NCBI RefSeq assembly: GCF_026184235.1
Contig: NZ_CP110806.1
Location: 558,001 to 622,000, forward strand
DNA: 64,000 nt
Direction: 5' to 3'
Origin: Cellulomonas sp. S1-8
Lineage (GTDB): Bacteria > Actinomycetota > Actinomycetes > Actinomycetales > Cellulomonadaceae
Shown here in pieces: positions 1-64,000 of the stretch. The translations under genes were made by a program, and so were the position numbers. The notes under the pieces are model-generated. The model saw nothing but the letters and a program-made list of their open reading frames with translations. It did not search any database and was not told where the DNA came from. Position 1 is the first letter of the stretch, and each line of letters opens with the position of its first letter.

Positions 1-61
1 CGAGCAGGGCGAGCACGAGCGCGAGCGTGCGGAACCTGGAGCGGGGACGGGTGCGGGACAC
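1..61 (-). CDS. Partial secreted or membrane protein, N-terminus only
   Basis: The minus strand opens with a GTG at 61 preceded at about six bases by GAGGAG (66-71), a good ribosome-binding site. The first 20 residues, VSRTRPRSRFRTLALVLALL, have a basic n-region followed by a run of Leu/Ala/Val, as in a Sec signal peptide or an N-terminal membrane helix. The gene runs off the left edge, so its function cannot be seen. It is divergent from the TetR gene at 399, and the two share a 337-base region. The call rests on the start signal and signal-like residues only. Confidence 0.5.
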   Translation of the reverse strand, partial: MSRTRPRSRFRTLALVLALL

Positions 62-207
62 GGATGTCTCCTCGGCGGACGTGGCCCGCAGGCGGGCCGG
101 ACCGACCCGGCGGACGGCGGTGTCCGTCGGGGCGTCACGGACGGGTGCACCGGCTCCCGGGCGTCGTCGACCGGGGTCGGTGCGGGGGTGCGTGGGGCCA
201 CCGTGCC

Positions 208-219
208 GTGAACGTTCAC
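208..219. promoter_or_regulatory. 12-bp perfect palindrome, possible operator
   Basis: GTGAACGTTCAC reads the same on both strands. It lies in the 337-base gap (62-398) between a divergent partial gene and a TetR gene, about 150 bases from one start and 190 from the other. It could be a repressor site for either gene. The rest of the gap is GC-rich with no convincing ORF. Confidence 0.35.
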
Positions 220-383
220 AACTGCCCTCCGAGGCTCACGCACAGCGGTCCGCAGGTCGAGGGGTGAAACGCTTCGACGCCCACGGATGGGCCCGACCGG
301 GACCGTGGCGCGCGGACGGGGGCGCCGCGGTCGGGACGGAGGCGCCGAGGTCAGGACGGGGGCGCGCGCGTCCCGCAGACGGT

Positions 384-398
384 GTTACGGTACGGAAC
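384..398 (+). promoter_or_regulatory. Imperfect palindrome at the TetR gene start, overlapping a likely -10
   Basis: GTTACG-GTA-CGGAAC is a half-site pair with one mismatch that abuts the GTG start at 399. TACGGT at 386-391 is placed as a -10 hexamer would be for transcription starting at the GTG itself, and no Shine-Dalgarno is visible. The neighbouring mRNA may therefore be leaderless and autorepressed. This is inference from spacing. Confidence 0.35.
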
Positions 399-1109
399 GT
401 GTCGTATCCCAATTCGCCTGCCGCGCCGCACCCCCCGCGCGGCCGCCCCCGCGACGACCGCCGCGAGCGCGAGATCCTCGCGACGGTCACCGACCTGCTC
501 GCCGAGGTCGGCTACGACGGCGTGACCTTCGAGGAGGTCGCCCGCCGCGCCGGCGCCTCGAAGGCGACGCTCTACCGACGGTGGCGCACCCGGCGCGACA
601 TGGTGATGGCCGCCCTCAAGGCCGGCCCCGCCGCCCGCTCCGGGCCCGACGCGATCGACACCGGCAGCCTGCGGGGCGACCTGCTGGCGCTCTGCCGCCG
701 CCTGGACCTGACCATGCGCTCGGCCGACGGCCGCACCGCGATGCTCCTGCTCCAGGCGGGACTCGAGGACCCCGACCTGTGCGACGAGATCGAGCGGTCC
801 ACGGGCCCCACCGGTGCCCGGCTGCCGGCGAGCGTCGTGGCCGCGGCCGTGCGCCGCGGCGAGCTCCCCGCCGACGTCGACCCCTTCCCGTACGAGGAGG
901 TCGCCGGCTCGGTGCTGCTGCTGCGTCGGCTGAACGGCCTGCCGGCCGACGACCACTACCTCGCCTCCCTCGTCGACGCCGTCCTGCTGCCCGCCCTGCG
1001 CAGCACCGGGGGCACCGACCGAGGGCTCCCCCCGGGGATCTTCTCCGGCCACCCCGCGCCGCCGCCCGGCGCCGCCCCCACGACCGCCCCCACCGAGGAG
1101 ACCCCATGA
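399..1109 (+). CDS. TetR/AcrR family transcriptional regulator
   Basis: A 236-residue DNA-binding regulator. The N-terminal helix-turn-helix is at about residues 25-70 and includes GVTFEEVARRAGASKATLYR, the TetR signature; the rest is an effector-binding and dimerisation domain with Pro-rich tail. I chose GTG 399 because homology begins just after it, and the longer upstream reading frame has no start signal and atypical residues. It overlaps the next gene by ATGA at 1106-1109, so the two are co-transcribed. It probably controls itself and the hydrolase, and perhaps the divergent gene at 61, through the palindromes at 208 and 384. The effector is not predictable. Confidence 0.85.
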   Translation: MSYPNSPAAPHPPRGRPRDDRREREILATVTDLLAEVGYDGVTFEEVARRAGASKATLYRRWRTRRDMVMAALKAGPAARSGPDAIDTGSLRGDLLALCRRLDLTMRSADGRTAMLLLQAGLEDPDLCDEIERSTGPTGARLPASVVAAAVRRGELPADVDPFPYEEVAGSVLLLRRLNGLPADDHYLASLVDAVLLPALRSTGGTDRGLPPGIFSGHPAPPPGAAPTTAPTEETP

Positions 1110-2011
1110 CCACCGCGCTCACCACCGCGCTCACCATCGACGGCTTCGAGTACCACCGGCTGCCCGGGGACGGCGACGTCGAGATCCACGTCGCGGTCGC
1201 GGGCGACGGCCCGGCGGTGGTGCTGCTGCACGGGTTCCCGCAGACGCACTACATGTGGCGCCACGTCGCCCGCGCGCTGACCGACGGGCACACCGTGATC
1301 GTCCCCGACCTGCGCGGCTACGGGCGCAGCGCCAAGCCCGCCGAGACGACGCCCGAGACCTACGCCAAGCGCACGATGGCCCGCGACGTCGTGGAGGTGG
1401 CCCGCCGGCTCGGTCACGACCGGTTCGGCCTCGTGGGCCACGACCGCGGCGCGCTGGTCGGCGTCCGCGCCGGCCTGGACCACCCCGACGTCGTGCGGTA
1501 CCTGGGCGTCCTCGACGTCCTGCCGACGCTCGACACGTGGGGCGTGCTTCAGGGCGTCCACGCCAAGGTCGCGTGGCACCTGTACCTCATGGCGCAGCCC
1601 CCGGGCCTGCCGGAGCGGATGATCGCGGCCGTCGCCCCGGAGTTCTTCGCGTCGTTCCTCGACGCGTGGGACCCCGACGGCTCGACGTTCGACCCGCAGG
1701 TGCGCCGGCACTACGTCGACAGCTCGGTGGCGTCGGTCGACTCGATCGTCGCGGACTACCGCGCGACCGCGGGCGTCGACCTCGAGCTGGACCAGGCGGA
1801 CCGCGACGCGGGCCGGGGTCTGGCCATGCCGGTGGGCGTCGTCTCCCAGGACTGGGGCGCCGTGCTGGGCTTCGACGCGCGCGCCCTGTGGAGCGCGTGG
1901 GCGAACGACCTGACGTACGAGCCGATCGCGGCGGGCCACTTCATGGCCGAGGAGAAGCCGGAGGAGATCGTCCGGTTCGTGCGCGACCTCGCCGCGCGCG
2001 CCGACGCCTGA
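1106..2011 (+). CDS. Alpha/beta hydrolase, haloacetate dehalogenase / epoxide hydrolase-like
   Basis: A 301-residue cytoplasmic alpha/beta hydrolase. Visible landmarks are the HGFPQTHYMW oxyanion segment, the nucleophile elbow VGHDRG (Asp113) and the C-terminal histidine in AAGHFMAEE (His278). An Asp nucleophile indicates ester-intermediate chemistry, as in dehalogenases and epoxide hydrolases. FPQTHYMW and HDRG resemble fluoroacetate dehalogenases, but these carry a second Arg three residues after the first one in HDRGGR; here that position is Leu (HDRGAL). The carboxylate-binding pair is thus incomplete, and an epoxide hydrolase or a dehalogenase of different specificity is as likely. It is translationally coupled to the TetR gene upstream. 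Confidence 0.75.
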   Translation: MTTALTTALTIDGFEYHRLPGDGDVEIHVAVAGDGPAVVLLHGFPQTHYMWRHVARALTDGHTVIVPDLRGYGRSAKPAETTPETYAKRTMARDVVEVARRLGHDRFGLVGHDRGALVGVRAGLDHPDVVRYLGVLDVLPTLDTWGVLQGVHAKVAWHLYLMAQPPGLPERMIAAVAPEFFASFLDAWDPDGSTFDPQVRRHYVDSSVASVDSIVADYRATAGVDLELDQADRDAGRGLAMPVGVVSQDWGAVLGFDARALWSAWANDLTYEPIAAGHFMAEEKPEEIVRFVRDLAARADA

Positions 2012-2027
2012 GCGGCCCGGTCCCCGC

Positions 2028-2624
2028 CTACGGGCGCGTCGTCGCCGGGAACCCCGTCCACCGCAGCTCCGCCGGCAGGTGGCCCATGTCGTTGAAGACC
2101 ACGAGCGTCGGCGGCAGGCCGGGGCGCAGCTCGATCGCAGTCAGCGCGGCGTTCCCGCTCTCGAGGCCGAGCCAGCGCACCGGCGGTGCGCCGAGGGCGT
2201 GCCGCACGAGCCACGCGATCGGGTAGGCGTGCGTCACGAGGACCTCGTGGGTGTCCCGCGTGACGTCGGGCGTCGCGAACCGGTCGACGAGCGCGTCGGC
2301 GAGGGCGCGGCCCGCGGCGGCCTCGCCGTGGTCGTAGCCGTCGAAGAAGCCGCGCCAGGGCGCCGGCATCTCGGTGGCCGTGGGGACGTACGGCACGTGG
2401 TCGACCAGCTCCTGCGCCGGTGCGACGGGCACCCGGGGCAGGTGCCGGGCGATCTTGCCGGCGCTGGCGACGGCGCGGGGCAGGGGGGAGTGCCACACGG
2501 CGTCGACGGGGAGCTGCGCGAGGCGCCCGCCGAGCAGGTCGACCTGCAGGCGGCCGGTCGCGGTGAGCTCGCCGAACGCGTCGGCCGCGCCGTGGCGGAC
2601 CAGGTACAGGTGGCGGGTGGGCAT
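2028..2624 (-). CDS. Histidine phosphatase (phosphoglycerate mutase-like) family protein
   Basis: A 198-residue protein with the phosphohistidine motif LVRHG (His11) near the N-terminus, followed by a TATGRLQVDLLG segment and HSPLPRAVAS, then the second catalytic histidine region VLVTHAYPI. These are the hallmarks of the histidine phosphatase superfamily; the physiological phosphoester is unknown. It starts at ATG 2624, eight bases after the end of the PEP-utilising enzyme gene, so the two form an operon. A link to that enzyme's product is possible but not shown. Confidence 0.8.
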   Translation of the reverse strand: MPTRHLYLVRHGAADAFGELTATGRLQVDLLGGRLAQLPVDAVWHSPLPRAVASAGKIARHLPRVPVAPAQELVDHVPYVPTATEMPAPWRGFFDGYDHGEAAAGRALADALVDRFATPDVTRDTHEVLVTHAYPIAWLVRHALGAPPVRWLGLESGNAALTAIELRPGLPPTLVVFNDMGHLPAELRWTGFPATTRP

Positions 2625-2632
2625 GGGCGTCC

Positions 2633-3835
2633 TCAGGTGTGCGTCGTGACGGTCCCGGCGGTGCCGTCGACCGTCAGGGTGCGGGCGTCGTGCAGCCTCG
2701 TCGTCGCGCCGGGGATGCCCAGGACGGCGGGGATGCCCCGCTCGCGGGCGACGATCGCCGCGTGCGACAGCACCCCGCCGGTCTCGGTGACGACGCCGGC
2801 GGCGAGGCGCAGCAGCGGCGTCCACGCCGGGTCGGTCCACGGGCAGACGAGGACGTCGCCGGGCCGGACGCGCGCGAAGTCGCCGGGCCCGCGGACGATG
2901 CGGGCGGCCCCGGTCGCGGTGCCGCGGCTGCCGGGCGTCCCGACGAGCGTGGCGGGGGAGGGGCCCTGGGCCGGGCGCGCCGACGCGGGCAGGTCCGCCG
3001 TGACGGGCCGCGCCTGGAGCACGTGGAGCTCGTCGTCGACCATCGCCCACTCGACGTCCTGCGGGCCACCCAGGACGGCGGCGACGCGCCTCCCCAGCCG
3101 TGCGAGCCGGGCGACGGCGGCGTCGTCGAGGGTGCGGCGGGCGCGGTCCGACGCGGCGACGTCGCCCGTCACGAGGTGCGTCGCGCGCCGGTCGACGCGG
3201 GTGCGCTTGTCGGCGATCGCCGCCGTCACGGAGCCGTCCGCGGCGACCCGGTAGGCGTCCGGCGTCACCGTGCCCCCGACGACGCTCGGACCCAGCCCCC
3301 AGGACGCCTCGACGACCGTGACCCCGGCAGGCCCGTCGGCCGTGAACATCACGCCCGCGACGTCGGCGTCCACAAGGCGCTGCACCAGCACCGCCATCAC
3401 CGGCTCCGCGCCCGGCCCGGAGCCGTCCCGGTAGGCGACGGCCTGCGGCGACCGGAGCGACGTCCAGCACGCGCGCACCGCGTCGGCGACCTGCTCGACC
3501 CCCCGCACGCCGAGGACGCTCCGGTACTGACCCGCGGCGGACGCGTGCGCGCCGTCCTCGTCGCCGGCGGAGGACCGCACGGCCACCGGCCCGTCCCCCA
3601 GGGCGTGGAGGCGGTGCGCGATCGCGTCGAGGAGCGCCGGGGGCAGGTTGCCCGGGGTGGGTGCCGGCCGCGCGTCGCCGTGCGTCGTCGACACGTCGCG
3701 GGCGGCGGCCAGGTGCGCGGCGAACGGCACGACGAACCCGTCCGGTACCGGTAGTCCCGCGCGGACCAGGGCGCCCAGGGCGCCGGCCTTCCCGCCGCAC
3801 GTCGCGCGCACGGCGTCGGCCAGGGGTGTCAGCAC
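2633..3835 (-). CDS. PEP/pyruvate-binding and PEP-utilising enzyme, short form lacking a central domain
   Basis: A 400-residue protein with two halves of the dikinase family. The N-terminal ATP-grasp-like pyruvate phosphate dikinase domain (about 5-290) shows GGKAGALGALVRAGLPVPDG, VAVRSSAGDEDG and VQRLV. The C-terminal mobile swivelling domain shows TDPAWTPL and TGGVLSHAAIVARE with phosphocarrier His358. Rifampin phosphotransferases have this order plus a large substrate-binding domain between the two, about 860 residues in all; here that middle is missing, so the acceptor is unknown. GTG 3835 has AAGGGCGG upstream. It is divergent from a DNA-binding protein gene across two inverted repeats and precedes the phosphatase gene by eight bases. 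Confidence 0.75.
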   Translation of the reverse strand: MLTPLADAVRATCGGKAGALGALVRAGLPVPDGFVVPFAAHLAAARDVSTTHGDARPAPTPGNLPPALLDAIAHRLHALGDGPVAVRSSAGDEDGAHASAAGQYRSVLGVRGVEQVADAVRACWTSLRSPQAVAYRDGSGPGAEPVMAVLVQRLVDADVAGVMFTADGPAGVTVVEASWGLGPSVVGGTVTPDAYRVAADGSVTAAIADKRTRVDRRATHLVTGDVAASDRARRTLDDAAVARLARLGRRVAAVLGGPQDVEWAMVDDELHVLQARPVTADLPASARPAQGPSPATLVGTPGSRGTATGAARIVRGPGDFARVRPGDVLVCPWTDPAWTPLLRLAAGVVTETGGVLSHAAIVARERGIPAVLGIPGATTRLHDARTLTVDGTAGTVTTHT

Positions 3836-3846
3836 AGGTCCGCCCT

Positions 3847-3874
3847 TCAACGAAAAGTTGACAACGTCCCGTTG
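3847..3874. promoter_or_regulatory. Tandem inverted repeats CAAC-N5-GTTG, candidate operator
   Basis: In the 57-base divergent region, CAAC-N5-GTTG occurs at 3848-3860 and again at 3862-3874, a 14-base centre-to-centre spacing that puts them about 1.3 helix turns apart. The first is extended to TCAAC-N5-GTTGA. The stretch is clearly less GC-rich than its surroundings. It probably controls both the PEP-utilising gene (minus) and the DNA-binding protein gene (plus), most simply by the latter's product. Confidence 0.5.
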
Positions 3875-3892
3875 ACTATCCACCCTCGGCGT

Positions 3893-4288
3893 ATGGAGAG
3901 CAAGGACGAGGGCGCCCGGGCGGTCGACGACGACCGGGCGCAGGCCCACCGGGAGGGCAGGGCGCGCGAGCACCTCCTGCGCCACGGCGCCGACGCCCTG
4001 GGCGACCGACCCTGGCGCCCGGCCCCCGTCCCGCCGTCGGCCGTCGACCTCGTGCAGTACGCGCTGCACCGCTCGTCGGACCTGGCACGGCAGGACGTCC
4101 TGAGCGCGCTCGCGCTGCTGCCGGCCGCGCGCGCCGAGGTCGACGGCCTCGAGGACGGCCTGCTGTTCGTCGCGCGCAGCGCGGGCCTGACGTGGGCGCA
4201 GATGGCGCAGGCGATGGGCTTCAACTCCCCGCAGGCGCTGCAGCAGCACGCCACCCGGCTGACGGTCCGCCGCGAGGCAGCCCGGTGA
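3893..4288 (+). CDS. Small DNA-binding protein with C-terminal helix-turn-helix
   Basis: A 131-residue protein from ATG 3893 (a TTG at 3872 would add seven residues but lies inside the inverted repeats). The charged N-terminus (1-45) is likely flexible; residues 50-90 are helical and rich in Ala/Leu; residues 93-124 (FVARSAGLTWAQMAQAMGF and following) read as a helix-turn-helix like those of MarR/XRE-type small regulators. It overlaps the following gene by GTGA. The position opposite the PEP-utilising enzyme suggests it regulates that operon. No effector domain is visible. Confidence 0.65.
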   Translation: MESKDEGARAVDDDRAQAHREGRAREHLLRHGADALGDRPWRPAPVPPSAVDLVQYALHRSSDLARQDVLSALALLPAARAEVDGLEDGLLFVARSAGLTWAQMAQAMGFNSPQALQQHATRLTVRREAAR

Positions 4289-4920
4289 CCCGGCCGTCCG
4301 CCCCCGACCTGCTGGTGCTGCACGCCGTGCGGCTCCTCGGGTTCGCCGACACCCCCGCCGTCGCGCGCCGCTTCGCCCTCGACGCCGCGTCGACGCAGGA
4401 GCTGCTGCTCGATGCCGAGGCGTACGGCGGGGTGTCGCGCGCGACCTTCGCGGACCTGAGCGGCTGGTCGCTCACCGAGCGCGGCCGCGCCCACGGCCAG
4501 GCGCTGCTGGCCGACGAGCTCGCCCGCACCGGCAGCGCGGACGACGTGCACGACGTCCACCGCGCGTTCCTGCCCCTCAACGCGCGCCTGCAGCGCGCCT
4601 GCACCGACTGGCAGCTGCGCCCCACGCCCGACGACCGCCTCACCACCAACGACCACACGGACCACGCGTGGGACGCGCGCGTCCTCGACGAGCTCGCCGC
4701 GATCGAGCGGGGCCTGCTCCCGCTCGCCGGGCGGCTCGCGGGACTCCTGACCCGGTTCGAGGGCTACGACGGGCGGTTCGCGGCGGCGCGCCGCCGCGCC
4801 CGCGCCGGGGAGGGCGCGTGGGTCGTCGGGACCGACGTCGACTCGTGCCACCGGGTGTGGTTCGAGCTCCACGAGGACCTCGTCGCGACGCTGGGCGTCG
4901 ACCGTCACGCCCAGCCCTGA
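4285..4920 (+). CDS. Putative winged-helix transcriptional regulator
   Basis: A 211-residue protein coupled to the preceding DNA-binding protein by a GTGA overlap. Residues 1-75 (LLVLHAVRLLGFADTPAVAR, then WSLTERGRAH) read as a winged helix in which a substrate-sensing wing follows the recognition helix. The rest is helical and ends with VWFELHEDLVATLG. No enzyme motif is seen. Proteins of this type often accompany PEP-utilising enzymes in actinobacteria, so it may act with the small DNA-binding protein on the 2028-3835 operon. Functional assignment is tentative. Confidence 0.55.
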   Translation: MTRPSAPDLLVLHAVRLLGFADTPAVARRFALDAASTQELLLDAEAYGGVSRATFADLSGWSLTERGRAHGQALLADELARTGSADDVHDVHRAFLPLNARLQRACTDWQLRPTPDDRLTTNDHTDHAWDARVLDELAAIERGLLPLAGRLAGLLTRFEGYDGRFAAARRRARAGEGAWVVGTDVDSCHRVWFELHEDLVATLGVDRHAQP

Positions 4921-4929
4921 GCGGGTCCG

Positions 4930-5820
4930 TCAGACGCGCTCGTCCTTCGCCTCGTCGGTTGCCGCGTCGGTCGCCGGGGCCGGCTCGTCGACCAGGACCG
5001 ACGTCTCCGGCTCGGGGTGGCGGCGTCGCTGCACCACGATGATCGCCACCCCCGTCGCGACCGCCGCCAGCGCGCCCCACACGTTGGCGGGCAGGCCCAG
5101 CGGGGTGACGCTCGTGGGGTCGATCCGCAGCAGCTCCAGCCACACGCGGGCCGCGCCGTACCAGATGAGGTACACGCCGAACGCGGCGCCCCAGCGCAGC
5201 GCGACGCGCCGCTCCAGCAGCAGGATCACCGCGATCCCCAGCAGGTTCCACAGCATCTCGTAGAGGAACAGCGGGTGGAACAGGGTGTCGGCGGGCAGGC
5301 CCGGCGGGAACGCGCCGTTGGTCGCAGGGATCTGCAGGCCCCACGGCAGGGTCGTCGGGCTCCCGAACAGCTCGTGGTTGAACCAGTTGCCGAGCCGCCC
5401 GATCGCCTGCGCCAGGAGCATCGCCGGCGCGAGCGCGTCGGCGAACGACCACAGCCTGACCCCGACCCGGCGGCAGCCGATGGCCGCGCCCACCGCCCCG
5501 CCGATCAGCGACCCGAGGATCGCGATGCCGCCCTGCCAGACGTACAGGACGCTGAGAGGGTCCTGCCCCGCGCCGAAGTAGTCGCCCCAGTGCGTGAGCA
5601 CGTGGTAGATCCGGGCGCCGACGATGCCGAACGGCACCGCCCAGATCGCGATGTCGAGGACCGCACCCGGCGGACCGCCGCGCTCGGTCAGGCGGCGCGA
5701 CGCCAGCCACACCGCGGCCGCGATGCCCGCGAGCAGGCACAACGCGTACGTGTGGAGGGTGAAGGGGCCGAGGGAGATCCCGGCCCAGGCCAGGTCGGGG
5801 CTGGGGATACCGAGGTGCAC
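4930..5820 (-). CDS. lgt: Prolipoprotein diacylglyceryl transferase
   Basis: A 296-residue integral membrane enzyme that moves diacylglycerol from phosphatidylglycerol to the lipobox cysteine of prolipoproteins, the first step of lipoprotein maturation. The Lgt signature AIGRLGNWFNHELFG is intact, with HLGIPSPDLAWAGISLGPFT at the N-terminus and at least six hydrophobic segments. The last 45 residues are a charged tail rich in Asp/Glu/Ala, usual in actinobacterial forms. Its end is nine bases from the end of the convergent regulator gene. Likely substrates in this window are the lipoproteins at 35208, 35678 and 22445. Confidence 0.95.
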   Translation of the reverse strand: MHLGIPSPDLAWAGISLGPFTLHTYALCLLAGIAAAVWLASRRLTERGGPPGAVLDIAIWAVPFGIVGARIYHVLTHWGDYFGAGQDPLSVLYVWQGGIAILGSLIGGAVGAAIGCRRVGVRLWSFADALAPAMLLAQAIGRLGNWFNHELFGSPTTLPWGLQIPATNGAFPPGLPADTLFHPLFLYEMLWNLLGIAVILLLERRVALRWGAAFGVYLIWYGAARVWLELLRIDPTSVTPLGLPANVWGALAAVATGVAIIVVQRRRHPEPETSVLVDEPAPATDAATDEAKDERV

Positions 5821-6134
5821 GCCTCAGCATCCCCCGCGCAGGGGCCGTCGCGGTACCCGTCTCAAGGACGACACGGGTGCACCGCCGGTGAACACGAGGC
5901 GGCGCCCGCACGACGAGATCCGTCGTCAACGGGGCTGCGCACGGAAGTTTCCGGCACAGATCCAGCGTCCCAAATGTCCGATCCTGCTACGTTCCGGGGA
6001 CCGCCCACCCGTTCGGGTGACGGCGGTCATGCACGGGGGCCTGGGCCACGTGCCGGGCACCCTCTCCAGCACCTCGGGGCCCCGGCGGCGTGGCGTCGAG
6101 CATGCCCCCGGACGACACGGGGAGACAGACTTCA
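5821..6134. other. Intergenic region upstream of lgt and the protease
   Basis: About 314 bases with no convincing gene. It separates divergent lgt and the subtilisin gene and so must hold both promoters. The segment 5940-6000 is the least GC-rich part (AAGTTTCCGG, CCAAATGTCCG, CTACGTTCCGGG) and is the best place for the protease promoter, but no clear -35/-10 pair stands out. A short imperfect hairpin (GGTACCCGT with ACGGGTGCACC) lies at about 5852-5883. Confidence 0.3.
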
Positions 6135-7874
6135 ATGACGACACGACGTGCCATGACGGCACGCCTGGCAGTGACGGGAGCGCTCGCGATCGGGGCCGCG
6201 CTCGTCGGGGGACCCGCGGCGCACGCCACGGACGACGCACCGCTGGTCGACGCCGGGACCGCCGCGGTCACCGGTCGCTACATCGTGGTGCTCGACGCCG
6301 CCGCGGCCGGTGCCGCGAGCGGCGCACGCGCCGAGCGCGCCGCCGACCCGGTGCTGGCCCGCGCGGCCGAGCTCGGTGTCGACGTCGACCACCAGTACCT
6401 GCACGCGCTCAACGGCTTCGCCGCCGAGCTCGACGCGACCCAGCTCGCGGGGCTGCGCGCCACGCCGGGCGTCGCGTACGTCGCCGAGGACGCTGCGGTG
6501 CGCGTGTCGGACACGCAGACCACCGCCGCGCAGACCGCCGCCGCGGCGACCGCCGCCACGCAGACGCCCGTCCCGTCCTGGGGTCTCGACCGCATCGACC
6601 AGCGCACCCTGCCGGGCGACGACCGCTACGCCTACGGCACGACGGGCGCCGGTGTGACGGTGTACGTCATCGACACCGGCATCCGCACGACGCACGAGCA
6701 GTTCGGCGGGCGCGCCGGCATCGGGTTCGACGCCTACACCGACGGGGGACCGGCGGCCTGCACGGGGCACGGCACGCACGTCGCCGGGACGGTCGGCGGC
6801 TCGACCGTCGGCGTCGCCAAGGACGTCGCGCTGGTCTCGGTCCGCGTCGCGGACTGCCAGGGGTACGCCCTGACGTCGGCCGTCGTCGCCGGGATCGACT
6901 GGGTGACCTCGGCGCACGACGGGCCCTCGGTCGCGAACCTCAGCATGGAGTCGACCGAGGTCCCCGTGATCGACCAGGCGATCACGCGGTCCATCGCGTC
7001 GGGCATCACGTACGTCGTGGCCGCGGGCAACCGCGGGGAGCCGGCCTGCGACCGCAGCATCGCCAAGGTGCCCGCGGCGATCACGGTCGGTGCGACGCGC
7101 CCCGACGACGTGCGTCGCGCGTCGTCCAACTACGGCGCGTGCCTCGACCTGTTCGCCCCCGGTCAGGACATCGGCTCGGCGTGGAGCGGCAGCGACACCG
7201 AGCTGCGGTTCGTCAGCGGCACCTCGATGGCGGCGCCGCACGTCACCGGCGCGGTCGCCCGCTACCTCGAGGAGCACCCCGCGGCCACCCCCGCGCAGGT
7301 GTCCGCGGCGATCGTCGACGCGGCGACGCCGGGTGTCGTCGGGGAGGCCCTCACGCAGTCGCCGAACCTGCTCCTGCACCTCGCACCGCCGGCCACGGAG
7401 CCCACGCCGACGCCGACGCCCTCGGCGTCGCTCACCGCCCAGCACAAAAACTTCGACAACGCGGTCGGCGACGGTGCGCTCGCCGCGGGCGTCCGGCTCG
7501 CGAACGCCGGCGCGACGCCCGTCGACCTGTCGCAGGTCACCGTGCGGTACTGGTTCACGCGCGACGGCGCCGCGTCGTTCCAGTCGGCCTGCAGCTACGC
7601 GGTCCTCGGCTGCTCGACCGTCACCCACCGCGTCGTGCCGCTGACGACGCCCCGCCCGGGCGCCGACGCGTACCTCGAGGTCGGGTTCACCGCGGGCACG
7701 CTCGCACCGGGCGCGACCACCGGCGAGGTGCAGGTGCGGATCAACACCGCGGGCTGGACCCCGATGACCGAGGCCGACGACCACAGCTACGCGGCGCCGA
7801 CCTCGCAGTACGCGGCCACCACCACGGTGACCGTGCACGTCGGCGGGCACCTGGTAGGCGGCATCGAGCCGTAA
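6135..7874 (+). CDS. Secreted subtilisin-like serine protease with C-terminal CBM3 cellulose-binding module
   Basis: A 579-residue exported protease. A Sec signal (1-35, ending PAAHA) is followed by an I9-type propeptide (GRYIVVLD ... ALNGFAAEL ... VAYVAEDAAV, to about 130). The S8 catalytic domain shows Asp180 (VYVIDTGIR), His212 (GHGTHVAG) and Ser364 (SGTSMAAPHV). A PTPTPTPS linker leads to residues 433-579, which match a family 3 carbohydrate-binding module: LSQVTVRYWFT, CSYAVLGCSTVTH, YLEVGFTAGTLAPGA, GEVQVRIN and the end LVGGIEP. CBM3 normally tethers cellulases to cellulose, so this protease is probably anchored on cellulose fibres or cellulase complexes. ATG 6135 follows GGGGAG; another in-frame ATG at 6153 would still leave a signal peptide. 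Confidence 0.88.
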   Translation: MTTRRAMTARLAVTGALAIGAALVGGPAAHATDDAPLVDAGTAAVTGRYIVVLDAAAAGAASGARAERAADPVLARAAELGVDVDHQYLHALNGFAAELDATQLAGLRATPGVAYVAEDAAVRVSDTQTTAAQTAAAATAATQTPVPSWGLDRIDQRTLPGDDRYAYGTTGAGVTVYVIDTGIRTTHEQFGGRAGIGFDAYTDGGPAACTGHGTHVAGTVGGSTVGVAKDVALVSVRVADCQGYALTSAVVAGIDWVTSAHDGPSVANLSMESTEVPVIDQAITRSIASGITYVVAAGNRGEPACDRSIAKVPAAITVGATRPDDVRRASSNYGACLDLFAPGQDIGSAWSGSDTELRFVSGTSMAAPHVTGAVARYLEEHPAATPAQVSAAIVDAATPGVVGEALTQSPNLLLHLAPPATEPTPTPTPSASLTAQHKNFDNAVGDGALAAGVRLANAGATPVDLSQVTVRYWFTRDGAASFQSACSYAVLGCSTVTHRVVPLTTPRPGADAYLEVGFTAGTLAPGATTGEVQVRINTAGWTPMTEADDHSYAAPTSQYAATTTVTVHVGGHLVGGIEP

Positions 7875-7915
7875 CACACGGCCGACACGCGGCCGACGCG
7901 CGCCCGACGCCGAGA

Positions 7916-7958
7916 GTGTGAAGGGTTGTTGCCGGGATCCGGCAGCAACCCTTCACAC
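7916..7958 (+). terminator. Strong hairpin terminator after the protease
   Basis: Two 18-base arms (7916-7933 and 7941-7958) pair with a single mismatch around a seven-base GGGATCC loop. It lies 41 bases after the protease stop. No long T-run follows, as is common in GC-rich actinobacteria. Confidence 0.75.
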
Positions 7959-8052
7959 TTCGGGCGGGATCGACTCCGGTGGCGGGCGGTGGGGGCCCGG
8001 GTGACGATGAGTGCCGTCGTCCGCGGGTGCATGATCTGCTGAAGGAGTCCCC

Positions 8053-9117
8053 ATGACCGTCCAGCTGTCGTCCCCTCCGCACGTCGGCGGTCCGCAGTCC
8101 CCGATGCCGCTGCCCACCCCCCGCGGTCCCGTCAGCGAGGCGCTGCTGCGGCTGCTCACCGAGCCGTCGACCGACCCCGCGACCCTGCGCGCGGCGGTCG
8201 ACGCGACGCTCGCCGCGCCGTCCGGCTCGTGGTTCGAGCACGACGACGTCCAGCTCACGCTCACCTGCATGTACGAGCTGCACTACCGCGGTCTGGACGG
8301 CGTCGACGACGACTGGGAGTGGCATCCCGACGTCCTCGCGGCGCGCGCCGCCCTCGAGCGGGTCGTCGAGGCCGAGCTGCGCGAGCGCGTGACGGTCCCT
8401 GCCCCCCAGGAGACGTCCGCCGCCGCCGTCGCCGCCGCGCTGTTCGCCCTCACGTCGTCGGACGACGGCCCGAGCATGTCGCGCTGGATCGCCCGCCGCG
8501 CGCAGCACCAGCACCTCCAGGAGCTGCTCGTGCACCGCTCGATCTACCAGCTCAAGGAGGCGGACCCCCACACGTGGGCGGTGCCGCGCCTGGGCGGTGC
8601 GCCCAAGGTCGCGCTCATGGAGATCCAGTCCGACGAGTACGGCGCCGGCGACCCCGAGCGGCAGCACGCCGCCCTGTTCGCGACCGCCATGCGGGGCCTC
8701 GGGCTCGACGACACCTACGGCCGCTACGTCGACCACGTCCCCGCGATCACGCTCGCGCACCCCAACGTCATGTCGATGTTCGGGCTGCACCGGCGGCTGC
8801 GCGGCGCGATCGTCGGGCACCTCGCGGCGTTCGAGATGACGTCGTCGGTCCCCAACCGCCTCTACGGCAACGGCATGCGGCGCGTGGGCCTCGGGACGGA
8901 CGTCACCGAGTACTTCGACGAGCACGTCGAGGCCGACGCCGTGCACGAGCAGATCGCCGGACGCGACCTGGCGGGCCGGCTCGTCGAGCAGGAGCCGACC
9001 CTCGGGTCCGACGTCATGTGGGGCGCCGCGGCGTGCCTCGCGCTCGACGGGCTGTGGGCGGAGCACGTCCTTGCGCTCTGGGACGCGGGCGAGTCGTCGC
9101 TGCGGCAGGCGCTGTGA
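8053..9117 (+). CDS. Iron-containing redox enzyme (heme-oxygenase-like diiron fold)
   Basis: A 354-residue helical protein. The segment HQHLQELLVHRSIYQLKEAD, then LMEIQSDEYG and ERQHAALFATAM, has the spaced Glu/His/Asp ligands of the heme-oxygenase-like diiron oxidase/oxygenase superfamily, usually annotated as iron-containing redox enzyme family. The substrate is not predictable; relatives act on fatty acids, amino acids or natural products. AAGGAG lies six bases before ATG 8053. The stop overlaps the start of a CDGSH iron-sulfur protein gene (GTGA), which suggests an electron-transfer or iron-delivery partner. Confidence 0.7.
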   Translation: MTVQLSSPPHVGGPQSPMPLPTPRGPVSEALLRLLTEPSTDPATLRAAVDATLAAPSGSWFEHDDVQLTLTCMYELHYRGLDGVDDDWEWHPDVLAARAALERVVEAELRERVTVPAPQETSAAAVAAALFALTSSDDGPSMSRWIARRAQHQHLQELLVHRSIYQLKEADPHTWAVPRLGGAPKVALMEIQSDEYGAGDPERQHAALFATAMRGLGLDDTYGRYVDHVPAITLAHPNVMSMFGLHRRLRGAIVGHLAAFEMTSSVPNRLYGNGMRRVGLGTDVTEYFDEHVEADAVHEQIAGRDLAGRLVEQEPTLGSDVMWGAAACLALDGLWAEHVLALWDAGESSLRQAL

Positions 9118-9353
9118 CGGCCGCCGGCGGTACGGACGCCGACACGGGCGTGGGCTCGCGCCGCCCGGTCCGCATCACGCAGTGCCCGGACGGTCCGCTG
9201 CTGGTCCGCGGCCCGATCGAGCTCGTCGGCCCCGACGGCGAGCCGGTCCCGACGCGACGGCGCACGGTCGCGCTGTGCCGGTGCGGCGGCACGGCGGCGC
9301 CGCCGTGGTGCGACGGCACGCACAAGGTGAACGGGTTCCGCACGGCCGACTGA
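9114..9353 (+). CDS. CDGSH-type iron-sulfur protein
   Basis: A 79-residue protein carrying one CDGSH motif: Cys55, Cys57, Cys66 and His70 within LCRCGGTAAPPWCDGTH, the three-Cys one-His ligand set of a redox-active 2Fe-2S cluster. No membrane anchor is present, so it is soluble. The gene overlaps the upstream iron-enzyme gene by four bases, so the two proteins are made together; it may supply electrons to that enzyme. That partnership is inference from coupling. Confidence 0.85.
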   Translation: MTAAGGTDADTGVGSRRPVRITQCPDGPLLVRGPIELVGPDGEPVPTRRRTVALCRCGGTAAPPWCDGTHKVNGFRTAD

Positions 9354-9389
9354 CGGTCGCGGCGGGGCGTCGTGCGCCACCATGGGCCC

Positions 9390-9704
9390 ATGGCAGGCGG
9401 CGTGTTCGTGTCCGAGGAGAGCTACTGGGGTGTGAACTCGTGGGTCTTCTCCTGGGCGGTGGAGACCCTGGCCGAGCGTGTCGCGTCGGTCCCCCTCGCC
9501 GAGCAGCTGCGGGAGATCGAGGAGCACCACCTCGGCAGCTTCGCCCTCGCGCAGTTCCCGCCCGAGCAGCGTTCCGAGCTCGTCGCGCAGATCCGCCTGC
9601 TGCCACAGGTCGCCGAGGACACGCTGGACGAGTCGGAGGGTCGCCCGCACGTCATCGCGTGGCTGCAGGAGCTGGCCGACATGGTGACGGCGGCGGAGGC
9701 GTAG
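9390..9704 (+). CDS. Small hypothetical protein
   Basis: A 104-residue protein from ATG 9390 (a GTG at 9372 is possible but less likely). It contains EESYWGVNSWVFSWAVETLA, repeated acidic-amphipathic helices and many Trp/Glu; no signal peptide or membrane segment. I recognise no family. Its TAG stop overlaps the GTG start of the next small gene by one base, so the two are a pair, as seen for small immunity or toxin-antidote sets, but nothing in either sequence proves this. Confidence 0.6.
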   Translation: MAGGVFVSEESYWGVNSWVFSWAVETLAERVASVPLAEQLREIEEHHLGSFALAQFPPEQRSELVAQIRLLPQVAEDTLDESEGRPHVIAWLQELADMVTAAEA

Positions 9705-9943
9705 TGGGCGCGGCGGCGTACGGGTCCCGGCTCAGCCAGGACGACGTCCACGTCCGGTACTCCTTCGGGGTCGACCCGGGCGTCCCCGAGGGGGTGCTGG
9801 TCATCCCGCTCGACGACCCGGGCGCGGTGTACGCCGAAGATCGCGACCGGCTGCCGATGGACGCCGAGCGCGTCTTCTGGAAGGCGCTGCGGATGCACCG
9901 CCAGACCGGGACCTGGCCGGAGCACGTGGCCTTCCAGTCGTAG
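9704..9943 (+). CDS. Small hypothetical protein coupled to the preceding gene
   Basis: A 79-residue soluble protein starting with GTG at 9704, overlapping the stop of the previous gene by one base. It begins VGAAAYGSRLSQDDVHVRYS and contains a LVIPLDDPG segment and a C-terminal helix FWKALRMHRQTG. No known motif is seen. The one-base overlap is the main evidence that it is translated. Confidence 0.55.
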   Translation: MGAAAYGSRLSQDDVHVRYSFGVDPGVPEGVLVIPLDDPGAVYAEDRDRLPMDAERVFWKALRMHRQTGTWPEHVAFQS

Positions 9944-10124
9944 GCGCGGCCTGCGGCAGACCCGTCGACCGCACCGCCGTCGGCACGGGCGCCGCACGCC
10001 AGGGGTCCCCCAAGCGAGGGACACCGAAGTGTCCACCCCGCGGTGACGATCGCCGGTCGCCTGGTCCCTAGCGTTCCAGGAGGCTGCAGCGCACCGCTGC
10101 GGCAGTCTGGCGGGAGGACGTGTC

Positions 10125-10955
10125 ATGCGGGTGCTGAAGCAGGTCGTGGTCGTGGTGGGGGTCGCCGCCGTCGGCAGCCAGGTCGTGATGGCCGTGGAGG
10201 GCAGCTGGCCGCTGCGGTTCGTCGTCGGGGTCGCGGTGGCGGTGCTCGCGCTGCTCGCCTACGCGTGGGTGGTGCGCCGCACCGAGCACCGGGCGCCCGT
10301 CGAGGTGGGTCGGGCGCGGGCGGGCGGCGCGTTCGGACGCGGGCTGCTCCTCGGTGCGCTGTGGTGCGGTGCGGTGATCGCGTGCATCGCCGCGGGCGGT
10401 GGCTACCGGGTCGAGAGCGTCGGGTCGCTGACCGTCGTGGTGGGCATGGTCGGGTTCCTGGCCGCCGGCGCGGTGGCCGAGGAGCTGATGTTCCGCGGCC
10501 TGCTGTTCCGGCTCGTCGAGGAGCGCACGGGGACGTGGGTCGCCCTGGTCGTGAGCGCCGTGCTGTTCGGTGCGATCCACCTGATGAACCCCGACGCGTC
10601 CCTGTGGGGCGCCGTCGCGATCGCCGTCGAGGCCGGCGGGGTGCTGGGCGCCGCGTATGCCGCAACCCGCACCCTGTGGCTGCCGATCGGCCTGCACCTG
10701 GGGTGGAACTTCGCGCTGGGCGGCGTCTTCGGCGCCGAGGTCTCGGGCAGCGACATGACGCAGGGCCTGCTGCACGGGGTGACGTCCGGTCCGCAGATCC
10801 TCACCGGCGGCGCCTTCGGCCCGGAGGGCAGCATCTACGCCGTGGCGGGGGGCGTCGTGCTGACCGGTGCGTTCCTCCTGCTCGCCCACCGGCGCGGCAC
10901 CTTGGTGCCGATGCGGCGACGCGAGGCGCGCGACGCCGCGCCCGTTACGTTGTGA
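10125..10955 (+). CDS. CPBP (CAAX protease/bacteriocin-processing) family intramembrane metalloprotease
   Basis: A 276-residue membrane protein with about seven hydrophobic segments. The family motifs are present: EE at 119-120 with Arg124 (AEELMFRGLLFR), FGAIH (His152) and HLGWN near residue 190, which together make the Abi/CAAX active site in the membrane. Relatives cleave prenylated or membrane-bound substrates or serve in bacteriocin self-immunity. Its stop overlaps the GTG start of the sensor kinase gene, so protease, kinase and response regulator form one operon; it may process a sensed membrane component. Confidence 0.85.
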   Translation: MRVLKQVVVVVGVAAVGSQVVMAVEGSWPLRFVVGVAVAVLALLAYAWVVRRTEHRAPVEVGRARAGGAFGRGLLLGALWCGAVIACIAAGGGYRVESVGSLTVVVGMVGFLAAGAVAEELMFRGLLFRLVEERTGTWVALVVSAVLFGAIHLMNPDASLWGAVAIAVEAGGVLGAAYAATRTLWLPIGLHLGWNFALGGVFGAEVSGSDMTQGLLHGVTSGPQILTGGAFGPEGSIYAVAGGVVLTGAFLLLAHRRGTLVPMRRREARDAAPVTL

Positions 10956-12112
10956 CCGTGATCGACGTGCCGCGGCTGCGGGACCTGTGGCACCGGCAGA
11001 GCGTCGTGGCACGGGACCTCCCGCTCGCGCTCGTGCTGGCCGCCGGCCCCCTGATCCCGTCGTGGCAGGACCAGGGGACGCAGATCGGCAACCTGCCGGA
11101 CCGCCCGCTGGACGCCCTCGCGGTCGTCGCCGTCGCCCTGCAGTGCCTGCCGCTGGCGGTGCGCCGCCGGTGGCCGGCGGTGTGTCTCGCGCTGGTGTGC
11201 GCGGGCTTCGCCCTCGACCAGCTCCGCGGGTACCACACGGCGGCCGGCACCGCGCTGGCCGTGGCGCTCGTGAGCGCGGGCGCCCACCTGAACGGCCGCC
11301 GGAACGCGGCCGCGGTCGTCGCCACCGGCGCGTACGTCGCGCTGGCGGTGGCGCTGCACCAGCAGGGGTCGACCGAGGGCGTCAGCGGGTTCGTGACCTT
11401 CTACGTCCTGCTGGTCCTCGCCTGGGGCGTCGGGGCGTGGCTGCGGCGGTCCCGCGCCGCCGAGGCGGAGCACCGCCGTCGGGTCGCCGACGACGCCCGC
11501 GCAGCCGAGCGCGCCCACATCGCGCGCGAACTGCACGACGTGGTCACCCACCACGTGACGGCGATGGTCGTGCAGACGGAGGCGGCGCGGTACCTGACCA
11601 CGCAGCCCGACCGCCTCGACCGGAGCCTCACCGCCGTCGCAGGCACGGGCCGCCAGGCGATCAGCGACCTGCGCCGGCTGCTCGACGTGCTCGACCCGGA
11701 CCACGGTGCCGACGCGCGGACGCCGACGGTCCGCGAGATCCGTGCCCTCGTCGAGCAGACCCGACGGGCCGGCCAGCCCGTGGAGTACGTCGAGGAGGGG
11801 GCCACGCCGCCGACGCAGGGCAGTGCGCAGGTCGCGGCCTACCGCGTGGTGCAGGAGGCCCTGACGAACGCGTTGAAGCACGCCCACGGAAGCCGCACGA
11901 CGGTGCACGTGCACCACGGCGACGACGCGATCACCGTCGAGGTCGGCACCGACGGGTCCGGCACGCGCGTCGCATCGCCCGGCGGGAGCGAGCGTGGGCT
12001 CGCCGGGCTGCGCGAACGGGTCGACATCCTCGGCGGCGAGCTCACCGCGCGGCCGCGGACCGGAGGCGGGTTCGTCGTCCGGGCCCGCATCCCCGCCGGG
12101 AGCGCGTCGTGA
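10952..12112 (+). CDS. Sensor histidine kinase of the NarL-type two-component system
   Basis: A 386-residue membrane kinase. Four to five hydrophobic segments (about 20-150) form a compact sensor, followed by a HisKA_3 dimerisation domain with phospho-acceptor His195 in IARELHDVVTHH, and an HATPase with ALTNALKHAH and GLAGLRERV. I chose GTG 10952, which overlaps the previous stop; GTG 10958 is an alternative two codons later. The stop overlaps the start of the response regulator gene. With such a sensor, the signal may be membrane-related, consistent with the CPBP protease gene in the same operon. Confidence 0.9.
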   Translation: MTVIDVPRLRDLWHRQSVVARDLPLALVLAAGPLIPSWQDQGTQIGNLPDRPLDALAVVAVALQCLPLAVRRRWPAVCLALVCAGFALDQLRGYHTAAGTALAVALVSAGAHLNGRRNAAAVVATGAYVALAVALHQQGSTEGVSGFVTFYVLLVLAWGVGAWLRRSRAAEAEHRRRVADDARAAERAHIARELHDVVTHHVTAMVVQTEAARYLTTQPDRLDRSLTAVAGTGRQAISDLRRLLDVLDPDHGADARTPTVREIRALVEQTRRAGQPVEYVEEGATPPTQGSAQVAAYRVVQEALTNALKHAHGSRTTVHVHHGDDAITVEVGTDGSGTRVASPGGSERGLAGLRERVDILGGELTARPRTGGGFVVRARIPAGSAS

Positions 12113-12768
12113 CCGGGCCGATCCGGGTGCTCGTCTGCGACGACCAGCCCCTCATCCGCACGGGGTTCGCGACGATCATCGGCGCCCAGCCCGACCTCGA
12201 GGTGGTGGGGGAGTGCGGCGACGGGCGCGCGGCGGTCGACCTCGCCGCCCGCGTCGCGCCGGACGTGGTCGTCATGGACGTGCGGATGCCGGTGCTCGAC
12301 GGCATCGAGACGACCAGGCTGCTCGCGGGCGTCGGCGTCGCGGACCCCGTCAAGGTGCTGGTGGTCACCACGTTCAACCTGGACGAGTACGTGTACGAGG
12401 CCCTGCGCGCCGGCGCCAGCGGCTTCCTGCTGAAGGACGCACCACCGGCGCAGCTGCTCCACGGCATCCGCACGGTCGCGTCCGGTGCCGCGCTGCTCGC
12501 GCCCGAGGTGACGCGGCAGCTCGTCGGCCGGTACGCGAGCCGGATCAGCCCGCCCGAGCGCACGCCCCACGACGCCGCGCTGACCCCGCGCGAGGTCGAG
12601 GTGCTGCGCCTGATCGCCCGCGGCATGTCGAACGGCGAGATCGCGGCCACCCTCGTGATCAGCCACGAGACCGTCAAGACGTACGTGTCGCGCATCCTCG
12701 CCAAGCTGGACCTGCGTGACCGCGTGCAGGCGGTGGTGTACGCGTACCGGAGCGGCCTGGTGGCCTAG
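12109..12768 (+). CDS. NarL/LuxR-family response regulator
   Basis: A 219-residue protein with a receiver domain (1-120: VCDDQPL, phospho-acceptor Asp57 in VVMDVRMP, TTF and LLKD) and a LuxR-type helix-turn-helix (about 150-215: LTPREVEVLRLIARGMSN, VISHETVKTYVSRI). It overlaps the kinase gene by GTGA and is the cognate partner. Its targets are likely to include its own operon, but no clear binding site is visible upstream of 10125. Confidence 0.92.
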   Translation: MTGPIRVLVCDDQPLIRTGFATIIGAQPDLEVVGECGDGRAAVDLAARVAPDVVVMDVRMPVLDGIETTRLLAGVGVADPVKVLVVTTFNLDEYVYEALRAGASGFLLKDAPPAQLLHGIRTVASGAALLAPEVTRQLVGRYASRISPPERTPHDAALTPREVEVLRLIARGMSNGEIAATLVISHETVKTYVSRILAKLDLRDRVQAVVYAYRSGLVA

Positions 12769-12781
12769 GTGCCCCCAGGCG

Positions 12782-13056
12782 CCACCAGCTGCTGCGTCGT
12801 GCAGGTCACTGGCTCCCGTGTGACGTGGAGTGCAGCCGGTCGTACGGCCTCCTGGCCTCGGCGGCGCGCGCGACCGGTGCGACGGTGCGCGGCAAGGATG
12901 CCCTCATCGCGGCGCAGGCCCACCGGTACGGTGCCGAGGTCATGACCGCGAACGTCGCCGACTTCCGACAGTTCGACCACCTCGTCGAGGTGCGTGCGCC
13001 GGTGCGGCGCTGAGGCCGTCACCCGCCCGTCAGCACCACCAGCTGCTGCGTCGTGC
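12782..13056. repeat. 21-bp direct repeat duplicating the helR 3' end around a PIN remnant
   Basis: A 21-base stretch beginning CCACCAGCTGCTGCG and ending TCGTGC is identical at 12782-12802 and 13036-13056. On the minus strand the first copy would encode VTCTTQQLVAPGGT and a stop, and the second the true helicase end MTRTTQQLVVLTGG. The duplicated 3' end therefore flanks the inserted PIN fragment, a likely scar of an insertion or recombination event. Confidence 0.7.
12825..13013 (+). pseudogene. Remnant of a PIN-domain (VapC-like) toxin gene, C-terminal half only
   Basis: The 62 residues include GKDALIAAQAHRYGAEVMTANVADF in two adjoining parts, GKDALIAAQA and TANVADF, which match the third and fourth acidic-residue regions of a PIN ribonuclease. 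The first half of the domain, with the first Asp and the start, is absent and no antitoxin gene lies beside it. It sits between the two copies of the helicase 3' repeat. It is most likely a non-functional left-over of a VapBC toxin-antitoxin module. Confidence 0.65.
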
Positions 13057-15187
13057 GCGTCATGGCGACGTACCGGTCGACGGCGCCCTCGATCCCATCC
13101 CCGAACTGGTCGGGCTCGACCAGCACGACCAGGTCGAACTCCAGCCCCTTCGCGGTCTCCGGGGTGAGCGACCGCACCCGCGGTCCCGCCGGGAACGTCG
13201 GGTCACCGATGACGCACGCCACGCCGTCGTGCGCCGCGAGCCAGTCCTCGACGACGCGCGCGAGGTCGGCGCGTGCCCCGTGCACCACGGGCAGCCCGGT
13301 CGACCGCACCGACGTCGGCACGTTCGCGTCCGGGACCGCTCCCCGGATGACCGGCTCGGCCTCCGCCATGACCTCGGTGGGCGTGCGGTAGTTGATGCGC
13401 AGCGACGTCAGCGCGACGCCGCGCAGCCCGACGCGTTCCAGGCGCTCGGCCCACGACTCGGGGAAGCCGTGCCGCGCCTGCGCGCGGTCCCCGACGATCG
13501 TCACGCTGCGCGACGGGCAGCGGGTGAGCAGCATCTGCCACTGCGCGTCGGTGAGCTCCTGCGCCTCGTCGACGACGACGTGCGCGAACGGCCCGGCGAG
13601 CAGGTCGGGGTCAGCGGTCGGCAGGCCCGCCTCGTCGACGAGCGCGCTGCGCATGTCGTCGCCACCCAGCATGTGCATGACGCCCAGCGTGGAGTCGTCG
13701 CCGGCGACGAGGTTGTCGACGACGTGCCCCATGTACTCCCGCTCGGCGGTGACGGTCGCGGCACGCCGGCGGCGGCGCCGGGACTCCTCGGGGTCGCCGA
13801 GGCGGCGGCGGGCGGCGTCGAGCAGCGGCAGGTCCTCCACCGTCCACGCGCGCGGGTCGTCACGCTGCAGCGCACGCACCTCGTCGGCCGTCAGCCACGG
13901 CGCGCACAGCCGCAGGTACGCGGGCACGGACCACAGGTCGGCGACGAGGTCCGCGGCCTCGAGGATCGGCCACGCGCGGGTGAACGTGCTGGTCAGGTCA
14001 GGGATGCGCGTCAGCGCGCGGCGCAGCTGGTCGCGGGGGACGTCGTCGGCGTGCCCCGCCGCGAGGATCTCGACGAGCGCCTCCCACGCCTGGTCGCGCG
14101 CCTCGTTGTGCGGGATGCCCGGGTCGGGGGCGTCGAACGCGTCGGCCCAGTCGTCCGCGCTGAGCGGGACCACGGCCCAGGGCGTCTGCACGCGCATGGC
14201 CACGGTGGGCGGGCGCTCCGAGAACCGCACCGCCGGCTCGATCGCCCGAACCATGGCGGCCGACCCCTTGAGCCGCGCGACCTGCGGATCGGCCTCGGGC
14301 AGCGCCGTGGCGCCCTCGGCGACCATGTCCCGCAGCGTGCACGTCTGCACGCCCTCCTCGCCCAGCCCCGGCAGGGCGTCGGCCACGTACGCGAGGTACG
14401 GACGGTGCGGGCCGACGAGCAGCACGCGGCCGTGCCGGTCCCGCAGCCGCGGGTCCGAGTGCAGCAGGTACGCGGCGCGGTGCACCGCGACGACCGTCTT
14501 GCCGGTGCCGGGCCCGCCCTCGACGACGAGCGGCGTGCGCGACGCGGCCCGGATGATCGCGTCCTGGTCGGCCTGCAGCGTGCCCAGCACGTCGCGCATC
14601 TGCGCGGACCGGCTCGCCCCGAGGCTCGCGATGAACGCCGACTGCTCGTCGAGCGCGACCTGCTGGTCGTACCCCTCGGGCGTGAACACCTCGTCCCAGT
14701 AGTCGGTGACGCGGCCCCCGGTCCAGCGGTACCGGCGCCGGCTGACCAGGCCCATCGGCCGTGCGAGCGTCGCCGCGAAGTACGGCTCGGCAGCCGGCGA
14801 GCGCCAGTCGACGAGCAGCCGCTCACCCGTGCTCGTCGTCAGGCCGAGGCGTCCGACGTAGACGGGCTCGGGGCTGTCCTCCAGGACCATGCGCCCCAGG
14901 CACAGGTCGAGCCCGAACCGCTCGAGCAGCCGCAGCCGGCCGCTGAGCCGGTGGATGTCCTGGTCCCGGTCGAGGGCGGCCTGACCGTGACCACCGGGGG
15001 CGCGACGCAGGCGGACGATCCGCTCCCGCAGCGCGGCCACCTGCTCCTCGAGGGTCGCGGCGAGCGCCGCGAACAGCTGCTCGTCACGGGCGACCAGCGC
15101 CGCGTCGGCCTTGGCCGCACGGCTCTGGGGGAGGGCGAACGCCGACGTGGACGCAGCGGGGGTGGGCACGGGACGGCTCCTCGGCAC
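13019..15187 (-). CDS. helR: HelD/HelR-type RNA polymerase-recycling ATPase (UvrD-like)
   Basis: A 722-residue superfamily 1 helicase-like protein. An N-terminal antiparallel coiled-coil arm (about 25-75) precedes the ATPase: Walker A GGPGTGKTVVA (Lys230), Walker B VVDEAQELTDAQW, GDRAQARHG and the C-terminal VAMTRTTQQLVVL. The layout is that of HelD, which removes RNA polymerase from stalled or inhibited complexes; the actinobacterial HelR form also displaces rifamycins and is induced by them. The palindrome at 15242-15264 supports the HelR assignment. Whether it protects against rifamycin here is inference. Its last codons are duplicated at 12782. Confidence 0.82.
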   Translation of the reverse strand: MPRSRPVPTPAASTSAFALPQSRAAKADAALVARDEQLFAALAATLEEQVAALRERIVRLRRAPGGHGQAALDRDQDIHRLSGRLRLLERFGLDLCLGRMVLEDSPEPVYVGRLGLTTSTGERLLVDWRSPAAEPYFAATLARPMGLVSRRRYRWTGGRVTDYWDEVFTPEGYDQQVALDEQSAFIASLGASRSAQMRDVLGTLQADQDAIIRAASRTPLVVEGGPGTGKTVVAVHRAAYLLHSDPRLRDRHGRVLLVGPHRPYLAYVADALPGLGEEGVQTCTLRDMVAEGATALPEADPQVARLKGSAAMVRAIEPAVRFSERPPTVAMRVQTPWAVVPLSADDWADAFDAPDPGIPHNEARDQAWEALVEILAAGHADDVPRDQLRRALTRIPDLTSTFTRAWPILEAADLVADLWSVPAYLRLCAPWLTADEVRALQRDDPRAWTVEDLPLLDAARRRLGDPEESRRRRRRAATVTAEREYMGHVVDNLVAGDDSTLGVMHMLGGDDMRSALVDEAGLPTADPDLLAGPFAHVVVDEAQELTDAQWQMLLTRCPSRSVTIVGDRAQARHGFPESWAERLERVGLRGVALTSLRINYRTPTEVMAEAEPVIRGAVPDANVPTSVRSTGLPVVHGARADLARVVEDWLAAHDGVACVIGDPTFPAGPRVRSLTPETAKGLEFDLVVLVEPDQFGDGIEGAVDRYVAMTRTTQQLVVLTGG

Positions 15188-15241
15188 GGGGGTGGACGCC
15201 GCGCGACGACCGCGGCACGGGCTCGATCATCCGCCCTCGCC

Positions 15242-15264
15242 GGGGTCTTGCCGCAAGGCACCCC
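15242..15264 (-). promoter_or_regulatory. Rifamycin-associated-element-like palindrome upstream of helR
   Basis: On the minus strand the site has the core CTTGCGGCAAG flanked by GGGGTGC and ACCCC. This matches what I recall of the rifamycin-associated element (RAE) core, an inverted repeat found before rifamycin-inactivating genes and helR in actinobacteria. It lies 55-77 bases from the helR start. A TTGCGG within it could serve as -35, but the -10 is not clear. Confidence 0.65.
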
Positions 15265-15276
15265 CTGCGCTATACG

Positions 15277-16356
15277 TTGACAAGGGAGAGCACAGGGGTG
15301 CTCTCCCTTCGTGCGGCGCGGGGGTCAGCCGGCTCCGCACCGGCGTCCGGGCCCGTCGGAGTAGGCCGTGCGCGTTCAAGGCGTGCAGATCTTGCATCCG
15401 GCGCAGGTGCGAAACTTGTATCTCATCGAGATGTGGAATGTGTACTCGGCAGCCATGGCAGCGAGGGTGCGCAGGTCTCGCTGCGGCGGATGTTCGAGGG
15501 TGCGGCGCCCCGCGGGTTCGACGCGGCCTGGGACGCGACCTCTGCACGACAGTCGATCGCGGAGCGGGTAGTCGTCGGTGGGTGGCCGGCCCACCACCGG
15601 CGCAGTGTGGCAGCAGCAGCCAGGGCGAACGAGAGCTACCTCGCCCTGATCCGTCGGCACGACATCTCGCGTGCGACCGGCCAGCAGCTCAGCCCCGACG
15701 TGGCCGAGAAGGTCATGCGGTCTCTCGCCCGCGGCGTCGCCACCCAGATGGGAGAGTCGGCGGTCGCGCGAGACGCGCACGGCGCCGAGCCCGGGCGCAC
15801 GCTGCTCGCCGACGAGAAGGGTCCGGACGCCACGAGCCGCACGGCAGTGGCAGCGCACCTGGATGCGTTGCGGCGCTTGCGGATCATCGAGGACCAACCC
15901 GCGTGGGGGGCGAGCATGCGCTCGGCCCGTCGCCTGCAGGCGACGCCGAAGCGGCACTTCGTGGACCCGTCGTTGGCGGCCGCCGCGCTCGGTGCGGGCG
16001 TGGAGAGACTGACCTCCGACGTGCTCACGCTGGGACTGCTCTTCGAGTCGCTGGCGATCCGCGACCTGCGGGTCTACGCCCAGCCTCTGCGAGGGCGCGT
16101 CGCGCACTACCGGGACGACAGGAAGCTCGAGGTCGACGCCGTCATCGAGCTCCCCGACGGTCGCTGGGGAGCCTTCGAGATCAAGCTCGGAACGACGCAG
16201 CGGGTCGTCGACGGCGCAGCCGCGACTCTGCGCCGCATGGCCTCGCTCGTCGACGACAACCGCTGCGCGTTCCTCGCAGTCCTCACGAACGGTGGGATCG
16301 CCACCCGCCGCGACGACGGCGTCGACGTCGTCCCCCTGACGATGCTGGCGCCCTGA
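15277..16356 (+). pseudogene. DUF4143 protein lacking its AAA ATPase domain, probable pseudogene
   Basis: The frame from TTG 15277 codes for 359 residues, but only from about residue 68 (RRMFEG, then RVVVGGWPAHHRR) does it match the DUF4143 family. It has RDIS-like IRRHDISRATG, a winged-helix stretch, PKRHFVDPSLAAAALG, GLLFESLAIRDL and DAVIELPDGRWGAFEIKLG. Intact members start with a 200-residue ATPase with a Walker A motif, which is missing here. The first 67 residues are from unrelated, less GC-rich sequence (15387-15450). No strong start signal is seen, so it is probably a fragment, though a residual nuclease-like domain could still be expressed. Confidence 0.6.
15282..15309. terminator. 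12-bp perfect hairpin between divergent genes
   Basis: Arms 15282-15293 and 15298-15309 pair perfectly (AAGGGAGAGCAC and its complement) around AGGG. It lies just upstream of the helR promoter region and overlaps the first codons of the 15277 frame, which argues against that TTG being a real start. It may be a terminator left by a lost gene or a regulatory palindrome. Confidence 0.5.
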
Positions 16357-16377
16357 CGCCGTCGTGGGCGCCGCCTC

Positions 16378-16947
16378 TCAGCGCCGCGGCAGGACCGTCA
16401 GGACGCGCTCGACGTGCGTGTGGAACTCGCGCATGAAGGCGCGCAGGAACACCGCCGTCTCCTCGTCGGTGACCTCGCCGGAGTCGGTGTAGAACTCGGG
16501 TCGGAAGTAGATGTACGCCTCGGGTGCCGTCATCTGGCGGGCGTTGCAGAAGGTGAGGACGCCCCGCAGGCTCTGCTGGGCGACCGCGGTGCCGATCTGG
16601 CCGATGGACGCGCCGATCACCGCGGCCGGCATGTGGTCGAAGGAGTTCTGTCCCCAGGGCCGCGACGCCCAGTCGATCGCGTTCTTCAGCGCTCCGGGGA
16701 TCGACCGGTTGTACTCCGGGGTGACGAACAGGACGGCGTCGCAGCCTGCGAGCGTGTCCTTGAGCGCCCGCGCCTCCGGCGGGTAGTCCTCGTCGAAGTC
16801 GGGGCTGTAGAGCGGCAGGTTGCCGATCGGGATCTCGGTGAACTCGAGCTCCTCCGGCGCCAGCCGGATCAGCGCCGTGCTGAGCAGCCGGTTGATCGAC
16901 GTGGACGAGAGGCTGCCGACGAAGTACCCGACCTTGTACGCGCTCAT
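16378..16947 (-). CDS. NADPH-dependent FMN reductase family protein
   Basis: A 189-residue flavodoxin-like enzyme that reduces flavins, quinones or chromate using NADPH. The phosphate-binding loop GSLSSTSINR is near the N-terminus, and the family signature PEYNRSIPGALKNAIDW is intact. ATG 16947 is followed by MSAYKVGYFVG; a longer frame to 17040 has no plausible start. It lies downstream of the aldo/keto reductase gene on the same strand, but a terminator at 17086-17120 separates them, so it is likely monocistronic. Confidence 0.9.
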   Translation of the reverse strand: MSAYKVGYFVGSLSSTSINRLLSTALIRLAPEELEFTEIPIGNLPLYSPDFDEDYPPEARALKDTLAGCDAVLFVTPEYNRSIPGALKNAIDWASRPWGQNSFDHMPAAVIGASIGQIGTAVAQQSLRGVLTFCNARQMTAPEAYIYFRPEFYTDSGEVTDEETAVFLRAFMREFHTHVERVLTVLPRR

Positions 16948-17085
16948 GGCGACTCTTCTCGCTCGGGGCCTCGACGCGTCGCCGAGGTCGGGGTGGACCT
17001 GCCTCGTCCACCTTCTCAGGGGGTGCGCGGGTGCCGCCACCGGACCCGCCCGTCGCCCGAGCCCGTTGCCCGAGCCCGTCGGCGA

Positions 17086-17120
17086 GAAGCGTTCGGGACG
17101 CCCAGCGTCCCGAACGCTTC
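17086..17120 (-). terminator. Terminator after the aldo/keto reductase gene
   Basis: Two perfect 15-base arms (17086-17100 and 17106-17120) around a CCCAG loop, 20 bases beyond the stop of the reductase gene (17140, minus strand). Confidence 0.75.
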
Positions 17121-17139
17121 ACGCCACGTCCCGGCGGGG

Positions 17140-18159
17140 TCAGCGTCGCCGCAGCCGCGCGTCCAGCAGCGCCGGCGGGGTGTCGTACTTCTCCTCGGGT
17201 GCCAGGTCGACGCCGGGCGGGACGATCGCGTCGATCGCGTCCAGGACGTCGTCGGAGAGCACGGTGTCGGCGGCCGCGAGCTGCGCGCGCAGGTGCTCGG
17301 GCGTGCGTGGGCCGATGAGCGCGCTCGTCACACCCGGGTGCGCGGTGACGAACCCGAGCGCGAGCTGGATGAGGGTCAGGCCCGCGTCGGCGGCGACCTT
17401 CGCGAGCTGCTCGACCGCGTCGAGCCGGGCACGGTTCGCGGGCACGTCGAGGTCGAAGCGCTCGGGCAGGACGCCGGCGCGGTGCGTGCTCGCCGGCTGC
17501 CCGGCGCGCACCGCCCCGGAGAGCCAGCCCGACGCGAGCGGGCTCCATGCCAGCACGCCCAGGCCGTGCTCCTGCGCGACGGGCAGCACGTGCGCCTCGA
17601 TGCCGCGCTGCAGCGCCGAGTAGCTGGGCTGCTCGGTGACGTAGCGGGACAGGCCGCGCTCGCGGGCGGTCCACTGCGCCTGCACGATCCGGTACGCGGG
17701 GAACGTCGAGGAGCCGAGGTAGCGGATCTTGCCGGCGCGCTGCAGGTCGGTCAGGGCCGACAGCGTCTCCTCGTCGGACGTCTCGGGGTCCCAGCGGTGC
17801 ACCTGGTAGAGGTCCACGTGGTCGACGCCGAGCCGACGCAGGCTGTCGTCGAGCGCGCGCGTCAGCCAGCGGCGGGAGCTTCCGCGGTGGTTGGGCTCGT
17901 CGCTCATGGGCATGTACGCCTTGGTGGCCAGGACGACGTCGTCGCGTCGGCCGGCGATCGCCCGGCCGACGAGCTCCTCGGACTGCCCGCCGCTGTACCA
18001 GTCGGCGGTGTCGATGACGTTGACGCCCGCGTCGAGCGCGGCGTCGACGATCGCCGTGGCGTCGTCCTGGGTGGTGCGTCCGATGGCGCCGAAGTTCATG
18101 GCGCCGAGGGCGAGGGTGCTGACCTGGACGCCGGTGCGTCCGAGCGTGCGGTAGCGCAT
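17140..18159 (-). CDS. Aldo/keto reductase
   Basis: A 339-residue NADPH-dependent oxidoreductase of the TIM-barrel aldo/keto reductase family. The catalytic tetrad is visible as Asp50 (VIDTADW), Tyr55 (WYSGG), Lys80 (VLATK) and His121 (YQVHRW). The C-terminal region has GPRTPEHL, a coenzyme-phosphate-binding segment. The substrate is unknown. It is divergent from a TetR gene with a perfect palindrome between them, so expression is probably induced by an aldehyde or ketone that frees the TetR repressor. Confidence 0.9.
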   Translation of the reverse strand: MRYRTLGRTGVQVSTLALGAMNFGAIGRTTQDDATAIVDAALDAGVNVIDTADWYSGGQSEELVGRAIAGRRDDVVLATKAYMPMSDEPNHRGSSRRWLTRALDDSLRRLGVDHVDLYQVHRWDPETSDEETLSALTDLQRAGKIRYLGSSTFPAYRIVQAQWTARERGLSRYVTEQPSYSALQRGIEAHVLPVAQEHGLGVLAWSPLASGWLSGAVRAGQPASTHRAGVLPERFDLDVPANRARLDAVEQLAKVAADAGLTLIQLALGFVTAHPGVTSALIGPRTPEHLRAQLAAADTVLSDDVLDAIDAIVPPGVDLAPEEKYDTPPALLDARLRRR

Positions 18160-18265
18160 GAGGGTCCTCCGGGGTGGGTGGGTGGGGGCCGGTCTGCCCC
18201 CGGACGGGCTGGCTCCGATGCGGCGGTGCTGCGAGGATGTGAAACGGAGCGCCGCTCCACAACAT

Positions 18266-18282
18266 ACGGAACAGTGTTCCGT
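18266..18282. promoter_or_regulatory. 17-bp perfect palindrome, probable TetR operator
   Basis: ACGGAACAGTGTTCCGT is a perfect inverted repeat about the central G, 23 bases before the TetR start at 18305 and within the 145-base divergent gap. A second palindrome, GGAGCG-C-CGCTCC (18246-18258), lies beside it. It is well placed to let the TetR protein repress both itself and the aldo/keto reductase. Confidence 0.65.
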
Positions 18283-18304
18283 TTAGCAAGAGGAGAGCAC
18301 TGCC

Positions 18305-18895
18305 GTGGCCCCGACCGACCCGTCGACCGACGCACCGCGCCCCCAGCGCGCCGACGCGCGTCGCAACCAGCGCGCGCTGCTCGACGCCGCGGCAGCCGTC
18401 TTTGTCACGTCCGGCGTCGACGCCCCGGTCCGCGAGGTCGCCGCCGCCGCCGGGGTCGGCATGGGCACGATCTACCGGCACTTCCCGACGCGCGCCGACC
18501 TCGTCGTCGCCGTCTACCGCCACCAGGTCGAGGCCTGCGCCGACGCGGCGCAGGACCTGCTGCGCGAGCAGCCGACCCCGTACGCGGCCCTGGTCGCCTG
18601 GGCCGACCTCTTCGTCGACTTCCTCGCCACCAAGCACGGGCTGGCCGCCGCCCTGCACGACGACCGCGCCGGCTTCGAGACGCTGCACGCGTTCTTCCTC
18701 GAACGCCTCGTCCCGGCGTGCGAGCTGCTGCTCGGCGCCGCGGTCGAGGCAGGGGAGGTCCGTGACGACGTCCCGGCGCTCGGCCTGCTGCGTGGCATCG
18801 GGAACCTGTGCGCGTCGGGCGCGTCCGACCCGGGCTACGACGCGCGCGCGATGGTGCGGCTGCTGCTCGCGGGACTCCGCCGGCCGGCAGGCTGA
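18305..18895 (+). CDS. TetR/AcrR family transcriptional regulator
   Basis: A 196-residue repressor with the TetR helix-turn-helix at about 20-65 (VREVAAAAGVGMGTIYRHFP) and a helical ligand-binding domain. GTG 18305 follows AGGAGAG at a good distance. It is divergent from the aldo/keto reductase gene, and the palindrome at 18266-18282 sits in its promoter, so it is probably an autorepressor and reductase repressor. This regulator-reductase arrangement is common for redox or carbonyl stress genes. Confidence 0.88.
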   Translation: MAPTDPSTDAPRPQRADARRNQRALLDAAAAVFVTSGVDAPVREVAAAAGVGMGTIYRHFPTRADLVVAVYRHQVEACADAAQDLLREQPTPYAALVAWADLFVDFLATKHGLAAALHDDRAGFETLHAFFLERLVPACELLLGAAVEAGEVRDDVPALGLLRGIGNLCASGASDPGYDARAMVRLLLAGLRRPAG

Positions 18896-19002
18896 CGCGC
18901 GTCTCGGTCGAGCACCCGCACGGATCGTCGGCGGGTGCCGGCGCCGGCGTGAGGGACGCGACACGTCTCCTTCCCGGGCGCCGCCGCGCTTAAGGTCGGT
19001 CC

Positions 19003-20964
19003 ATGGCACACGATCTCCATGTCTCCGTCCACGGGTCCGACGACGCCGACGGCACCCAGGACGCCCCGCTGCGCAGCATCGACCGCGCGGCCCGGCTCGC
19101 TCGCCCCGGCGACACGGTCACCGTCCACGCCGGCACCTACCGCGAGTGGGTCCGCCCGCGCCGCGGCGGCACGGGCGAGAACCGCCGCATCACGTACCAG
19201 GCGGCGCCCGGTGAGCACGTCCGCATCACGGGCTCCGAGCAGGTCGGCGGCTGGGAGAGCGTCGGCGACGGCGTCTGGCGCGTCGAGGTGCCGAACGCGC
19301 TGTTCGGCGACGTGAACCCGTTCGCGGTCGAGATCGACGGCGACTGGATCGTCCGTCCGGGTCGCGACGACCCGCGGCAGCACCTCGGTGCGGTCTACCT
19401 CGACGGCCGCCGCCTCGGTGAGGTCGCGAGCGTCTCCGACGTCGCGGACGCCCCCCGCCGCACCGAGATCGTCGACGACTGGACCGGCACGACCGTCCCC
19501 GTCCGGGACCCCGACTGGACGCCGCGCGTCTGGCACGCCGAGGTCGGCGCCGACGTCACGACGATCCACGCGAGCTTCGGCGACGCGGACCCGAACGCCG
19601 CGCTGGTCGAGATCAACGTGCGGCCCGCGGTGTTCTGGCCCGTCGACCACCACGTCGACTTCATCACCGTGCGGGGCTTCGAGCTCGCCCAGGCCGCGAC
19701 GCAGTGGGCGCCCCCGACGGCGAACCAGCCCGGTCTGATCGGCCCCAACTGGGCGCGCGGCTGGGTCATCGAGGACAACGACATCCACGACGCGACGTGC
19801 TCGGCGGTCTCGCTGGGCAAGGAGGCGTCCACGGGTGACAACTACGCGAGCGACCGCGGCGACAAGCCCGGCTACCAGTACCAGCTGGAGTCGGTGTTCT
19901 CGGCCCGGCAGATCGGCTGGGACCGCGAGCACGTCGGCTCGCACGTCGTGCGCCGCAACCACATCCACCACTGCGGCCAGAACGCCGTCGTGGGCCACCT
20001 GGGCTGCGTGTTCTCGACCATCGAGGACAACCACATCCACGACATCGCGACCGACCGCGCGTTCTACGGCCACGAGATCGCCGGCATCAAGCTCCACGCG
20101 CCGATCGACGTCGTCATCGCGAACAACCGGATCCACGACTGCTCGCTCGGCATCTGGCTGGACTGGCAGACGCAGGGCACGCGCATCACGCGCAACGTCC
20201 TGTGGGACAACAGCCGCGACCTGTTCATCGAGGTCAGCCACGGCCCGTACGTCGTCGACCACAACGTGCTCGCGTCGCCCGTGTCCGTCGAGAACCACAG
20301 CCAGGGCGGCGCGTACGTGCGCAACCTGCTGTGCGGGACGGTCGGCCTCAAGCAGATGCTGGACCGCGCGACGCCGTACCACCGCGCGCACAGCACGCAG
20401 GTCGCCGGGTTCGCGGTCACCCTGTGCGGCGACGACCGGTGGATCGGCAACGTGTTCGCGGCCGGGGACCTCGACGCGGCGTACGACGCCGACTCGTGGG
20501 GCCGCATCGGCTCGCAGACCGGGACCAGCGCGTACGACGGCTACCCGACGTCCCTCGAGCAGTACCTCACCGAGATGGGCGACCGCTGGGACGGCGACCA
20601 CAACCGGTTCGGCAGCCGCGTGCAGCCGTACTGGTCGCGGTCCAACGTGTTCGTCGGCGGCGCCCGCCCGGCCGACGTCGAGCACGAGCCGCTCGTGCTC
20701 GACGGCCCGGCGCGTGTCGAGGTCGTCGCGCAGGGCGACGAGGTCTGGCTGGAGGTCGACGTGCCCGGCGCGGACGCCGCCGTGCTCGACGTCGTCACCG
20801 GCGCGGACCTGCCGCCCGTGCGGCTCGTGGGCCTGGACTTCGAGGACCGCGACGGCCATGCGGTCCGCTTCGACACGGACCTCACGGGCGCCGTCCTCGA
20901 CGGCGCGCACCCGGCGGGCCCGCTCGCCGGCGGCCTCACCTCCGCCCGCATCCGCCTCCTCTGA
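19003..20964 (+). CDS. GH120-type beta-xylosidase (right-handed beta-helix)
   Basis: A 653-residue cytoplasmic protein without a signal peptide. Repeated beta-helix rungs such as IEDNDIHD, IEDNHIHD and IANNRIHD fill about 200-480. The pair Asp387 (IWLDWQTQG) and Glu410 (LFIEVSHGP) is spaced exactly 23 residues apart. The characterised GH120 beta-xylosidase XylC, as I recall, has its nucleophile and acid at 382 and 405, the same spacing, and is of similar length. It would hydrolyse imported xylo-oligosaccharides to xylose. An uncharacterised beta-helix glycosidase is the alternative. It is followed by a strong bidirectional terminator. Confidence 0.72.
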   Translation: MAHDLHVSVHGSDDADGTQDAPLRSIDRAARLARPGDTVTVHAGTYREWVRPRRGGTGENRRITYQAAPGEHVRITGSEQVGGWESVGDGVWRVEVPNALFGDVNPFAVEIDGDWIVRPGRDDPRQHLGAVYLDGRRLGEVASVSDVADAPRRTEIVDDWTGTTVPVRDPDWTPRVWHAEVGADVTTIHASFGDADPNAALVEINVRPAVFWPVDHHVDFITVRGFELAQAATQWAPPTANQPGLIGPNWARGWVIEDNDIHDATCSAVSLGKEASTGDNYASDRGDKPGYQYQLESVFSARQIGWDREHVGSHVVRRNHIHHCGQNAVVGHLGCVFSTIEDNHIHDIATDRAFYGHEIAGIKLHAPIDVVIANNRIHDCSLGIWLDWQTQGTRITRNVLWDNSRDLFIEVSHGPYVVDHNVLASPVSVENHSQGGAYVRNLLCGTVGLKQMLDRATPYHRAHSTQVAGFAVTLCGDDRWIGNVFAAGDLDAAYDADSWGRIGSQTGTSAYDGYPTSLEQYLTEMGDRWDGDHNRFGSRVQPYWSRSNVFVGGARPADVEHEPLVLDGPARVEVVAQGDEVWLEVDVPGADAAVLDVVTGADLPPVRLVGLDFEDRDGHAVRFDTDLTGAVLDGAHPAGPLAGGLTSARIRLL

Positions 20965-20967
20965 CCC

Positions 20968-21016
20968 ACGAGACCGAGGAATCCGGGCACACGACCCCCG
21001 GATTCCTCGGTCTCGT
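20968..21016. terminator. Bidirectional terminator between convergent genes
   Basis: Perfect 20-base arms (20968-20987 and 20997-21016) around a nine-base loop lie between the GH120 stop and the end of the anti-sigma gene on the other strand. It probably stops transcription from both sides. Confidence 0.85.
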
Positions 21017-21024
21017 CAGACCGG

Positions 21025-21831
21025 TCAGATCTCCAGGGCGCCGCGGACGACCGAGACGCCCGAGTGGGCCGGTTCGCCGTCCAGGGGCTCGTCGCTGACG
21101 TCCACCACGGGGAACTCCGTCAGGTCCAGGCCCGCGGGGAGCGCGAACTCGCCGCTCGTCCCGTCGAGCGTGCCCAGGCTGACGAGCCCCGAGACGTCGG
21201 GGCGCAGCAGCCAGACCTCGAGGAACCCGTCGCCACCGGGCTCCGCGTCCAGGTCGACGACGAGCGAGCGTGACCCGTCGGACGCCGTGCGCACCTCGGC
21301 CGTGCCGCCGGGCGTCCAGCCCGGCAGCGGCTCCAGGACCGCGCTGGCGAGCAGGGTCGACCGGTCGGCCTGCTCCTGCCACAGGGCGGTCGCGCCGGCG
21401 CCACCGACGACGAGCCCCGCCGCAGCGGCCACCGCGAGCCACGCACGTCGCACGCGCCGACGCGGGCCCAGCGGTGTGACGGTTGCCTGCTCCCGGCCGG
21501 CCGGGGCGTCCTCGGTGGTGGTCCGGGCGGACGGGTCCGGGTGCGGCGGCAGCGGCAGCGACCTCACCCCGCCGGCCGCCGCGTACGCGCGCTCACCGAG
21601 GCCCAGCTCGGCTGCGACCCGGTCCCACACCTGCGGCGCGGGCGCCACCAGCTGCGGCTCCGGGCCCGACTCGCGCGCCAGGTCGGCGACCCCGCGCAGG
21701 GTCGCGACCTCGTCGCCGCACCGCGTGCAGGCGTCGACGTGCGCGAGCTCCTCACCGGACCCCACCTGCTCGCCCAGGGCGAGGAGGGCGAGCGTCTCGT
21801 CATCCACGTGCAGGTCATCGGACGGCACCAT
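21025..21831 (-). CDS. Membrane anti-sigma factor of the RskA type
   Basis: A 268-residue anti-sigma protein. The N-terminal zinc-binding module has His31, Cys35 and Cys38 (HVDACTRC), which would hold an ECF sigma factor. One membrane helix at about 128-150 ([20 protein letters not shown]) separates it from an extracellular RskA-type domain ([27 protein letters not shown]). It overlaps the sigma factor gene by 17 bases and is its cognate inhibitor. Release probably needs regulated proteolysis, as for other RskA proteins. Confidence 0.88.
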
Positions 21832-22387
21832 CCACCTCCCATCGGGTCCGCAGGCGCGCCAGGCTACGCCGCACGTGACTCTTCACGGTCCCGAGCGGCA
21901 GGCCCAGCCGAGCAGCGATCTGGTCGTGCGTGAGGTCGTCGAAGAACGCGAGCCGCAGGATCGTGCGCTGCGGGTCTCCCAGGTCCTCCAGGGCGTCGGC
22001 CACGACGACCCGGTCGACGACCCGTTGGTCGAGCGTCGGCACCGCCGCGCGGTCCGGGTCGCCGGCCACCTGCGGCTGCTCGCGCAGCCGCCGGTCGCGG
22101 GTCCGCTTCTCGTGCGCGTCGGCCACCGCGTGCTTCGTGATGCCCAGGAGCCAGGCGGGCAGGCGGGCACGGTCCGGGTCGAACCGCGCCCGTCCCCGCC
22201 ACGCCTCGACGAACACCTGCTGCGTGACGTCCTCCGCGTCCGTCGTGTCGCCGAGCGAGCGCAGCGCGACCGTGTGGACCAGGGCGGACCACCGGCGGTA
22301 CGCCTCGCCGATCGCCGCCTCGTCCCCGGACGCGAAGGCTCTTCCGAGCTCCTCCACGTCGTCGGGCACGGTGGTCGACGTGCTCAC
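21815..22387 (-). CDS. ECF RNA polymerase sigma factor (SigK-like)
   Basis: A 190-residue group IV sigma factor. Region 2 (about 25-90) contains [14 protein letters not shown], and region 4 (about 130-185) contains [20 protein letters not shown]. Its stop overlaps the anti-sigma gene, so the two are made together. The sortase and DUF4397 genes lie immediately upstream on the same strand with a 57-base gap, so they may be its targets or form one long operon. SigK-like membership is my judgement from the RskA partner. Confidence 0.9.
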
Positions 22388-22444
22388 ACCAGCTCCCTCC
22401 GACGCCGCCCCGGCATCGCGCGTACCGCGCCTCTCCCACGCCGC

Positions 22445-23173
22445 TCACCCACCTGCGGCGTCCACGACGGGGTCGGCGGTGACCGCGACGTTGTCGGCAT
22501 AGTGCCCTACATCGCGGTCGAACGCTCCCCCACACGTGACGAGCACGAGCCGTGGTGCCCCCGTCCGGTCGAACCACTGCGCGACCGGCGCGTCCTGCTT
22601 GGGCACCTGCGTGACCTCCCGGACGACGTACGCGTGGACGCCACCGTCGGCCGTCGTGATCTCGATGCGAGCCCCGACGGCCACGTCGCGCAGCCGGGAG
22701 AACGGCCCGACGCCGGTCGACCAGGAGTCGACGTGGGCGGCCACGACGGTCGCCCCCTCGGGGGTCGCGGGGGCGGGTCCGTAGCGGTACCACCCCGCAC
22801 GGCCGGCGTCCTCGGGGATCGTCATGGTGCCGTCGTCCTCGACTCCGACCGCGTCGACCGGCATGTCGAGGCCGAGGTCCGGCACGACGACCCGGGTGGG
22901 CGCCGGTGCCGCGGCCGGTGCGGGCTGCGCACCGAGGCTCGCGTCGCGGATCGGGACGTCCGGGACGGCGGGTCCCGCGGGGGGTGCCGCGGACGGGGAC
23001 GCCGTCACGGAGGGAGCGGGCGTGGCCGCCGGGGGAGCGGCCGGCGGCGACGAGCACGCCGCCAGGAGCGCCACCACCGCCGCCGCGCACGCGGTGCGCG
23101 CGCGGCGGCGGTGGACGGACGCGCCCGGCGTCCGGCCGGCAGGGGCGGGCCGGTCGCCGGGCACGTCACGCAT
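22445..23173 (-). CDS. Class F sortase, predicted lipoprotein
   Basis: About 242 residues. A signal sequence ends in the lipobox LLAAC, so the protein is probably lipid-anchored outside the membrane. A Pro/Ala-rich linker leads to a sortase fold with the catalytic His in VVAAHVDSW, Cys in LVTCGGAFD, and the Arg candidate in the following FDRDVGHYADN. Class F sortases cross-link surface proteins to peptidoglycan. The start is ATG 23173 or GTG 23176; GGAGG lies 10-13 bases before them. It follows a DUF4397 surface protein gene by 23 bases. The usual LPxTG-type signal is not obvious on that neighbour. Confidence 0.85.
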   Translation of the reverse strand: MRDVPGDRPAPAGRTPGASVHRRRARTACAAAVVALLAACSSPPAAPPAATPAPSVTASPSAAPPAGPAVPDVPIRDASLGAQPAPAAAPAPTRVVVPDLGLDMPVDAVGVEDDGTMTIPEDAGRAGWYRYGPAPATPEGATVVAAHVDSWSTGVGPFSRLRDVAVGARIEITTADGGVHAYVVREVTQVPKQDAPVAQWFDRTGAPRLVLVTCGGAFDRDVGHYADNVAVTADPVVDAAGG

Positions 23174-23196
23174 CACAGCTGCTCGTCCTCCGGGGT

Positions 23197-24042
23197 TCAG
23201 CGGCCGGCGGTGGCGCGGCGCGCGACCTGACGTCCGGCCACGGCCAGGCCGGTGAGCCCGGCGGCGACCAGCATGGTCAGGGCGACGGGCAGCACGGTCG
23301 AGCGCTGGTCGGCGGCGAGGCCCACCTGCCCGGCCTGCACGGCCGACGGGTCGGAGTGCAGACCCGAGACCGTCTGGGTCGCGAGCGCGAGGTTGCCCGC
23401 CTCGGCGGAGCCCCACGCGTAGACGACCGTCAGGGCGCCCTCGGTGACGGCCACGTCGGCCGGGCCGAGCAGCGCCGGCTCCGTCGTCCCGGTCGCGACC
23501 ACGGAGGCCGAGACCGTGCCGGCGGGCAGGTCGAGCGTCTGCTCGTTCGGGTTCGTCAGGTTGGACACGACGGCGGCACCACCGGCGAGGACGTCGACGC
23601 CCGGTGCTGCGGCGACGTGCCGCACCGTGAGCCGGCCCTCGCCCGCGGCGGTCGCGGACGTGTCGTTGGTGAACAGCGTGGCGGTCGGGTCGCCCGACGC
23701 CCCGAGGTGCGCGACGGCGGTGTAGTCCATGCCGCCCGCGAGGGTCAGGTCGACCGGGCCGATGGCCGGTGCCGACGCGTCGGCGGCGTCGGAGGCCGTG
23801 ATCGCGACGGTGTACGTGCCGGCCGGCAGCTCGAGCGGGCCCGCGAGGGTGCCGGGCGTGAAGTCGTCGAGGGTGCGCTCACCGTTGACGTACACGTCCA
23901 CGGTCAGGTCCGGGACGCCGTGGAGCACGGAGAGCTTCGCGGTGCTGCCGGTGGCCGCGGTCGCTGGCAGGGCGGCGAGGGTGGCGACGAGGCCGAGGGC
24001 CATCGCTCCGGCAGCGGTACCGGTGAGGAGTCGTGCGCGCAT
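23197..24042 (-). CDS. DUF4397 surface protein
   Basis: A 281-residue exported protein. It has a signal peptide (1-31, ending PATAA), two DUF4397 repeats (KLSVLHGVPDLTVDVYVNG and LTVRHVAAAPGVDVLAGG), and near the C-terminus a membrane helix LPVALTMLVAAGLTGLAV followed by ARRATAGR. That tail resembles a sorting signal without a clear LPxTG. GGAAGGA is seven bases before ATG 24042. Genes of this family often precede class F sortases in actinobacteria, so the sortase downstream may anchor it. Confidence 0.85.
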   Translation of the reverse strand: MRARLLTGTAAGAMALGLVATLAALPATAATGSTAKLSVLHGVPDLTVDVYVNGERTLDDFTPGTLAGPLELPAGTYTVAITASDAADASAPAIGPVDLTLAGGMDYTAVAHLGASGDPTATLFTNDTSATAAGEGRLTVRHVAAAPGVDVLAGGAAVVSNLTNPNEQTLDLPAGTVSASVVATGTTEPALLGPADVAVTEGALTVVYAWGSAEAGNLALATQTVSGLHSDPSAVQAGQVGLAADQRSTVLPVALTMLVAAGLTGLAVAGRQVARRATAGR

Positions 24043-24348
24043 CGGGGGGTCCTTCCACTGGGCCCGCGCGGTGGCGGGCATCGACGTGCTGACACCCCTA
24101 CTTCCCCCGCAGGTGCCCATCCGGATGCACCTGGCGCGAGAAATCTTCGGCGGATCGTGGGGAACGCCCGTCTCCCGCGGTCCGAGGCCGTCGCGGTGAC
24201 CTGCGCCGACATGCTTTGCAACACCACGCGTCCGTAAAAAAGGGCCTCTGACCTGCGGGTAAGCAAGTCCTGCCTTGCTGGCGGCACGGTCGCGACGGGG
24301 TTACCGTCGAGACGTACCGTCCTCGTCCCACTCCCCGGAGGTTTCACC
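24043..24348. other. Divergent promoter region of the DUF4397 and DUF1540 genes
   Basis: About 306 bases with no gene. It contains an A-run (CGTAAAAAAGGG, 24233-24244) and a less GC-rich stretch at 24208-24280, the likely place for the DUF1540 promoter, and the start of the sortase operon on the other strand. No clear ECF-type -35/-10 could be fixed by eye. Confidence 0.35.
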
Positions 24349-24645
24349 ATGAGCACCCTCGCAGAGCTCCCCGCCGTGGCCGAGTGCTCGGTCGCCGGCT
24401 GTTCGTACAACGACCACTCGTCCTGCCACGCCGCCGCCGTCACCATCGGCGGGGTCGGTGACGCGCAGTGCGCCACGTTCATCCCCCTGGGCGTCAAGGG
24501 CGGCCTCGACCGCGTCGTGTCGCACGTCGGCGCCTGCCAGCGTCAGGACTGCTCGCACAACTCCCACCTCGAGTGCGGCGCGCCGTCCGTGCGCATCGGC
24601 GCCGGGCACGACATCGCCGACTGCCTCACCTACGCCGCGCGCTGA
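24349..24645 (+). CDS. DUF1540 small cysteine-rich protein
   Basis: A 98-residue protein with two copies of a four-Cys DUF1540 motif: Cys13, 18, 26 and 41, and Cys63, 68, 76 and 92. The spacing suggests two metal-binding knuckles. Small proteins of this type are abundant in actinobacteria and of unknown role, perhaps metal storage or redox buffering. GGAGG lies seven bases before ATG 24349. It is monocistronic and divergent from the DUF4397 operon. Confidence 0.85.
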   Translation: MSTLAELPAVAECSVAGCSYNDHSSCHAAAVTIGGVGDAQCATFIPLGVKGGLDRVVSHVGACQRQDCSHNSHLECGAPSVRIGAGHDIADCLTYAAR

Positions 24646-24666
24646 CCCCGGCACCCCGCGCGCGAC

Positions 24667-25419
24667 TCAGAGGCGTGCGGTGAGCTCCAGCAGCGCGCGG
24701 ACCAGGGCCGCCGCCTCCGGGACCAGCTCGCGCTCACCCGGCAGCAGAACGGGCGCGACCGAGCGCAGCGCCGCCGCGTCGTCGAGCGCGGCCAGCGGCG
24801 AGACGTCGCTCGCGTGCAGGAACGCGGCGAGCAGCGCCCGCGCCGCCTGGGAGTAGTCGCCGCCCGCGTCGACCGCGACCTCGGCCACGAGCACCGCGGT
24901 CAGCGCGACGTCGAGCTCCGCCGTCCCGGCCCGTGCGTTCGCCCAGTCGACGACGCCCGGCCCCGACTCCGTGAGGATGACGTTGCCCGGGTGCAGGTCC
25001 AGGTGCACCACGACGGGGCCGCCGTCGAGCTGCGGCCAGTCGTGGTCCGCCGGCACGGCCCACGACGGGGGTGCGGGGACCAGGTGCAGCCGGTGGTGCA
25101 GGGCCGCGAGCGTGTGCGCGGCGTCGGCGATGGAGATCTCGCCCGCGCCCAGCGCCTGGAGCAGCGTCGGGCCGTGCAGCCGACGCATGACGATGTCGGA
25201 CCCTGACGCGTCGAGCACGTCCGGGGCGGGGAAGTCGTGCGCGCGCACGTGGCGCAGCAGCTCGACCTCGGGTGTCGCGTCGCGGCCGGCCCGGTAGCGC
25301 CGGAGCACGCGCTCGTCGTCGAGCGCGTACACGTCGGCGGAGGTACCCGAGGCCAGCAGCGGACCGGGCACCTCGGCGGGCGGCGCCGCGTCCGGAGGAA
25401 CGACGTCGGCGGGTGACAT
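24667..25419 (-). CDS. Aminoglycoside phosphotransferase-family kinase
   Basis: A 250-residue kinase-fold enzyme. The glycine-poor N-lobe contains SGTSADVYALDDERVLRRYR; the catalytic loop is VVVHLDLHPGN with the Brenner HxDxxxxN signature, followed by GPGVVDWANA, the metal-binding DFG equivalent. Members phosphorylate aminoglycosides, choline, homoserine or other small alcohols; there is no mark of a specific drug here. It is short, and its convergent neighbour is the DUF1540 gene. The divergent or co-directional gene upstream is a degenerate GGDEF protein 60 bases away. Confidence 0.82.
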   Translation of the reverse strand: MSPADVVPPDAAPPAEVPGPLLASGTSADVYALDDERVLRRYRAGRDATPEVELLRHVRAHDFPAPDVLDASGSDIVMRRLHGPTLLQALGAGEISIADAAHTLAALHHRLHLVPAPPSWAVPADHDWPQLDGGPVVVHLDLHPGNVILTESGPGVVDWANARAGTAELDVALTAVLVAEVAVDAGGDYSQAARALLAAFLHASDVSPLAALDDAAALRSVAPVLLPGERELVPEAAALVRALLELTARL

Positions 25420-25479
25420 GAGACCGACGGTAGCGCTGAGCGCAGGACCTGTCGCGGGGTGCCGCCGGGCGGCGGCGAC

Positions 25480-26559
25480 CTACGGCGTCGGCCCGGTCCC
25501 GTCCTGCGGGCCCTCGGCGTGGCCCTCGGGCGGGCGCGACCGGTCGACGTGCCGCCCCGGCGCGGAGCTGTCCGCCGCGGAGCCGTCCGCCGCGGAGCCG
25601 TCCGCCGCGGACCGGGGGAGACCGCTCGGGCCACCGGGCCACAGGTCGGCCGACAGCAGCCCCGGCGGCAGCGCCGAGCCGATCTGCCCGATCGCCGTGC
25701 CCGCGCCCGTCCGTCGCGCGTGCTGGGGTCGGGGGACGTCCTGGTCGTGCGGCCCGGCGGGCCGCGGGATGCCGGCCCACGGCTCGGGCCGCGCCAGGGA
25801 CGCGAGCCGGTGCACGGCCTCGGCGTGCGACTCGGGCAGCGGCTCCACCCACACCCGCACCGGCTGCCGCACGCTGATGCGCACGTCGATGTCCTCGCAG
25901 CGACGCGCGATGTCCGCGCGCAGGTCCGCGACCCGGGCGTCCACGTCGTCGTCGGTCCGCGTCAGGACGACGAACACACCGCCGCCGAGCGTGGCCATCG
26001 GGTGCCCCGTGCCGAACGCCTCGCGCAGCGCGGCGCCGACCGCCGCGGACCGTGCCGCGCGCATCATGCCGGTGACGTGGCCGGCGGCGACGTCCACGAC
26101 CGCCAGCCGGTGGAGCATCGCCGGGTCCACGTCGTCCTGCTCCGCCTCGAGGTACGCCTCCGAGAGCCGCACCCCCAGGTACTGCTGCGTGGGCAGGCCC
26201 GTCTCCGGGTCCACGCACGCGCCCGTCGTGACGAGCGCCGCCTGCGCGTCCGACCAGCCCTCGTTGAGGGCGCGGACCGCGTCCATGGGCGGGGTCGCAC
26301 GGCCCGTCGAGCGGTAGAGGCAGACGAGGTCGTCGAGCGCCTCGCCGATGCCGACGCCGTGCTCGCCGCGTGCCCGGCCCAGCTCCCAGGCGGCCGCCGA
26401 CGGGTCGGCGTCCGCGAGGACGGCGACGGCGAGCGCGTCGACCGCGGGGTGGTACCAGTCGGAGGGGCGTCGCCAGACCGACGCGACGCTCTCCTCGCGC
26501 CAGCGCTCCCGCAGCCCCTCGGGCACGGCGTACCCGTCCTTGCCGATGTTGGTCGTCAC
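25480..26559 (-). CDS. Degenerate GGDEF-like protein
   Basis: A 359-residue soluble protein. The middle (about 115-235) keeps the GGDEF-domain frame: DPETGLPTQQYLGVRLSEAY at its start and, where the active-site loop should be, LGGGVFVVL instead of GG(D/E)EF. The DPETGLP segment begins a diguanylate cyclase domain, but the missing acidic residue suggests it no longer makes cyclic di-GMP and may instead bind nucleotide or a protein. The C-terminal 90 residues are Pro/Ala/Ser-rich with SAADG repeats. The gene is divergent from the 1315-residue sigma-factor protein gene with 245 bases between them. Confidence 0.65.
   Translation of the reverse strand: MTTNIGKDGYAVPEGLRERWREESVASVWRRPSDWYHPAVDALAVAVLADADPSAAAWELGRARGEHGVGIGEALDDLVCLYRSTGRATPPMDAVRALNEGWSDAQAALVTTGACVDPETGLPTQQYLGVRLSEAYLEAEQDDVDPAMLHRLAVVDVAAGHVTGMMRAARSAAVGAALREAFGTGHPMATLGGGVFVVLTRTDDDVDARVADLRADIARRCEDIDVRISVRQPVRVWVEPLPESHAEAVHRLASLARPEPWAGIPRPAGPHDQDVPRPQHARRTGAGTAIGQIGSALPPGLLSADLWPGGPSGLPRSAADGSAADGSAADSSAPGRHVDRSRPPEGHAEGPQDGTGPTP
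25562..25611. repeat. 15-bp tandem repeat encoding SAADG
   Basis: Three full copies and a partial copy of GCGGAGCCGTCCGCC (first copy with one change) lie in the 3' part of the GGDEF-like gene. On the minus strand they code for repeated Ser-Ala-Ala-Asp-Gly. The in-frame unit means copy number can vary without frameshift. Confidence 0.8.
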
Positions 26560-26804
26560 ACCGGATGAGAGTGGCGCCGGGGCGGATCGTGACGCGGTTC
26601 TGCGGACTTTTCACCCAGACGGACCTGCGGGGCCGATGACGGCCGAGAACGTTTGCCCCCGTGGAGTGCCGTGCACACCGGCTCCGACGGGGGATATAGC
26701 CAGGACTCCGCGTCCTGTTCATCCCTTCGGTCGGTTATGGCACTCTGTACCGGCGAGGTGGCCCGGTGGACGGCGACCTCACGAGCACATGACGAGGACT
26801 GCGC

Positions 26805-29800
26805 GTGGTAGTAGGCGCGAACCAGGGCGGGGTCATCGAGGATGACGCCGCGCTCCTGCGAGCCACCCGGGAGGGTGACGCCGCGGCATTCGGGCACCTG
26901 TACGAGCGGCACGCGGGGGCCGCGCTCGTCGTCGCCCGGCAGTACACGGACTCCGCCGCGGACGCCGAGGACGTCGTCGCGGACGCGTTCGCCAACATGC
27001 ACCGCGCGCTGCTCGGCGGCGTCGGCCCCGAGTCCGCCTTCCGCGCGTACCTGTTCACCGTCGTGCGGCGCGTCGCCACCGTGCACCGCACCGCCGGCCG
27101 CCGCGCGGAGCCCACCGACGACGTCGCGACCCTCGAGACCGCGTCGACACCGGTCGAGACGGCCGAGGAGCCCACGCTCGCCGGCTTCGAGCGCAGCGTG
27201 GTCGCCCGCGCGTTCCGCTCCCTGCCCGAGCGGTGGCGCGAGGTCCTGTGGCACAGCGAGGTCGAGGGGCTGACGCCCGCCCAGATCGCGCCGATCGTCG
27301 GCCTGTCCGCCAACAGCACCGCCGCGCTGGCGTACCGGGCCCGCGAGGGCCTGCGCCAGGCGTACCTCCAGCAGCACCTGCAGGACCCCCTCGACGACGG
27401 CTGCCGCGCCGTCGCAGGCAAGCTCGGTGCGTACGTCCGTGGGGGCCTCGCCGCCCGCGACACGGGCCACGTCGAGACGCACCTCGACGAGTGCGCGCAG
27501 TGCCGGGCGCTCGTCCTCGAGCTCGGCGACGTCAACCACGGGATGCGCGCGGTCGTCGCCCCCCTCGTCCTGGGGCTGCTCGGCCTCGGTGCGCTCGCGC
27601 ACGACCTGCCGGTCGGCGGCGGGCTCGCCGCCGGTGCGGTCGCGCTCGGCCAGCCCGCCGCCCCTGCCGCCGCGTCGGGCGGCTCGGGTGCTGCGGGCGC
27701 GGGTGCGTCGAGCGCTGGGGCGAGCGCCACGGGCACGGCGGCCGCGGGCACGGCGGCCGCGGGCACGGCGGCTGCCGGGACCACGGCCACGGCCACGGGC
27801 GCGGCCGGTGTGGTCGCGGGCATGTCGGCGAGCGCGATCGCCATCGCCGTCGCGGCTGTCGTGGTCGTCGCCGCCGCGATCGTCGGTGCGGTCCAGCTGC
27901 TGTCCGGCCCCGATCCGGTCGCCGGGCCCTCGCCCGACGTGTCCGGGGCCTCCGAGTCGGCGTCCGAGAGGCCCGGGGCGACCGCGACCCCGGGCAGCAC
28001 GCCGTCCGCCACCACCCTCCCGTCCGTCTCCCCGTCAGCGGCGCCGACCGCGGACGACGACGACGCGCGGCCGGGCGCCAGGCCGAGCAGCGCACCGACG
28101 TCCCCGCCCCTGGCCGGCCCGCCGCCCGGTGCGCCGCCCGTGGTGCCCGCCGGCCCGACGCCGGGGCCGACGACCGCACCGACCACTGCGCCGACGACCG
28201 CCCCGACCACCGCACCCACCGCGGAGCCCACCCCGACCCCGTCGCCCCCGCCGGCGCCCGCCGACGTCGTCGTCGTCGGCCCCGACGGCGGCATTGCGCT
28301 GACCGCCGGCGCGGCGGGTCAGGCCATCGAGCTCTCGGTGAGCAACGCCGGGGGGCTGCCCGCGGCGGAGCTGGTCGCCGAGGTCGACCTGCCGCTCGGA
28401 GTGACGCTCGACGCCGATGCCGTGGCGGACCTCGGCTTCGGGTTCGCTCCCGCCGACACCGCGTGGCAGTGCGTGACGAGCGAGGAGGGGCGCTCCGCGA
28501 CGTGCGTGCTCAGCGAGCTCCCGCCCGGTCAGGCCGCGGTCCTCGCCCTGCGCGTCACCGTCGACGAGTCGTACCTCTCCTCCGGCGACGAGGTCGTGAG
28601 CCTGCGGATCACCGGCGGCGGTCGCACCTGGGAGCCGGCACCGATCCGCATGCACGTCGCGTCCTCGCCCCCGCGGCTCGCCTTCGACGAGCAGGTGCCG
28701 ACCGAGGTGCAGCTGGTCACCGGGCGCACCCGCACCCTGGACCTGCCGGTGCGCAACGCCGGGGGCACGGCGGTCACCGAGGTGCCGGCCGTCGTCGAGC
28801 TCGCCCTGCCGTCCGGCGTCACGGCCACGGCCTCCGCGCCCTGGACGTGCACGGGTGGCACGGGCCCTCTGCTGACGTGCGAGCACGCCGGGCTCGCGGC
28901 GTTCGAGCGGTCGACGCTCGCGCTCACGCTCGCCGCTGCGGACGGCGCCCCCGCCGCCGGTTCGATGCACCTGCGCCTCACGCCGTCCGCGTACCGGCCC
29001 GTCGAGACGCACGACGTCGCCTACACCGTCGTGCGGCCCGCGACGCTGACCGTCGAGGCGCCGACCGCCCTCGACGTCGCCCCGGGCACCGACGCGACGC
29101 TGGGTGTCACCGTCGCCAACGGCGGGGACCTGACCGCGGGCGGTGCCACGGTCTCGCTGACCGTGCCCGTCGGCGTCGACCTCACCGCGGTCGCGGGTGA
29201 CGGCTGGACGTGCACGCTCGCCGACGCGACGGGCACGTGCGCGAGCGACCTCGCGGCGGGGGCACGCGGTGAGGTCGTCGCGACGCTCGGCGCCCCCGCG
29301 GGCACCGTGGGCGACCTCGGCCCGGTGACGGTCGCGGTGGTCGGCGACGACGCCGACGTGCCCGCCGCGCCCACCACGACGGCCCTCACCGCGATCGAGC
29401 CCGTGCTGTCCGTCACGGACACCACGGCCGTCGTCGACACCGTCAACGGTGGCGTCCTCGCGTTCGTCGTCCACGTCGCCGGCGAGCGCGAGGACGGCCG
29501 ACCCGCCGCGGCCGCCTCCGACGTGCGCGCCGCCGTGACCCTGCCGCCCGGCGTCACCACCGACCCGCTCGCCGTGGGGACCCCGACGGCCGGGTGCACG
29601 ACCGCCGGATCGGTCGTCACCTGCCCGCTCGGCGACCTGCCCGCCGGGTCCGACGTGCCCGTGCAGCTCAACCTCCGGGCCGCGGGCGCGGTCCGCGGCA
29701 GCCTCGACGTCCGCGTCACGGCGACGGGCGCGGCGCCCGCGTCCGCGTCGACGCGGGTGGTCGTGCCGTCGGCCAACCTCACGCCCGTGTGGTCCGGCGT

Positions 29801-30752
29801 CGGCGACCTCGAGGTCACCGAGGTGGGTGCGCCGCTGCTCGGCTGCGTCGACTCCTACGGCGCCACGTGCTCGGCCGTGCGCCTCGAGCGCGACAACAAC
29901 GGACTCGACATGCGACCGCTCGACCAGGCCGCACCCCCCGGCGCGCGCGCGACGATCCCCGTGTCCTCGACGACGGGGCTCGAGGTGCGCGACGCGCGAC
30001 CGGTCGTGTGGGCCGGGCTGTACTGGTCGGCCGTGCGCGGCTCCGCGGACTCCTGGAGCGGGGCGTTGGACACCGCGAGGCTCCTCGGCCCCGACGGCGT
30101 GTGGACGGACGTCACCGCCGAGTCCGTCACCCGGGTGACGGACAGCAGCCAGCGGCAGTACTACCAGGCGTCCGTCGACGTCACCGACCTCGTCGCGCGC
30201 GGCGGTGCCGGTGCGTGGTCGCTCGCCGACGCCGCCGTCAGCGCCGGTCGGACCGACCGCGACCCCAGCTACTACGCCGGGTGGTCGCTCGTCGTCGTCC
30301 ACGGCACGCAGGCCGCGCCGGGCACCGCGGGGGAGTCGTCGGTGACGGTGCACGAGGGCGGCGCGTGGATCGGCTCCAACTCCACGGCGCCCGCGTTCGC
30401 GTTCGTCGGGGAGGCCGGGGCGCGCACCCGCATCGGCGTCGTCGCGTGGGACGGCGACCGCGGCACGACCGGCGACCGGCTCACGCTCTCGGGCGTCGGC
30501 GCGCTTACCCCCATGCGGTGGGACGGGACGGGTGTGGTCGGCGGCGGGTCCGCTGCCAACGCGCTCGACTCGACCGCGACGGGCTGGATGCACCCGAACG
30601 CCCTTGGCGTCGACGCCAAGGGCTTCGCCGAGGTCACGCTGCCGTCCGGGGTCGGCATGCTGACCCCGAGCACGGCGGGCGACCAGTACCTCATCGGGGT
30701 CGTCACGGTCCGCACGGCGTCACCGCCGCTGCTCACGACGCCCGCCGGCTGA
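26805..30752 (+). CDS. Membrane-spanning ECF sigma factor fused to a zinc anti-sigma domain and large ectodomain
   Basis: One 1315-residue chain. Residues 10-95 are sigma region 2 (DAEDVVADAFANMHRALL) and 130-186 region 4 (LTPAQIAPIVGLSANSTAAL). Residues 200-240 hold a zinc anti-sigma-like site with His226, Cys230 and Cys233 (HLDECAQC). A short hydrophobic stretch (251-265) and a strong membrane helix at 343-366 (AIAIAVAAVVVVAAAIVGAV) follow. Beyond are a PTTA-repeat linker (to about 485), DUF11-like beta-sandwich repeats (485-990) and a C-terminal domain (993-1315) beginning VWSGVGDLEVTEVG. The sigma part must be cytoplasmic and the rest outside. Fusions of ECF sigma factors to anti-sigma and membrane segments are known in actinobacteria, but such a large ectodomain is unusual. 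GTG 26805 follows GAGGA. Confidence 0.82.
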   Translation: MVVGANQGGVIEDDAALLRATREGDAAAFGHLYERHAGAALVVARQYTDSAADAEDVVADAFANMHRALLGGVGPESAFRAYLFTVVRRVATVHRTAGRRAEPTDDVATLETASTPVETAEEPTLAGFERSVVARAFRSLPERWREVLWHSEVEGLTPAQIAPIVGLSANSTAALAYRAREGLRQAYLQQHLQDPLDDGCRAVAGKLGAYVRGGLAARDTGHVETHLDECAQCRALVLELGDVNHGMRAVVAPLVLGLLGLGALAHDLPVGGGLAAGAVALGQPAAPAAASGGSGAAGAGASSAGASATGTAAAGTAAAGTAAAGTTATATGAAGVVAGMSASAIAIAVAAVVVVAAAIVGAVQLLSGPDPVAGPSPDVSGASESASERPGATATPGSTPSATTLPSVSPSAAPTADDDDARPGARPSSAPTSPPLAGPPPGAPPVVPAGPTPGPTTAPTTAPTTAPTTAPTAEPTPTPSPPPAPADVVVVGPDGGIALTAGAAGQAIELSVSNAGGLPAAELVAEVDLPLGVTLDADAVADLGFGFAPADTAWQCVTSEEGRSATCVLSELPPGQAAVLALRVTVDESYLSSGDEVVSLRITGGGRTWEPAPIRMHVASSPPRLAFDEQVPTEVQLVTGRTRTLDLPVRNAGGTAVTEVPAVVELALPSGVTATASAPWTCTGGTGPLLTCEHAGLAAFERSTLALTLAAADGAPAAGSMHLRLTPSAYRPVETHDVAYTVVRPATLTVEAPTALDVAPGTDATLGVTVANGGDLTAGGATVSLTVPVGVDLTAVAGDGWTCTLADATGTCASDLAAGARGEVVATLGAPAGTVGDLGPVTVAVVGDDADVPAAPTTTALTAIEPVLSVTDTTAVVDTVNGGVLAFVVHVAGEREDGRPAAAASDVRAAVTLPPGVTTDPLAVGTPTAGCTTAGSVVTCPLGDLPAGSDVPVQLNLRAAGAVRGSLDVRVTATGAAPASASTRVVVPSANLTPVWSGVGDLEVTEVGAPLLGCVDSYGATCSAVRLERDNNGLDMRPLDQAAPPGARATIPVSSTTGLEVRDARPVVWAGLYWSAVRGSADSWSGALDTARLLGPDGVWTDVTAESVTRVTDSSQRQYYQASVDVTDLVARGGAGAWSLADAAVSAGRTDRDPSYYAGWSLVVVHGTQAAPGTAGESSVTVHEGGAWIGSNSTAPAFAFVGEAGARTRIGVVAWDGDRGTTGDRLTLSGVGALTPMRWDGTGVVGGGSAANALDSTATGWMHPNALGVDAKGFAEVTLPSGVGMLTPSTAGDQYLIGVVTVRTASPPLLTTPAG
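27732..27776. repeat. 15-bp tandem repeat encoding GTAAA
   Basis: Three copies of GGCACGGCGGCCGCG (last with two changes) code for Gly-Thr-Ala-Ala-Ala repeats in the low-complexity stretch before the membrane helix of the sigma-factor fusion protein. Confidence 0.75.
28167..28214. repeat. 12-bp tandem repeat encoding PTTA linker
   Basis: Four copies of a CCGAC[C/G]AC[C/T]GC unit code for Pro-Thr-Thr-Ala repeats. This is the wall-spanning style linker between membrane helix and ectodomain of the sigma-factor fusion protein. Confidence 0.75.
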
Positions 30753-30796
30753 CGTCGGCGGCCCGCCGGCCGACGTCGGTGCCGGACCGGGAAGGT

Positions 30797-30849
30797 GCGC
30801 TGCCGAGCCGGTCGGGGTCCCCCGATCCCGGGCCCCGGCTCGGCAGCGC
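30797..30849. terminator. Bidirectional hairpin terminator
   Basis: Perfect 15-base arms (30797-30811 and 30835-30849) lie 44 bases after the stop of the sigma-factor fusion gene and seven bases beyond the end of the convergent small gene. The 23-base interior can form a second, smaller hairpin. Confidence 0.75.
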
Positions 30850-30855
30850 GTGTCC

Positions 30856-31242
30856 TCAGCGGGCGTCCCCCGAGCCGCTGAGGACGTCAGGGGCGCCCGG
30901 CGCCGCGTCGTCCACCGGGGCGAGGAGCCGCAGGTGGGTGAGGCGGTCGCCGACGCCGCGCTCGTCCCCGGTGGTGCCGGGGGCGAGCGAGATCGCCGCG
31001 AACGTCTCCGAGCCCGGCAACGCCTCCTGCGCGAGCTCGCGCAGGAGGTCGGCGGTCTCGGCGAGCTGCGCGCTGGTCGGACGGGGCGGGGTGCCGGCAT
31101 CGTCGGGTCCATCGTCCGGGAGGCTGACGTAGAGCACGAAGCCGGCACGGTGGCCGAGCGTCGGCGGTGCGACGGGCGCCACGGGACGGGGAGCAGGGCG
31201 GTGGTCGGCGCGACGGGCGCGCAGACGAGCGGGTGTGGTCAT
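30856..31242 (-). CDS. Hypothetical protein
   Basis: A 128-residue basic-then-acidic protein without signal peptide or cysteines. The N-terminus is Arg/Pro/Ala-rich (about 1-30), the core has AGFVLYVSLPDDG, then a helical TADLLRELAQEAL, then FAAISLAPGTTGDERGVGD. Codon use and a fair ribosome-binding site (GGAG nine bases before ATG 31242) suggest a real gene. No family recognised. Confidence 0.5.
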   Translation of the reverse strand: MTTPARLRARRADHRPAPRPVAPVAPPTLGHRAGFVLYVSLPDDGPDDAGTPPRPTSAQLAETADLLRELAQEALPGSETFAAISLAPGTTGDERGVGDRLTHLRLLAPVDDAAPGAPDVLSGSGDAR

Positions 31243-31314
31243 GGTGGTGGTCTCCGTGAGCGACCGGCGGTGAGGCCGGAGGCGGTCGGCGGGATGGGCG
31301 GTCCGGCGGTCGGG

Positions 31315-31401
31315 TCAGGCCCGACAGCAGCCCGGATGCCACCCGGACGGGCGTGCGCGGCCGGGGCCGACGCAGGTCGTCACGAGGTTCACGGTGCTCA
31401 C
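31315..31401 (-). CDS. Possible small cysteine-rich ORF, 28 residues
   Basis: From GTG 31401 the frame reads VSTVNLVTTCVGPGRARPSG followed by WHPGCCRA and a stop. It lies in the 287-base gap between upp and the 30856-31242 gene, 72 bases upstream of the latter. A Cys-Cys near the end and the position recall short upstream peptides that act as cysteine-sensing leaders in actinobacteria. No strong ribosome-binding site precedes it. The rest of the gap contains a 13-base near-palindrome AACCCCTTGGGGT at about 31432-31444 and nothing else I can name. Confidence 0.25.
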   Translation of the reverse strand: MSTVNLVTTCVGPGRARPSGWHPGCCRA

Positions 31402-31529
31402 AGGGACGATCGTGGCACGTCCGGAGGTATCACCCCAAGGGGTTACGAGCCCCGTCTCAGGCCGTGGGATCGTGCCCACGCCCTGGTCAGCGGTCCAGGA
31501 AGCCCCGCGGACGGCGCGCCCGTCGGGTG

Positions 31530-32165
31530 TCAGACGATGCCGTAGAGGCGGTCGCCCGCGTCGCCGAGGCCCGGGACGATGTACGCGTGCTCGTCGAGAC
31601 GCTCGTCGACCGCCGCGACGACGACCTGCACGTCCGCCCGGTCCCCGACGAACTGCTCGACGACCCGGATGCCCTCGGGCGCGGCGATGAGGCAGACGGC
31701 CGTCACGTCGCGCGCGCCGCGCTGCAGCAGGTAGTCGATCGACGCGACCAGGGTGCCGCCCGTCGCGAGCATCGGGTCCAGCAGGAAGCACTGCCGGCCC
31801 GTCAGGTCGTCGGGGAGACGGTTGGCGTAGGTGATCGCCTCGAGCGTCTCCTCGTCGCGCTGCAGGCCCAGGAACCCGACCTCGGCGGTCGGCAGCAGGC
31901 GCGTCATGCCCTCGAGCATCCCGAGCCCGGCGCGCAGGATCGGCACGACGATGGGGCTGGGGTCCGCGAGCTTCACGCCGGTCGTCGTCGCGACGGGCGT
32001 GACCACCTCGACCTCCCGCGTGCGCACGTGGCGCGTCGCCTCGTAGGCGAGCAGCGTGACCAGCTCGTCGACGAGCTGGCGGAAGATCGGGCTCGGGGTG
32101 GCGGAGTCCCGCAGGACGGCGAGCTTGTGGGCGACGAGCGGGTGGTCCGCGACGTGCAGGCGCAT
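31530..32165 (-). CDS. upp: Uracil phosphoribosyltransferase
   Basis: A 211-residue cytoplasmic enzyme that makes UMP from uracil and PRPP in pyrimidine salvage. The family motifs are intact: [11 protein letters not shown], and the PRPP-binding [11 protein letters not shown], with the C-terminal uracil-binding region GDAGDRLYG. Length is as expected for bacterial Upp. It is divergent from tadA with 108 bases between starts, a usual arrangement in actinobacteria. Confidence 0.96.
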
Positions 32166-32273
32166 GTCGGCCAGGGTAGTGCGAGGATGCCCCCGACCGC
32201 CCGGGTCGCAGGTCGGGTGTCCGGATCGGGTACGGCCGGTTCGGGTGCGGTCCGCAGGACGGGGAGGTGCGGG

Positions 32274-32774
32274 GTGGAGGGGTCGTCGGACGTCGTCGTC
32301 GGCGCGCCGTCCCCGTTCGCGACGCCCGCGGACGAGGCCGCGATGGACCTCGCGCTGGCCGAGGCGCGGGCCGCGCTGGGGAGCGCGGACGTGCCGGTCG
32401 GCGCCGTCGTGCTGGGTCCCGACGGCGCCGTCGTCGGCCGCGGGCGCAACGTGCGCGAGGCGGACGGCGACCCGACGGGCCACGCGGAGGTCGTCGCGCT
32501 GCGGGCGGCCGCCGCGACGCTCGGCCGGTGGCGGCTGGACGGCTGCACGCTCGTCGTGACCCTCGAGCCGTGCCTCATGTGCGCGGGTGCGCTGCTGCAG
32601 GCCCGCGTGGAACGGCTCGTGCTGGGCGCGTGGGACGAGAAGGCCGGCGCGTGCGGCTCGCAGTGGGACGTCGTGCGCGACCGCCGCTCCCCCCACCGCG
32701 TCGAGGTGGTCTCAGGCGTCCGTGCGGCGGAGTCGGCCGACCTCCTGCGCACCTTCTTCCACCCCCACCGCTGA
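32274..32774 (+). CDS. tadA: tRNA-specific adenosine deaminase
   Basis: A 166-residue zinc deaminase that converts adenosine 34 of tRNA-Arg(ACG) to inosine. The active site is His70 and Glu72 (TGHAEVVAL), Cys100 and Cys103 ([10 protein letters not shown]), with PVGAVV and the C-terminal helix typical of TadA. GTG 32274 follows GGAGG at six bases; the first 23 residues are an extra Ala/Ser/Pro-rich leader compared with E. coli, and ATG 32343 would give the usual length. A free-base or cytosine-type deaminase is the less likely alternative. Confidence 0.9.
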
Positions 32775-32846
32775 CCCCACCTCCGACGACGGGCCCGCGC
32801 ACCTCTCCCGGCGCATCCCTCCACGCGCCCCCCGCGCACCGCCTTC

Positions 32847-32922
32847 CCGCGAGTGCGGGGGCTACCGCACGAGTGCGGGGGTTGTTTCCCCCGTACTCGA
32901 CGTGTTTCCCCCGCACTCGCGG
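32847..32922. terminator. Nested hairpins between convergent tadA and sirtuin genes
   Basis: Outer perfect arms of 15 bases (32847-32861 and 32908-32922, CCGCGAGTGCGGGGG and its complement) enclose an inner near-perfect 12-base pair (32870-32881 and 32888-32899). The four arms share the GAGTGCGGGGG unit, so the structure appears to be built from copies of one sequence. It probably terminates both genes. Confidence 0.65.
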
Positions 32923-32959
32923 AGGGTGGGGCGCGCGGGGGTGGGGCGCGCGAGGTGGG

Positions 32960-33850
32960 TCAGGGGGGTGGGGTGGGGAGGGTGGTGGACAGGGCCGTCA
33001 GGGTCTCGCTCGTGCCGGCGTCCAGGCGGACGTCCGCGTAGCGGTCGCCGCGGGTCGCGCCGCGGTTGACGACGACGACGGGCCGGCCGGTCTGCGCGGC
33101 GTGCCGGACGAACCGGCGCCCCGACTGCACCGTCAGCGACGAGCCCGCGACGAGCAGCGCGTCCGCCGCCTCGACCATCGCGAACGCCCGGTCGACGCGC
33201 TCGCGCGGCACGTTCTCCCCGAAGTACACGATCTCCGGCTTGAGCAGCCCCCCGCACCGCGGTGCGGCCCCGTCCGGGTCCGGCGCCCAGCACGCCTCCA
33301 CGCGGAAGTCGGCGGTCTGCTCGACGACCGCGTCGGCGTCGGGCGCGATCTCGACGTCCGCGACCACGCCGACCCGCTCGGCGAAGCCCGGGTTGAGCGC
33401 CTCGAGCCGCTCCGCGAGCGCCGAGCGCGGCACCACGCGCCCGCACCGCAGGCACGCGACGCGGTCGTAGCGGCCGTGCAGGTCGATGACGTGCTGCGAG
33501 CCCGCGGCCTCGTGCAGCAGGTCGACGTTCTGCGTGATCACCCCGTGCACGACGCCCCGGGCCTCCAGCGCGGCGAGCGCCCGGTGCCCCGCGTTGGGCT
33601 GCGTGCGGTGCACGTGCCGCCACCCGACGTGGTTGCGCGCCCAGTAGTGCCGGCGGAACGCCGCGTCGCCGACGAACTGCTGGAACGTCATCGGCGTGCG
33701 CGGCGGTGAGTCCGGGCCGCGGTAGTCGGGGATGCCGGAGTCCGTCGAGACGCCCGCACCCGTCAGCACCGTCAGCCGACACCCCGCGAGCAGGGCGACG
33801 ACGTCCGCGAGGGTGCCCGTCGAGGCGGGGGCGACCGGCGGCGTGCTCAC
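32960..33850 (-). CDS. NAD-dependent protein deacetylase (sirtuin)
   Basis: A 296-residue Sir2-family enzyme that removes acyl groups from lysine using NAD. The Rossmann motif GAGVSTDSGIPDYRG (about 31-45) and the TQNVDLLHEAAG loop (Asn108, Asp110) are present; the catalytic His125 lies in VIDLHGRY. Four cysteines at 133, 136, 187 and 199 form the zinc site. GTG 33850 fits the family start; a longer frame reaches into the tRNA gene and is not used. The usual G in the TQN(I/V)DGLH loop is Leu here, a change seen in some bacterial forms. Confidence 0.9.
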   Translation of the reverse strand: MSTPPVAPASTGTLADVVALLAGCRLTVLTGAGVSTDSGIPDYRGPDSPPRTPMTFQQFVGDAAFRRHYWARNHVGWRHVHRTQPNAGHRALAALEARGVVHGVITQNVDLLHEAAGSQHVIDLHGRYDRVACLRCGRVVPRSALAERLEALNPGFAERVGVVADVEIAPDADAVVEQTADFRVEACWAPDPDGAAPRCGGLLKPEIVYFGENVPRERVDRAFAMVEAADALLVAGSSLTVQSGRRFVRHAAQTGRPVVVVNRGATRGDRYADVRLDAGTSETLTALSTTLPTPPP

Positions 33851-33934
33851 GCGTCCACGGTACGACGGGCCCGGCCGGGAGGCGCCGGGGCGGATTGGGT
33901 CGCTGAGCGCCGAGCGGGTACTCTGAGCCGCCGA

Positions 33935-34021
33935 GGTAGCGTGTCCGAGCGGCCTAAGGAGCACGCCTCGAAAGCGTGTGTGGGTGAAAGTCCACCGTGG
34001 GTTCAAATCCCACCGCTACCG
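33935..34021 (+). tRNA. tRNA-Ser(CGA)
   Basis: An 87-base class II tRNA. The acceptor stem GGTAGCG pairs with CGCTACC, the anticodon loop is CTCGAAA with anticodon CGA, a long variable arm (GTGTGGGTGAAAGTCCAC) is typical of serine tRNAs, and the T-loop reads GGTTCAAATCC. CCA is not encoded. It is in the 85-base gap after the sirtuin start, on the other strand. Confidence 0.93.
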
Positions 34022-34056
34022 CCGCGGGGTACTGACGAAGCTCAGGCCCGAGAAGT

Positions 34057-34107
34057 GACAGAACCCCTCGCGGGGGCCCGGAAGGGCATCCCGCGGGGGG
34101 TTCTGTC
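34057..34107. terminator. Hairpin terminator after tRNA-Ser(CGA)
   Basis: Arms of 18 bases (34057-34074 and 34090-34107, starting GACAGAACCCC) pair with one mismatch around a 15-base loop, 35 bases after the tRNA. The convergent membrane-protein gene ends 58 bases further on, so it can serve both. Confidence 0.7.
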
Positions 34108-34164
34108 GTTCTGGACGATCGCACGGGCGGTCATGCCGCGGTCGGGACCCCGCCGCGGCGGTCG

Positions 34165-34950
34165 TCACAAGACGCGGGTGTCGGAGCCTTCCGGCTGGCG
34201 GTGTCCGTACTTGTCCCGGAGGAAGATGCCGGTCGTGCTCAGCTCCGCCGTCAGGCGTCGGTGGTGGCTCGCGTCGAGAGCGTCGGCCTGGCCCGACAGG
34301 ATCCACAGCTGCTGGGTCAGCTCCTCGACGGGGGTGCGCCCGTCGGGCTGGCGCTCGTGCACCCTGCTCGGCGAGATCGCCAGGTAGTTCCTGAGGACTG
34401 CGGGCAGGTACTCGCGGGCCATCGCGTCCAACTCGTACTCGAACCGCGGGTCTGCGGTGCGCTCATGCTGCTCGGCCGCGATCACGTCGTCCAGGACCTG
34501 GCAGATCTGCAGCACGGTCCGGTGGGTGTCGCCCGGCAGGCGGCGCCTGTTCCGGTCGGCGTGCAGGCGGACCCACGCGACCGACGAGGGCAGGTGCTCC
34601 GACCCCGCGACGACGATGGTGTGCCGCGTGCGTGCCCGATCGACGACGGTGGATGCCTCGGCCAGGGCGCGCTTCCACCACCGGCGACGCGCCGGGAGCC
34701 ACAGGTCCCGCAGATGCCAGGAGCGGACGCCCGACGCGACCATGGCCGTCAGCGCGAGCAGGGCGGGCGGTCCCCAGACGTCGAGCACGAAGACGGCCAT
34801 GGAGAACGTCACGGCGTAGAGCAGGCCTTCCAGCGCCGTCCTGAGGTCCTTCCGCACCGCGCCGATGACGAGCACCAGGTACGCGATCAGGGGCAGGAAG
34901 ACGAGGACGGCCGCCACCTTGACGACGTTGCCGAACGTCAGCCGCGACAC
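34165..34950 (-). CDS. Membrane protein of unknown function
   Basis: A 261-residue protein. Two or three hydrophobic segments occupy the N-terminal 95 residues (VVKVAAVLVFLPLIAYLVLV, LLYAVTFSMAVFVL and PPALLALTAMVAS), and a helical, charged cytoplasmic domain follows (LTQQLWILSGQADALDASHH and the end GIFLRDKYGHRQPE). GTG 34950 has GGGGAGG eight bases upstream and follows a 32-residue reading frame by two bases. I recognise no family. It is near the secreted-protein/ABC locus and may belong to it. Confidence 0.6.
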   Translation of the reverse strand: MSRLTFGNVVKVAAVLVFLPLIAYLVLVIGAVRKDLRTALEGLLYAVTFSMAVFVLDVWGPPALLALTAMVASGVRSWHLRDLWLPARRRWWKRALAEASTVVDRARTRHTIVVAGSEHLPSSVAWVRLHADRNRRRLPGDTHRTVLQICQVLDDVIAAEQHERTADPRFEYELDAMAREYLPAVLRNYLAISPSRVHERQPDGRTPVEELTQQLWILSGQADALDASHHRRLTAELSTTGIFLRDKYGHRQPEGSDTRVL

Positions 34951-34952
34951 GG

Positions 34953-35051
34953 TCAGCGCCTCCCCAGGTCCGCTGTGACGGCGTCGGAGGAGCGGCCGAC
35001 CTGCCCCGGCGACGGTGACTCGTCCCGGCCGAGGACGCTCGGGTTCGACAT
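34953..35051 (-). CDS. Small upstream ORF, 32 residues
   Basis: From ATG 35051, preceded by GAGGGAGG at five bases, the frame reads MSNPSVLGRDESPSPGQVGR and continues SSDAVTADLGRR before a TGA at 34955. Its stop is two bases before the GTG of the membrane-protein gene, so the two should be translationally coupled. It has no hydrophobic part and no known motif. The ribosome-binding site is stronger than those of many real genes here. Confidence 0.4.
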   Translation of the reverse strand: MSNPSVLGRDESPSPGQVGRSSDAVTADLGRR

Positions 35052-35074
35052 CAGGCCTCCCTCGAGCACTCGGC

Positions 35075-35103
35075 GTCTGAGTCGATCCTCTCAAACCTGT
35101 CAA
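35075..35103 (-). promoter_or_regulatory. Possible promoter for the 34165-35051 genes
   Basis: On the minus strand TTGACA (35103-35098) is followed after 17 bases by TCAGAC (35080-35075). The -35 is a consensus match but the -10 is weak. It lies 24-52 bases upstream of the 32-residue ORF. The region is one of the few less GC-rich stretches here. Confidence 0.35.
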
Positions 35104-35141
35104 CGGCGAAGGCGTTGTCGCCGTGAGGTCGCAGGGCATCG

Positions 35142-35182
35142 GCAACTGGCAGGACCCTCGGGGGTCCCGCCAGATGAGTTGC
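35142..35182 (-). terminator. Terminator after the lipoprotein operon
   Basis: Arms at 35142-35157 and 35162-35182 pair as GCAACT plus GGCAGGACCC, with a small bulge and one mismatch, around a four-base loop. It lies 26 bases beyond the stop of the 35208-35690 gene and upstream of the next promoter, so it probably ends the secreted-protein operon. Confidence 0.55.
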
Positions 35183-35207
35183 CGGGGTTCATCGTCGAGG
35201 GTGCGCG

Positions 35208-35690
35208 TCAGCTCTCTCGCACGAGGAAGGCGACACTGGCTCCCGACGTCTCCGGGGCCGATCCGAGCGACATCTGGGTCGCTTCGTCGAGGTCGAACGC
35301 CCGGCGGACAACGGGGTCGTCCCCTTCGGGGCAGTCGACGAGGACGTCCTCGAATAGGTCGAGCGGGTGCTCCGACCGCAGCGTGTACGTCCCCGACGTC
35401 TCGCACAGGAGCACGATCGAGTACGTCCCCGCGTCGAGCCGGACGTCGGCGACGGACGAGCCGGAGCCGTCGGCGCAGTCCACGAGTGCCGTGCCCTCAG
35501 GAGCGGGCAGGGTGCCGCAACGGTCCTCGAGCGCATCCCCACCCTGACCGGCGAGCTGCATCGCGCCGACGTCAACGAGCGTCGGCTCGGGCTCCGCGGT
35601 GCAGGCGGCGGTCGCAAGGATCGTGAGCGTGACGCCCGCTGCAGCCCGGAAGACGTGCCGCCGGGCCGTGCGTGTGGTCAGCCCTTCCAC
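35208..35690 (-). CDS. Lipoprotein of unknown function
   Basis: A 160-residue predicted lipoprotein: signal sequence with lipobox ATAAC near residue 30, then an acidic extracellular domain with three further cysteines (EDRCG, LVDCAD, LLCET, DVLVDCPEG). No known domain is recognised. Its start overlaps the end of the second lipoprotein gene upstream by 13 bases, and the operon begins with the small secreted protein at 36636. The overlap and matching export signals suggest that the three act together at the cell surface. Confidence 0.7.
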   Translation of the reverse strand: MEGLTTRTARRHVFRAAAGVTLTILATAACTAEPEPTLVDVGAMQLAGQGGDALEDRCGTLPAPEGTALVDCADGSGSSVADVRLDAGTYSIVLLCETSGTYTLRSEHPLDLFEDVLVDCPEGDDPVVRRAFDLDEATQMSLGSAPETSGASVAFLVRES

Positions 35691-36325
35691 GTCGTGTACC
35701 CGCTCTCGGTGATGCAGTCGGCCCCCTCGTCCTTGCTCTGCAGGTCCGTCGCGGCGTGGATCATGTCGAGCATCGTCGCGTCGTCGGGGAGGTCGACGTC
35801 GTGCTTCTCGAGGCAGGCGCGCATGATCGGCTTGATGGCGGCGTCGCGACGCTCTGCGTAGGCGATCGCGTCAGGGCTGGACACCTGCCAGAACCTGTCC
35901 ACCTCGGTGCTCCAGGTCGTCCGGCACTCCTCGATGAGGGCGCGAGCGGATTCTGACTCCAGGTCCGTCCCGGAGGAGGTGCCCTCGACCTCGTAGTCGA
36001 GGAGCGTGACCCCGTTCGACGGCACCGTCCCCTTGACCCTGACCTCGAAGCCGCGCTCGCGCATGCACTCGAACGACCGGTTCATCGCGGACTCGTACTC
36101 GTCGTAGGTCACGGTGCCGTCCTGGAGGATCTCGACCTGGCTGGCGTCGGCGCCGGCGGCACGCGCGGCGAGGGCAGGTTCATCGGCGGCGCCCTGTTCG
36201 CTGGTGCTCGGCGCGCCACAACCGGCCGTCGTGAGCAGGAGCAGCGCAACGCCCGCGGCGGCGGCGGACCGGGGCAGGTGCCACCCGTCCGCCGCCGAGC
36301 GAGGACGACCAGTCGTCGTCGACAT
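35678..36325 (-). CDS. Lipoprotein of unknown function
   Basis: A 215-residue predicted lipoprotein with a lipobox LTTAGC near residue 36. The mature part is helical and charged; it contains VTYDEYESAMNRSFECMRER, ARALIEECRTTW, IMRACLEKHDVDL and a last C in GADCITESGY, so about four cysteines. No known domain is recognised. It lies 14 bases after the small secreted protein gene and overlaps the next lipoprotein gene by 13 bases. Confidence 0.72.
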   Translation of the reverse strand: MSTTTGRPRSAADGWHLPRSAAAAGVALLLLTTAGCGAPSTSEQGAADEPALAARAAGADASQVEILQDGTVTYDEYESAMNRSFECMRERGFEVRVKGTVPSNGVTLLDYEVEGTSSGTDLESESARALIEECRTTWSTEVDRFWQVSSPDAIAYAERRDAAIKPIMRACLEKHDVDLPDDATMLDMIHAATDLQSKDEGADCITESGYTTWKG

Positions 36326-36339
36326 GAAACGGCTCGGGA

Positions 36340-36636
36340 TCAGGAACCGGAGTGCTTGGAGGAGGTCAGCTCCGCCGCACTACCTGTCTGGGCCACGTCG
36401 CCGCCGTACTTCCACCCGGTGAAGAGGGAACCGCCTCCCCATGGCGTGAAGTAGTGCGCCGCACCGACGGAGCTGCACCCGCCACTCGCGTCGGTCGTCC
36501 GGGCGTAGTCCGAGGCCGTGTTGTTGTACTTCGTGATGAAGCAGCTCGCCGCGCTGGCGGGCGCGGCAGCGCCCGCGAGGCCCACCGACGCGACGACAGC
36601 GCCGACCAGGACGGCCACGAGAGGCTTCTTGCGCAT
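36340..36636 (-). CDS. Small secreted two-cysteine protein, lactococcin-972-like candidate
   Basis: A 98-residue exported protein. A signal peptide with KK and a hydrophobic core ends at about residue 30 (APASA), leaving about 68 residues: Cys at ASCFITKYNN, Cys at SGGCSSVGAAHYF, then LFTGWKYGGDVAQTGSAAEL and a C-terminal SSKHSGS. The size, one likely disulfide, aromatic/Gly-rich body and a C-terminal His resemble lactococcin-972-like bacteriocins and related small secreted proteins of actinobacteria, but the similarity is loose. GGGGGAAAG lies three to five bases before ATG 36636. It heads a three-gene operon with two lipoproteins and is divergent from an ABC transporter set. Confidence 0.6.
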   Translation of the reverse strand: MRKKPLVAVLVGAVVASVGLAGAAAPASAASCFITKYNNTASDYARTTDASGGCSSVGAAHYFTPWGGGSLFTGWKYGGDVAQTGSAAELTSSKHSGS

Positions 36637-36839
36637 GTGCTTTCCCCCTGACGTCTGGGCGGCCCGCGTCATCGGGAGCCTGGAGCCCCCTTGCGCAGGG
36701 CAACTTATCGGCTTCGCCATGACCTCGACAAGCACCCTGAGACGCTCTGGTCGGTCCGGCCTCGGGGCGCTAGCCTGCGATGTCACGTTCGCTCATGACT
36801 GGATGTCGAGCGGATCTGCGTCCCCGAGGAAGGTCCGCC
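36637..36839. promoter_or_regulatory. Divergent promoter region of the secreted-protein and ABC operons
   Basis: On the minus strand TTGTCG (36731-36726) and TAAGTT (36707-36702), spaced by 18 bases, make a plausible promoter 66 bases before the secreted-protein gene. A TAGCCT at about 36772 could be the -10 for the plus-strand operon, but its -35 is unclear. No palindromic operator is evident. Confidence 0.4.
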
Positions 36840-37898
36840 GTGAGTCGTCGCAGCGGGCGCGACGGCGCGCCCCTCACCGCCTGGGTCGTGCTGACCGGGC
36901 TCCTCGTGGTGCCCGTGCTCGTGCTCGGTGGTTGGTGGGCGGTCGCGCGCGCGGACAATCCGACCCGTGCTGCGGCGCAGGTCGAGGCGGTCGTCGTCCC
37001 CGTGACGCACAGCGATGTGCGCGCCGAGACGGGCGTGACGATCAAGCTCGGCGATGCCCCCGGCCGCGCGGCGACCACCTCCGCTGCCGGCACGGTCACG
37101 TCGGCGCCCCGGGTCGGCGCGGCGCTCGACAACGGTGTCGAGGTCCTGCGCGTGGACGACCGTCCCGTCCGGGCGATGGTCTCCGCCGCGCCCCCGTGGC
37201 GTGCGCTCGCGGTGGGTGACTCAGGGCCTGACGTCGCGCGCCTCCAGGAGTTCCTCACGACCCTCGGCCTGTATGAGGGTCCCGTCGACGGCAAGTTCGG
37301 TCCGGCGGTGCGGCGCGCCGTCGAGCAGTTCAACGTCGAGGCAGGCCTGGGGCGCGCCGTGGCGGGGTTCGACCCGGCGACGGTCGTGTGGGTGGGGCCG
37401 ACGCCGACCACGGTCGCGGAGGCCCTCGTCACGGAGGGCACGGCGGTCGCGCCCGGGGTGCCTGTGCTGAGCGGGCCGGCACGGCACGACGCGGTCGTGG
37501 TCCTCGAGCCGCAGGGGGGCATCGCGACCTCCGGCGACTTCGGCGGTGCCGCGACGTTGACGGTGGGCGCCGCGACCGTCGCGTACGCGCCGGGCTCGGG
37601 ATCGGTCGACGACGCGGCCGCGGTCGAGGCTGTCCGCGCCGCGCTCGCCCCGGCGACCGAGGGCACGGCGCGCGTCGCGGCCGACCAGGCCCGCGAGGTC
37701 GCGGTCGTCCCGGCGTCGGCTCTCGTCCAGGGCGCGGACGGGACGCTGTGCGTCTACGGGTCGCCCGACGAGCCTCCGGTGGAGGTGGCCCCCGTCGGCG
37801 GGGGCGTCGGCAGCGTCCAGCTCGGCCCGGACCTGCCGCTCACCGAGGTGGTGTCCAACCCCGGCCGGGTCGGGCTGGAGACACCGTGCGGCTCGTAG
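36840..37898 (+). CDS. Membrane-anchored peptidoglycan-binding, HlyD-like adaptor
   Basis: A 352-residue protein. After a short basic start it has one membrane helix (LTAWVVLTGLLVVPVLVLGGWW, in two adjoining segments, about 12-33). The extracellular part has HlyD-like beta segments and, at about 125-170, a PG_binding_1 domain (GDSGPDVARLQEFL, LYEGPVDGKFGPAVRRAVEQF). The C-terminal part has AVVPASALVQGADGTLCVYG, typical of membrane-fusion proteins. GTG 36840 follows GAGGAAGG. The stop overlaps the ABC ATPase start by 13 bases, so this is the periplasm-side adaptor of a MacAB/LolCDE-like exporter. The two-cysteine protein divergently encoded is its likely cargo. Confidence 0.78.
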   Translation: MSRRSGRDGAPLTAWVVLTGLLVVPVLVLGGWWAVARADNPTRAAAQVEAVVVPVTHSDVRAETGVTIKLGDAPGRAATTSAAGTVTSAPRVGAALDNGVEVLRVDDRPVRAMVSAAPPWRALAVGDSGPDVARLQEFLTTLGLYEGPVDGKFGPAVRRAVEQFNVEAGLGRAVAGFDPATVVWVGPTPTTVAEALVTEGTAVAPGVPVLSGPARHDAVVVLEPQGGIATSGDFGGAATLTVGAATVAYAPGSGSVDDAAAVEAVRAALAPATEGTARVAADQAREVAVVPASALVQGADGTLCVYGSPDEPPVEVAPVGGGVGSVQLGPDLPLTEVVSNPGRVGLETPCGS

Positions 37899-38524
37899 CC
37901 GACGGGCTGGTCGTTCGGTACCCCGGCGCCGCGCGGCCGGTGCTCGTCGGTGCCGACCTGGACGTCGACGAGGGCGAGAGCGTCGCGATCCTCGGACCGT
38001 CGGGCTCTGGCAAGTCCACGCTGCTGTCGGTCCTCGGCGGTCTGGTACGCCCGGACGGCGGCACCGTGCGCGTCGACGACGACGAGGTGTCGGCCGCCGA
38101 GCTGCGCCGCCTGACCGCGTGGATCCTGCAGACCGTCAACGTGCTGCCCGAGCGCTCGGTGCTGGACAACGTGCTCGTGGCCGCCCTCACCCGTGGATCG
38201 ACTCCTGCGCACGCGCGAACGGAAGCCGTCGCCCGGCTCGAGGCCGTCGGCCTCGCGGACCGTGCGCACGACCGGACGCGGCTGCTGTCGGGCGGTGAGG
38301 TGCAGCGCGTGGTGATCGCCCGCGCACTCGTCTCCGGGCGGCCGTTCCTGCTCGCGGACGAGCCGACCGGTCAGCTGGACCGCGCCACGTCCGAGGTCGT
38401 GCTCGACGGTCTGTTCGACGCCACGCGCGACGCCGGGGTGGTGGTCGTGACGCACGACCCGGCGGTCGCCGCACGGTGCACCCGCACGGTCCACATCCTC
38501 GACGGCGTGGTCGTCGCCGCATGA
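37886..38524 (+). CDS. ABC transporter ATP-binding protein (MacB/LolD type)
   Basis: A 212-residue ATPase. Walker A is GPSGSGKST (about 37-45), the signature LLSGGEVQR, Walker B FLLADEPTG and the H-loop VVTHDPAV. Its LolD-like short length and the DEPTGQLD sequence place it with exporters of the MacB/LolCDE/FtsE group. GTG 37886 overlaps the adaptor gene; the ATGA overlap at 38521 couples it to the permease. Two of these ATPases would drive the permease to release or extrude a membrane-side substrate. Confidence 0.92.
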   Translation: MRLVADGLVVRYPGAARPVLVGADLDVDEGESVAILGPSGSGKSTLLSVLGGLVRPDGGTVRVDDDEVSAAELRRLTAWILQTVNVLPERSVLDNVLVAALTRGSTPAHARTEAVARLEAVGLADRAHDRTRLLSGGEVQRVVIARALVSGRPFLLADEPTGQLDRATSEVVLDGLFDATRDAGVVVVTHDPAVAARCTRTVHILDGVVVAA

Positions 38525-39699
38525 GCGTGCTCCGGGTGCCGCCGCCCGAGGCAGCACCGGGTCGCGACGCCGGGCCCGTACGCCCCCGGGTGAAGGGGGC
38601 GGGGGGGTGGCGGGTGCGGTCGTCACTCCGCGAGGGTGTGCTCAACCTGCGCGACGGTGCGACCCTCGGTGTCACCCTGGTCGCCCTCGTCGCGACGATG
38701 ATCGCGGGGGCGGTGATGCTCGACGTCGTCACCGCGACACGCGTGGTTCGCGCCGAGCAGGAGTACCTCGACGCCGGTGGCGACCTGCTCGTGGCGATCT
38801 CCTCGGGCGATCGGCCCGTCGACGTGCCGGCGTGCCTGGCACTCCAAGGTGCCCGCGGGGTGCGCGCCGTCGCCGCCGTGTCCGTGCGGCCCGGCGCTGC
38901 GCAGATCGTCGGACGACCTGAGAGCAGCCAGACCCTCGTCACCGCGACCGCGGGCGTGCTCGACCTCCTTGGCGTACCGAAGCTCGCCGCCACCGAGGTC
39001 GTCGCTTCGCAGGCGATCGCGGACCGCTGGCAGTGGACGGTGGGCAGCCACCTTCAGCTCGACCGGGTGGCCGCGGCGCGGCTCGGTGCTCCGGCCGGCG
39101 TCCTGACGGTCGGCGCAGTGGCCGACCTCGGACTGCTCAGTGAGGGAGCTTCGACCGGCGTTCTCGCGATCAGCCCGCCGACGGGCACGGCTGACGGGTG
39201 CTGGGTGCGGATCGGACCGCAGTACCGCGAGGACCTGCACGCGGCGATCCCGGCGGTCCTCGGCGAGACGGGCACGACGTCCGTGACCGTCGCTGACCGG
39301 CTCCCCGCGGGCCCGCTCGCGCAAGATCCCGCAGCCGCCTTCGCTGGCCGCACGACACGTTGGGCGGGCGCGGCCGCGGGTGCGCTCGTCGGGCTCGTCT
39401 GGTGCCTGGTTGCGTGGACCCGGCGGGGCCGCGCCGCGCTGTATGCCTCCCTCGGTGTGCCCTGGAGCGGCGGGGTCCTGATCCGCTGGACCGAGGGCGC
39501 GTGCGTCGTCGTCGTCGGGACGCTGTGGGGCGTGGCCCTCGGTACGACGGGCGCTGTGGTGCTCACCGGTGCACCGCCGAGCCTGGCGCTCGACCTCGCG
39601 CTGCGCGCGGGCGCCGTGGCGCTCTGCCTGTCCCTGACGCTCGTGGTCGCGATCGGTCTGTGGCGTCCACCGACGCTGGCGGCACTCAAGGACCGCTGA
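38521..39699 (+). CDS. ABC transporter permease (FtsX/MacB-like)
   Basis: A 392-residue permease with the MacB-type plan: one N-terminal membrane helix (LGVTLVALVATMIAGAVMLD, about 58-78), a large extracytoplasmic domain (80-270) and three C-terminal helices (from WAGAAAGALVGLVWCLVAW to ALCLSLTLVVAIGLW). Its ATG overlaps the ATPase stop. FtsX-type transporters act mechanically on peptides, lipoproteins or lipids; with a peptidoglycan-binding adaptor encoded upstream it probably spans membrane and wall. Cargo unproven. Confidence 0.82.
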   Translation: MSVLRVPPPEAAPGRDAGPVRPRVKGAGGWRVRSSLREGVLNLRDGATLGVTLVALVATMIAGAVMLDVVTATRVVRAEQEYLDAGGDLLVAISSGDRPVDVPACLALQGARGVRAVAAVSVRPGAAQIVGRPESSQTLVTATAGVLDLLGVPKLAATEVVASQAIADRWQWTVGSHLQLDRVAAARLGAPAGVLTVGAVADLGLLSEGASTGVLAISPPTGTADGCWVRIGPQYREDLHAAIPAVLGETGTTSVTVADRLPAGPLAQDPAAAFAGRTTRWAGAAAGALVGLVWCLVAWTRRGRAALYASLGVPWSGGVLIRWTEGACVVVVGTLWGVALGTTGAVVLTGAPPSLALDLALRAGAVALCLSLTLVVAIGLWRPPTLAALKDR

Positions 39700-39802
39700 C
39701 GGCGGCTCGAGGCGTGCGTCACACCGGGCCGTTCACCACATCGACACTGCGTGCTCGCCAGGCGCTCGCCCGGAGGTGGTCCGACGGCGCTCCACTTGTC
39801 GG

Positions 39803-42097
39803 ATGAGACGCGCATCACACCTCGCTGCGGCCGTTCTGACGGTCGCCCTCGTCCTGCCCGCCACCGGCGCGCTCGCGGCCGGTACCGACGGCAGCACCGA
39901 CGCCGTCGCCGGGTCGTCGGCCGACGGCAGGCCGCACCCCGGGAAGCCGGGCAAGGGCCCGGGCACCGTCGTCGAGCCCACCCTCGTCGCGCGTGCGACG
40001 CTGTCCGCCGACCACCTCACCGAGGGGCCGCCGTCGGGCGCGCTCGCCACGCCGGCCAACGGCCGCCAGGGGCCGTTCGCCGGTCAGGTGGTGCCCGGGT
40101 TCTCCGCGATGGTCGAGGACCGCGACGGCACGTTCTGGGGCCTGCCGGACAACGGGTTCGGCTCGAAGGGCAACTCCGCGGACTTCCATCTGCGGATCTA
40201 CCACGTCACCCCGCAGTGGCGGACGGCCGACGGTGGAACGGGTGAGGTCGTCCTCGACCGGTTCGTGCAGCTGCGCGACCCGAACCGCCTCGCGGGCTTC
40301 CCGATCGTCCACGAGGACACCGCGGACAGGCTGCTCACCGGCGCGGACTTCGACGTCGAGTCCCTCGTCCGCGCGCCCGACGGCACCTTCTGGATCGGGG
40401 AGGAGTTCGGGCCGTTCCTCCTGCACGTCGACGCGGACGGTGTGCTCCTCGCCCCGCCGGTCGAGCTGCCGGGCGTCCGCTCCCCGCAGCACCCGCACCT
40501 GGCCGAGGGTGAGCAGCCGACGCTCGCCGCGAGCAAGGGCTTCGAGGCGATGGCCGGCTCGGCGGACGCTCGGTACCTCTACCCGATCACCGAGGGCGCG
40601 CTCCTGACGGACCCCGACCAGCGCAACCGCACGATCCACGAGTACGACACCCGTCGCGGGGTCTGGACCGGCCGCACCTGGTCCTACGAGGTGGACCGCA
40701 CGATCAACCTCACCGCCGACGCGTTCATGACGGGCCGCCACACCATGCTCGTCCTCGAGCGGGACGACTTCGACGGCGCGGCGTCCATCACCAAGCGGGT
40801 GTACGAGATCGACCTGCGCAAGGTCGAGCGGGACGGGCACCTCGCGAAGACGCTCGTGCTCGACGCGCTCGCGATCGCGAACCCGGACGACCTCGCCCCG
40901 GACGCGGGCTACGGCACGGGGGCGGAGTTCGCGCTGCCGTTCCAGTCGCTCGAGACCGTCGTCCGGCTGCGTGACGGGCGTCTGCTCCTCGCCAACGACA
41001 ACAACTACCCGGGCAACGCCGCGCGCGTGCCCGGCACGCCGGACGACACCGAGCTCGTCGTCGTCGACCTGCGCAAGACGCGGGCGGCGGGTGGCACGGC
41101 GACGGTGATCGCGCACCGCGGCGCGTCCGGCTACCGCCCCGAGCACACGCTCGCGGCGTACGGTCTGGCGATCCGGCAGTGCGCGGACTACATCGAGCCG
41201 GACCTCGTCGCGACGAAGGACGGCGTCCTCGTCGCCCGGCACGAGAACGAGATCAGCGGCACCACGGACGTCGCTCAGCGACCGGAGCTCGCGGACCGCC
41301 GCACGACGAAGGTCGTCGACGGCGTCGAGATGACCGGCTGGTTCACCGAGGACCTCACGCTCGCCGAGCTGCGCAGCCTGCGCGCGGTCGAGCGCATCCC
41401 GGACGTGCGCCCGGGGAACACCGCCTTCGACGGGAAGTACGAGGTGCCCACGTTCGACGAGGTGCTCGACCTGGCGCGCCGGTCGCTGACCTGCGACGGC
41501 GAGCCGGTGGGCGTGTACCCGGAGACCAAGCACCCGACGTACTTCGACTCCATCGGCCTCTCGCTCGAGGAGCCGCTGGTCGCCGACCTGAAGGCGAACG
41601 GGCTCGACGGGCCGCGGGCGCGTGTCACGGTCCAGAGCTTCGAGACGGCGAACCTGCAGCAGCTCGACCGCATGACGCGCGTGCCGCTCGTGCAGCTCGT
41701 CAACTGCTCGGGTGCCCCCTACGACCTCGTCGCCGCGGGCGACGCACGCACCTACGCGGACCTCGTGACGCCGGCGGGCCTGCGGCAGGTGGCGCGGTAC
41801 GCCGACGGCGTGGGGCTGTGCAAGAACGTGATGATCCCGCGGACGTCCGCCGGGACGCTCGGTCAGCCGACGCCGGTGATCCGGGACGCCCACCGGGCGG
41901 GGCTGGACGTGCACGGGTGGACCTTCCGGGCGGAGAACCAGTTCCTGCCCGCGGAGTTCCGCGTCGGCGACGACCCGGCCGCGCACGGTGACCTGGCCGG
42001 GGAGATCAGGGTGTTCCTCGACGCCGGGATGGACGGGCTGTTCAGCGACCACCCGGGCCTCGCCGTCGCGGCGGTCGAGGGGGACGGGCGCGGCTGA
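39803..42097 (+). CDS. Secreted phytase-like esterase / glycerophosphodiester phosphodiesterase fusion
   Basis: A 764-residue exported protein. A Sec signal (1-32, ending GALAAG) is followed by a phytase-like domain (about 55-425; WGLPDNGFGSKGNSAD, WIGEEFGPFLLHVD, DDNNYPGNAA) of the family annotated esterase-like activity of phytase. From about residue 432 comes a glycerophosphodiester phosphodiesterase domain: VIAHRGASGYRPEHT (His438), YIEPDLVATKDG and LVARHENEI (metal and catalytic residues), then GLFSDHPG. It may release phosphate from extracellular phosphoesters, i.e. phosphorus scavenging, and the fusion couples two steps. ATG 39803 is weakly marked by a ribosome-binding site. Confidence 0.82.
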   Translation: MRRASHLAAAVLTVALVLPATGALAAGTDGSTDAVAGSSADGRPHPGKPGKGPGTVVEPTLVARATLSADHLTEGPPSGALATPANGRQGPFAGQVVPGFSAMVEDRDGTFWGLPDNGFGSKGNSADFHLRIYHVTPQWRTADGGTGEVVLDRFVQLRDPNRLAGFPIVHEDTADRLLTGADFDVESLVRAPDGTFWIGEEFGPFLLHVDADGVLLAPPVELPGVRSPQHPHLAEGEQPTLAASKGFEAMAGSADARYLYPITEGALLTDPDQRNRTIHEYDTRRGVWTGRTWSYEVDRTINLTADAFMTGRHTMLVLERDDFDGAASITKRVYEIDLRKVERDGHLAKTLVLDALAIANPDDLAPDAGYGTGAEFALPFQSLETVVRLRDGRLLLANDNNYPGNAARVPGTPDDTELVVVDLRKTRAAGGTATVIAHRGASGYRPEHTLAAYGLAIRQCADYIEPDLVATKDGVLVARHENEISGTTDVAQRPELADRRTTKVVDGVEMTGWFTEDLTLAELRSLRAVERIPDVRPGNTAFDGKYEVPTFDEVLDLARRSLTCDGEPVGVYPETKHPTYFDSIGLSLEEPLVADLKANGLDGPRARVTVQSFETANLQQLDRMTRVPLVQLVNCSGAPYDLVAAGDARTYADLVTPAGLRQVARYADGVGLCKNVMIPRTSAGTLGQPTPVIRDAHRAGLDVHGWTFRAENQFLPAEFRVGDDPAAHGDLAGEIRVFLDAGMDGLFSDHPGLAVAAVEGDGRG

Positions 42098-42229
42098 GCC
42101 GTTCACTCGGGCCGGGTCGCGGTGGGCGCCGTGACCCGGCCCGGGCCCGTCCCTGTGTGGGCGGCGGTCACGCCGTCGTCGGACACAGAGTCGCCCTGCG
42201 GGTCTGAGCGTCATCTCCGTCGCCGACGT

Positions 42230-43486
42230 TCACGATGGAGTGGAGACGCTCGAGTGCTGGTTTCGCCGTCGTCCGTAGGTCCACCGACGCAGCAGCGCCT
42301 CGAACGGGCCCGTCCTGCCGGCCCGCTGCAGCCCCACGGCCACACCGACGGTCACGGCCCACACGACCACCGCCAGCGCGGCGGCCTGCGCGGTGCCGAG
42401 TCGCGCACCCAGCCCGAGGCCCCACGCGCTGAGCAGCGGCGCGAACATGACCGACTGCAGCAGGTAGGACGTCAGCGACCGTTCGCCCGTCGCCGCGACG
42501 GCGCGCACGACGGGGCCCTGCCGACGGTCGGCCCACACGGCGGCGAGCCAGCCGAACAGGCAGACGTAGGCCAGTCCCGCGGCGATGCCGGACAGCTCGT
42601 GGGCCAGCAGGACGGTCGAGGCGAGCGCCCCCTGGGGATGCCACAGCTCGACCACTGCCAGCGCGTACGGCGCGTTCACCGCGATCGCCCCGAGGCCGGC
42701 GATCCCCGCGGTGCGGGCCAGCTGCACCCGGTGCCGCCCGGGGTCGGTGAGCCACCCCGAGCGCGCGAGCAGGATGCCGAGGACCACGTGCGGGACGAAG
42801 AACAGCAGCACCCCGGACAGCACGCTCGTCGTCGCGGCGTCGACGAGCCGCTCGACCGCCGAGGCGGCGTAGTCGGTGGTCGGTGCCTCCGCGTCGTCGC
42901 CCAGGTCGACCAGCCCGTACAGGACGGGGACGCCGGTCGCGGTCATCAGCGCGAACGCCCCCCAGAACCAGCGCAGCAGGACGGTGCGGCTGCGGTGCAC
43001 GAGCGCCAGCGCCAGGAGCCCGGTCACGCCGTACGGGGCCAGGATGTCGTCGCCGAAGAGCAGGGCGGCGTGGGCGAGCCCCAGCACGATCAGCCCCACC
43101 GAGCGCCGCGCGAGGACCGCACGGACGTCGCGCGGCCCCCTCCCGCGTGCGGCGAGCCGCGCGGCCATCGTCGCGATCCCGAAGCCGTACAGGATCGCGA
43201 ACATCGGGCGGGTCCTGCCGTCGACCAGCAGGGCGGTCAGCCCGTCGACGAGGCGGTCGACGTCGGACCCGTCGGCGGGCCGCTCACCCAGCGCGGTGAG
43301 GGCGCCGCCGTACAGGTACGTCCACACGTTCGCCAGGGCGATGAACAGCAGCAGCGCACCCCGGGCCAGGTCCGGCGCGAGCGACCGGCCGGGCGGCTGG
43401 GCCGCCCGGGGCGACGGCGGTTCGAGCACGGCCGGGCGGGCGGGTCCGGGAGCACGCAGACCGGCCGAGGGGGCGTCATCGCTCAT
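42230..43486 (-). CDS. DUF418 family membrane protein
   Basis: A 418-residue polytopic membrane protein, about ten hydrophobic segments. Family marks are LARGALLLFIALANVW near the N-terminus, RPMFAILYGFGIATM, LFGDDILAPYGVTGLLAL and the C-terminal GERSLTSYLLQSVMF. These are DUF418 (YeiB-like) features; the role is unknown but relatives are predicted acyl-transferase-like or transporter-like. A Pro-rich start (1-35) precedes the first helix. It is divergent from the next membrane protein gene with 141 bases between starts. Confidence 0.85.
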   Translation of the reverse strand: MSDDAPSAGLRAPGPARPAVLEPPSPRAAQPPGRSLAPDLARGALLLFIALANVWTYLYGGALTALGERPADGSDVDRLVDGLTALLVDGRTRPMFAILYGFGIATMAARLAARGRGPRDVRAVLARRSVGLIVLGLAHAALLFGDDILAPYGVTGLLALALVHRSRTVLLRWFWGAFALMTATGVPVLYGLVDLGDDAEAPTTDYAASAVERLVDAATTSVLSGVLLFFVPHVVLGILLARSGWLTDPGRHRVQLARTAGIAGLGAIAVNAPYALAVVELWHPQGALASTVLLAHELSGIAAGLAYVCLFGWLAAVWADRRQGPVVRAVAATGERSLTSYLLQSVMFAPLLSAWGLGLGARLGTAQAAALAVVVWAVTVGVAVGLQRAGRTGPFEALLRRWTYGRRRNQHSSVSTPS

Positions 43487-43627
43487 GCCGTCGACGCTAG
43501 GACGGTGACGTCGCGCGCCACGAGGGGGCCGGCCCACGACCCCGGGTAGGGCCGACCCACCGGTCCACGAGGGCCGGCGGCGACCCGCGCCGAGGTGGCG
43601 ACGTGGGCTCTCGCTAGGGTGGCGGAC

Positions 43628-44419
43628 GTGTCGACCCCCCACCCGCCCGACGCCTCCGCGCGGCCTCTTGGCGCCGCCGCGCGACCTCTCGGCGCCTCCG
43701 CGCGATCCCTCGGCGCCTCCGCGCGATCCCTCGACGCCTCCGCGCGACGGATCGCCGTCGCCCGGGTCGTCACCGGTGCGCTCGTCGTCGGCGTGCTGGC
43801 GATCGCGTACGCCGCGGAGCGCGCGGGCGGCCGCGGCAGCCTCCTCGACTACCTCGGGTACTTCACGAACCAGACGGCGCTGCTCGCGAGCGTCGTGCTG
43901 GTCGTCACCGGAGCACGCACGCTCGCGGGGCGGCCGGCCCCGGCGTGGTGGACGCTCGCGCGGGGGGTCGCGACGGCGTGCCTGCTGGTCGTCGGCGTCG
44001 TCTACAACCTCGTGATCCCCGGGACGGGGTCCGCGGCGACGTGGATCAGCGTCGTGCTGCACGTCGTGCTGCCGGTCGTCGTGGCGCTCGACTGGCTGCT
44101 GGTCGCCGACCGCCCGGCGCTCCCGTGGCGGCGGCTGTGGCTGGTCCTGCCCTACCCGCTGCTGTGGCTGGCGGTCGTGCTGGTCCGCGGTGCGACGGAC
44201 GGCTGGGTGCCGTACGGGTTCCTGCTGCCGGAGCGCGGGGCGGTGTCGCTCGGTGCGCACGTCGCGGGGCTGCTCGCCGCGCTGCTCGCGGCGGGGGCGC
44301 TGGTGTGGGCGGTGAGCCGGACGCGTGGGGTGTGGTTGCGGCCGCAGGTCCTCGTGCCGGCGGCGCAGGAGGAGCCCGCAGCCGGGCCGGTCAGCCGGTC
44401 GGGCTCTGCGGGCCGCTGA
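43628..44419 (+). CDS. Pr6Pr-family polytopic membrane protein
   Basis: A 263-residue protein from GTG 43628. The first 42 residues are an imperfect seven-residue repeat (GASARSL) coded by tandem DNA repeats. Then come about six membrane helices with DYLGYFTNQTALLAS (the FTN motif), VVYNLVIPGTG, and LPYPLLWLAVVLVRG. This pattern fits the Pr6Pr/FAR-17a/AIG1-like membrane proteins of unknown function. The C-terminal tail is basic and Pro-rich. Confidence 0.72.
   Translation: MSTPHPPDASARPLGAAARPLGASARSLGASARSLDASARRIAVARVVTGALVVGVLAIAYAAERAGGRGSLLDYLGYFTNQTALLASVVLVVTGARTLAGRPAPAWWTLARGVATACLLVVGVVYNLVIPGTGSAATWISVVLHVVLPVVVALDWLLVADRPALPWRRLWLVLPYPLLWLAVVLVRGATDGWVPYGFLLPERGAVSLGAHVAGLLAALLAAGALVWAVSRTRGVWLRPQVLVPAAQEEPAAGPVSRSGSAGR
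43649..43750. repeat. 21-bp tandem repeat encoding heptads
   Basis: Almost five copies of a 21-base unit (GGCGCCTCCGCGCGATCCCT plus C in its purest form; two adjacent copies are identical). On the plus strand it codes for repeats of Gly-Ala-Ser-Ala-Arg-Ser-Leu at the cytoplasmic N-terminus of the membrane protein. In-frame, so copy changes would only shorten or lengthen that tail. Confidence 0.85.
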
Positions 44420-44515
44420 GCATCGCCGCCGCGTCCTGCTCTTCCCGCGCGGTCGGGCCGTCCAGGGGTGGGGGTGCGCCACCGCCACCCTCCGCGCGCC
44501 GGTAGGTTCACGCCC

Positions 44516-45292
44516 ATGGGTGTGCGACAGCTCGCGTGGCGGGCCTGCTACGAGCTGCTGGGTGCGCGCGTCAAGCAGCCCGAGTGGACGTTCATGAACT
44601 ACGGCTACGCGCCCGTGGACGACGCCGCGCCGCCGCTCGCGCTCGACCCCGCCGACGAGCCGGACCGCTACGGCATCCAGCTCTACGCGCACGTCCTCGA
44701 GGGTGTCGACGTCACCGGCGCGGACGTCCTCGAGGTGGGCTCGGGGCGTGGCGGGGGTGCGTCGTGGGTGGCGCGCACCCTCGGGCCGGCGACGACGACG
44801 GGCGTGGACCTCGCGGCGTCGGCGGTGGCGCTCAGCCGGCGCGAGCGCAGCGGGCCGGGCCTGCGGTTCGAGCAGGGCGACGCGCTGGCGCTGCCGTTCC
44901 CCGACGCGTCGTTCGACGTCGTCCTGAACGTCGAGTCGTCGCACTGCTACCCGTCGATGGAGGCGTTCGTCGCCGAGGTGCACCGGGTGCTGCGCCCGGG
45001 CGGCACCTTCGCCTGGGCGGACCTGCGCGCGGCCGACGAGGTCGAGGAGACCCGCGCGCAGCTGCGCTCCAGCGGGCTGGTCCCCGTCCGCGAGGACGAC
45101 GTCACCGCCGAGGTCCTGCACGCGCTGCGCCTGGACGACGCGCGCCGTACCGAGCTGGTCCAGGCGTGGATCCCGCGCGTCGCGCGGCCGGCGTTCCGGC
45201 CGTTCGCCGCCCTCGACGGCTCGCGCACCCACGAGCGGTTCACGACGGGCGCGCTGCGATACCTCCGGGCACGGCTGGTGCGCTCGGCCTGA
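44516..45292 (+). CDS. Class I SAM-dependent methyltransferase
   Basis: A 258-residue enzyme. The SAM-binding motif I is VLEVGSGRGGGASWVA (about 75-90), followed by VDLAASAVALS, FEQGDALALPFPDASFD and the SSHCYPSMEAF loop. The N-terminal FMNYGYAP is typical of the phthiotriol/phenolphthiotriol dimycocerosate methyltransferase group of actinobacteria, but the substrate here is unknown. The start ATG 44516 has a weak ribosome-binding site. It ends 85 bases from the convergent pirin gene. Confidence 0.82.
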   Translation: MGVRQLAWRACYELLGARVKQPEWTFMNYGYAPVDDAAPPLALDPADEPDRYGIQLYAHVLEGVDVTGADVLEVGSGRGGGASWVARTLGPATTTGVDLAASAVALSRRERSGPGLRFEQGDALALPFPDASFDVVLNVESSHCYPSMEAFVAEVHRVLRPGGTFAWADLRAADEVEETRAQLRSSGLVPVREDDVTAEVLHALRLDDARRTELVQAWIPRVARPAFRPFAALDGSRTHERFTTGALRYLRARLVRSA

Positions 45293-45301
45293 GGGCCGCC
45301 C

Positions 45302-45360
45302 GGAAGTGGTCACATCTGCGGGCGCGGAGTGCGGAAGTGGGCAGTTCTGTGACCACTTCC
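45302..45360. terminator. Long-loop hairpin between convergent genes
   Basis: Perfect 13-base arms (45302-45314 and 45348-45360; GGAAGTGGTCACA and its complement) enclose a 33-base loop, which itself contains a further GGAAGTGGGCA. It lies between the methyltransferase stop and the pirin stop. The loop is long for a terminator, so it may alternatively be an inverted repeat. Confidence 0.5.
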
Positions 45361-45377
45361 GGCCGGCGCCCGGGCCG

Positions 45378-46367
45378 TCAGCGCTCGCGGGGGCGGAGGC
45401 GGACGTTCGGGAGGTCCGGGGCCGGGAGGGGGGTGCCCTCGTAGCCGGTCACGCGGCCGTAGCGGGCCTCGCCCGTCGGGTCGCCGGTGATCGCGGCCTG
45501 CCACCGGGTGCGGGCCTCGACCACCTCGTCGTGCGTGCGGGCCACGAAGTTCCACCACATGAGCACCGGCTCGTCGAACGGCACGCCGCCGAGCAGCACC
45601 GCGCGCACCGGCTCGTCGCCCGCCTCGAGGACCAGGGCGTCGCGACCCGGCGGCGCGTACGCCAGCCACGACGGCGCCACGTCGTGACCCTCGAACCGCA
45701 ACCGGCCGGAGTCGACCAGCACGCCGTGCTCGAAGGCGGCGTCGACGTGCAGCACCACGCGCGCACCGGCGGGCACGTCGACCTGCGCGGCGACGAGCGG
45801 GGAGAAGGCCTTGGCCGGTGACGCGACGCCCCCGAGCCGACCCAGGAACACCTGCACGTCGGCGCCGTCGACGGTGAACCGCGGGACGTCGGCGACGTGC
45901 TCGAACGCCCCGGGCCCGTGCCGCGCGGACTCCGGCAGGACGGTCCACAGCTGCACACCGTGCAGGACGCGCTCGCGGGGGAAGTGCGCGGGCGTCGCCT
46001 CCTCGCTGTGGCAGATGCCGTGGCCCGCGGTCATGAGGTTGAGCTGCCCGGGGGCGATGGTCTGCTCCGACCCGAGCGCGTCGCGGTGCAGCACGGCACC
46101 CTCGAACAGCCACGTCACGGTCTGCAGCCCGGTGTGCGGGTGCGGCGGGACGTCCATGCCGCCGGTCGCGGCGACGTCGTCGGGCCCGTAGTGGTCGGCG
46201 AAGCAGAACGGCCCGACGAGCGAGCGCGCCCGCGACGGCAGGGTGCGGCGCACGGTCATCGCGCGCGGCCCGCCCAGCGGCACGTCGCGCGGCTCGACGA
46301 GCTCGACGTCGGCGGCGGGGCCCGCGACGCACACCTGCTCCACGGGGTGCGGGTCGTGGTAGGTCAC
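45378..46367 (-). CDS. Pirin family protein
   Basis: A 329-residue bicupin. The metal site is seen in PPHPHTGLQTVTW (His76, His78) and GHGICHSEE (His120, Glu122), as in pirin/quercetinase-like proteins. The C-terminal cupin contains LVLEAGDEPVRAVLLGG and PVLMWWNFVART. Role: putative quercetin 2,3-dioxygenase or redox-sensing regulator; unknown here. GTG 46367 fits the usual start. It is divergent from the 46472 gene with 104 bases between. Confidence 0.88.
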   Translation of the reverse strand: MTYHDPHPVEQVCVAGPAADVELVEPRDVPLGGPRAMTVRRTLPSRARSLVGPFCFADHYGPDDVAATGGMDVPPHPHTGLQTVTWLFEGAVLHRDALGSEQTIAPGQLNLMTAGHGICHSEEATPAHFPRERVLHGVQLWTVLPESARHGPGAFEHVADVPRFTVDGADVQVFLGRLGGVASPAKAFSPLVAAQVDVPAGARVVLHVDAAFEHGVLVDSGRLRFEGHDVAPSWLAYAPPGRDALVLEAGDEPVRAVLLGGVPFDEPVLMWWNFVARTHDEVVEARTRWQAAITGDPTGEARYGRVTGYEGTPLPAPDLPNVRLRPRER

Positions 46368-46471
46368 GTCGGCCAGGCTACGTGCGAGGGCCGCGGACCG
46401 CGCCGAGACTGGGGGCGCCGGGTCCGGCAAAACCGGCAGCACCCGCCGTGCGCTGCCCGTACGGTGGCCGC

Positions 46472-47152
46472 GTGAGCGACTCGCCGTACCTCGTCGCGGC
46501 CGGTGCCGCCTGGGACGACGGCCCCGACGCCGGTGCCTGGATCGCCGCGGGCCTCGGACCGTTCGGCGCGAGCATCGGGCACGCGGTCCCGCACGGGTAC
46601 GCCGCGTACGCGGTCGTGACCTTCCGGCAGGCCGACGACCCGGGCGAGACGCTCGACGACGCCGACGTCCTCGCGCTCGTGCTCGACGTCCTCGCGGACG
46701 CCACCGGCGACCAGCCCGTGCACTGCGGCCTGTGGGAGGGCTGGGGGTTCCTGTACGACCACGGCGCGGACCCGCGCGGCGCGCCCGGCATGGGGGCGTT
46801 CGTCGCGTGGGACGGCGACGGGGTCCCCGACCCCGCGGAGCGGGAGCGCGCACTCGCCGAGGCCCGGGAGGCGCTCGCCCTGAGGCGCGTCGAGCGACCG
46901 GCCGCCGGGCGGCTGCACCTGCCGCACCGGGCCTACCACCTGTGGACCGGCCCGCTGCGGGCCGCGCTCGCGCTGCGCCACGAGGCGGTGCCCTCGCTGG
47001 TGTGGCCCGACGACCGTTCCTGGTTCGTGGGCGTGCCGATCTACACGCGGGAGATCGCGGTCGGTGCGGCCGCGGACGTCGTCGACGCGTTGGTCGTCCG
47101 GGCCTCCGCGCGCCGCGCCACCCTCGACGAGCTGCTCGACAGCGACGACTGA
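46472..47152 (+). CDS. Conserved-looking hypothetical protein
   Basis: A 226-residue soluble, acidic protein (start GTG 46472). It has YLVAAGAAWDDGPDAGAWIA, FGASIGHAVPHGYAAYAV, GLWEGWGFLYDHG and SWFVGVPIYTREIAVG; Trp and Asp/Glu are frequent. No signal peptide or membrane segment and no motif I recognise. The sequence does not look like a shadow frame: codon third positions are strongly G/C. It lies 67 bases before a DHFR-like gene on the same strand. Confidence 0.65.
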   Translation: MSDSPYLVAAGAAWDDGPDAGAWIAAGLGPFGASIGHAVPHGYAAYAVVTFRQADDPGETLDDADVLALVLDVLADATGDQPVHCGLWEGWGFLYDHGADPRGAPGMGAFVAWDGDGVPDPAERERALAEAREALALRRVERPAAGRLHLPHRAYHLWTGPLRAALALRHEAVPSLVWPDDRSWFVGVPIYTREIAVGAAADVVDALVVRASARRATLDELLDSDD

Positions 47153-47219
47153 CCCCGATGAGTCGCGCGGTCCGCGCGGGTCTTGACCCCTGACACACCG
47201 ACACCCCGGAGGTACTGCC

Positions 47220-47828
47220 ATGGCGACCGTCGTCTCGTCCCTGTTCATCTCGCTCGACGGGGTGGCGGAGATCGACCCCGAGTGGCACTTCCCGTACTTC
47301 GACGAGGCCATGGGCGCGGCCGTCGGCGAGGACTACGAGGACGTCGACGTGCTGCTGCTCGGGCGCGTCACGTACGACTCGTTCGCCGGGGCGTGGCCCG
47401 AGCGCGAGCAGGCCGGCGGTGAGGACGCGTCGTTCGCGGCGCAGCTCGGGGACACCCGCAAGCTCGTCGCGACGCGCGGTGACGCGGACCTCGGCTGGCG
47501 CAACGTCGAACGCACCGCCGACCTGCTCGCGTCCGTCCGCGCGCTGAAGGACGACCCCACGGTGGGCAAGGTGCTGGTCGGTGGCTCGCTCTCCGTGGTC
47601 CGCCAGCTGCTGGACGCACGTCTGCTCGACGAGCTGCGGCTGTTCGTCCACCCCGTCGCTGCGCGCACGGGCGAGCGCCTGTTCGGCGACGCGGACACGA
47701 TCCAGCCGTTCACGCTGCTGCGCACCGACGTGTTCTCCCGGGGTGTCGTCAAGCACGTCTTCGCGCCGGGCGAGCTGCCCCCGGCCGCGACGTACGACGA
47801 CGCGAAGGAGCACCTGCCGGACGCCTGA
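47220..47828 (+). CDS. Dihydrofolate reductase-like (RibD C-terminal) family protein
   Basis: A 202-residue NADPH-dependent reductase-fold protein. It has the N-terminal SSLFISLDGVAEIDPEWHF, the Gly-rich LLLGRVTYDSF, KLVATRGDADLGW and KVLVGGSLSVVRQLLDARLL of the RibD-C/DHFR-like group, which includes many stand-alone dehydrogenases of unknown substrate in actinobacteria. GGAGG is eight bases upstream of ATG 47220. Not a full DHFR; no folate contact can be claimed. Confidence 0.85.
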   Translation: MATVVSSLFISLDGVAEIDPEWHFPYFDEAMGAAVGEDYEDVDVLLLGRVTYDSFAGAWPEREQAGGEDASFAAQLGDTRKLVATRGDADLGWRNVERTADLLASVRALKDDPTVGKVLVGGSLSVVRQLLDARLLDELRLFVHPVAARTGERLFGDADTIQPFTLLRTDVFSRGVVKHVFAPGELPPAATYDDAKEHLPDA

Positions 47829-47854
47829 CGGGCGCCACCGGTCCGCGCGCCGGC

Positions 47855-48571
47855 TCAGACCCGCAGCAGCCCCGCACGCAGGTGCCCGGCGTACCCGCCG
47901 GGGGTGCGGCCGGCTGCGCGGCCCGACGTGCGCACGTCGACCGCGTCGGACGCGACGACCCGCGCACCCGTGCCGCGCAGCCGGGCCACGAGGTCGACGT
48001 CCTCGTGCTCCGGTGCCGGGGCGAACCCGCCGGCGCGCAGGTACGCCGACGCGCGGACGCCCAGGTTCGCGCCGTGCACGTGCCCGTTGGGCCGGCCCGG
48101 GACGTGGGTGGCGCGCCACGCCGCCCACTGCGCGGGGGTGAGGTCGGCAGGGTCGGGGTGCACGGTCCCGACGACGACGTCCGCGCCCGCGTCGGCCAGC
48201 CGCACGTGCTCGACGAGCCAGTCCGGTGCGACGGCCGAGTCGGCGTCCGTGCAGGTCAGCCACGTGCGGGCGGGGTCGACGGGGGTCACCGCGAGCGCCG
48301 AGCGCGCGCCCGCGAGCCGCGCGGCGCCGACGTCGCCCGCGTCGAGCTCGACGACGCGCACCGACCCGTACCGGGCCACGACGTCCGCGCTGCCGTCGCG
48401 GCACGCGTCGAGCACCACGACGACGTCGACCGTGCACGCGCCGCGCACCAGCAGGGCACGGCGCGCCACCGCCACCGACCGCAGGCAGCGGCCCAGCAGG
48501 AGCTCCTCGTCGCGCACGGGGACCACGACGGCCACGTGCGCGACGCCGGTCTTCCCGTCTCTGCCCCTCAC
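47855..48571 (-). CDS. Family 2 glycosyltransferase
   Basis: A 238-residue inverting glycosyltransferase of the GT-A fold. It has the nucleotide-sugar start VVVPVRDEELLLGRCLRSV, VVVLDACRDGS, WLTCTDADSAVAPDWL with the metal-binding DAD motif, and APEHEDVDLVARLRG with the catalytic acidic region. No membrane segment is present. GTG 48571 overlaps the stop of the PIG-L/methyltransferase gene by four bases, so it is the third gene of that operon. Its acceptor is probably the product of the two proteins encoded upstream. Confidence 0.82.
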   Translation of the reverse strand: MRGRDGKTGVAHVAVVVPVRDEELLLGRCLRSVAVARRALLVRGACTVDVVVVLDACRDGSADVVARYGSVRVVELDAGDVGAARLAGARSALAVTPVDPARTWLTCTDADSAVAPDWLVEHVRLADAGADVVVGTVHPDPADLTPAQWAAWRATHVPGRPNGHVHGANLGVRASAYLRAGGFAPAPEHEDVDLVARLRGTGARVVASDAVDVRTSGRAAGRTPGGYAGHLRAGLLRV

Positions 48572-49998
48572 CGCAGCCCCGTGCGCTCGGCGACCGACCG
48601 CGGGTCGCGGCTCCACACGTCGAGCAGCAGGTCGACCTCGCGGTGCTCGACGAGCCGCGTCAGGCCGGCGTCCTGCGCGGCGTGGGTCAGCGCGCGGTGC
48701 ACGGCGTCGCCGGGCAGCGGGTAGTCCTCGACGGCGTGCCGCCAGTGGCACGCGACGATCGTGCCGCCGCGTGCCAGCCGTGTCAGCAGGTCCGGCAGGG
48801 CTGCCGTGAGGTCCGCCCACGACAGGTAGTACCCGACCTCCGAGAGCACGACGAGGTCGAAGAGCCCGCCGGGCAGCGCGTCGTCCCCGGACCCGCCGAG
48901 CGCGCCGCGCACGAGCCGCACGTGCGGGGCGTCGACCAGCCGGCCGCGGGCGCGCTCCAGGGCGGCGTCGGCGACGTCCGTGCCGGTCAGCGCGTCGCAG
49001 CGGTCCGCGAGGTCTGCCGTGAGGACGCCGATCGAGCAGCCGACCTCCAGGGCGCGGGCGTAGCGCTCGTCGGGCAGGCTCGCGAGGGTCAGCGCGCGCT
49101 TGCGGGCCTCGTACGGGCGGTCGGTGAAGCCCCACGGGTCGTCGTGGCGGGCGTAGGTGTCGTCGAAGTACGCGGCCGGCAGGGTCGCGGGGTGGCCGCC
49201 ACTCGCGTCGCCGGCCGCGCCCGCACCCGCGTCGGACGCCGGCCGCGCGGGCTCCCGCACGACGAACGGCTCCAGGTCCCGGTCGAACCCGCGCAGGAAC
49301 CGCGGGTGCAGCACGGGCACGTCGGCGGGGTGCTCGGACAGCGCCTGCACCTGCGTCTCGTGCGCCGCGACGGCCCGCTGCTTGAGCACGACGGCGTGGT
49401 CGGACAGCGGCAGCGCGCACAGCTCGTCCCACGGGACCGCGGGGTGGTCGGGCGTCGCCCAGTGCCACAGCCACAGGGGCGCCTGCGCGAGGGTGCAGCC
49501 GAGCTCGGCAGCCAGGACCTCGCAGACCTCCGCGAGCACCCGGTGGTCGCGGTGCTCGTCGCCGGCCCACGTCGTGACGATCGTGCGCACCGCCGGGCCC
49601 TCCAGCAGGACCGCGCGCAGGTCCGCCGTGACCTCGTCGCGGGCCTCCCGCAGACGTCCGTCGGGGTGGCCCAGCAGCGTCACGCGCGACGCGGGCGACA
49701 GGATCTCGACCGCGCGGCGCACCTCGTCGACGCGGCGGCGCGCGAGGGACGCGGGGTCCAGCGTGGGGGAGCCGGGGTGCGAGCCGGCGCCGTCCGTCAC
49801 GACGACGACGTCCGCCGGGTGGCCCGCCGCGGCGAGCTCGGCCAGCAGCCCGCCCGCCGTCAGGGTCTCGTCGTCGGGGTGCGCGGCGACGACGACGGTG
49901 CGCCCGTCGCGCGGCAGCGACCACGGCGGCAGGGCCGCGAGACGCGCGTCCCACACGTGCGGGTCCGTGCCGGCGGCCCGCGCGTCGAACGTCACCAC
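48568..49998 (-). CDS. Bifunctional PIG-L deacetylase / SAM-dependent methyltransferase
   Basis: A 476-residue fusion. Residues 30-250 are a PIG-L/LmbE zinc N-deacetylase: AAHPDDETLTAGG (His40, Asp42, Asp43) and GDEHRDHRVL (second metal site). From about 275, after an Ala/Gly-rich linker, comes a NodS-like class I methyltransferase: DPWGFTDRPYEARKR, ALEVGCSIGVLT, LVVLSEVGYYLSWADL. One polypeptide could deacetylate an amino sugar and then methylate it. GTG 49998 has GGAGG at seven bases. It overlaps the preceding acyl-CoA dehydrogenase gene and the following glycosyltransferase gene. Confidence 0.85.
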   Translation of the reverse strand: MVTFDARAAGTDPHVWDARLAALPPWSLPRDGRTVVVAAHPDDETLTAGGLLAELAAAGHPADVVVVTDGAGSHPGSPTLDPASLARRRVDEVRRAVEILSPASRVTLLGHPDGRLREARDEVTADLRAVLLEGPAVRTIVTTWAGDEHRDHRVLAEVCEVLAAELGCTLAQAPLWLWHWATPDHPAVPWDELCALPLSDHAVVLKQRAVAAHETQVQALSEHPADVPVLHPRFLRGFDRDLEPFVVREPARPASDAGAGAAGDASGGHPATLPAAYFDDTYARHDDPWGFTDRPYEARKRALTLASLPDERYARALEVGCSIGVLTADLADRCDALTGTDVADAALERARGRLVDAPHVRLVRGALGGSGDDALPGGLFDLVVLSEVGYYLSWADLTAALPDLLTRLARGGTIVACHWRHAVEDYPLPGDAVHRALTHAAQDAGLTRLVEHREVDLLLDVWSRDPRSVAERTGLR

Positions 49999-51032
49999 GG
50001 GGCCACCTCCCGGCCGGCGAGGGTCGCGCCCAGGGACGCGTCGTCGCGCTCGGCGTGCTGCTGGCGCACGTAGACCTGCAGGTCGGCGACGCGCTTGGCG
50101 TGCTCGGGGTCCAGGGCGAGGGGCGCCGGGCCCAGCGCGTGGCCGACGCGCGTCAGGACGTCCTCGCAGGTCCGGGCCACGGTCGCGCGCACCCGCTTGG
50201 CGACGACCGACCCCGGGACACCCGCGTCGAGGTCCCCGTCGACGACGCGCGCCGCCTCGGCGAGCGCCCGGCGGGCGTCCTGCAGCGCGGCGTCCACGGC
50301 GCCGAGGTGCATCGCGACGAGCCGGTCGTCGTCCGTCGTCGCGCGCCGCCACAGCGCCCGGGCCAGGCCCACGGCCCCGCCGTACCAGCAGGCCGCGACC
50401 CCCACGCCGCCCCACCAGAACCCGGGGCGCTCCAGGTACCAGCCCGGCGCGCCGACGGGTGTGGCGGGGACGGCGTCGAACGCGACGGGCGTGGACGGGA
50501 TCTCGGCGAGCCCGCGCGCGGCCCAGGGCGCCTCGACGAGCGTGACGCCCGCGGTGGTCAGGTCGGCCGCGAACAGCGCGCGCCCGCCGTCCGGCAGGTG
50601 CGCCGTGACGAGCGCCGAGTCCAGGCGGTCGGCCAGCGAGCACCACGGCTTGACGCCGGTGAGGAGCCAGCCGGGGGTGCCGCCGGGGTCGTCGGTGCCG
50701 GCGGCGCCGTCGGCCCGACGCGCGTCGAGGCGCACCCCCGGGCCCTCCGCGGCGAAGACGCCCCACGTGCGGGAGTCGTCGGCGGGCAGCCCCGCCTGGT
50801 CGCGGATCGCGAGCGCGTCGAGGTGCGGCTCCACCGCGCGGGCCACCCCCAGGTCGTGCGCCGCGAGCGACGCCAACGTCGACCACAGCGCCGCCGTCGC
50901 GCCGGCGCCCGGACGCAGGTCCGCGGGCCAGGACCGGACGACGGCGAGGGCGTCGTCCGGGTCGGCGGGCGGGGCGTCGGGCAGCCACGGCGGCGCGTCG
51001 CCGATCTGCACGGGGGTCGCGAAGGTGGGCAC
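49992..51032 (-). CDS. Acyl-CoA dehydrogenase-like flavoprotein
   Basis: A 346-residue protein, shorter than the usual 380. It has the beta-barrel region VFAAEGPGVRL, GWLLTGVKPWCSLADRLDSA, and the C-terminal helical domain VGVAACWYGGAVGLARALW and SVVAKRVRATVARTCEDVL. The family catalytic Glu region is not clear. It heads a coupled operon with the PIG-L/methyltransferase and glycosyltransferase genes, so it probably modifies a small acyl or amino-sugar substrate rather than fatty-acid CoA. GTG 51032 has GAGGA five bases upstream. Confidence 0.7.
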   Translation of the reverse strand: MPTFATPVQIGDAPPWLPDAPPADPDDALAVVRSWPADLRPGAGATAALWSTLASLAAHDLGVARAVEPHLDALAIRDQAGLPADDSRTWGVFAAEGPGVRLDARRADGAAGTDDPGGTPGWLLTGVKPWCSLADRLDSALVTAHLPDGGRALFAADLTTAGVTLVEAPWAARGLAEIPSTPVAFDAVPATPVGAPGWYLERPGFWWGGVGVAACWYGGAVGLARALWRRATTDDDRLVAMHLGAVDAALQDARRALAEAARVVDGDLDAGVPGSVVAKRVRATVARTCEDVLTRVGHALGPAPLALDPEHAKRVADLQVYVRQQHAERDDASLGATLAGREVAPW

Positions 51033-51173
51033 GGGCGTCCTCGGGGAGTCGGTGGGCCGCGCTGCGAGGCGGTCCCGCCGATCATCACCGCCGAGCGGCG
51101 CACCGGCGACCGGAACGCGGGGACGGTGGCCGGCCCCCTGGTCCGCGGGCGGGTGGCGCGGCGATGATGAGCC

Positions 51174-52568
51174 ATGGCTGCGGACGGGGAGCACGTGCGG
51201 GACGTCGTCGTCGTGGGCGCGAGCGTGGCCGGGCTGCTGGCCGCCGCGGCGCTCGCCCGGGACGGACGCACCGTGACCCTGCTCGACCGTGACGACCTGC
51301 CCGCCACCCCCGAGGCGCGCCGCGGCGTGCCGCAGGGCCGGCAGCCGCACCTGCTGCTGCACCGCGGGCTGCGCGCGATCGAGGGCCTGCTGCCGGGGTT
51401 CGCGGACGACCTGCGCGGCGCCGGGGCCGTCGCCGTCGACACCGGGCACCTCGCGTGGCTCGGGTCCGTCGGGTGGTCGCCGCGGTCGCGGCAGCTCGAC
51501 GTGCTGCTCGCGACGCGTCCCCTGGTCGAGCACCTGATGCGGCAGCGGGTCCGCGCGCTGCCCGGCGTGCGCGTCGTCGCGGGGGCCAGGGTCGAGGGGC
51601 TGCGGCGTCGCGACGTCGGCTGGTGGGTCGACACCGCCGAGCAGGCGTGGCCCGCCGACCTCGTCGTCGACGCGTCCGGACGGTCGTCACGCCTGCCGAC
51701 GTGGCTCGACACGCTCGGGGTGGCACCGGCGACCGTCGAGGAGGTCGACGCGCACGTCGGCTACTCGACCGTCCGCGTGCGGCTGCCCGCCGACCGCGTC
51801 GGCGCCGCGGGCGTCGTCGTGCTGCAGCAGCGCGGCCGCGGGGGCGGTCTCGCGCTGCCCGCCGAGGGCGGCTGGTGGACCGTGACCGGCATCGGCGCCG
51901 GCGAGCAGCGACCCCCGCGGGACCTGGCGGGCCTGCGGGACTTCCTCGCCGCGCTGCCCGACGACTCCCTCGCCCGCATCGCCGCCGCCGGCCCGCTCGA
52001 CGGCGACGTCGTCACGCACCGGCAGACCGGCAACCTGCGGCACCGGTACGACCGCGTGCGCGGGTGGCCCGACGCGCTCGTCGTCGTCGGGGACGCGCTG
52101 TGCGCGTTCGACCCCGTGTACGGGCAGGGCATCACCGTCGCGGCGCTCGAGGCGCACGTGCTGCGCGAGGCGGACCGCCGCGGACGGCTCACGACGCCCG
52201 GGGGAGCCGCGCGCGTCGTGCGGACGTGCCTGCGGCTGGGCGCGGTGCCGTGGCAGATCGCGACGGGGGAGGACCGCGCGCTCGCCGGGCTGCCCGCGTC
52301 GCGCGCCCCGATGTCGGTGCTCGCGGGACGCTGGATCGGCGAGCTCGGGAAGATGAGCGCGCACGGGGACGCCGACGCGCAGGTCGCGCTGGGGCGGGTG
52401 TACCACCTGGTGGCCCCGCCGCTGGCGCTGTTCCACCCCCGGCTGCTCGCGCGGGGGCTGCGAGCCCGCGTCCGCGGGTACGGCCCGCCCGTGCCGCGGC
52501 CCGTCGTGCTGCCCGACGACGTCCCGGGCGAGGTGCACGAGGCCGGCGTCGTCGGTGGCGGACGGTAG
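51174..52568 (+). CDS. FAD-dependent oxidoreductase (geranylgeranyl reductase/halogenase-like)
   Basis: A 464-residue flavoenzyme. The FAD motif is VVVGASVAGLLAAAAL near residue 12, RRGVPQGRQPHLLLHRGL follows, and the second FAD region is VVVGDALCAFDPVYGQGITV. These place it with the flavin monooxygenase/geranylgeranyl reductase superfamily. No tryptophan-halogenase WxWxIP motif is visible. It is divergent from the PIG-L operon with 141 bases between, which suggests it may join the same pathway. The next gene, NUDIX, is 11 bases on. Confidence 0.78.
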   Translation: MAADGEHVRDVVVVGASVAGLLAAAALARDGRTVTLLDRDDLPATPEARRGVPQGRQPHLLLHRGLRAIEGLLPGFADDLRGAGAVAVDTGHLAWLGSVGWSPRSRQLDVLLATRPLVEHLMRQRVRALPGVRVVAGARVEGLRRRDVGWWVDTAEQAWPADLVVDASGRSSRLPTWLDTLGVAPATVEEVDAHVGYSTVRVRLPADRVGAAGVVVLQQRGRGGGLALPAEGGWWTVTGIGAGEQRPPRDLAGLRDFLAALPDDSLARIAAAGPLDGDVVTHRQTGNLRHRYDRVRGWPDALVVVGDALCAFDPVYGQGITVAALEAHVLREADRRGRLTTPGGAARVVRTCLRLGAVPWQIATGEDRALAGLPASRAPMSVLAGRWIGELGKMSAHGDADAQVALGRVYHLVAPPLALFHPRLLARGLRARVRGYGPPVPRPVVLPDDVPGEVHEAGVVGGGR

Positions 52569-52579
52569 CGTCGTCGCCC

Positions 52580-53005
52580 GTGGAGATCCGGGTCGCTGCG
52601 TACGCCGTCGTCGTCGACGAGGGGCGGCTGCTGCTCGCCCACTGGGCGGAGGGCGGCCTGTCCGGCTGGACGATGCCCGGCGGTGGGATCGACCCCGGCG
52701 AGGACCCCGCGCACGCCGCCGTGCGGGAGGTCCGCGAGGAGACGGGGTACGACGTCGAGCTCGACGAGCTGCTCGGCATCGACTCGGTCGTCTTCCTCAG
52801 CGCGGACCGCGTCATCCCCGGCCCCGACCGGCACGCGCTGCGGATCGTCTACCGCGCGCACGTCGTCGGCGGGGAGCTGACGCACGAGGCCGACGGGTCC
52901 ACCGACGAGGCCGCGTGGGTCCCGCTCGACGAGGTCGACGACCTGCACCGCGTCGGCCTCGTCGACGTCGCGCGTCGGTTCGCCGGGCTGCCCGTGCGCT
53001 CCTGA
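52580..53005 (+). CDS. NUDIX hydrolase
   Basis: A 141-residue pyrophosphohydrolase with the full Nudix box at residues 35-57 (GGIDPGEDPAHAAVREVREE then TGY). It hydrolyses a nucleoside diphosphate linked to another moiety; the substrate is unknown. The start GTG 52580 lies 11 bases after the FAD oxidoreductase stop. The gene is followed by a small hypothetical one base further on. Confidence 0.9.
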   Translation: MEIRVAAYAVVVDEGRLLLAHWAEGGLSGWTMPGGGIDPGEDPAHAAVREVREETGYDVELDELLGIDSVVFLSADRVIPGPDRHALRIVYRAHVVGGELTHEADGSTDEAAWVPLDEVDDLHRVGLVDVARRFAGLPVRS

Positions 53006-53006
53006 C

Positions 53007-53315
53007 GTGCCGTCGTACCGCATCACCGCGACCGTCGGCCTGCTGCGCCCCGGGACGTCCGCCCCCGACGTGCTGCCGCAGGCCGTCGCCACCGCCCGCG
53101 CGCTGACGACCGTCGAGGCGTACGACGTCAGCGTGGTGCGCGGGCAGGCGCGCGTGCTCGTGCGGTTCGAGGCCGACGACGACCCGGCCGCCCGACGCAT
53201 CGGCTGGGCCGTCCTCGAACGCCTCGACGAGCTCGCCGAGACCACCGACGGCCACCTGACCCGCCGCTACGGCAACCGCTGGTACCCCCCGCGCCGCCCG
53301 ACCCACCACCCCTGA
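53007..53315 (+). CDS. Hypothetical protein
   Basis: A 102-residue protein starting with GTG one base after the NUDIX stop. It has YRITATVGLLRPGTSAPDVL, a run of beta-forming residues VSVVRGQARVLVRFEADD and a C-terminal helix VLERLDELAE followed by TRRYGNRWYPPRRPTH. It looks like a small ferredoxin-like alpha/beta fold, but no family is recognised. Strong coupling to the NUDIX gene supports it. Confidence 0.6.
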   Translation: MPSYRITATVGLLRPGTSAPDVLPQAVATARALTTVEAYDVSVVRGQARVLVRFEADDDPAARRIGWAVLERLDELAETTDGHLTRRYGNRWYPPRRPTHHP

Positions 53316-53341
53316 GCCCGGCCCAGCCCCACCCCACCTCC

Positions 53342-53434
53342 GTCGGTGAGAGAGCAATCCAGCACCACCCCACCCCCGTCGGTGAGAGAGCAATCCAGCA
53401 CCACCCCACCCCGTCGGTGAGAGAGCAATCCAGC
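53342..53434. repeat. Three tandem copies of a 35-36-bp repeat with core GAGAGAGCAATCCAGC
   Basis: GTCGGTGAGAGAGCAATCCA begins at 53342, 53378 and 53413, followed in the first two by GCACCACCCCACCCC. The period is 36 then 35 bases. The copies sit between convergent genes (the 53007-53315 hypothetical and the coiled-coil gene). Four more copies of the core occur at 54704-54840, on the far side of that gene. The core is less GC-rich than its surroundings and does not itself form a hairpin. Not a CRISPR array: there are no spacers. Confidence 0.85.
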
Positions 53435-53448
53435 CCTACGAGGGACGG

Positions 53449-54627
53449 CTACGTCAGGTCGTCGGCCGCGCGGCGCTCCAGGTCGCGGGCGCGCTCCGCG
53501 GCCGCCGTCGCGCGGTCGAGCTCACGAACGGCGGCACGGACCGCCTTCTCGCGCTCGCGGGCGCGGCTCTTGGCCGCGACGAGCGTCTCGTCCGCCCGTG
53601 GCAGCGCGGCCCGGGCGTCGGCCAGGCGACGCCGCACGTCCGCGAGCGCGCGCACCAGCTCCTCCTCCGCCGCGTACGCGTCCGACGAGGCCGTCTCCGC
53701 ATCCTCCAGCGCGGTGACCGCGTCGCGCTCGGCCGTCGCGGCGTCCTCGTGGCGCGTACGCAGGCGCTCCAGCTCGGCGTCCGCCTCCTCCCGCGCCGCG
53801 ACCGCCTGCTCGTGGCGCCGCCGCAGCTTCTCCTGCTCGCGCTCGCGCTTCTCCTGCTCGCGGAGCCGCGCCGCCTCGGCGCGCTCCGCCCGCGCGGCGT
53901 CCGACGTCCCCCGCGCCTTGGCCGTGGTGTCCGACGTGCCGGTGTCCACCGCCGTCGATCGAGGCCCGCTGCGACTGCTCGCCGTCGTGCCCGACGCGCT
54001 CCGCTTCCTCGTCGTCGACGCCCCGGACCCCGCGCCGGCATCGTCCGCCGACGCGTGCCCACCACGACCGGCCGTCCCCGTCGACGCTGGGTCGACGGCG
54101 GGTCCACCCTGCGGGGCGTCGCCGGCGCCGTCGTCGGGACCGCGAGCGACCGTGGTGTCCGCGGCGCCGAACCCGACGTGCTCCGTGCCGTGCGTGAGCG
54201 TGCCGGCGGCGACCGCGTCCGCGACGCGCGGGTCGGCGAGCGCGGCGGTGAGCGTGCGCTCGACCTCCTGCGCGGCGGCCGTCGACACCCGCTGGCCGGC
54301 GTCGACGGCGAGACGGCGAGCGCGCGCCACGAGCCCCGACACCAGGGCGCGGCGCTGCTTGCCGAGCTCGCGCAGCGCGGGCCCGTCGAGCGACCGTTCC
54401 GCGTCGCGCATCCCCTCGCCGAGGTCGCGGAGCGTGCCCCCGAGCGTCGGGTCGTCCCGGACCAGCAGGTTCACCGCCCACGCGGCGAGCGTCGGCTTGC
54501 GCAGCGACGCGATCCGCCCGGCGAGGTCGCGGTCCTTCGCGGCCCGGGCGGCGCGCACGGCGGCGTCCCGACGCGCGACGAAGTCGTCCAGCGTCCCGCC
54601 GTAGAGCTCGTCGACGACGTCGTCCAT
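53449..54627 (-). CDS. Coiled-coil protein of unknown function
   Basis: A 392-residue soluble protein. The N-terminal part has DDFVARRDAAVRAARAAKDR, then IASLRKPTLAAWAVNLLVRD and LGKQRRALVSGLVARAR; the middle (about 170-245) is a low-complexity Ala/Thr/Ser/Asp linker; the C-terminal 140 residues are a highly charged coiled coil (EKREREQEKLRRRHEQAVAA and following). No enzymatic motif is seen. The N-terminal region is conserved-looking in actinobacterial proteins of unknown function. Repeats flank the gene on both sides. Confidence 0.7.
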   Translation of the reverse strand: MDDVVDELYGGTLDDFVARRDAAVRAARAAKDRDLAGRIASLRKPTLAAWAVNLLVRDDPTLGGTLRDLGEGMRDAERSLDGPALRELGKQRRALVSGLVARARRLAVDAGQRVSTAAAQEVERTLTAALADPRVADAVAAGTLTHGTEHVGFGAADTTVARGPDDGAGDAPQGGPAVDPASTGTAGRGGHASADDAGAGSGASTTRKRSASGTTASSRSGPRSTAVDTGTSDTTAKARGTSDAARAERAEAARLREQEKREREQEKLRRRHEQAVAAREEADAELERLRTRHEDAATAERDAVTALEDAETASSDAYAAEEELVRALADVRRRLADARAALPRADETLVAAKSRAREREKAVRAAVRELDRATAAAERARDLERRAADDLT

Positions 54628-54703
54628 CCCGGCCACACCCCAGCCTGCCCGTCGCGCCACCACGACCCCCACCCCGCCACGCCGGGCACCACCCCCCACC
54701 CCC

Positions 54704-54840
54704 GTCGTGAGAGAGCAATCCAGCACCACGGCGAGGGGGGTCGAGCACGCGGACCGCCGGTTGGATTGCTCTCTCGCGGGCCTGGGGGTGCTGGATTGCT
54801 CTCTCGCGGTGGAAGGGGTGGTGCTGGATTGCTCTCTCGG
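54704..54840. repeat. Four further copies of the GAGAGAGCAATCCA repeat, one forward and three inverted
   Basis: The core is forward at about 54709-54722, followed by GCACCAC, and inverted at about 54763-54776, 54793-54806 and 54826-54839 (GGATTGCTCTCTCG). They fill the 297-base divergent gap between the coiled-coil gene and the exporter gene; no coding sequence is seen there. Two inverted copies keep the GGTGCT/GTGCT flank. The forward copy can pair with an inverted one, giving a stem of at least 14 bases in RNA. Confidence 0.85.
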
Positions 54841-54924
54841 CGGGGGAGGGGAGGGTGCAGGTGTGGGGGGATCGGTAGGGCGGACGTCCCGTCGTGGGCG
54901 GGCGTGTCCGGCGATGATGGGCCC

Positions 54925-56193
54925 GTGCCCACCGAACCGGACGACGACGAGCTCGAGCTGATCCGCCGCTCGGGTGCGGTGCTGCGCGTCGGGCGGCTCA
55001 GCCTGGCGTCGGGCACCGGGTCGTACCGCGTGAAGGCGTCGATGGCGCGGGTCGCGCGGGCGCTGGGCATCGACCGGCACCAGGCGCACGTCACGCTCAC
55101 GGAGATCACGACGACGTCGCACCGGGGACGCTCGTTCCGGACGGAGGTCACCGAGGTCCGGACGGTCGGCGTGAACACCGACCGGCTCGCCGAGCTCGAG
55201 CTGCTGTCGCAGCGCGTCGAGGCGCGCGCACCGGTGACGGTCGACGAGCTCACGACCGAGATCGACCGCATCACCGCCAAGCCACCGCTGTACCCCGTGG
55301 CGCTCAACGCGCTGTGGGCGGCGGTCGCGTGCGCGGCGTTCGCCTTCCTCAACAACGGCGCCGCGGTCGAGGTCGTCGGGGCGTTCGTCGGTGCAGGGCT
55401 GGGGCAGGGGCTGCGGCGGATCATGCTGCACCGCGGGTTCAACCAGTTCGGCGTCACGATGCTCTCGGCGAGCCTCGCGAGCCTGTCGTACCTCGGGTTC
55501 GTGCAGGCGTTGCACGCGCTGGGCGTCACCGGGGGCGCGCACGAGGCGGGCTACGTCGCCGCCGCGCTGTTCCTCGTGCCCGGGTTCCCGCTGGTCACCG
55601 GCGCGCTGGACCTCGCCAAGCTGGACTTCTCGGCCGGGGTCGCGCGTCTGACGTGGGCGGTCATGATCTTCGTGTCCGCGGCGTTCGCGGTGTGGGCCGT
55701 GTCGATCGCCGTCGGCCTGAGCCCGGACCCGCCGCAGGAGCTCGCGCTCGACGCCACGACCATGACGCTGCTGCGGGTGCTCGCGTCGTTCGTCGGCGTG
55801 CTGGGCTTCGCGCTCATGTTCAACAGCCCGTGGACGATGGCCCTGGTCGCCGCGAGCGTCGCGGCGCTGCCGAACCTGCTGCGCATCGAGGCCGTCGTCC
55901 AGCTCGACTGGCCGCCGCAGGCCGCCGCGGCGGTCGCCGCGTTCCTCGTCGGCCTGCTCGCCGCGTGGGTCGCGCCACGGCTCAACATCCCGCGGATCAC
56001 GGTGTACGTGCCGGCCGTGACGATCATGGTCCCCGGCGTGCCCGCGTACCGGGCGGTGTACCACCTGAGCAACGGCGACGTCACGCAGGCGATGACGTAC
56101 GGGGTGTCCGCCGCGCTCGTCGTCACCGCGCTCGCCGTGGGCCTCGCGGTGGCCCGCATGTGCACCGATCGCGAGTGGGGATTCGAGCACTGA
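54925..56193 (+). CDS. Threonine/serine exporter family protein (ThrE-like)
   Basis: A 422-residue membrane protein. The cytoplasmic N-terminal ThrE_1-type domain has SGAVLRVGRLSLASGTGSYR, MARVARALGI and a long ALNALWAAVACAAFAFLNNG start of the membrane part. Ten or so hydrophobic segments follow, including FLVPGFPLVTGALDLAKLDF and MVPGVPAYRAVYHLSNGD, the ThrE signature regions of both halves. It would export L-threonine and L-serine. GTG 54925 has no clear ribosome-binding site; GTG 54904 is an alternative. It is divergent from the coiled-coil gene. Confidence 0.85.
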   Translation: MPTEPDDDELELIRRSGAVLRVGRLSLASGTGSYRVKASMARVARALGIDRHQAHVTLTEITTTSHRGRSFRTEVTEVRTVGVNTDRLAELELLSQRVEARAPVTVDELTTEIDRITAKPPLYPVALNALWAAVACAAFAFLNNGAAVEVVGAFVGAGLGQGLRRIMLHRGFNQFGVTMLSASLASLSYLGFVQALHALGVTGGAHEAGYVAAALFLVPGFPLVTGALDLAKLDFSAGVARLTWAVMIFVSAAFAVWAVSIAVGLSPDPPQELALDATTMTLLRVLASFVGVLGFALMFNSPWTMALVAASVAALPNLLRIEAVVQLDWPPQAAAAVAAFLVGLLAAWVAPRLNIPRITVYVPAVTIMVPGVPAYRAVYHLSNGDVTQAMTYGVSAALVVTALAVGLAVARMCTDREWGFEH

Positions 56194-56255
56194 CCTGCCG
56201 TGCCGGTGCTCGCTTTGGTCCCACGACGGGCGCCCGGTACCCTGTGCAACGTCTT

Positions 56256-56345
56256 GGAGACGTCGCATAGCCCGGTCTAGTGCGCGGCCCTGCTAAGGCC
56301 GTGAAGGGGTCAACCCTTCCGTGGGTTCAAATCCCACCGTCTCCG
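56256..56345 (+). tRNA. tRNA-Ser(GCT)
   Basis: A 90-base class II tRNA: acceptor GGAGACG pairs with CGTCTCC, the anticodon loop CTGCTAA holds GCT, and a long variable arm (GTGAAGGGGTCAACCCTTCC) and T-loop GGTTCAAATCC follow. CCA is not encoded. It is 62 bases after the exporter stop and is followed by a terminator. Confidence 0.93.
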
Positions 56346-56367
56346 CGTAGGGCGTCGAAGGACGCTG

Positions 56368-56403
56368 ACGACAGCCCGGGCCCCTGAGGGTCCGGGCTGT
56401 CGT
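56368..56403 (+). terminator. Terminator after tRNA-Ser(GCT)
   Basis: Perfect 12-base arms (56368-56379 and 56392-56403; ACGACAGCCCGG and its complement) around a 12-base loop, 23 bases after the tRNA. The protein gene at 56508 lies beyond. Confidence 0.75.
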
Positions 56404-56507
56404 GCGTCCGCGGGCCCGTGACACCCGGCCCCTTCCCCCGTTGCGTCCGGATGCACCGCACGTCATGCTCGACGCACTGACGGCGTCGACGGAGACGGGG
56501 GGCCTCG

Positions 56508-59138
56508 ATGCGTCGCATGCGTCGGGTCGTGCAGGTCGTGGTGGTGGCGCTTCTCGCAGCGGGGACGACGGCGGCGCTGTCGCCGCCGGCGCTCGCGGCG
56601 ACGGTCCCCGCGGGGTTCACGGACGCGCTGGTCGCGGACGTCGACAACCCGACGGCGATCGCGTTCACCGCGGACGGGCGCATGCTCGTGGCGCAGCAGG
56701 CCGGGCGCCTGCGGGTCCGCACCGCGGCCGGCTCGCTGCTGGCGACCCCGGCGCTCGACCTCGCGGGCCGGCTGTGCACCAACTCGGAGCGCGGCCTGCT
56801 CGGCGTCGCGGTCGACCCCGATCCCGCGACGCGCGCGATCTACCTGTTCTACACGGCGCGCGGCACGAGCTCGTCGTGCCCGACGAGCCAGGGCGCGAAC
56901 CCCGCGGGCGCCCCGACCAACCGTGTCTCGCGCTTCGTGCTGGGCGACGACAACACGGTCGACCCGGCGAGCGAGACGATCCTGCTCGACGGCATCTACT
57001 CCTCGGCGGGCAACCACAACGCCGGTGACCTGCACGTCGGCAAGGACGGCTACCTGTACGTCACGACGGGCGACAGCGGCTGCGACTACGCGGGCGACAG
57101 CGGGTGCGCAGGCAACAACGACGCGGCGCGGGACCGTCACGTGCTCAACGGCAAGGTGCTGCGCGTCGACCGGACCACCGGCGCCCCGGCCCCCGGCAAC
57201 CCGTTCCTGGGGACCGGGACCGCGAGCTGCCGGCTCGCGCCGGCGGCCGCGGGGACGATCTGCCGCGAGACGTTCGCGTGGGGCCTGCGCAACCCGTTCC
57301 GCTTCGCGTTCGACCCCGACGCCGCGGGCACGGTGTTCCACGTGAACGACGTCGGCCAGAACGCGTGGGAGGAGATCGACCTCGGGACCGCGGGCGCCGA
57401 CTACGGCTGGCCGGTCCGCGAGGGGCACTGCGCGAACACGGGGTCGGCATCGAGCTGCGGCGGGGCGCTCCCTGCGGGGATGACCAACCCGATCCACGAC
57501 TACAACCGGTCCGGCGGCTGCGGCTCGATCACCGGCGGCGCGTTCGTGCCGAACGGCGTGTGGCCCGCCGCGTACGACACCGCGTACCTGTTCGCCGACT
57601 ACGTGTGCGGCCGGATCATGTCGTTGTCCGGCAGCACGAGCACGAACCTGGCGACGGGCCTCGGCGGGGCCGTCCACCTCGAGTTCGGGCCGCACTCCGG
57701 GAGCCAGGCGCTGTACTACACGACGTACGCGAACGGCGGCGAGATCCGGCGGATCGCGTACACGGGCACCGCGAACCGCCCGCCGACGGCCGTGGTCACC
57801 GCGACCCCGGCGACGGGGGCGGCACCGCTCACCACGACGCTCGACGGCTCCGGCAGCAGCGACCCCGACGGCGGCGCGCTGACCTACCTGTGGGGCTTCG
57901 GGGACGGCACGCCCGACGCGACCACGACGACCCCGACCGTCGCGCACACCTACGCCGCCGGAGCGTGGACCGCGACCCTGCGGGTCCGCGACGCGGCGGG
58001 TGCGACGTCCGCGGCGGTCACGGTCCGGATCAGCTCCGGCAACACCGCACCCGTCGCGACGATCACGTCACCCGCGGCGGGGGCGACGTTCACCGTCGGC
58101 CAGACGATCCAGCTGTCGGGCTCCGCGACGGACGCGCAGGACGGCACGGTGCCCGGCACACGCCTGAGCTGGACCGTCGAGCGCGTCCACGACGCGCACA
58201 CCCACCCCTTCCTCGGCCCGGTCACCGGGACGGGCACGACCTTCACCGCACCCGGCCCCGAGGACCTCGCCGCGGCGGCGAACAGCTACCTGCGGGTCAT
58301 CCTCACGGCGACCGACTCCCAGGGCGTCGCGACGACCGTCAGGCGTGACCTCCAGCCACGCAAGGTCGCCGTCACGCTCGGCACCTCGCCCGCCGGCCGC
58401 ACGCTGACCGTCAACGGCCAGACGGTCACCGGAGCGACGACCCTGACCTCGTGGGCGGGCTTCGACCTGCGGCTCGCCGTGCCCACGCAGGCCGACGCGC
58501 AGGGCGTCGCCTACGTGTTCGACCGGTGGTCCGACGGGTCGACGACGGCGACCCGCACCTGGACGACCCCCGCGAACGCGACGACGCTCACGGCCGTGCT
58601 GTCCCAGCGGGGTCTGCGCGGCACGTACTTCGACAACGTGAACTTCACGGGGACGAGCGTCACGCGCATCGACCCGTCGGTGAACTTCAGCTGGGCCAGC
58701 GGGGCGCCGGTGGCCGGCTTCGGCGTCGACACGTTCTCGGTGCGGTGGGCGGGCTCGGTGGTGCCGCGCTACTCCCAGACGTACACGTTCTCCACGACGA
58801 GCGACGACGGCGTCCGTCTCTGGGTCGACGGCACGCTCCTCATCGACCAGTGGAACGTCCACGGGACGCGGGTCGACACCGGGAGGATCGCGCTGACGGC
58901 CGGGCAAGCCGTGCCGATCCGGCTCGAGTACTTCGACGAAGCGCGGCTCTCGGTCATCCAGCTGCGCTGGTCGAGCAGCTCGCAGACCTCCGAGATCGTC
59001 CCGGCCGCGCGGTTACGCCCGGGCGGCCTGACCGTCGCGGCGGGCAGGGTGGGGCCGAGCGCGGCGACGCCGCGCACCACGGGTCAGGCCTTCATCGCGT
59101 CCGCGCCCGCCGGCGCCCGGTCCGCCGGCGCCCGGTAG
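56508..59138 (+). CDS. Secreted PQQ-type sugar dehydrogenase with PKD and PA14 domains
   Basis: An 876-residue exported protein. After a signal peptide (1-30) comes a glucose/sorbosone dehydrogenase-like beta-propeller (about 33-420): FTADGRMLVAQQAGRLRV, ERGLLGVAVDP, HNAGDLHVGKDGYLYVTTGD, LRNPFRFAFDP and ADYGWPVREG. A PKD domain (425-510; LDGSGSSDPDGGALTYLWGFGDG) and another sandwich lead to a PA14 domain at about 705-850 (GLRGTYFDNVNFTG, TTSDDGVRLWVDG, IRLEYFDEA), which may bind sugar. It may oxidise aldoses or oligosaccharides at the cell surface with PQQ. The last 55 bases overlap the convergent gene. Confidence 0.85.
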   Translation: MRRMRRVVQVVVVALLAAGTTAALSPPALAATVPAGFTDALVADVDNPTAIAFTADGRMLVAQQAGRLRVRTAAGSLLATPALDLAGRLCTNSERGLLGVAVDPDPATRAIYLFYTARGTSSSCPTSQGANPAGAPTNRVSRFVLGDDNTVDPASETILLDGIYSSAGNHNAGDLHVGKDGYLYVTTGDSGCDYAGDSGCAGNNDAARDRHVLNGKVLRVDRTTGAPAPGNPFLGTGTASCRLAPAAAGTICRETFAWGLRNPFRFAFDPDAAGTVFHVNDVGQNAWEEIDLGTAGADYGWPVREGHCANTGSASSCGGALPAGMTNPIHDYNRSGGCGSITGGAFVPNGVWPAAYDTAYLFADYVCGRIMSLSGSTSTNLATGLGGAVHLEFGPHSGSQALYYTTYANGGEIRRIAYTGTANRPPTAVVTATPATGAAPLTTTLDGSGSSDPDGGALTYLWGFGDGTPDATTTTPTVAHTYAAGAWTATLRVRDAAGATSAAVTVRISSGNTAPVATITSPAAGATFTVGQTIQLSGSATDAQDGTVPGTRLSWTVERVHDAHTHPFLGPVTGTGTTFTAPGPEDLAAAANSYLRVILTATDSQGVATTVRRDLQPRKVAVTLGTSPAGRTLTVNGQTVTGATTLTSWAGFDLRLAVPTQADAQGVAYVFDRWSDGSTTATRTWTTPANATTLTAVLSQRGLRGTYFDNVNFTGTSVTRIDPSVNFSWASGAPVAGFGVDTFSVRWAGSVVPRYSQTYTFSTTSDDGVRLWVDGTLLIDQWNVHGTRVDTGRIALTAGQAVPIRLEYFDEARLSVIQLRWSSSSQTSEIVPAARLRPGGLTVAAGRVGPSAATPRTTGQAFIASAPAGARSAGAR

Positions 59139-62100
59139 GCCGACACCTGGTCGAGGTGTGCCGCGGCCTTGCGCCGGACGGTCGCCGATCCCGCGCCGGC
59201 CGCGAGGTCGTGCAGGCCCGGCCACGCGGCGGCGTCGGCGGGCAGGAGCCCGCGGTGCGCCGCCTCCCGGAGCGTGGCCGCGTGGTGCAGCGCGAGGTCG
59301 AGCACGCGGTTCAGCCAGCGTGGCGGTGCGCCGTCGACCGCGGCCGCGTGCCGGACGGACTCGACCAGGACGGGCCACAGGACGGGCAGGGTCGTGGCGT
59401 CCTCGTCGAGCAGGCGGAGCATGCGCGCCGGGCTGACGTCCGGGGAGGGCGCGAGCGCCCGCATCGCGAGCGTCACCGCGGCCGAGCCGACGCGCACCTC
59501 GTGCAGGATCGACGCGACGTCGTACGTGGGCGGGTGCTCCTGGCACAGCGCGAGCAGCAGCACGGCGACCATCGACGTGGTCAGGGGCGGCACGTCCCCG
59601 CGGCGCAGCGGCTCGTCGTCCCCGTCGCGCCAGTTGCGGTGCGGCGAGACGACGAGCCGGCCGGCCGACGCGTCCCACCGCAACCAGGAGTCGATGCGCG
59701 CCGACGCGTCCGCGGGCAGCGACCGTGCCGGGCACTGGCCCTCACGCGCGAGCGCGACCATCCACGACGGGCTGACGCGGTACGTCCCACCCCCGGGCAG
59801 GACGAGCTCGAGCGCGGGCGGCTGACGGGGTCCGGGGGCGGGCAGCACGGTGAGCGACGCGCCGTCGACGACCGGCGGCAGCGTCCCGGCGTCGACGGGC
59901 CACAGCCCGTCGAACGGACGTCCCGCGGGCGCGACCACGGGCGGCGCGACGGCCGGCTCCGGGAGTGCCGCGACCACGGCACGCGCCGCGACGACGGCCC
60001 GTGAGGACCCGCCCCGCGCGGCGAGCGCCCGCACGCCGGGCAGGTCGAGGGCCGACGACGGGGCGACACCGTCCGCGACGGCTGCCCGCACGTCCGGCAG
60101 CAGCGTCCGCGCGGCCTCGGCGATCTCGGCCGTCCCCGCGAGCAGTCGCGACGCCCCGAGCGAGACCTGCAGCAGGTCGTCGAGCAGCGGCCACACCACG
60201 GACAGCAGCCCCTCGTCGGCGAGCTGCGTGCACGCCCGCGCGAGGGCCGCGAGGTTCGACGGCGTCTGCGTCCAGTCGAGCAGACGGACGTCGGCGACGC
60301 CGGGACGCAGCAGCCCGCGCTCCCACGCCTCGTGCACGGCGGCGGTGCCGTCCGCGGCGGCGGCGGGGTGGAAGCCGCGCTGCGCACCCAGCAGGTTGAC
60401 CGCGAGGCCGGGTGTCAGCGGGGTCGCGCGCCGGGCGAGCTGGCGCAGGACCAGGCCCGTGCCGGACTCCTTGTCGGCGCTGACGCCCGTGGACGCCGCG
60501 TCGCCCCAGGTCGGGAACTCGGCGGGGTCGGCGCGCAGGACCCAGCGGTGCGTGGCGACGCGCGCCGGGAACGCCGCCAGCGAGGCCGGGAGGGGTCCCT
60601 CCTCGGGGGTCCACTGCTGCCACTCGCCGAGGACCAGCGCAGGCTCCCGCACCGGGTCCCGCACGTACGCGGCCAGCGCCGGCCCCGCCGTGAACGCGGC
60701 CGACGCGCCGGACTGCAGCACCACGGGCACCGGCAGGGCCGCGAGCGCGGCCACCACCTCGTCGGTCGCGAGCGTGACGTCGCAGCGGGTCGCCGCGAGG
60801 AGCACGTCGGCCTCGGACGCCACGGCGTCCGCGTCGGCGTACGCGCGCAGCCGCGTGACGAGGTCCGCGGGGTCGATCCGCAGGTCGACCCACGTCGGCG
60901 TCGACAGCAGGACCGGCACCTCGCCGAGGCGCTGCACGACCGCCGCCTCGCGGGCCGTCAGCGGGTCGTAGACCGTCGGCGAGCGGTGCCGGTCGGCGGG
61001 GCGGTCCAGCCACCCCCCGGGCGTCCCCGCGACCCACGCAGCCACGCCCGCCAGCCCCGGCACCGACGTGGGGCGCACACCCCCGAGCGCGGTCCTCGCC
61101 GCGTCGCGGTCGGCGCGGGCCAGCGCGTTGGCCAGGGCGAGGAAGCGGTCGACCTCGATGTCGAAGCCCTCGTCGGGGCGGCCGGTGAGCGCGGCGGCGG
61201 CGGCCGTCAGGGCGGTGCCGCTGACGTCGCCGACCTCGAACTGCGGGACCTGCCACACGGGGGGAGTGGCGCGCCACCGGTGGGGCGGGGCGGAGTCGGG
61301 ATCGGCGGTGCCCGCGGGCTCGTCGGCCGTCAGGTCCCACGCCTGGACCAGCGCGGCGGCGGCGCGGGCCAGCGCCCGGTCCGGGCTGGAGGCGTGCGGC
61401 GTCACGAGCGGCGCGACCGCCTCGCACGTGCTCGCGTGCGGGCGGGGGCGTGCGGCGGCGGCGGTCAGGACGGTCCGCAGCACGGCCCGCGTGCGGACGG
61501 GGAGCGCCACGACCAGGACGTCCGCGAGCGTGTCGTCGTCGACGCCCGCGACGAGCGCCGGCGCGAACGCCGCGACCACCGCCGCGTCACCGTGCGCGAG
61601 CACGGGCACGAGCACGTCGGCGCGGGCGACGACCTCCGCGTCGCTCAGGGCCAGCGACCCGGTCAGCACCTGCGCCCAGACCTTCCGGTCCCCGGGGCGC
61701 TGCGCGGCGTCGAGGGCGGCGAGGACGAGGTCGACCGCCTCGTCCCGGCCGAGCATCCCCTGCGCGACGGCGGCGGGCAGCACCGTGCCGAGCGGGCCCG
61801 TCGCCGGCACCCCCGCGGCGACGGCCGCGCGCACGTGCTCCCGCAGGCGTCGCGTCACGACGTGCGGCGGCGCCCAGCCGCGCTCGGACGGGTACAGGTC
61901 ACCGCCCTCGCCGGTGAGCGTCCCCGACGCGTAGACCACCCAGTCCCGCAGGTACTCCACGTCGTCGGGCACGGGCAGGTCGTGCAGGTCGACGAGCCGC
62001 ACGACGGGTCCGGCCAGCGCCGTCGTCGAGTGCTCCCACGGGCGGCGGACGGGACGGTACGCGGCGTCGAGCAGCGCGCCGGCGAACCGGGGGCCGCGGG

Positions 62101-62422
62101 CGGCCAGCACGCGGGTGAGGAGCTCGTCGTCGACCCTGCCGGCGCGCGTCACGCGGACCACGCGTGCAGCGTCGACCCCGACACGCGCGGCGAACACGCC
62201 GAGCATCACCTCGTCGACCTCGACGTGGCTGGTCCAGCCGTAGGTGCGCTCGTCGAGCTGCCCGTACTCCCCCCACTCGCCCTTCGCGAGGCCCGCGCGC
62301 GCGACCTGCTGCTGCTCGGGGGTGCCGATCGGCAGGTCCGCGGCGTCCTCGAGGCGCGCGTCGGCCCAGCCGAGCTCCCGGAAGACCTCCACGGCCGCGG
62401 CCAGGGCGGGGGTCGTGCTCAT
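59084..62422 (-). CDS. Large DUF6493-like protein paired with a SWIM protein
   Basis: A 1112-residue soluble protein, Ala/Val/Leu-rich with many predicted helices and no signal peptide. It begins ALAAAVEVFRELGWADARLED, has LPVPDDVEYLRDWVVYAS, ALALVQAWDLTADEPAG-like stretches, PTVYDPLTAREAAVVQRL and FDGLWPVDAGTLPPV. I associate the order and length with the DUF6493-type proteins that accompany SWIM zinc-finger genes, but cannot confirm it. It overlaps the SWIM gene by four bases (62419-62422), so they are made together. Its 3' end overlaps the opposite gene by 55 bases. Function unknown. Confidence 0.6.
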   Translation of the reverse strand: MSTTPALAAAVEVFRELGWADARLEDAADLPIGTPEQQQVARAGLAKGEWGEYGQLDERTYGWTSHVEVDEVMLGVFAARVGVDAARVVRVTRAGRVDDELLTRVLAARGPRFAGALLDAAYRPVRRPWEHSTTALAGPVVRLVDLHDLPVPDDVEYLRDWVVYASGTLTGEGGDLYPSERGWAPPHVVTRRLREHVRAAVAAGVPATGPLGTVLPAAVAQGMLGRDEAVDLVLAALDAAQRPGDRKVWAQVLTGSLALSDAEVVARADVLVPVLAHGDAAVVAAFAPALVAGVDDDTLADVLVVALPVRTRAVLRTVLTAAAARPRPHASTCEAVAPLVTPHASSPDRALARAAAALVQAWDLTADEPAGTADPDSAPPHRWRATPPVWQVPQFEVGDVSGTALTAAAAALTGRPDEGFDIEVDRFLALANALARADRDAARTALGGVRPTSVPGLAGVAAWVAGTPGGWLDRPADRHRSPTVYDPLTAREAAVVQRLGEVPVLLSTPTWVDLRIDPADLVTRLRAYADADAVASEADVLLAATRCDVTLATDEVVAALAALPVPVVLQSGASAAFTAGPALAAYVRDPVREPALVLGEWQQWTPEEGPLPASLAAFPARVATHRWVLRADPAEFPTWGDAASTGVSADKESGTGLVLRQLARRATPLTPGLAVNLLGAQRGFHPAAAADGTAAVHEAWERGLLRPGVADVRLLDWTQTPSNLAALARACTQLADEGLLSVVWPLLDDLLQVSLGASRLLAGTAEIAEAARTLLPDVRAAVADGVAPSSALDLPGVRALAARGGSSRAVVAARAVVAALPEPAVAPPVVAPAGRPFDGLWPVDAGTLPPVVDGASLTVLPAPGPRQPPALELVLPGGGTYRVSPSWMVALAREGQCPARSLPADASARIDSWLRWDASAGRLVVSPHRNWRDGDDEPLRRGDVPPLTTSMVAVLLLALCQEHPPTYDVASILHEVRVGSAAVTLAMRALAPSPDVSPARMLRLLDEDATTLPVLWPVLVESVRHAAAVDGAPPRWLNRVLDLALHHAATLREAAHRGLLPADAAAWPGLHDLAAGAGSATVRRKAAAHLDQVSAYRAPADRAPAGADAMKA

Positions 62423-63744
62423 GCGTCCTCCTCCGTCACGATGCGGACCGCGAGCACGTGCGCGCACGGGCCGCGCCCGGTGCCGTGCCGCAGGTACCAC
62501 GGGCAGGTGCAGCGGGCGTCGCGCCCGTCGCGGGTCACGCGGTACGCCGGGCCGTCGCCCGTGCGGCGGCGCACCGACCAGCCGTCGCCGTCGGGGACGA
62601 CCCCGCCGTCGTCGACGAGCCGGCGTGCGCCGACGAGCCGCGGGTTGTCCTTCTCGACGCGTGCCGGGTCGTGCGGCAGCTCGCGGTGGAACCACGCGGC
62701 GTCGTGCAGGTCCCAGCCGATGCGCCCGTCGGCGGCGAGGACCGCGAGCGCGGCCCGCGCACGCGGCTCGTCGAGCGCGGTGTCGCGGGCGAGCCGCGGC
62801 ACGTCCACGACGGGCTCGAACGCCAGAAGCGCGGCGACGAGGTCGGCGTCCTCGACGACCGTCGCCCCGGCGAGGGCCGACAGCAGCGACCCCTCGCCGG
62901 AGTGGCCGCGCCACGCCTCGTCGGTCAGGCCCAGGACGAGCCGGGCGCCGGGCAGCGCGAGCTCGACGACCACCGGGCCGGGCTCGGCCGTGCCGTGCAC
63001 GGTGAGGCCCGTGACGTGCGTGAGCAGGCGCTTCGCGGCGCTGAGCCGGTGCAGGCCCACGACGTGCACGCCGCCGGGCGTGGCGCGCGGGGCGACCCGG
63101 ACCGCGTCCCGCGCGGCGACGAGCCAGCCGGAGCGGCCCGCGGCCGTCGCGGGCGGGAGCGCGGCGACGAACGCGCGGGCGCCGGCCGCACCGACGGTGA
63201 ACGCGTGCGGCAGCCCGTGGTGCAGCTCGGCGACGTTCCCCAGCGCGCGCACCCAGCGGCCCGGCATCTCGACGGGCCGCTCGACTGCCGTGCCGTCGGG
63301 GCCGGACACCGTCACGCCGTCGCGCCCGACGTCGAGGTGCAGCAACCGGTCCCGGCCCACGTGCGTCAGCGCCGCGCGCGTCGCCGGGCCGATGTCGACG
63401 TTCGTCGTCCCGCGGCCGAGGGTGCCGGAGTCGAACGCGTCGGGCAACAGGTCGAGCCGCGCGTACACGCCGTTGCACGCCGAGAAGCACTCGGCCCGCA
63501 GCCGGTCGCCGTGCGCCGTGAGGACCGGGTCACGCAGGCTGGTCGGGGTGTACTGGAAGTACCGCGTCGCGGTGACGTCGGCCAGCGTGACCAGCCCCCG
63601 CGCGAGCACCTGCGGGTGAGCCGCGAAGCCGTGGCAGAAGCTCGGGTCGGTGTCGAGGCCGTCAGGGGTCAGGGCCGGGGCCAGACCGAGCACGAGCCCG
63701 TCGTCCCCCAGGTGGGAGGCGCGGGCGAACGTCCGGGTCGTCAC
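62419..63744 (-). CDS. SWIM zinc-finger protein
   Basis: A 441-residue protein. Near the C-terminus is the SWIM motif CTCPWYLRHGTGRGPCAH (Cys-x-Cys ... Cys-x-His), which binds zinc and contacts DNA or proteins. Upstream are regions with CHGFAAHPQVLARGL, RYFQYTPTSLRDPVLTAHGD and a run of Ala/Val/Gly-rich sandwich segments. I chose GTG 63744; a GTG at 63768 would add eight residues. Its stop overlaps the next gene. SWIM proteins in such clusters often occur beside MoxR-VWA-type conflict systems, and one more gene lies upstream off the window edge. Confidence 0.8.
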   Translation of the reverse strand: MTTRTFARASHLGDDGLVLGLAPALTPDGLDTDPSFCHGFAAHPQVLARGLVTLADVTATRYFQYTPTSLRDPVLTAHGDRLRAECFSACNGVYARLDLLPDAFDSGTLGRGTTNVDIGPATRAALTHVGRDRLLHLDVGRDGVTVSGPDGTAVERPVEMPGRWVRALGNVAELHHGLPHAFTVGAAGARAFVAALPPATAAGRSGWLVAARDAVRVAPRATPGGVHVVGLHRLSAAKRLLTHVTGLTVHGTAEPGPVVVELALPGARLVLGLTDEAWRGHSGEGSLLSALAGATVVEDADLVAALLAFEPVVDVPRLARDTALDEPRARAALAVLAADGRIGWDLHDAAWFHRELPHDPARVEKDNPRLVGARRLVDDGGVVPDGDGWSVRRRTGDGPAYRVTRDGRDARCTCPWYLRHGTGRGPCAHVLAVRIVTEEDA

Positions 63745-63822
63745 GGCGCGGAGTCTAGGGGTGGGCACCGACGCCGCGCGGGCGCGTGCTGCGGTTCCAC
63801 ACGGAAGGCCGCGGCGTCGGTC

Positions 63823-64000
63823 CTACGTGACCTCGGTGCGGGGCTGGTGCGGTGACTCGGTCAGGTGGGTCAGGTCGACGTCCCACGTGCCGTCGCGGGC
63901 GATGCGCCAGGTGCCCGTGTCGAGCATGTCGTGCCAGCGGGCGATGCGCTGCGGCAGCGTGGAGTGCGCGACGACGAGCCGGTCCGCGTGCGGGTCGTGG
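63823..64000 (-). CDS. C-terminal part of an unidentified protein
   Basis: Only the last 58 codons are inside the window; the stop is TAG at 63825. The residues include HDPHADRLVVAHSTLPQRIA, RWHDMLDTGTWRIA and DGTWDVDLTHLTESPHQPR. No motif is recognised. It lies 78 bases upstream of the SWIM gene on the same strand, so it may be the first visible member of the same cluster. Start and function cannot be judged. Confidence 0.5.
   Translation of the reverse strand, partial: HDPHADRLVVAHSTLPQRIARWHDMLDTGTWRIARDGTWDVDLTHLTESPHQPRTEVT

Follow-up and report, generated by a model that had tools for sequence, protein, structure and literature searches.

The gene at positions 26805 to 30752 of the window (the whole 64,000-nucleotide stretch of Cellulomonas sp. 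S1-8 DNA that was analysed) probably encodes an ECF sigma factor that is tethered to the membrane, inhibits itself and, after its release, reads a promoter of the form GCGTCAt-N17-(C/G)TCTCAT, a reading to which we assign a probability of about 0.58. At rest, the anti-sigma domain of the same chain would keep the sigma regions at the membrane. An event at the cell surface would then free the sigma part, most likely via stepwise proteolysis, and the freed sigma, as comparative genomics suggests, would read the promoter and turn on a divergent GGDEF-like gene together with a very small further set. In Cellulomonas this set would comprise an EAL-like gene and one for a 78-residue LuxR-type HTH protein, while the f9 (Demequina-like) relatives would have different genes in it. 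A broader reading, which we hold at only slightly better than even, is that one polypeptide is the whole signalling route, with the stalk commanding a sigma factor whose regulon is just two to three genes (in Cellulomonas the GGDEF-like, EAL-like and single-domain LuxR HTH genes), read from one rigid promoter that is leaderless at the first two, and giving input to a non-canonical cyclic-di-GMP-like set. The features concerned are as follows.

26805..30752, + strand: one-chain ECF sigma, zinc anti-sigma, membrane and surface protein, 1315 aa (ORF, Pfam, NCBIfam, phmmer)
26898..27092, + strand: sigma region 2, residues 32-96 (Pfam Sigma70_r2 above cut-off)
27201..27347, + strand: sigma region 4, residues 133-181 (Pfam Sigma70_r4_2, E 4e-9; many residues nearly invariant)
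27402..27506, + strand: zinc anti-sigma domain zf-HC2, residues 200-234 (Pfam E 2e-6; ligands C200, H226, C230 and C233)
27543..27620, + strand: hydrophobic stretch, residues 247-272, conserved, and beginning as an extension of the long anti-sigma helix 231-263
27831..27902, + strand: membrane helix, residues 343-366 (hydrophobicity scan; most of the homologues listed have a similar helix)
27903..28262, + strand: Pro/Thr-rich linker with PTTA repeats (sequence)
28263..29762, + strand: series of beta-sandwiches of DUF11/Ig-like type, cysteines paired (AlphaFold, Ig-like matches, Cys counts)
29763..30749, + strand: C-terminal DUF3344-like domain (similarity to P0191, itself matching Pfam DUF3344)
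26565..26595, - strand: promoter-like site GCGTCAC-N17-CTCTCAT, 5 nt ahead of the GTG at which the GGDEF-like gene begins
25480..26559, - strand: degenerate GGDEF-like protein, encoded divergently from the sigma gene and probably its target and partner (conserved adjacency; weak GGDEF profile matches)
24667..25419, - strand: APH-type phosphotransferase gene, a neighbour kept in many Cellulomonas relatives

The earlier note had described one reading frame of 1315 codons with sigma regions 2 and 4, and this description holds: the frame starts with GTG, has no internal stop and carries both Pfam matches. The start at 26805 also agrees with the family consensus, in which about 12 residues likewise precede the conserved SDAELI. 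A phmmer search with the protein found 270 relatives (E up to 1e-3), and the 120 listed among them were compared together with the query. HxxxCxxC is kept in 118 of these 121 proteins, and 117 pass a stricter test for the one-chain layout. Homologues with the same layout exclude an artefact of one assembly, and the unbroken frame shows no frameshift or annotation error splitting the sigma part from the ectodomain, which the note had named as a refuting condition. The named relatives among the matches listed are all from Actinobacteria, mostly Cellulomonas. Loci of Herbidospora, Micromonospora and Planotetraspora hold unfused sigma frames of 175-214 aa; no zinc anti-sigma frame was recognised adjoining the short sigma frames on the downstream side of the forward strand (L312, L314, L316 and L319).

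The N-terminal part has the makeup of an ECF sigma factor, with regions 2 and 4 only, both conserved in the family, and NCBIfam sigma70-ECF covers residues 28-186 (E 5e-19). Loss of sigma residues in homologues would have spoken against a working sigma factor; in an alignment of 38 sequences (the window protein and 37 of the 120 listed relatives), many residues of sigma2 and sigma4 are nearly invariant. C200, H226, C230 and C233 are invariant in the same alignment, giving the Cys/His...HxxxCxxC ligands of a ZAS (zf-HC2) domain, and HLDECAQC, proposed earlier as the zinc anti-sigma site, lies within the Pfam match. Read from its sequence, the protein joins an intact-looking ECF sigma part to a zinc anti-sigma domain, a membrane helix, a linker and a stalk. 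AlphaFold left the docking of the anti-sigma domain on the sigma part unfixed (pTM 0.33). It is also correct that no separate anti-sigma gene directly adjoins; the nearest belongs to another sigma/anti-sigma pair at 21025-22387.

In hydrophobicity scans, residues 343-363/366 gave the sole membrane-spanning score within the first 900 residues, in agreement with the strong helix placed there before, and the PTTA linker does follow it. The predicted ectodomain of about 830 residues, DUF11-like sandwiches plus a separate C-terminal domain, came to 829 residues of beta-sandwich type with the DUF3344-like domain last. The AlphaFold model of 28263-30752 has a mean pLDDT of 91.1, and Pfam DUF11 has one above-cut-off match at residues 757-828. 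The C-terminal domain has no direct Pfam match at E up to 1; with P0191, a Pfam DUF3344 match, it shares 37% identity across 315 columns. Among the 117 one-chain proteins (listed relatives and query), 111 have an even number of cysteines after the anti-sigma domain and 101 have exactly three before it, counts that are consistent with disulfide bonds on the outer side of the membrane and a zinc site on the inner side.

A second hydrophobic stretch, residues 247-266, which the earlier note did not mention, is more conserved than the membrane helix. Were both stretches to cross the membrane, the large C-terminal part would be cytoplasmic, an arrangement that we regard as very improbable. The second stretch does reach a lenient membrane threshold in some homologues, and such fusions are described as having one or two helices (PMC8999054). 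In the window protein, however, it scores poorly (best +1.2 vs -2.9) and extends the anti-sigma helix in the AlphaFold model (of low confidence past 245), while the even cysteine counts, the Pro/Thr linker and the DUF11/DUF3344-like domains would be typical of the outside.

Proteolytic release of the sigma part is what we infer. The earlier note made cleavage a necessity and the ectodomain a ligand receptor, both of which go beyond what the sequence shows. Zinc-domain anti-sigmas are able to respond to redox, which lends some weight to another course of events, in which the sigma part stays uncut and acts at the membrane, or the zinc domain lets go of it on losing its zinc, changing shape or being phosphorylated, the stalk being mainly an anchor or adhesin. 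Phosphorylation of the one-chain factor SCO4117 is on record (PMC5826349) and also favours this course, and no cleavage site was recognised in the window protein. It seems unlikely to us nonetheless, as cleavage is described as expected for fused factors and demonstrated for IutY (PMC8999054), and a tethered sigma factor would be forced to act at the membrane.

The gene read divergently from the sigma gene had been called a degenerate GGDEF protein. That it adjoins stands, but the relation to GGDEF is weak: comparison with GGDEF structures gave E 0.02-1.5, the window protein has no Pfam match, and one of 25 relatives has a weak match to GGDEF_2 (E 0.049). The active-site position in 25 aligned sequences reads GGGVF, GDGLY or similar, not the GGDEF of an active diguanylate cyclase. 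The pairing with the sigma gene is consistent. Of 39 relatives, the 20 that have the sigma orthologue are also the 20 that have the GGDEF-like gene, and in all 48 of the order's 297 genomes that hold the GGDEF-like gene (E up to 1e-9) an anti-sigma match is present, adjacent and divergent. The GGDEF-like neighbour is a probable target of the sigma factor, a point absent from the earlier note.

Ahead of the GGDEF-like gene, the consensus is GCGTCAt-N17-CTCTCAT-N5-start, apparently a leaderless promoter. Of 44 upstream regions, which come from several families, 34 have the boxes 17 apart, with no match at any other spacing from 8 to 29, and in these 34 the site sits within the intergenic region shared by the sigma and GGDEF-like genes. 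Of 37 named loci, 36 have an unaltered first box and 19 have the two boxes unaltered. The motif is rare genome-wide: the 39 relatives together have 50 exact sites, while a reversed control gave none. Of the 50, 43 precede three gene families, GGDEF-like, EAL-like and the 78-residue LuxR-type HTH (26 of 30 assigned from fetched sequence, and 17 of the remaining 20 from their coordinates). A first promoter guess, GGTGAA-N14-15-CGTCA, gave 3-15 sites per genome in 17 genomes (controls 0-2) and was dropped for the pair spaced by 17 bp; most of its listed matches are GGTGAAC or GGTGAAG and, in our judgement, look coding.

The motif might instead be recognised by some other sigma factor or regulator, the one-chain protein being linked to the GGDEF-like gene but controlling something else. 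The position of the site in the shared intergenic region argues against this, as does its enrichment order-wide, where 35 of the 48 genomes that have the sigma/GGDEF-like pair show the motif, compared with 21 of the 249 that lack it (Fisher 2e-20, kinship of genomes ignored). The LuxR-HTH promoter has 0-1 mismatches in all 19 sigma-positive Cellulomonas and is gone from five of seven sigma-negative ones, although these five may be one clade, in which case the promoter may have been lost just once. In the remaining two, G007 and G013, the motif ahead of the LuxR-HTH gene is still perfect, and in G112, a sigma-negative member of another genus of the family, it has a single mismatch, all of which favours a different reader. 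An assembly gap could explain the missing sigma gene in G007 and G013 (280 and 920 contigs). The sole APH homologue found in G007, 49% identical, lies on a contig stretch without a sigma or GGDEF-like gene.

Other possible readers exist, since the genome holds 28 sigma region 2 matches with the one-chain protein counted in. A different reader would also fit the state of the GGDEF-like promoter in the relatives closest to the window. Its second box is decayed there, with 2-3 mismatches in G016, G019 and G003 and 1-3 at L269-L272; the LuxR-HTH sites of this group are perfect where tested. Promicromonospora and Myceligenerans likewise have 1-3 mismatches in the second box. Autoregulation is usual for ECF factors, yet no motif reads toward the sigma gene in 51 named loci, both strands upstream, so there is no sign of it, and autoregulation via the motif was set aside; this too speaks for a different reader. 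At G294, the motif lies upstream of a small frame preceding a sigma-like gene. On balance, control of the motif by something other than the one-chain protein is possible but rather doubtful, and the self-inhibited sigma factor as its reader is preferred.

SCO4117 of Streptomyces coelicolor is presented as the best understood of the actinobacterial one-chain factors expected to be cut (PMC8999054), and its own authors term its promoter motif theoretical (PMC5826349). The present clade offers a concrete predicted promoter, two to three predicted targets and natural presence/absence contrasts, and input, release and output are therefore testable in one Cellulomonas strain. If the reading is true, an ECF system is tied to GGDEF/EAL-like proteins that are seemingly catalytically altered, and surface sensing feeds a non-canonical cyclic-di-GMP-like protein set in actinobacteria.

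The earlier statement that fused ECF, anti-sigma and membrane proteins exist in actinobacteria agrees with the literature on ECF48, ECF52, ECF53 and SCO4117. The three groups are described as fusions of an ECF sigma with a zinc anti-sigma and membrane segments, for which proteolytic activation is expected (PMC8999054), and the window protein is of this kind, a single actinobacterial frame that runs from the sigma part through the zinc domain and the membrane helix to the surface region. The ECF52 member SCO4117 is likewise one chain of ECF sigma, zinc finger, membrane helix, Pro-rich stretch and surface domain, in a group given as restricted to Actinobacteria (PMC5826349). Its surface part is described as a carbohydrate-binding module (PMC5826349), in contrast to the DUF11 and DUF3344-like domains here; the window protein matches no carbohydrate-binding Pfam family at E up to 1 and so lacks the C-terminal hallmark of ECF52. 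The reported SCO4117 motif, CSGYN-17bp-SRHA, is not evidently GCGTCAt-N17-CTCTCAT and is given at one promoter of its own (PMC5826349), whereas none reads toward the sigma gene here. In the sigma tree, 16 GGDEF-partner rows (fork 96/97) and nine NPCBM-bearing Streptomyces rows (fork 97/86), which represent ECF52 by architecture alone, fall in separate forks.

ECF48 and ECF53 share the C-terminal fusion to a zinc anti-sigma part with one or two membrane helices, but their extension is given as at most 400 residues (PMC8999054), compared by description with about 1100 after the sigma part in the window protein; literature on these groups, as far as it was accessible, yielded no ECF48 or ECF53 regulon. 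ECF122 (WP_057211282.1, Cellulomonas sp. Root930) was set aside by description, its conserved neighbour being a methylguanine methyltransferase. IutY (ECF243) of Pseudomonas putida also has sigma and membrane anti-sigma in one chain under regulated proteolysis (PMC8999054). It serves aerobactin-responsive iron-siderophore signalling in a Gram-negative (PMC8999054), and its description there mentions neither a stalk nor a GGDEF-like partner, both of which mark the window system. A full-text literature search found no paper joining ECF, GGDEF, fusion and promoter. The fusion type itself is already known; its wiring, through the GGDEF-like partner and the promoter motif, is new as far as the literature searched shows.

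Around the one-chain ECF sigma gene, the window holds the following features:

21025-22387 (-), a canonical pair of SigK-like ECF sigma factor and RskA-type anti-sigma, about 4.4 kb from the sigma gene
25480-26559 (-), the GGDEF-like gene, divergent neighbour of the sigma gene
26565-26595 (-), an intact promoter-like motif, GCGTCAC-N17-CTCTCAT, before the GGDEF-like gene
26718-26748 (+), TTCAYCC...TATGGCAGGCTGT, another conserved element, located upstream of the sigma gene and oriented toward it
26805-30752 (+), the sigma gene itself, encoding 1315 residues

The protein search returned 270 relatives of the one-chain protein at E up to 1e-3, and the zinc anti-sigma site that the earlier note had placed in the chain was borne out: HxxxCxxC is held by 118 of 121 sequences, counting the query and the 120 matches listed of those 270. 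Aligning the window piece with 37 of these 120 shows no variation at C200, H226, C230 or C233, nor at A252, P253 or G257, which lie in the hydrophobic stretch behind the zinc site. The number of cysteines C-terminal to the anti-sigma domain is even in 111 of 117 one-chain proteins, and exactly three lie N-terminal to it in 101 of 117; these counts suggest that zinc is bound on the inside and that disulfides form on the outside, which would imply one effective membrane crossing. Six public named assemblies (L275, L278, L279, L281, L299 and L301) stop within the sigma gene near residue 310, and it is thus often broken in draft genomes.

The GGDEF-like gene and a sigma orthologue (E below 1e-80) occur in the identical 20 of 39 relatives. 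Across the order, with up to six candidates scored per genome, 48 of 297 genomes have the GGDEF-like gene at a cut-off of E 1e-9, three additional weak matches (E 5e-4 to 8e-4) being left uncounted. All 48 also carry an anti-sigma match (query residues 194-272) at E up to 1e-6, on the same contig, adjacent and divergent; in 40 other genomes the anti-sigma match is no stronger than E 2.9e-14 and no GGDEF-like gene was counted. Among 51 named loci, the two genes adjoin in all 37 from Cellulomonas, Promicromonospora and Myceligenerans, and the GGDEF-like gene was not found in the remaining 14. Additional one-chain sigma/zinc proteins with different surface regions, most with a membrane helix, were seen at L048, L049, L044, L236, L310 and L313, from sources including Occultella, Cellulomonas, Glutamicibacter and Marmoricola; no GGDEF-like neighbour was detected in those tested.

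GGDEF proteins typically show DxLTGL and GGDEF. The neighbour's protein has no Pfam match, and one of 25 relatives matches GGDEF_2 weakly (E 0.049). The family profile gave 18 hits against structures, six of them weak matches to GGDEF structures (E values: 7e6g 0.02, FimX 0.17, 3icl 0.79, 6zxb 0.91, 6zxc 1.1, 6zxm 1.5); most of the others are designed repeat proteins, aligned to a different part of the profile. Because D-P-x-S/T-G-L and G-x-P-x-A-x-L-x-x-G occupy the positions of DxLTGL and GGDEF in the family alignment, the neighbour is probably a degenerate GGDEF domain, as had been proposed earlier.

An alignment of 16 intergenic regions placed the conserved blocks toward the GGDEF-like side. 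In 44 upstream regions (drawn from 52 loci, 8 left out, two genomes present twice), the pair (G/T)CGTCA and (C/G)TCnCA(T/C) was present in 34, spaced by 17 bp every time; the other spacings between 8 and 29 gave no hit. For the GGDEF-like genes listed, the start codon falls 4-5 nt past the second box, so the transcript would be leaderless, with the boxes near -35 and -10. A scan of the 37 loci (best match within 600 bp, spacing fixed) found the first box, GCGTCA, intact in 36 and both boxes intact in 19; the other 18, which include all Promicromonospora, all Myceligenerans and the window's nearest kin, have 1-3 mismatches, nearly all within the second box. In the window's closest relatives (L269-L272 and L034-L036) it is the second box that carries the 1-3 mismatches, with the first intact. 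The element TTCAYCC...TATGGCAGGCTGT recurs in other upstream regions of alignment A3 and is possibly the sigma gene's own housekeeping-type promoter. The SigK-like/RskA-type pair, followed by a sortase gene and a DUF4397 gene, is conserved in L034-L036, three closely related Cellulomonas. Elsewhere in the window's own genome another sigma domain lies inside a 980-residue open frame (L003, G000:C1:1510380-1510904 (+)).

The exact motif occurs at 50 sites across 23 of the 39 relatives, and a reversed-pattern control gave none. Among 30 fetched sites, the GGDEF-like gene follows 7, the gene for an EAL-like protein of some 207 aa follows 8 (the one such protein scanned matches Pfam EAL at E 7e-13) and a 78-aa LuxR-type HTH gene follows 11, and 4 have no convincing gene behind them. 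Coordinates assign 17 of the other 20: 8 to the GGDEF-like gene, another 8 to the LuxR-HTH gene and 1 to an EAL-like gene. The window's genome has two exact sites, at the GGDEF-like gene and at the LuxR-HTH gene C1:136017. At L220, two EAL-like genes stand side by side (6160-6885 and 6981-7604, both +), with the exact motif directly before the second only. Demequina-like genomes have six distinct sites before the gene for a roughly 145-aa LRV-type protein (one protein scanned; L224, L225, L226, L228 and L230), and single cases before a 69-aa MerR-type HTH gene and secreted-looking proteins. Order-wide, 88 exact sites in 56 of 297 genomes compare with 5 control sites, and the motif is present in 35 of 48 genomes with the sigma and GGDEF-like pair (67 sites) versus 21 of 249 without it (21 sites).

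In all 19 sigma-positive Cellulomonas, the best LuxR-HTH match carries the motif at a steady distance (no mismatch in 17, one in two). Of seven sigma-negative Cellulomonas, two (G007 and G013) have a perfect motif there; these are fragmented assemblies of 280 and 920 contigs, and an assembly gap could account for the missing sigma gene. The remaining five show 5-6 mismatches, which is background; they may form one clade, and some of their LuxR-HTH genes may be non-orthologous. Elsewhere in the family, in genera where the sigma gene is missing or only weakly matched, the mismatches number one (G112), four (G195) and five (G220), and G265 gave no match. Three tested close relatives (G003, G016 and G019) have a perfect LuxR-HTH site despite the decayed second box at their GGDEF-like gene. 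Co-occurrence and position of the motif support, without proving, that the one-chain sigma factor uses the GCGTCAt-N17-(C/G)TCTCAT promoter; evidence against this comes from the decay seen in second boxes and from genomes that have the motif but lack the sigma gene.

The one-chain architecture is of a known kind; what is new is the GGDEF-partner clade, its partner gene and its promoter motif, which are named in none of the available portions of PMC8999054, PMC5826349 and PMC10766802. In those portions, ECF48/52/53 are described as fused proteins whose extensions reach 400 residues at most and for which proteolytic activation is expected (PMC8999054), SCO4117 is described (PMC5826349), and it is repeated that carbohydrate-related domains may occur in some ECF52/53 (PMC10766802). 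In a tree of 48 sigma-plus-zinc-domain rows, whose deeper branching is unsure because of long branches elsewhere, the GGDEF-partner proteins cluster in 16 rows (fork 96/97), and NPCBM-bearing Streptomyces proteins form a separate group of 9 (fork 97/86). By their architecture the latter resemble SCO4117/ECF52.
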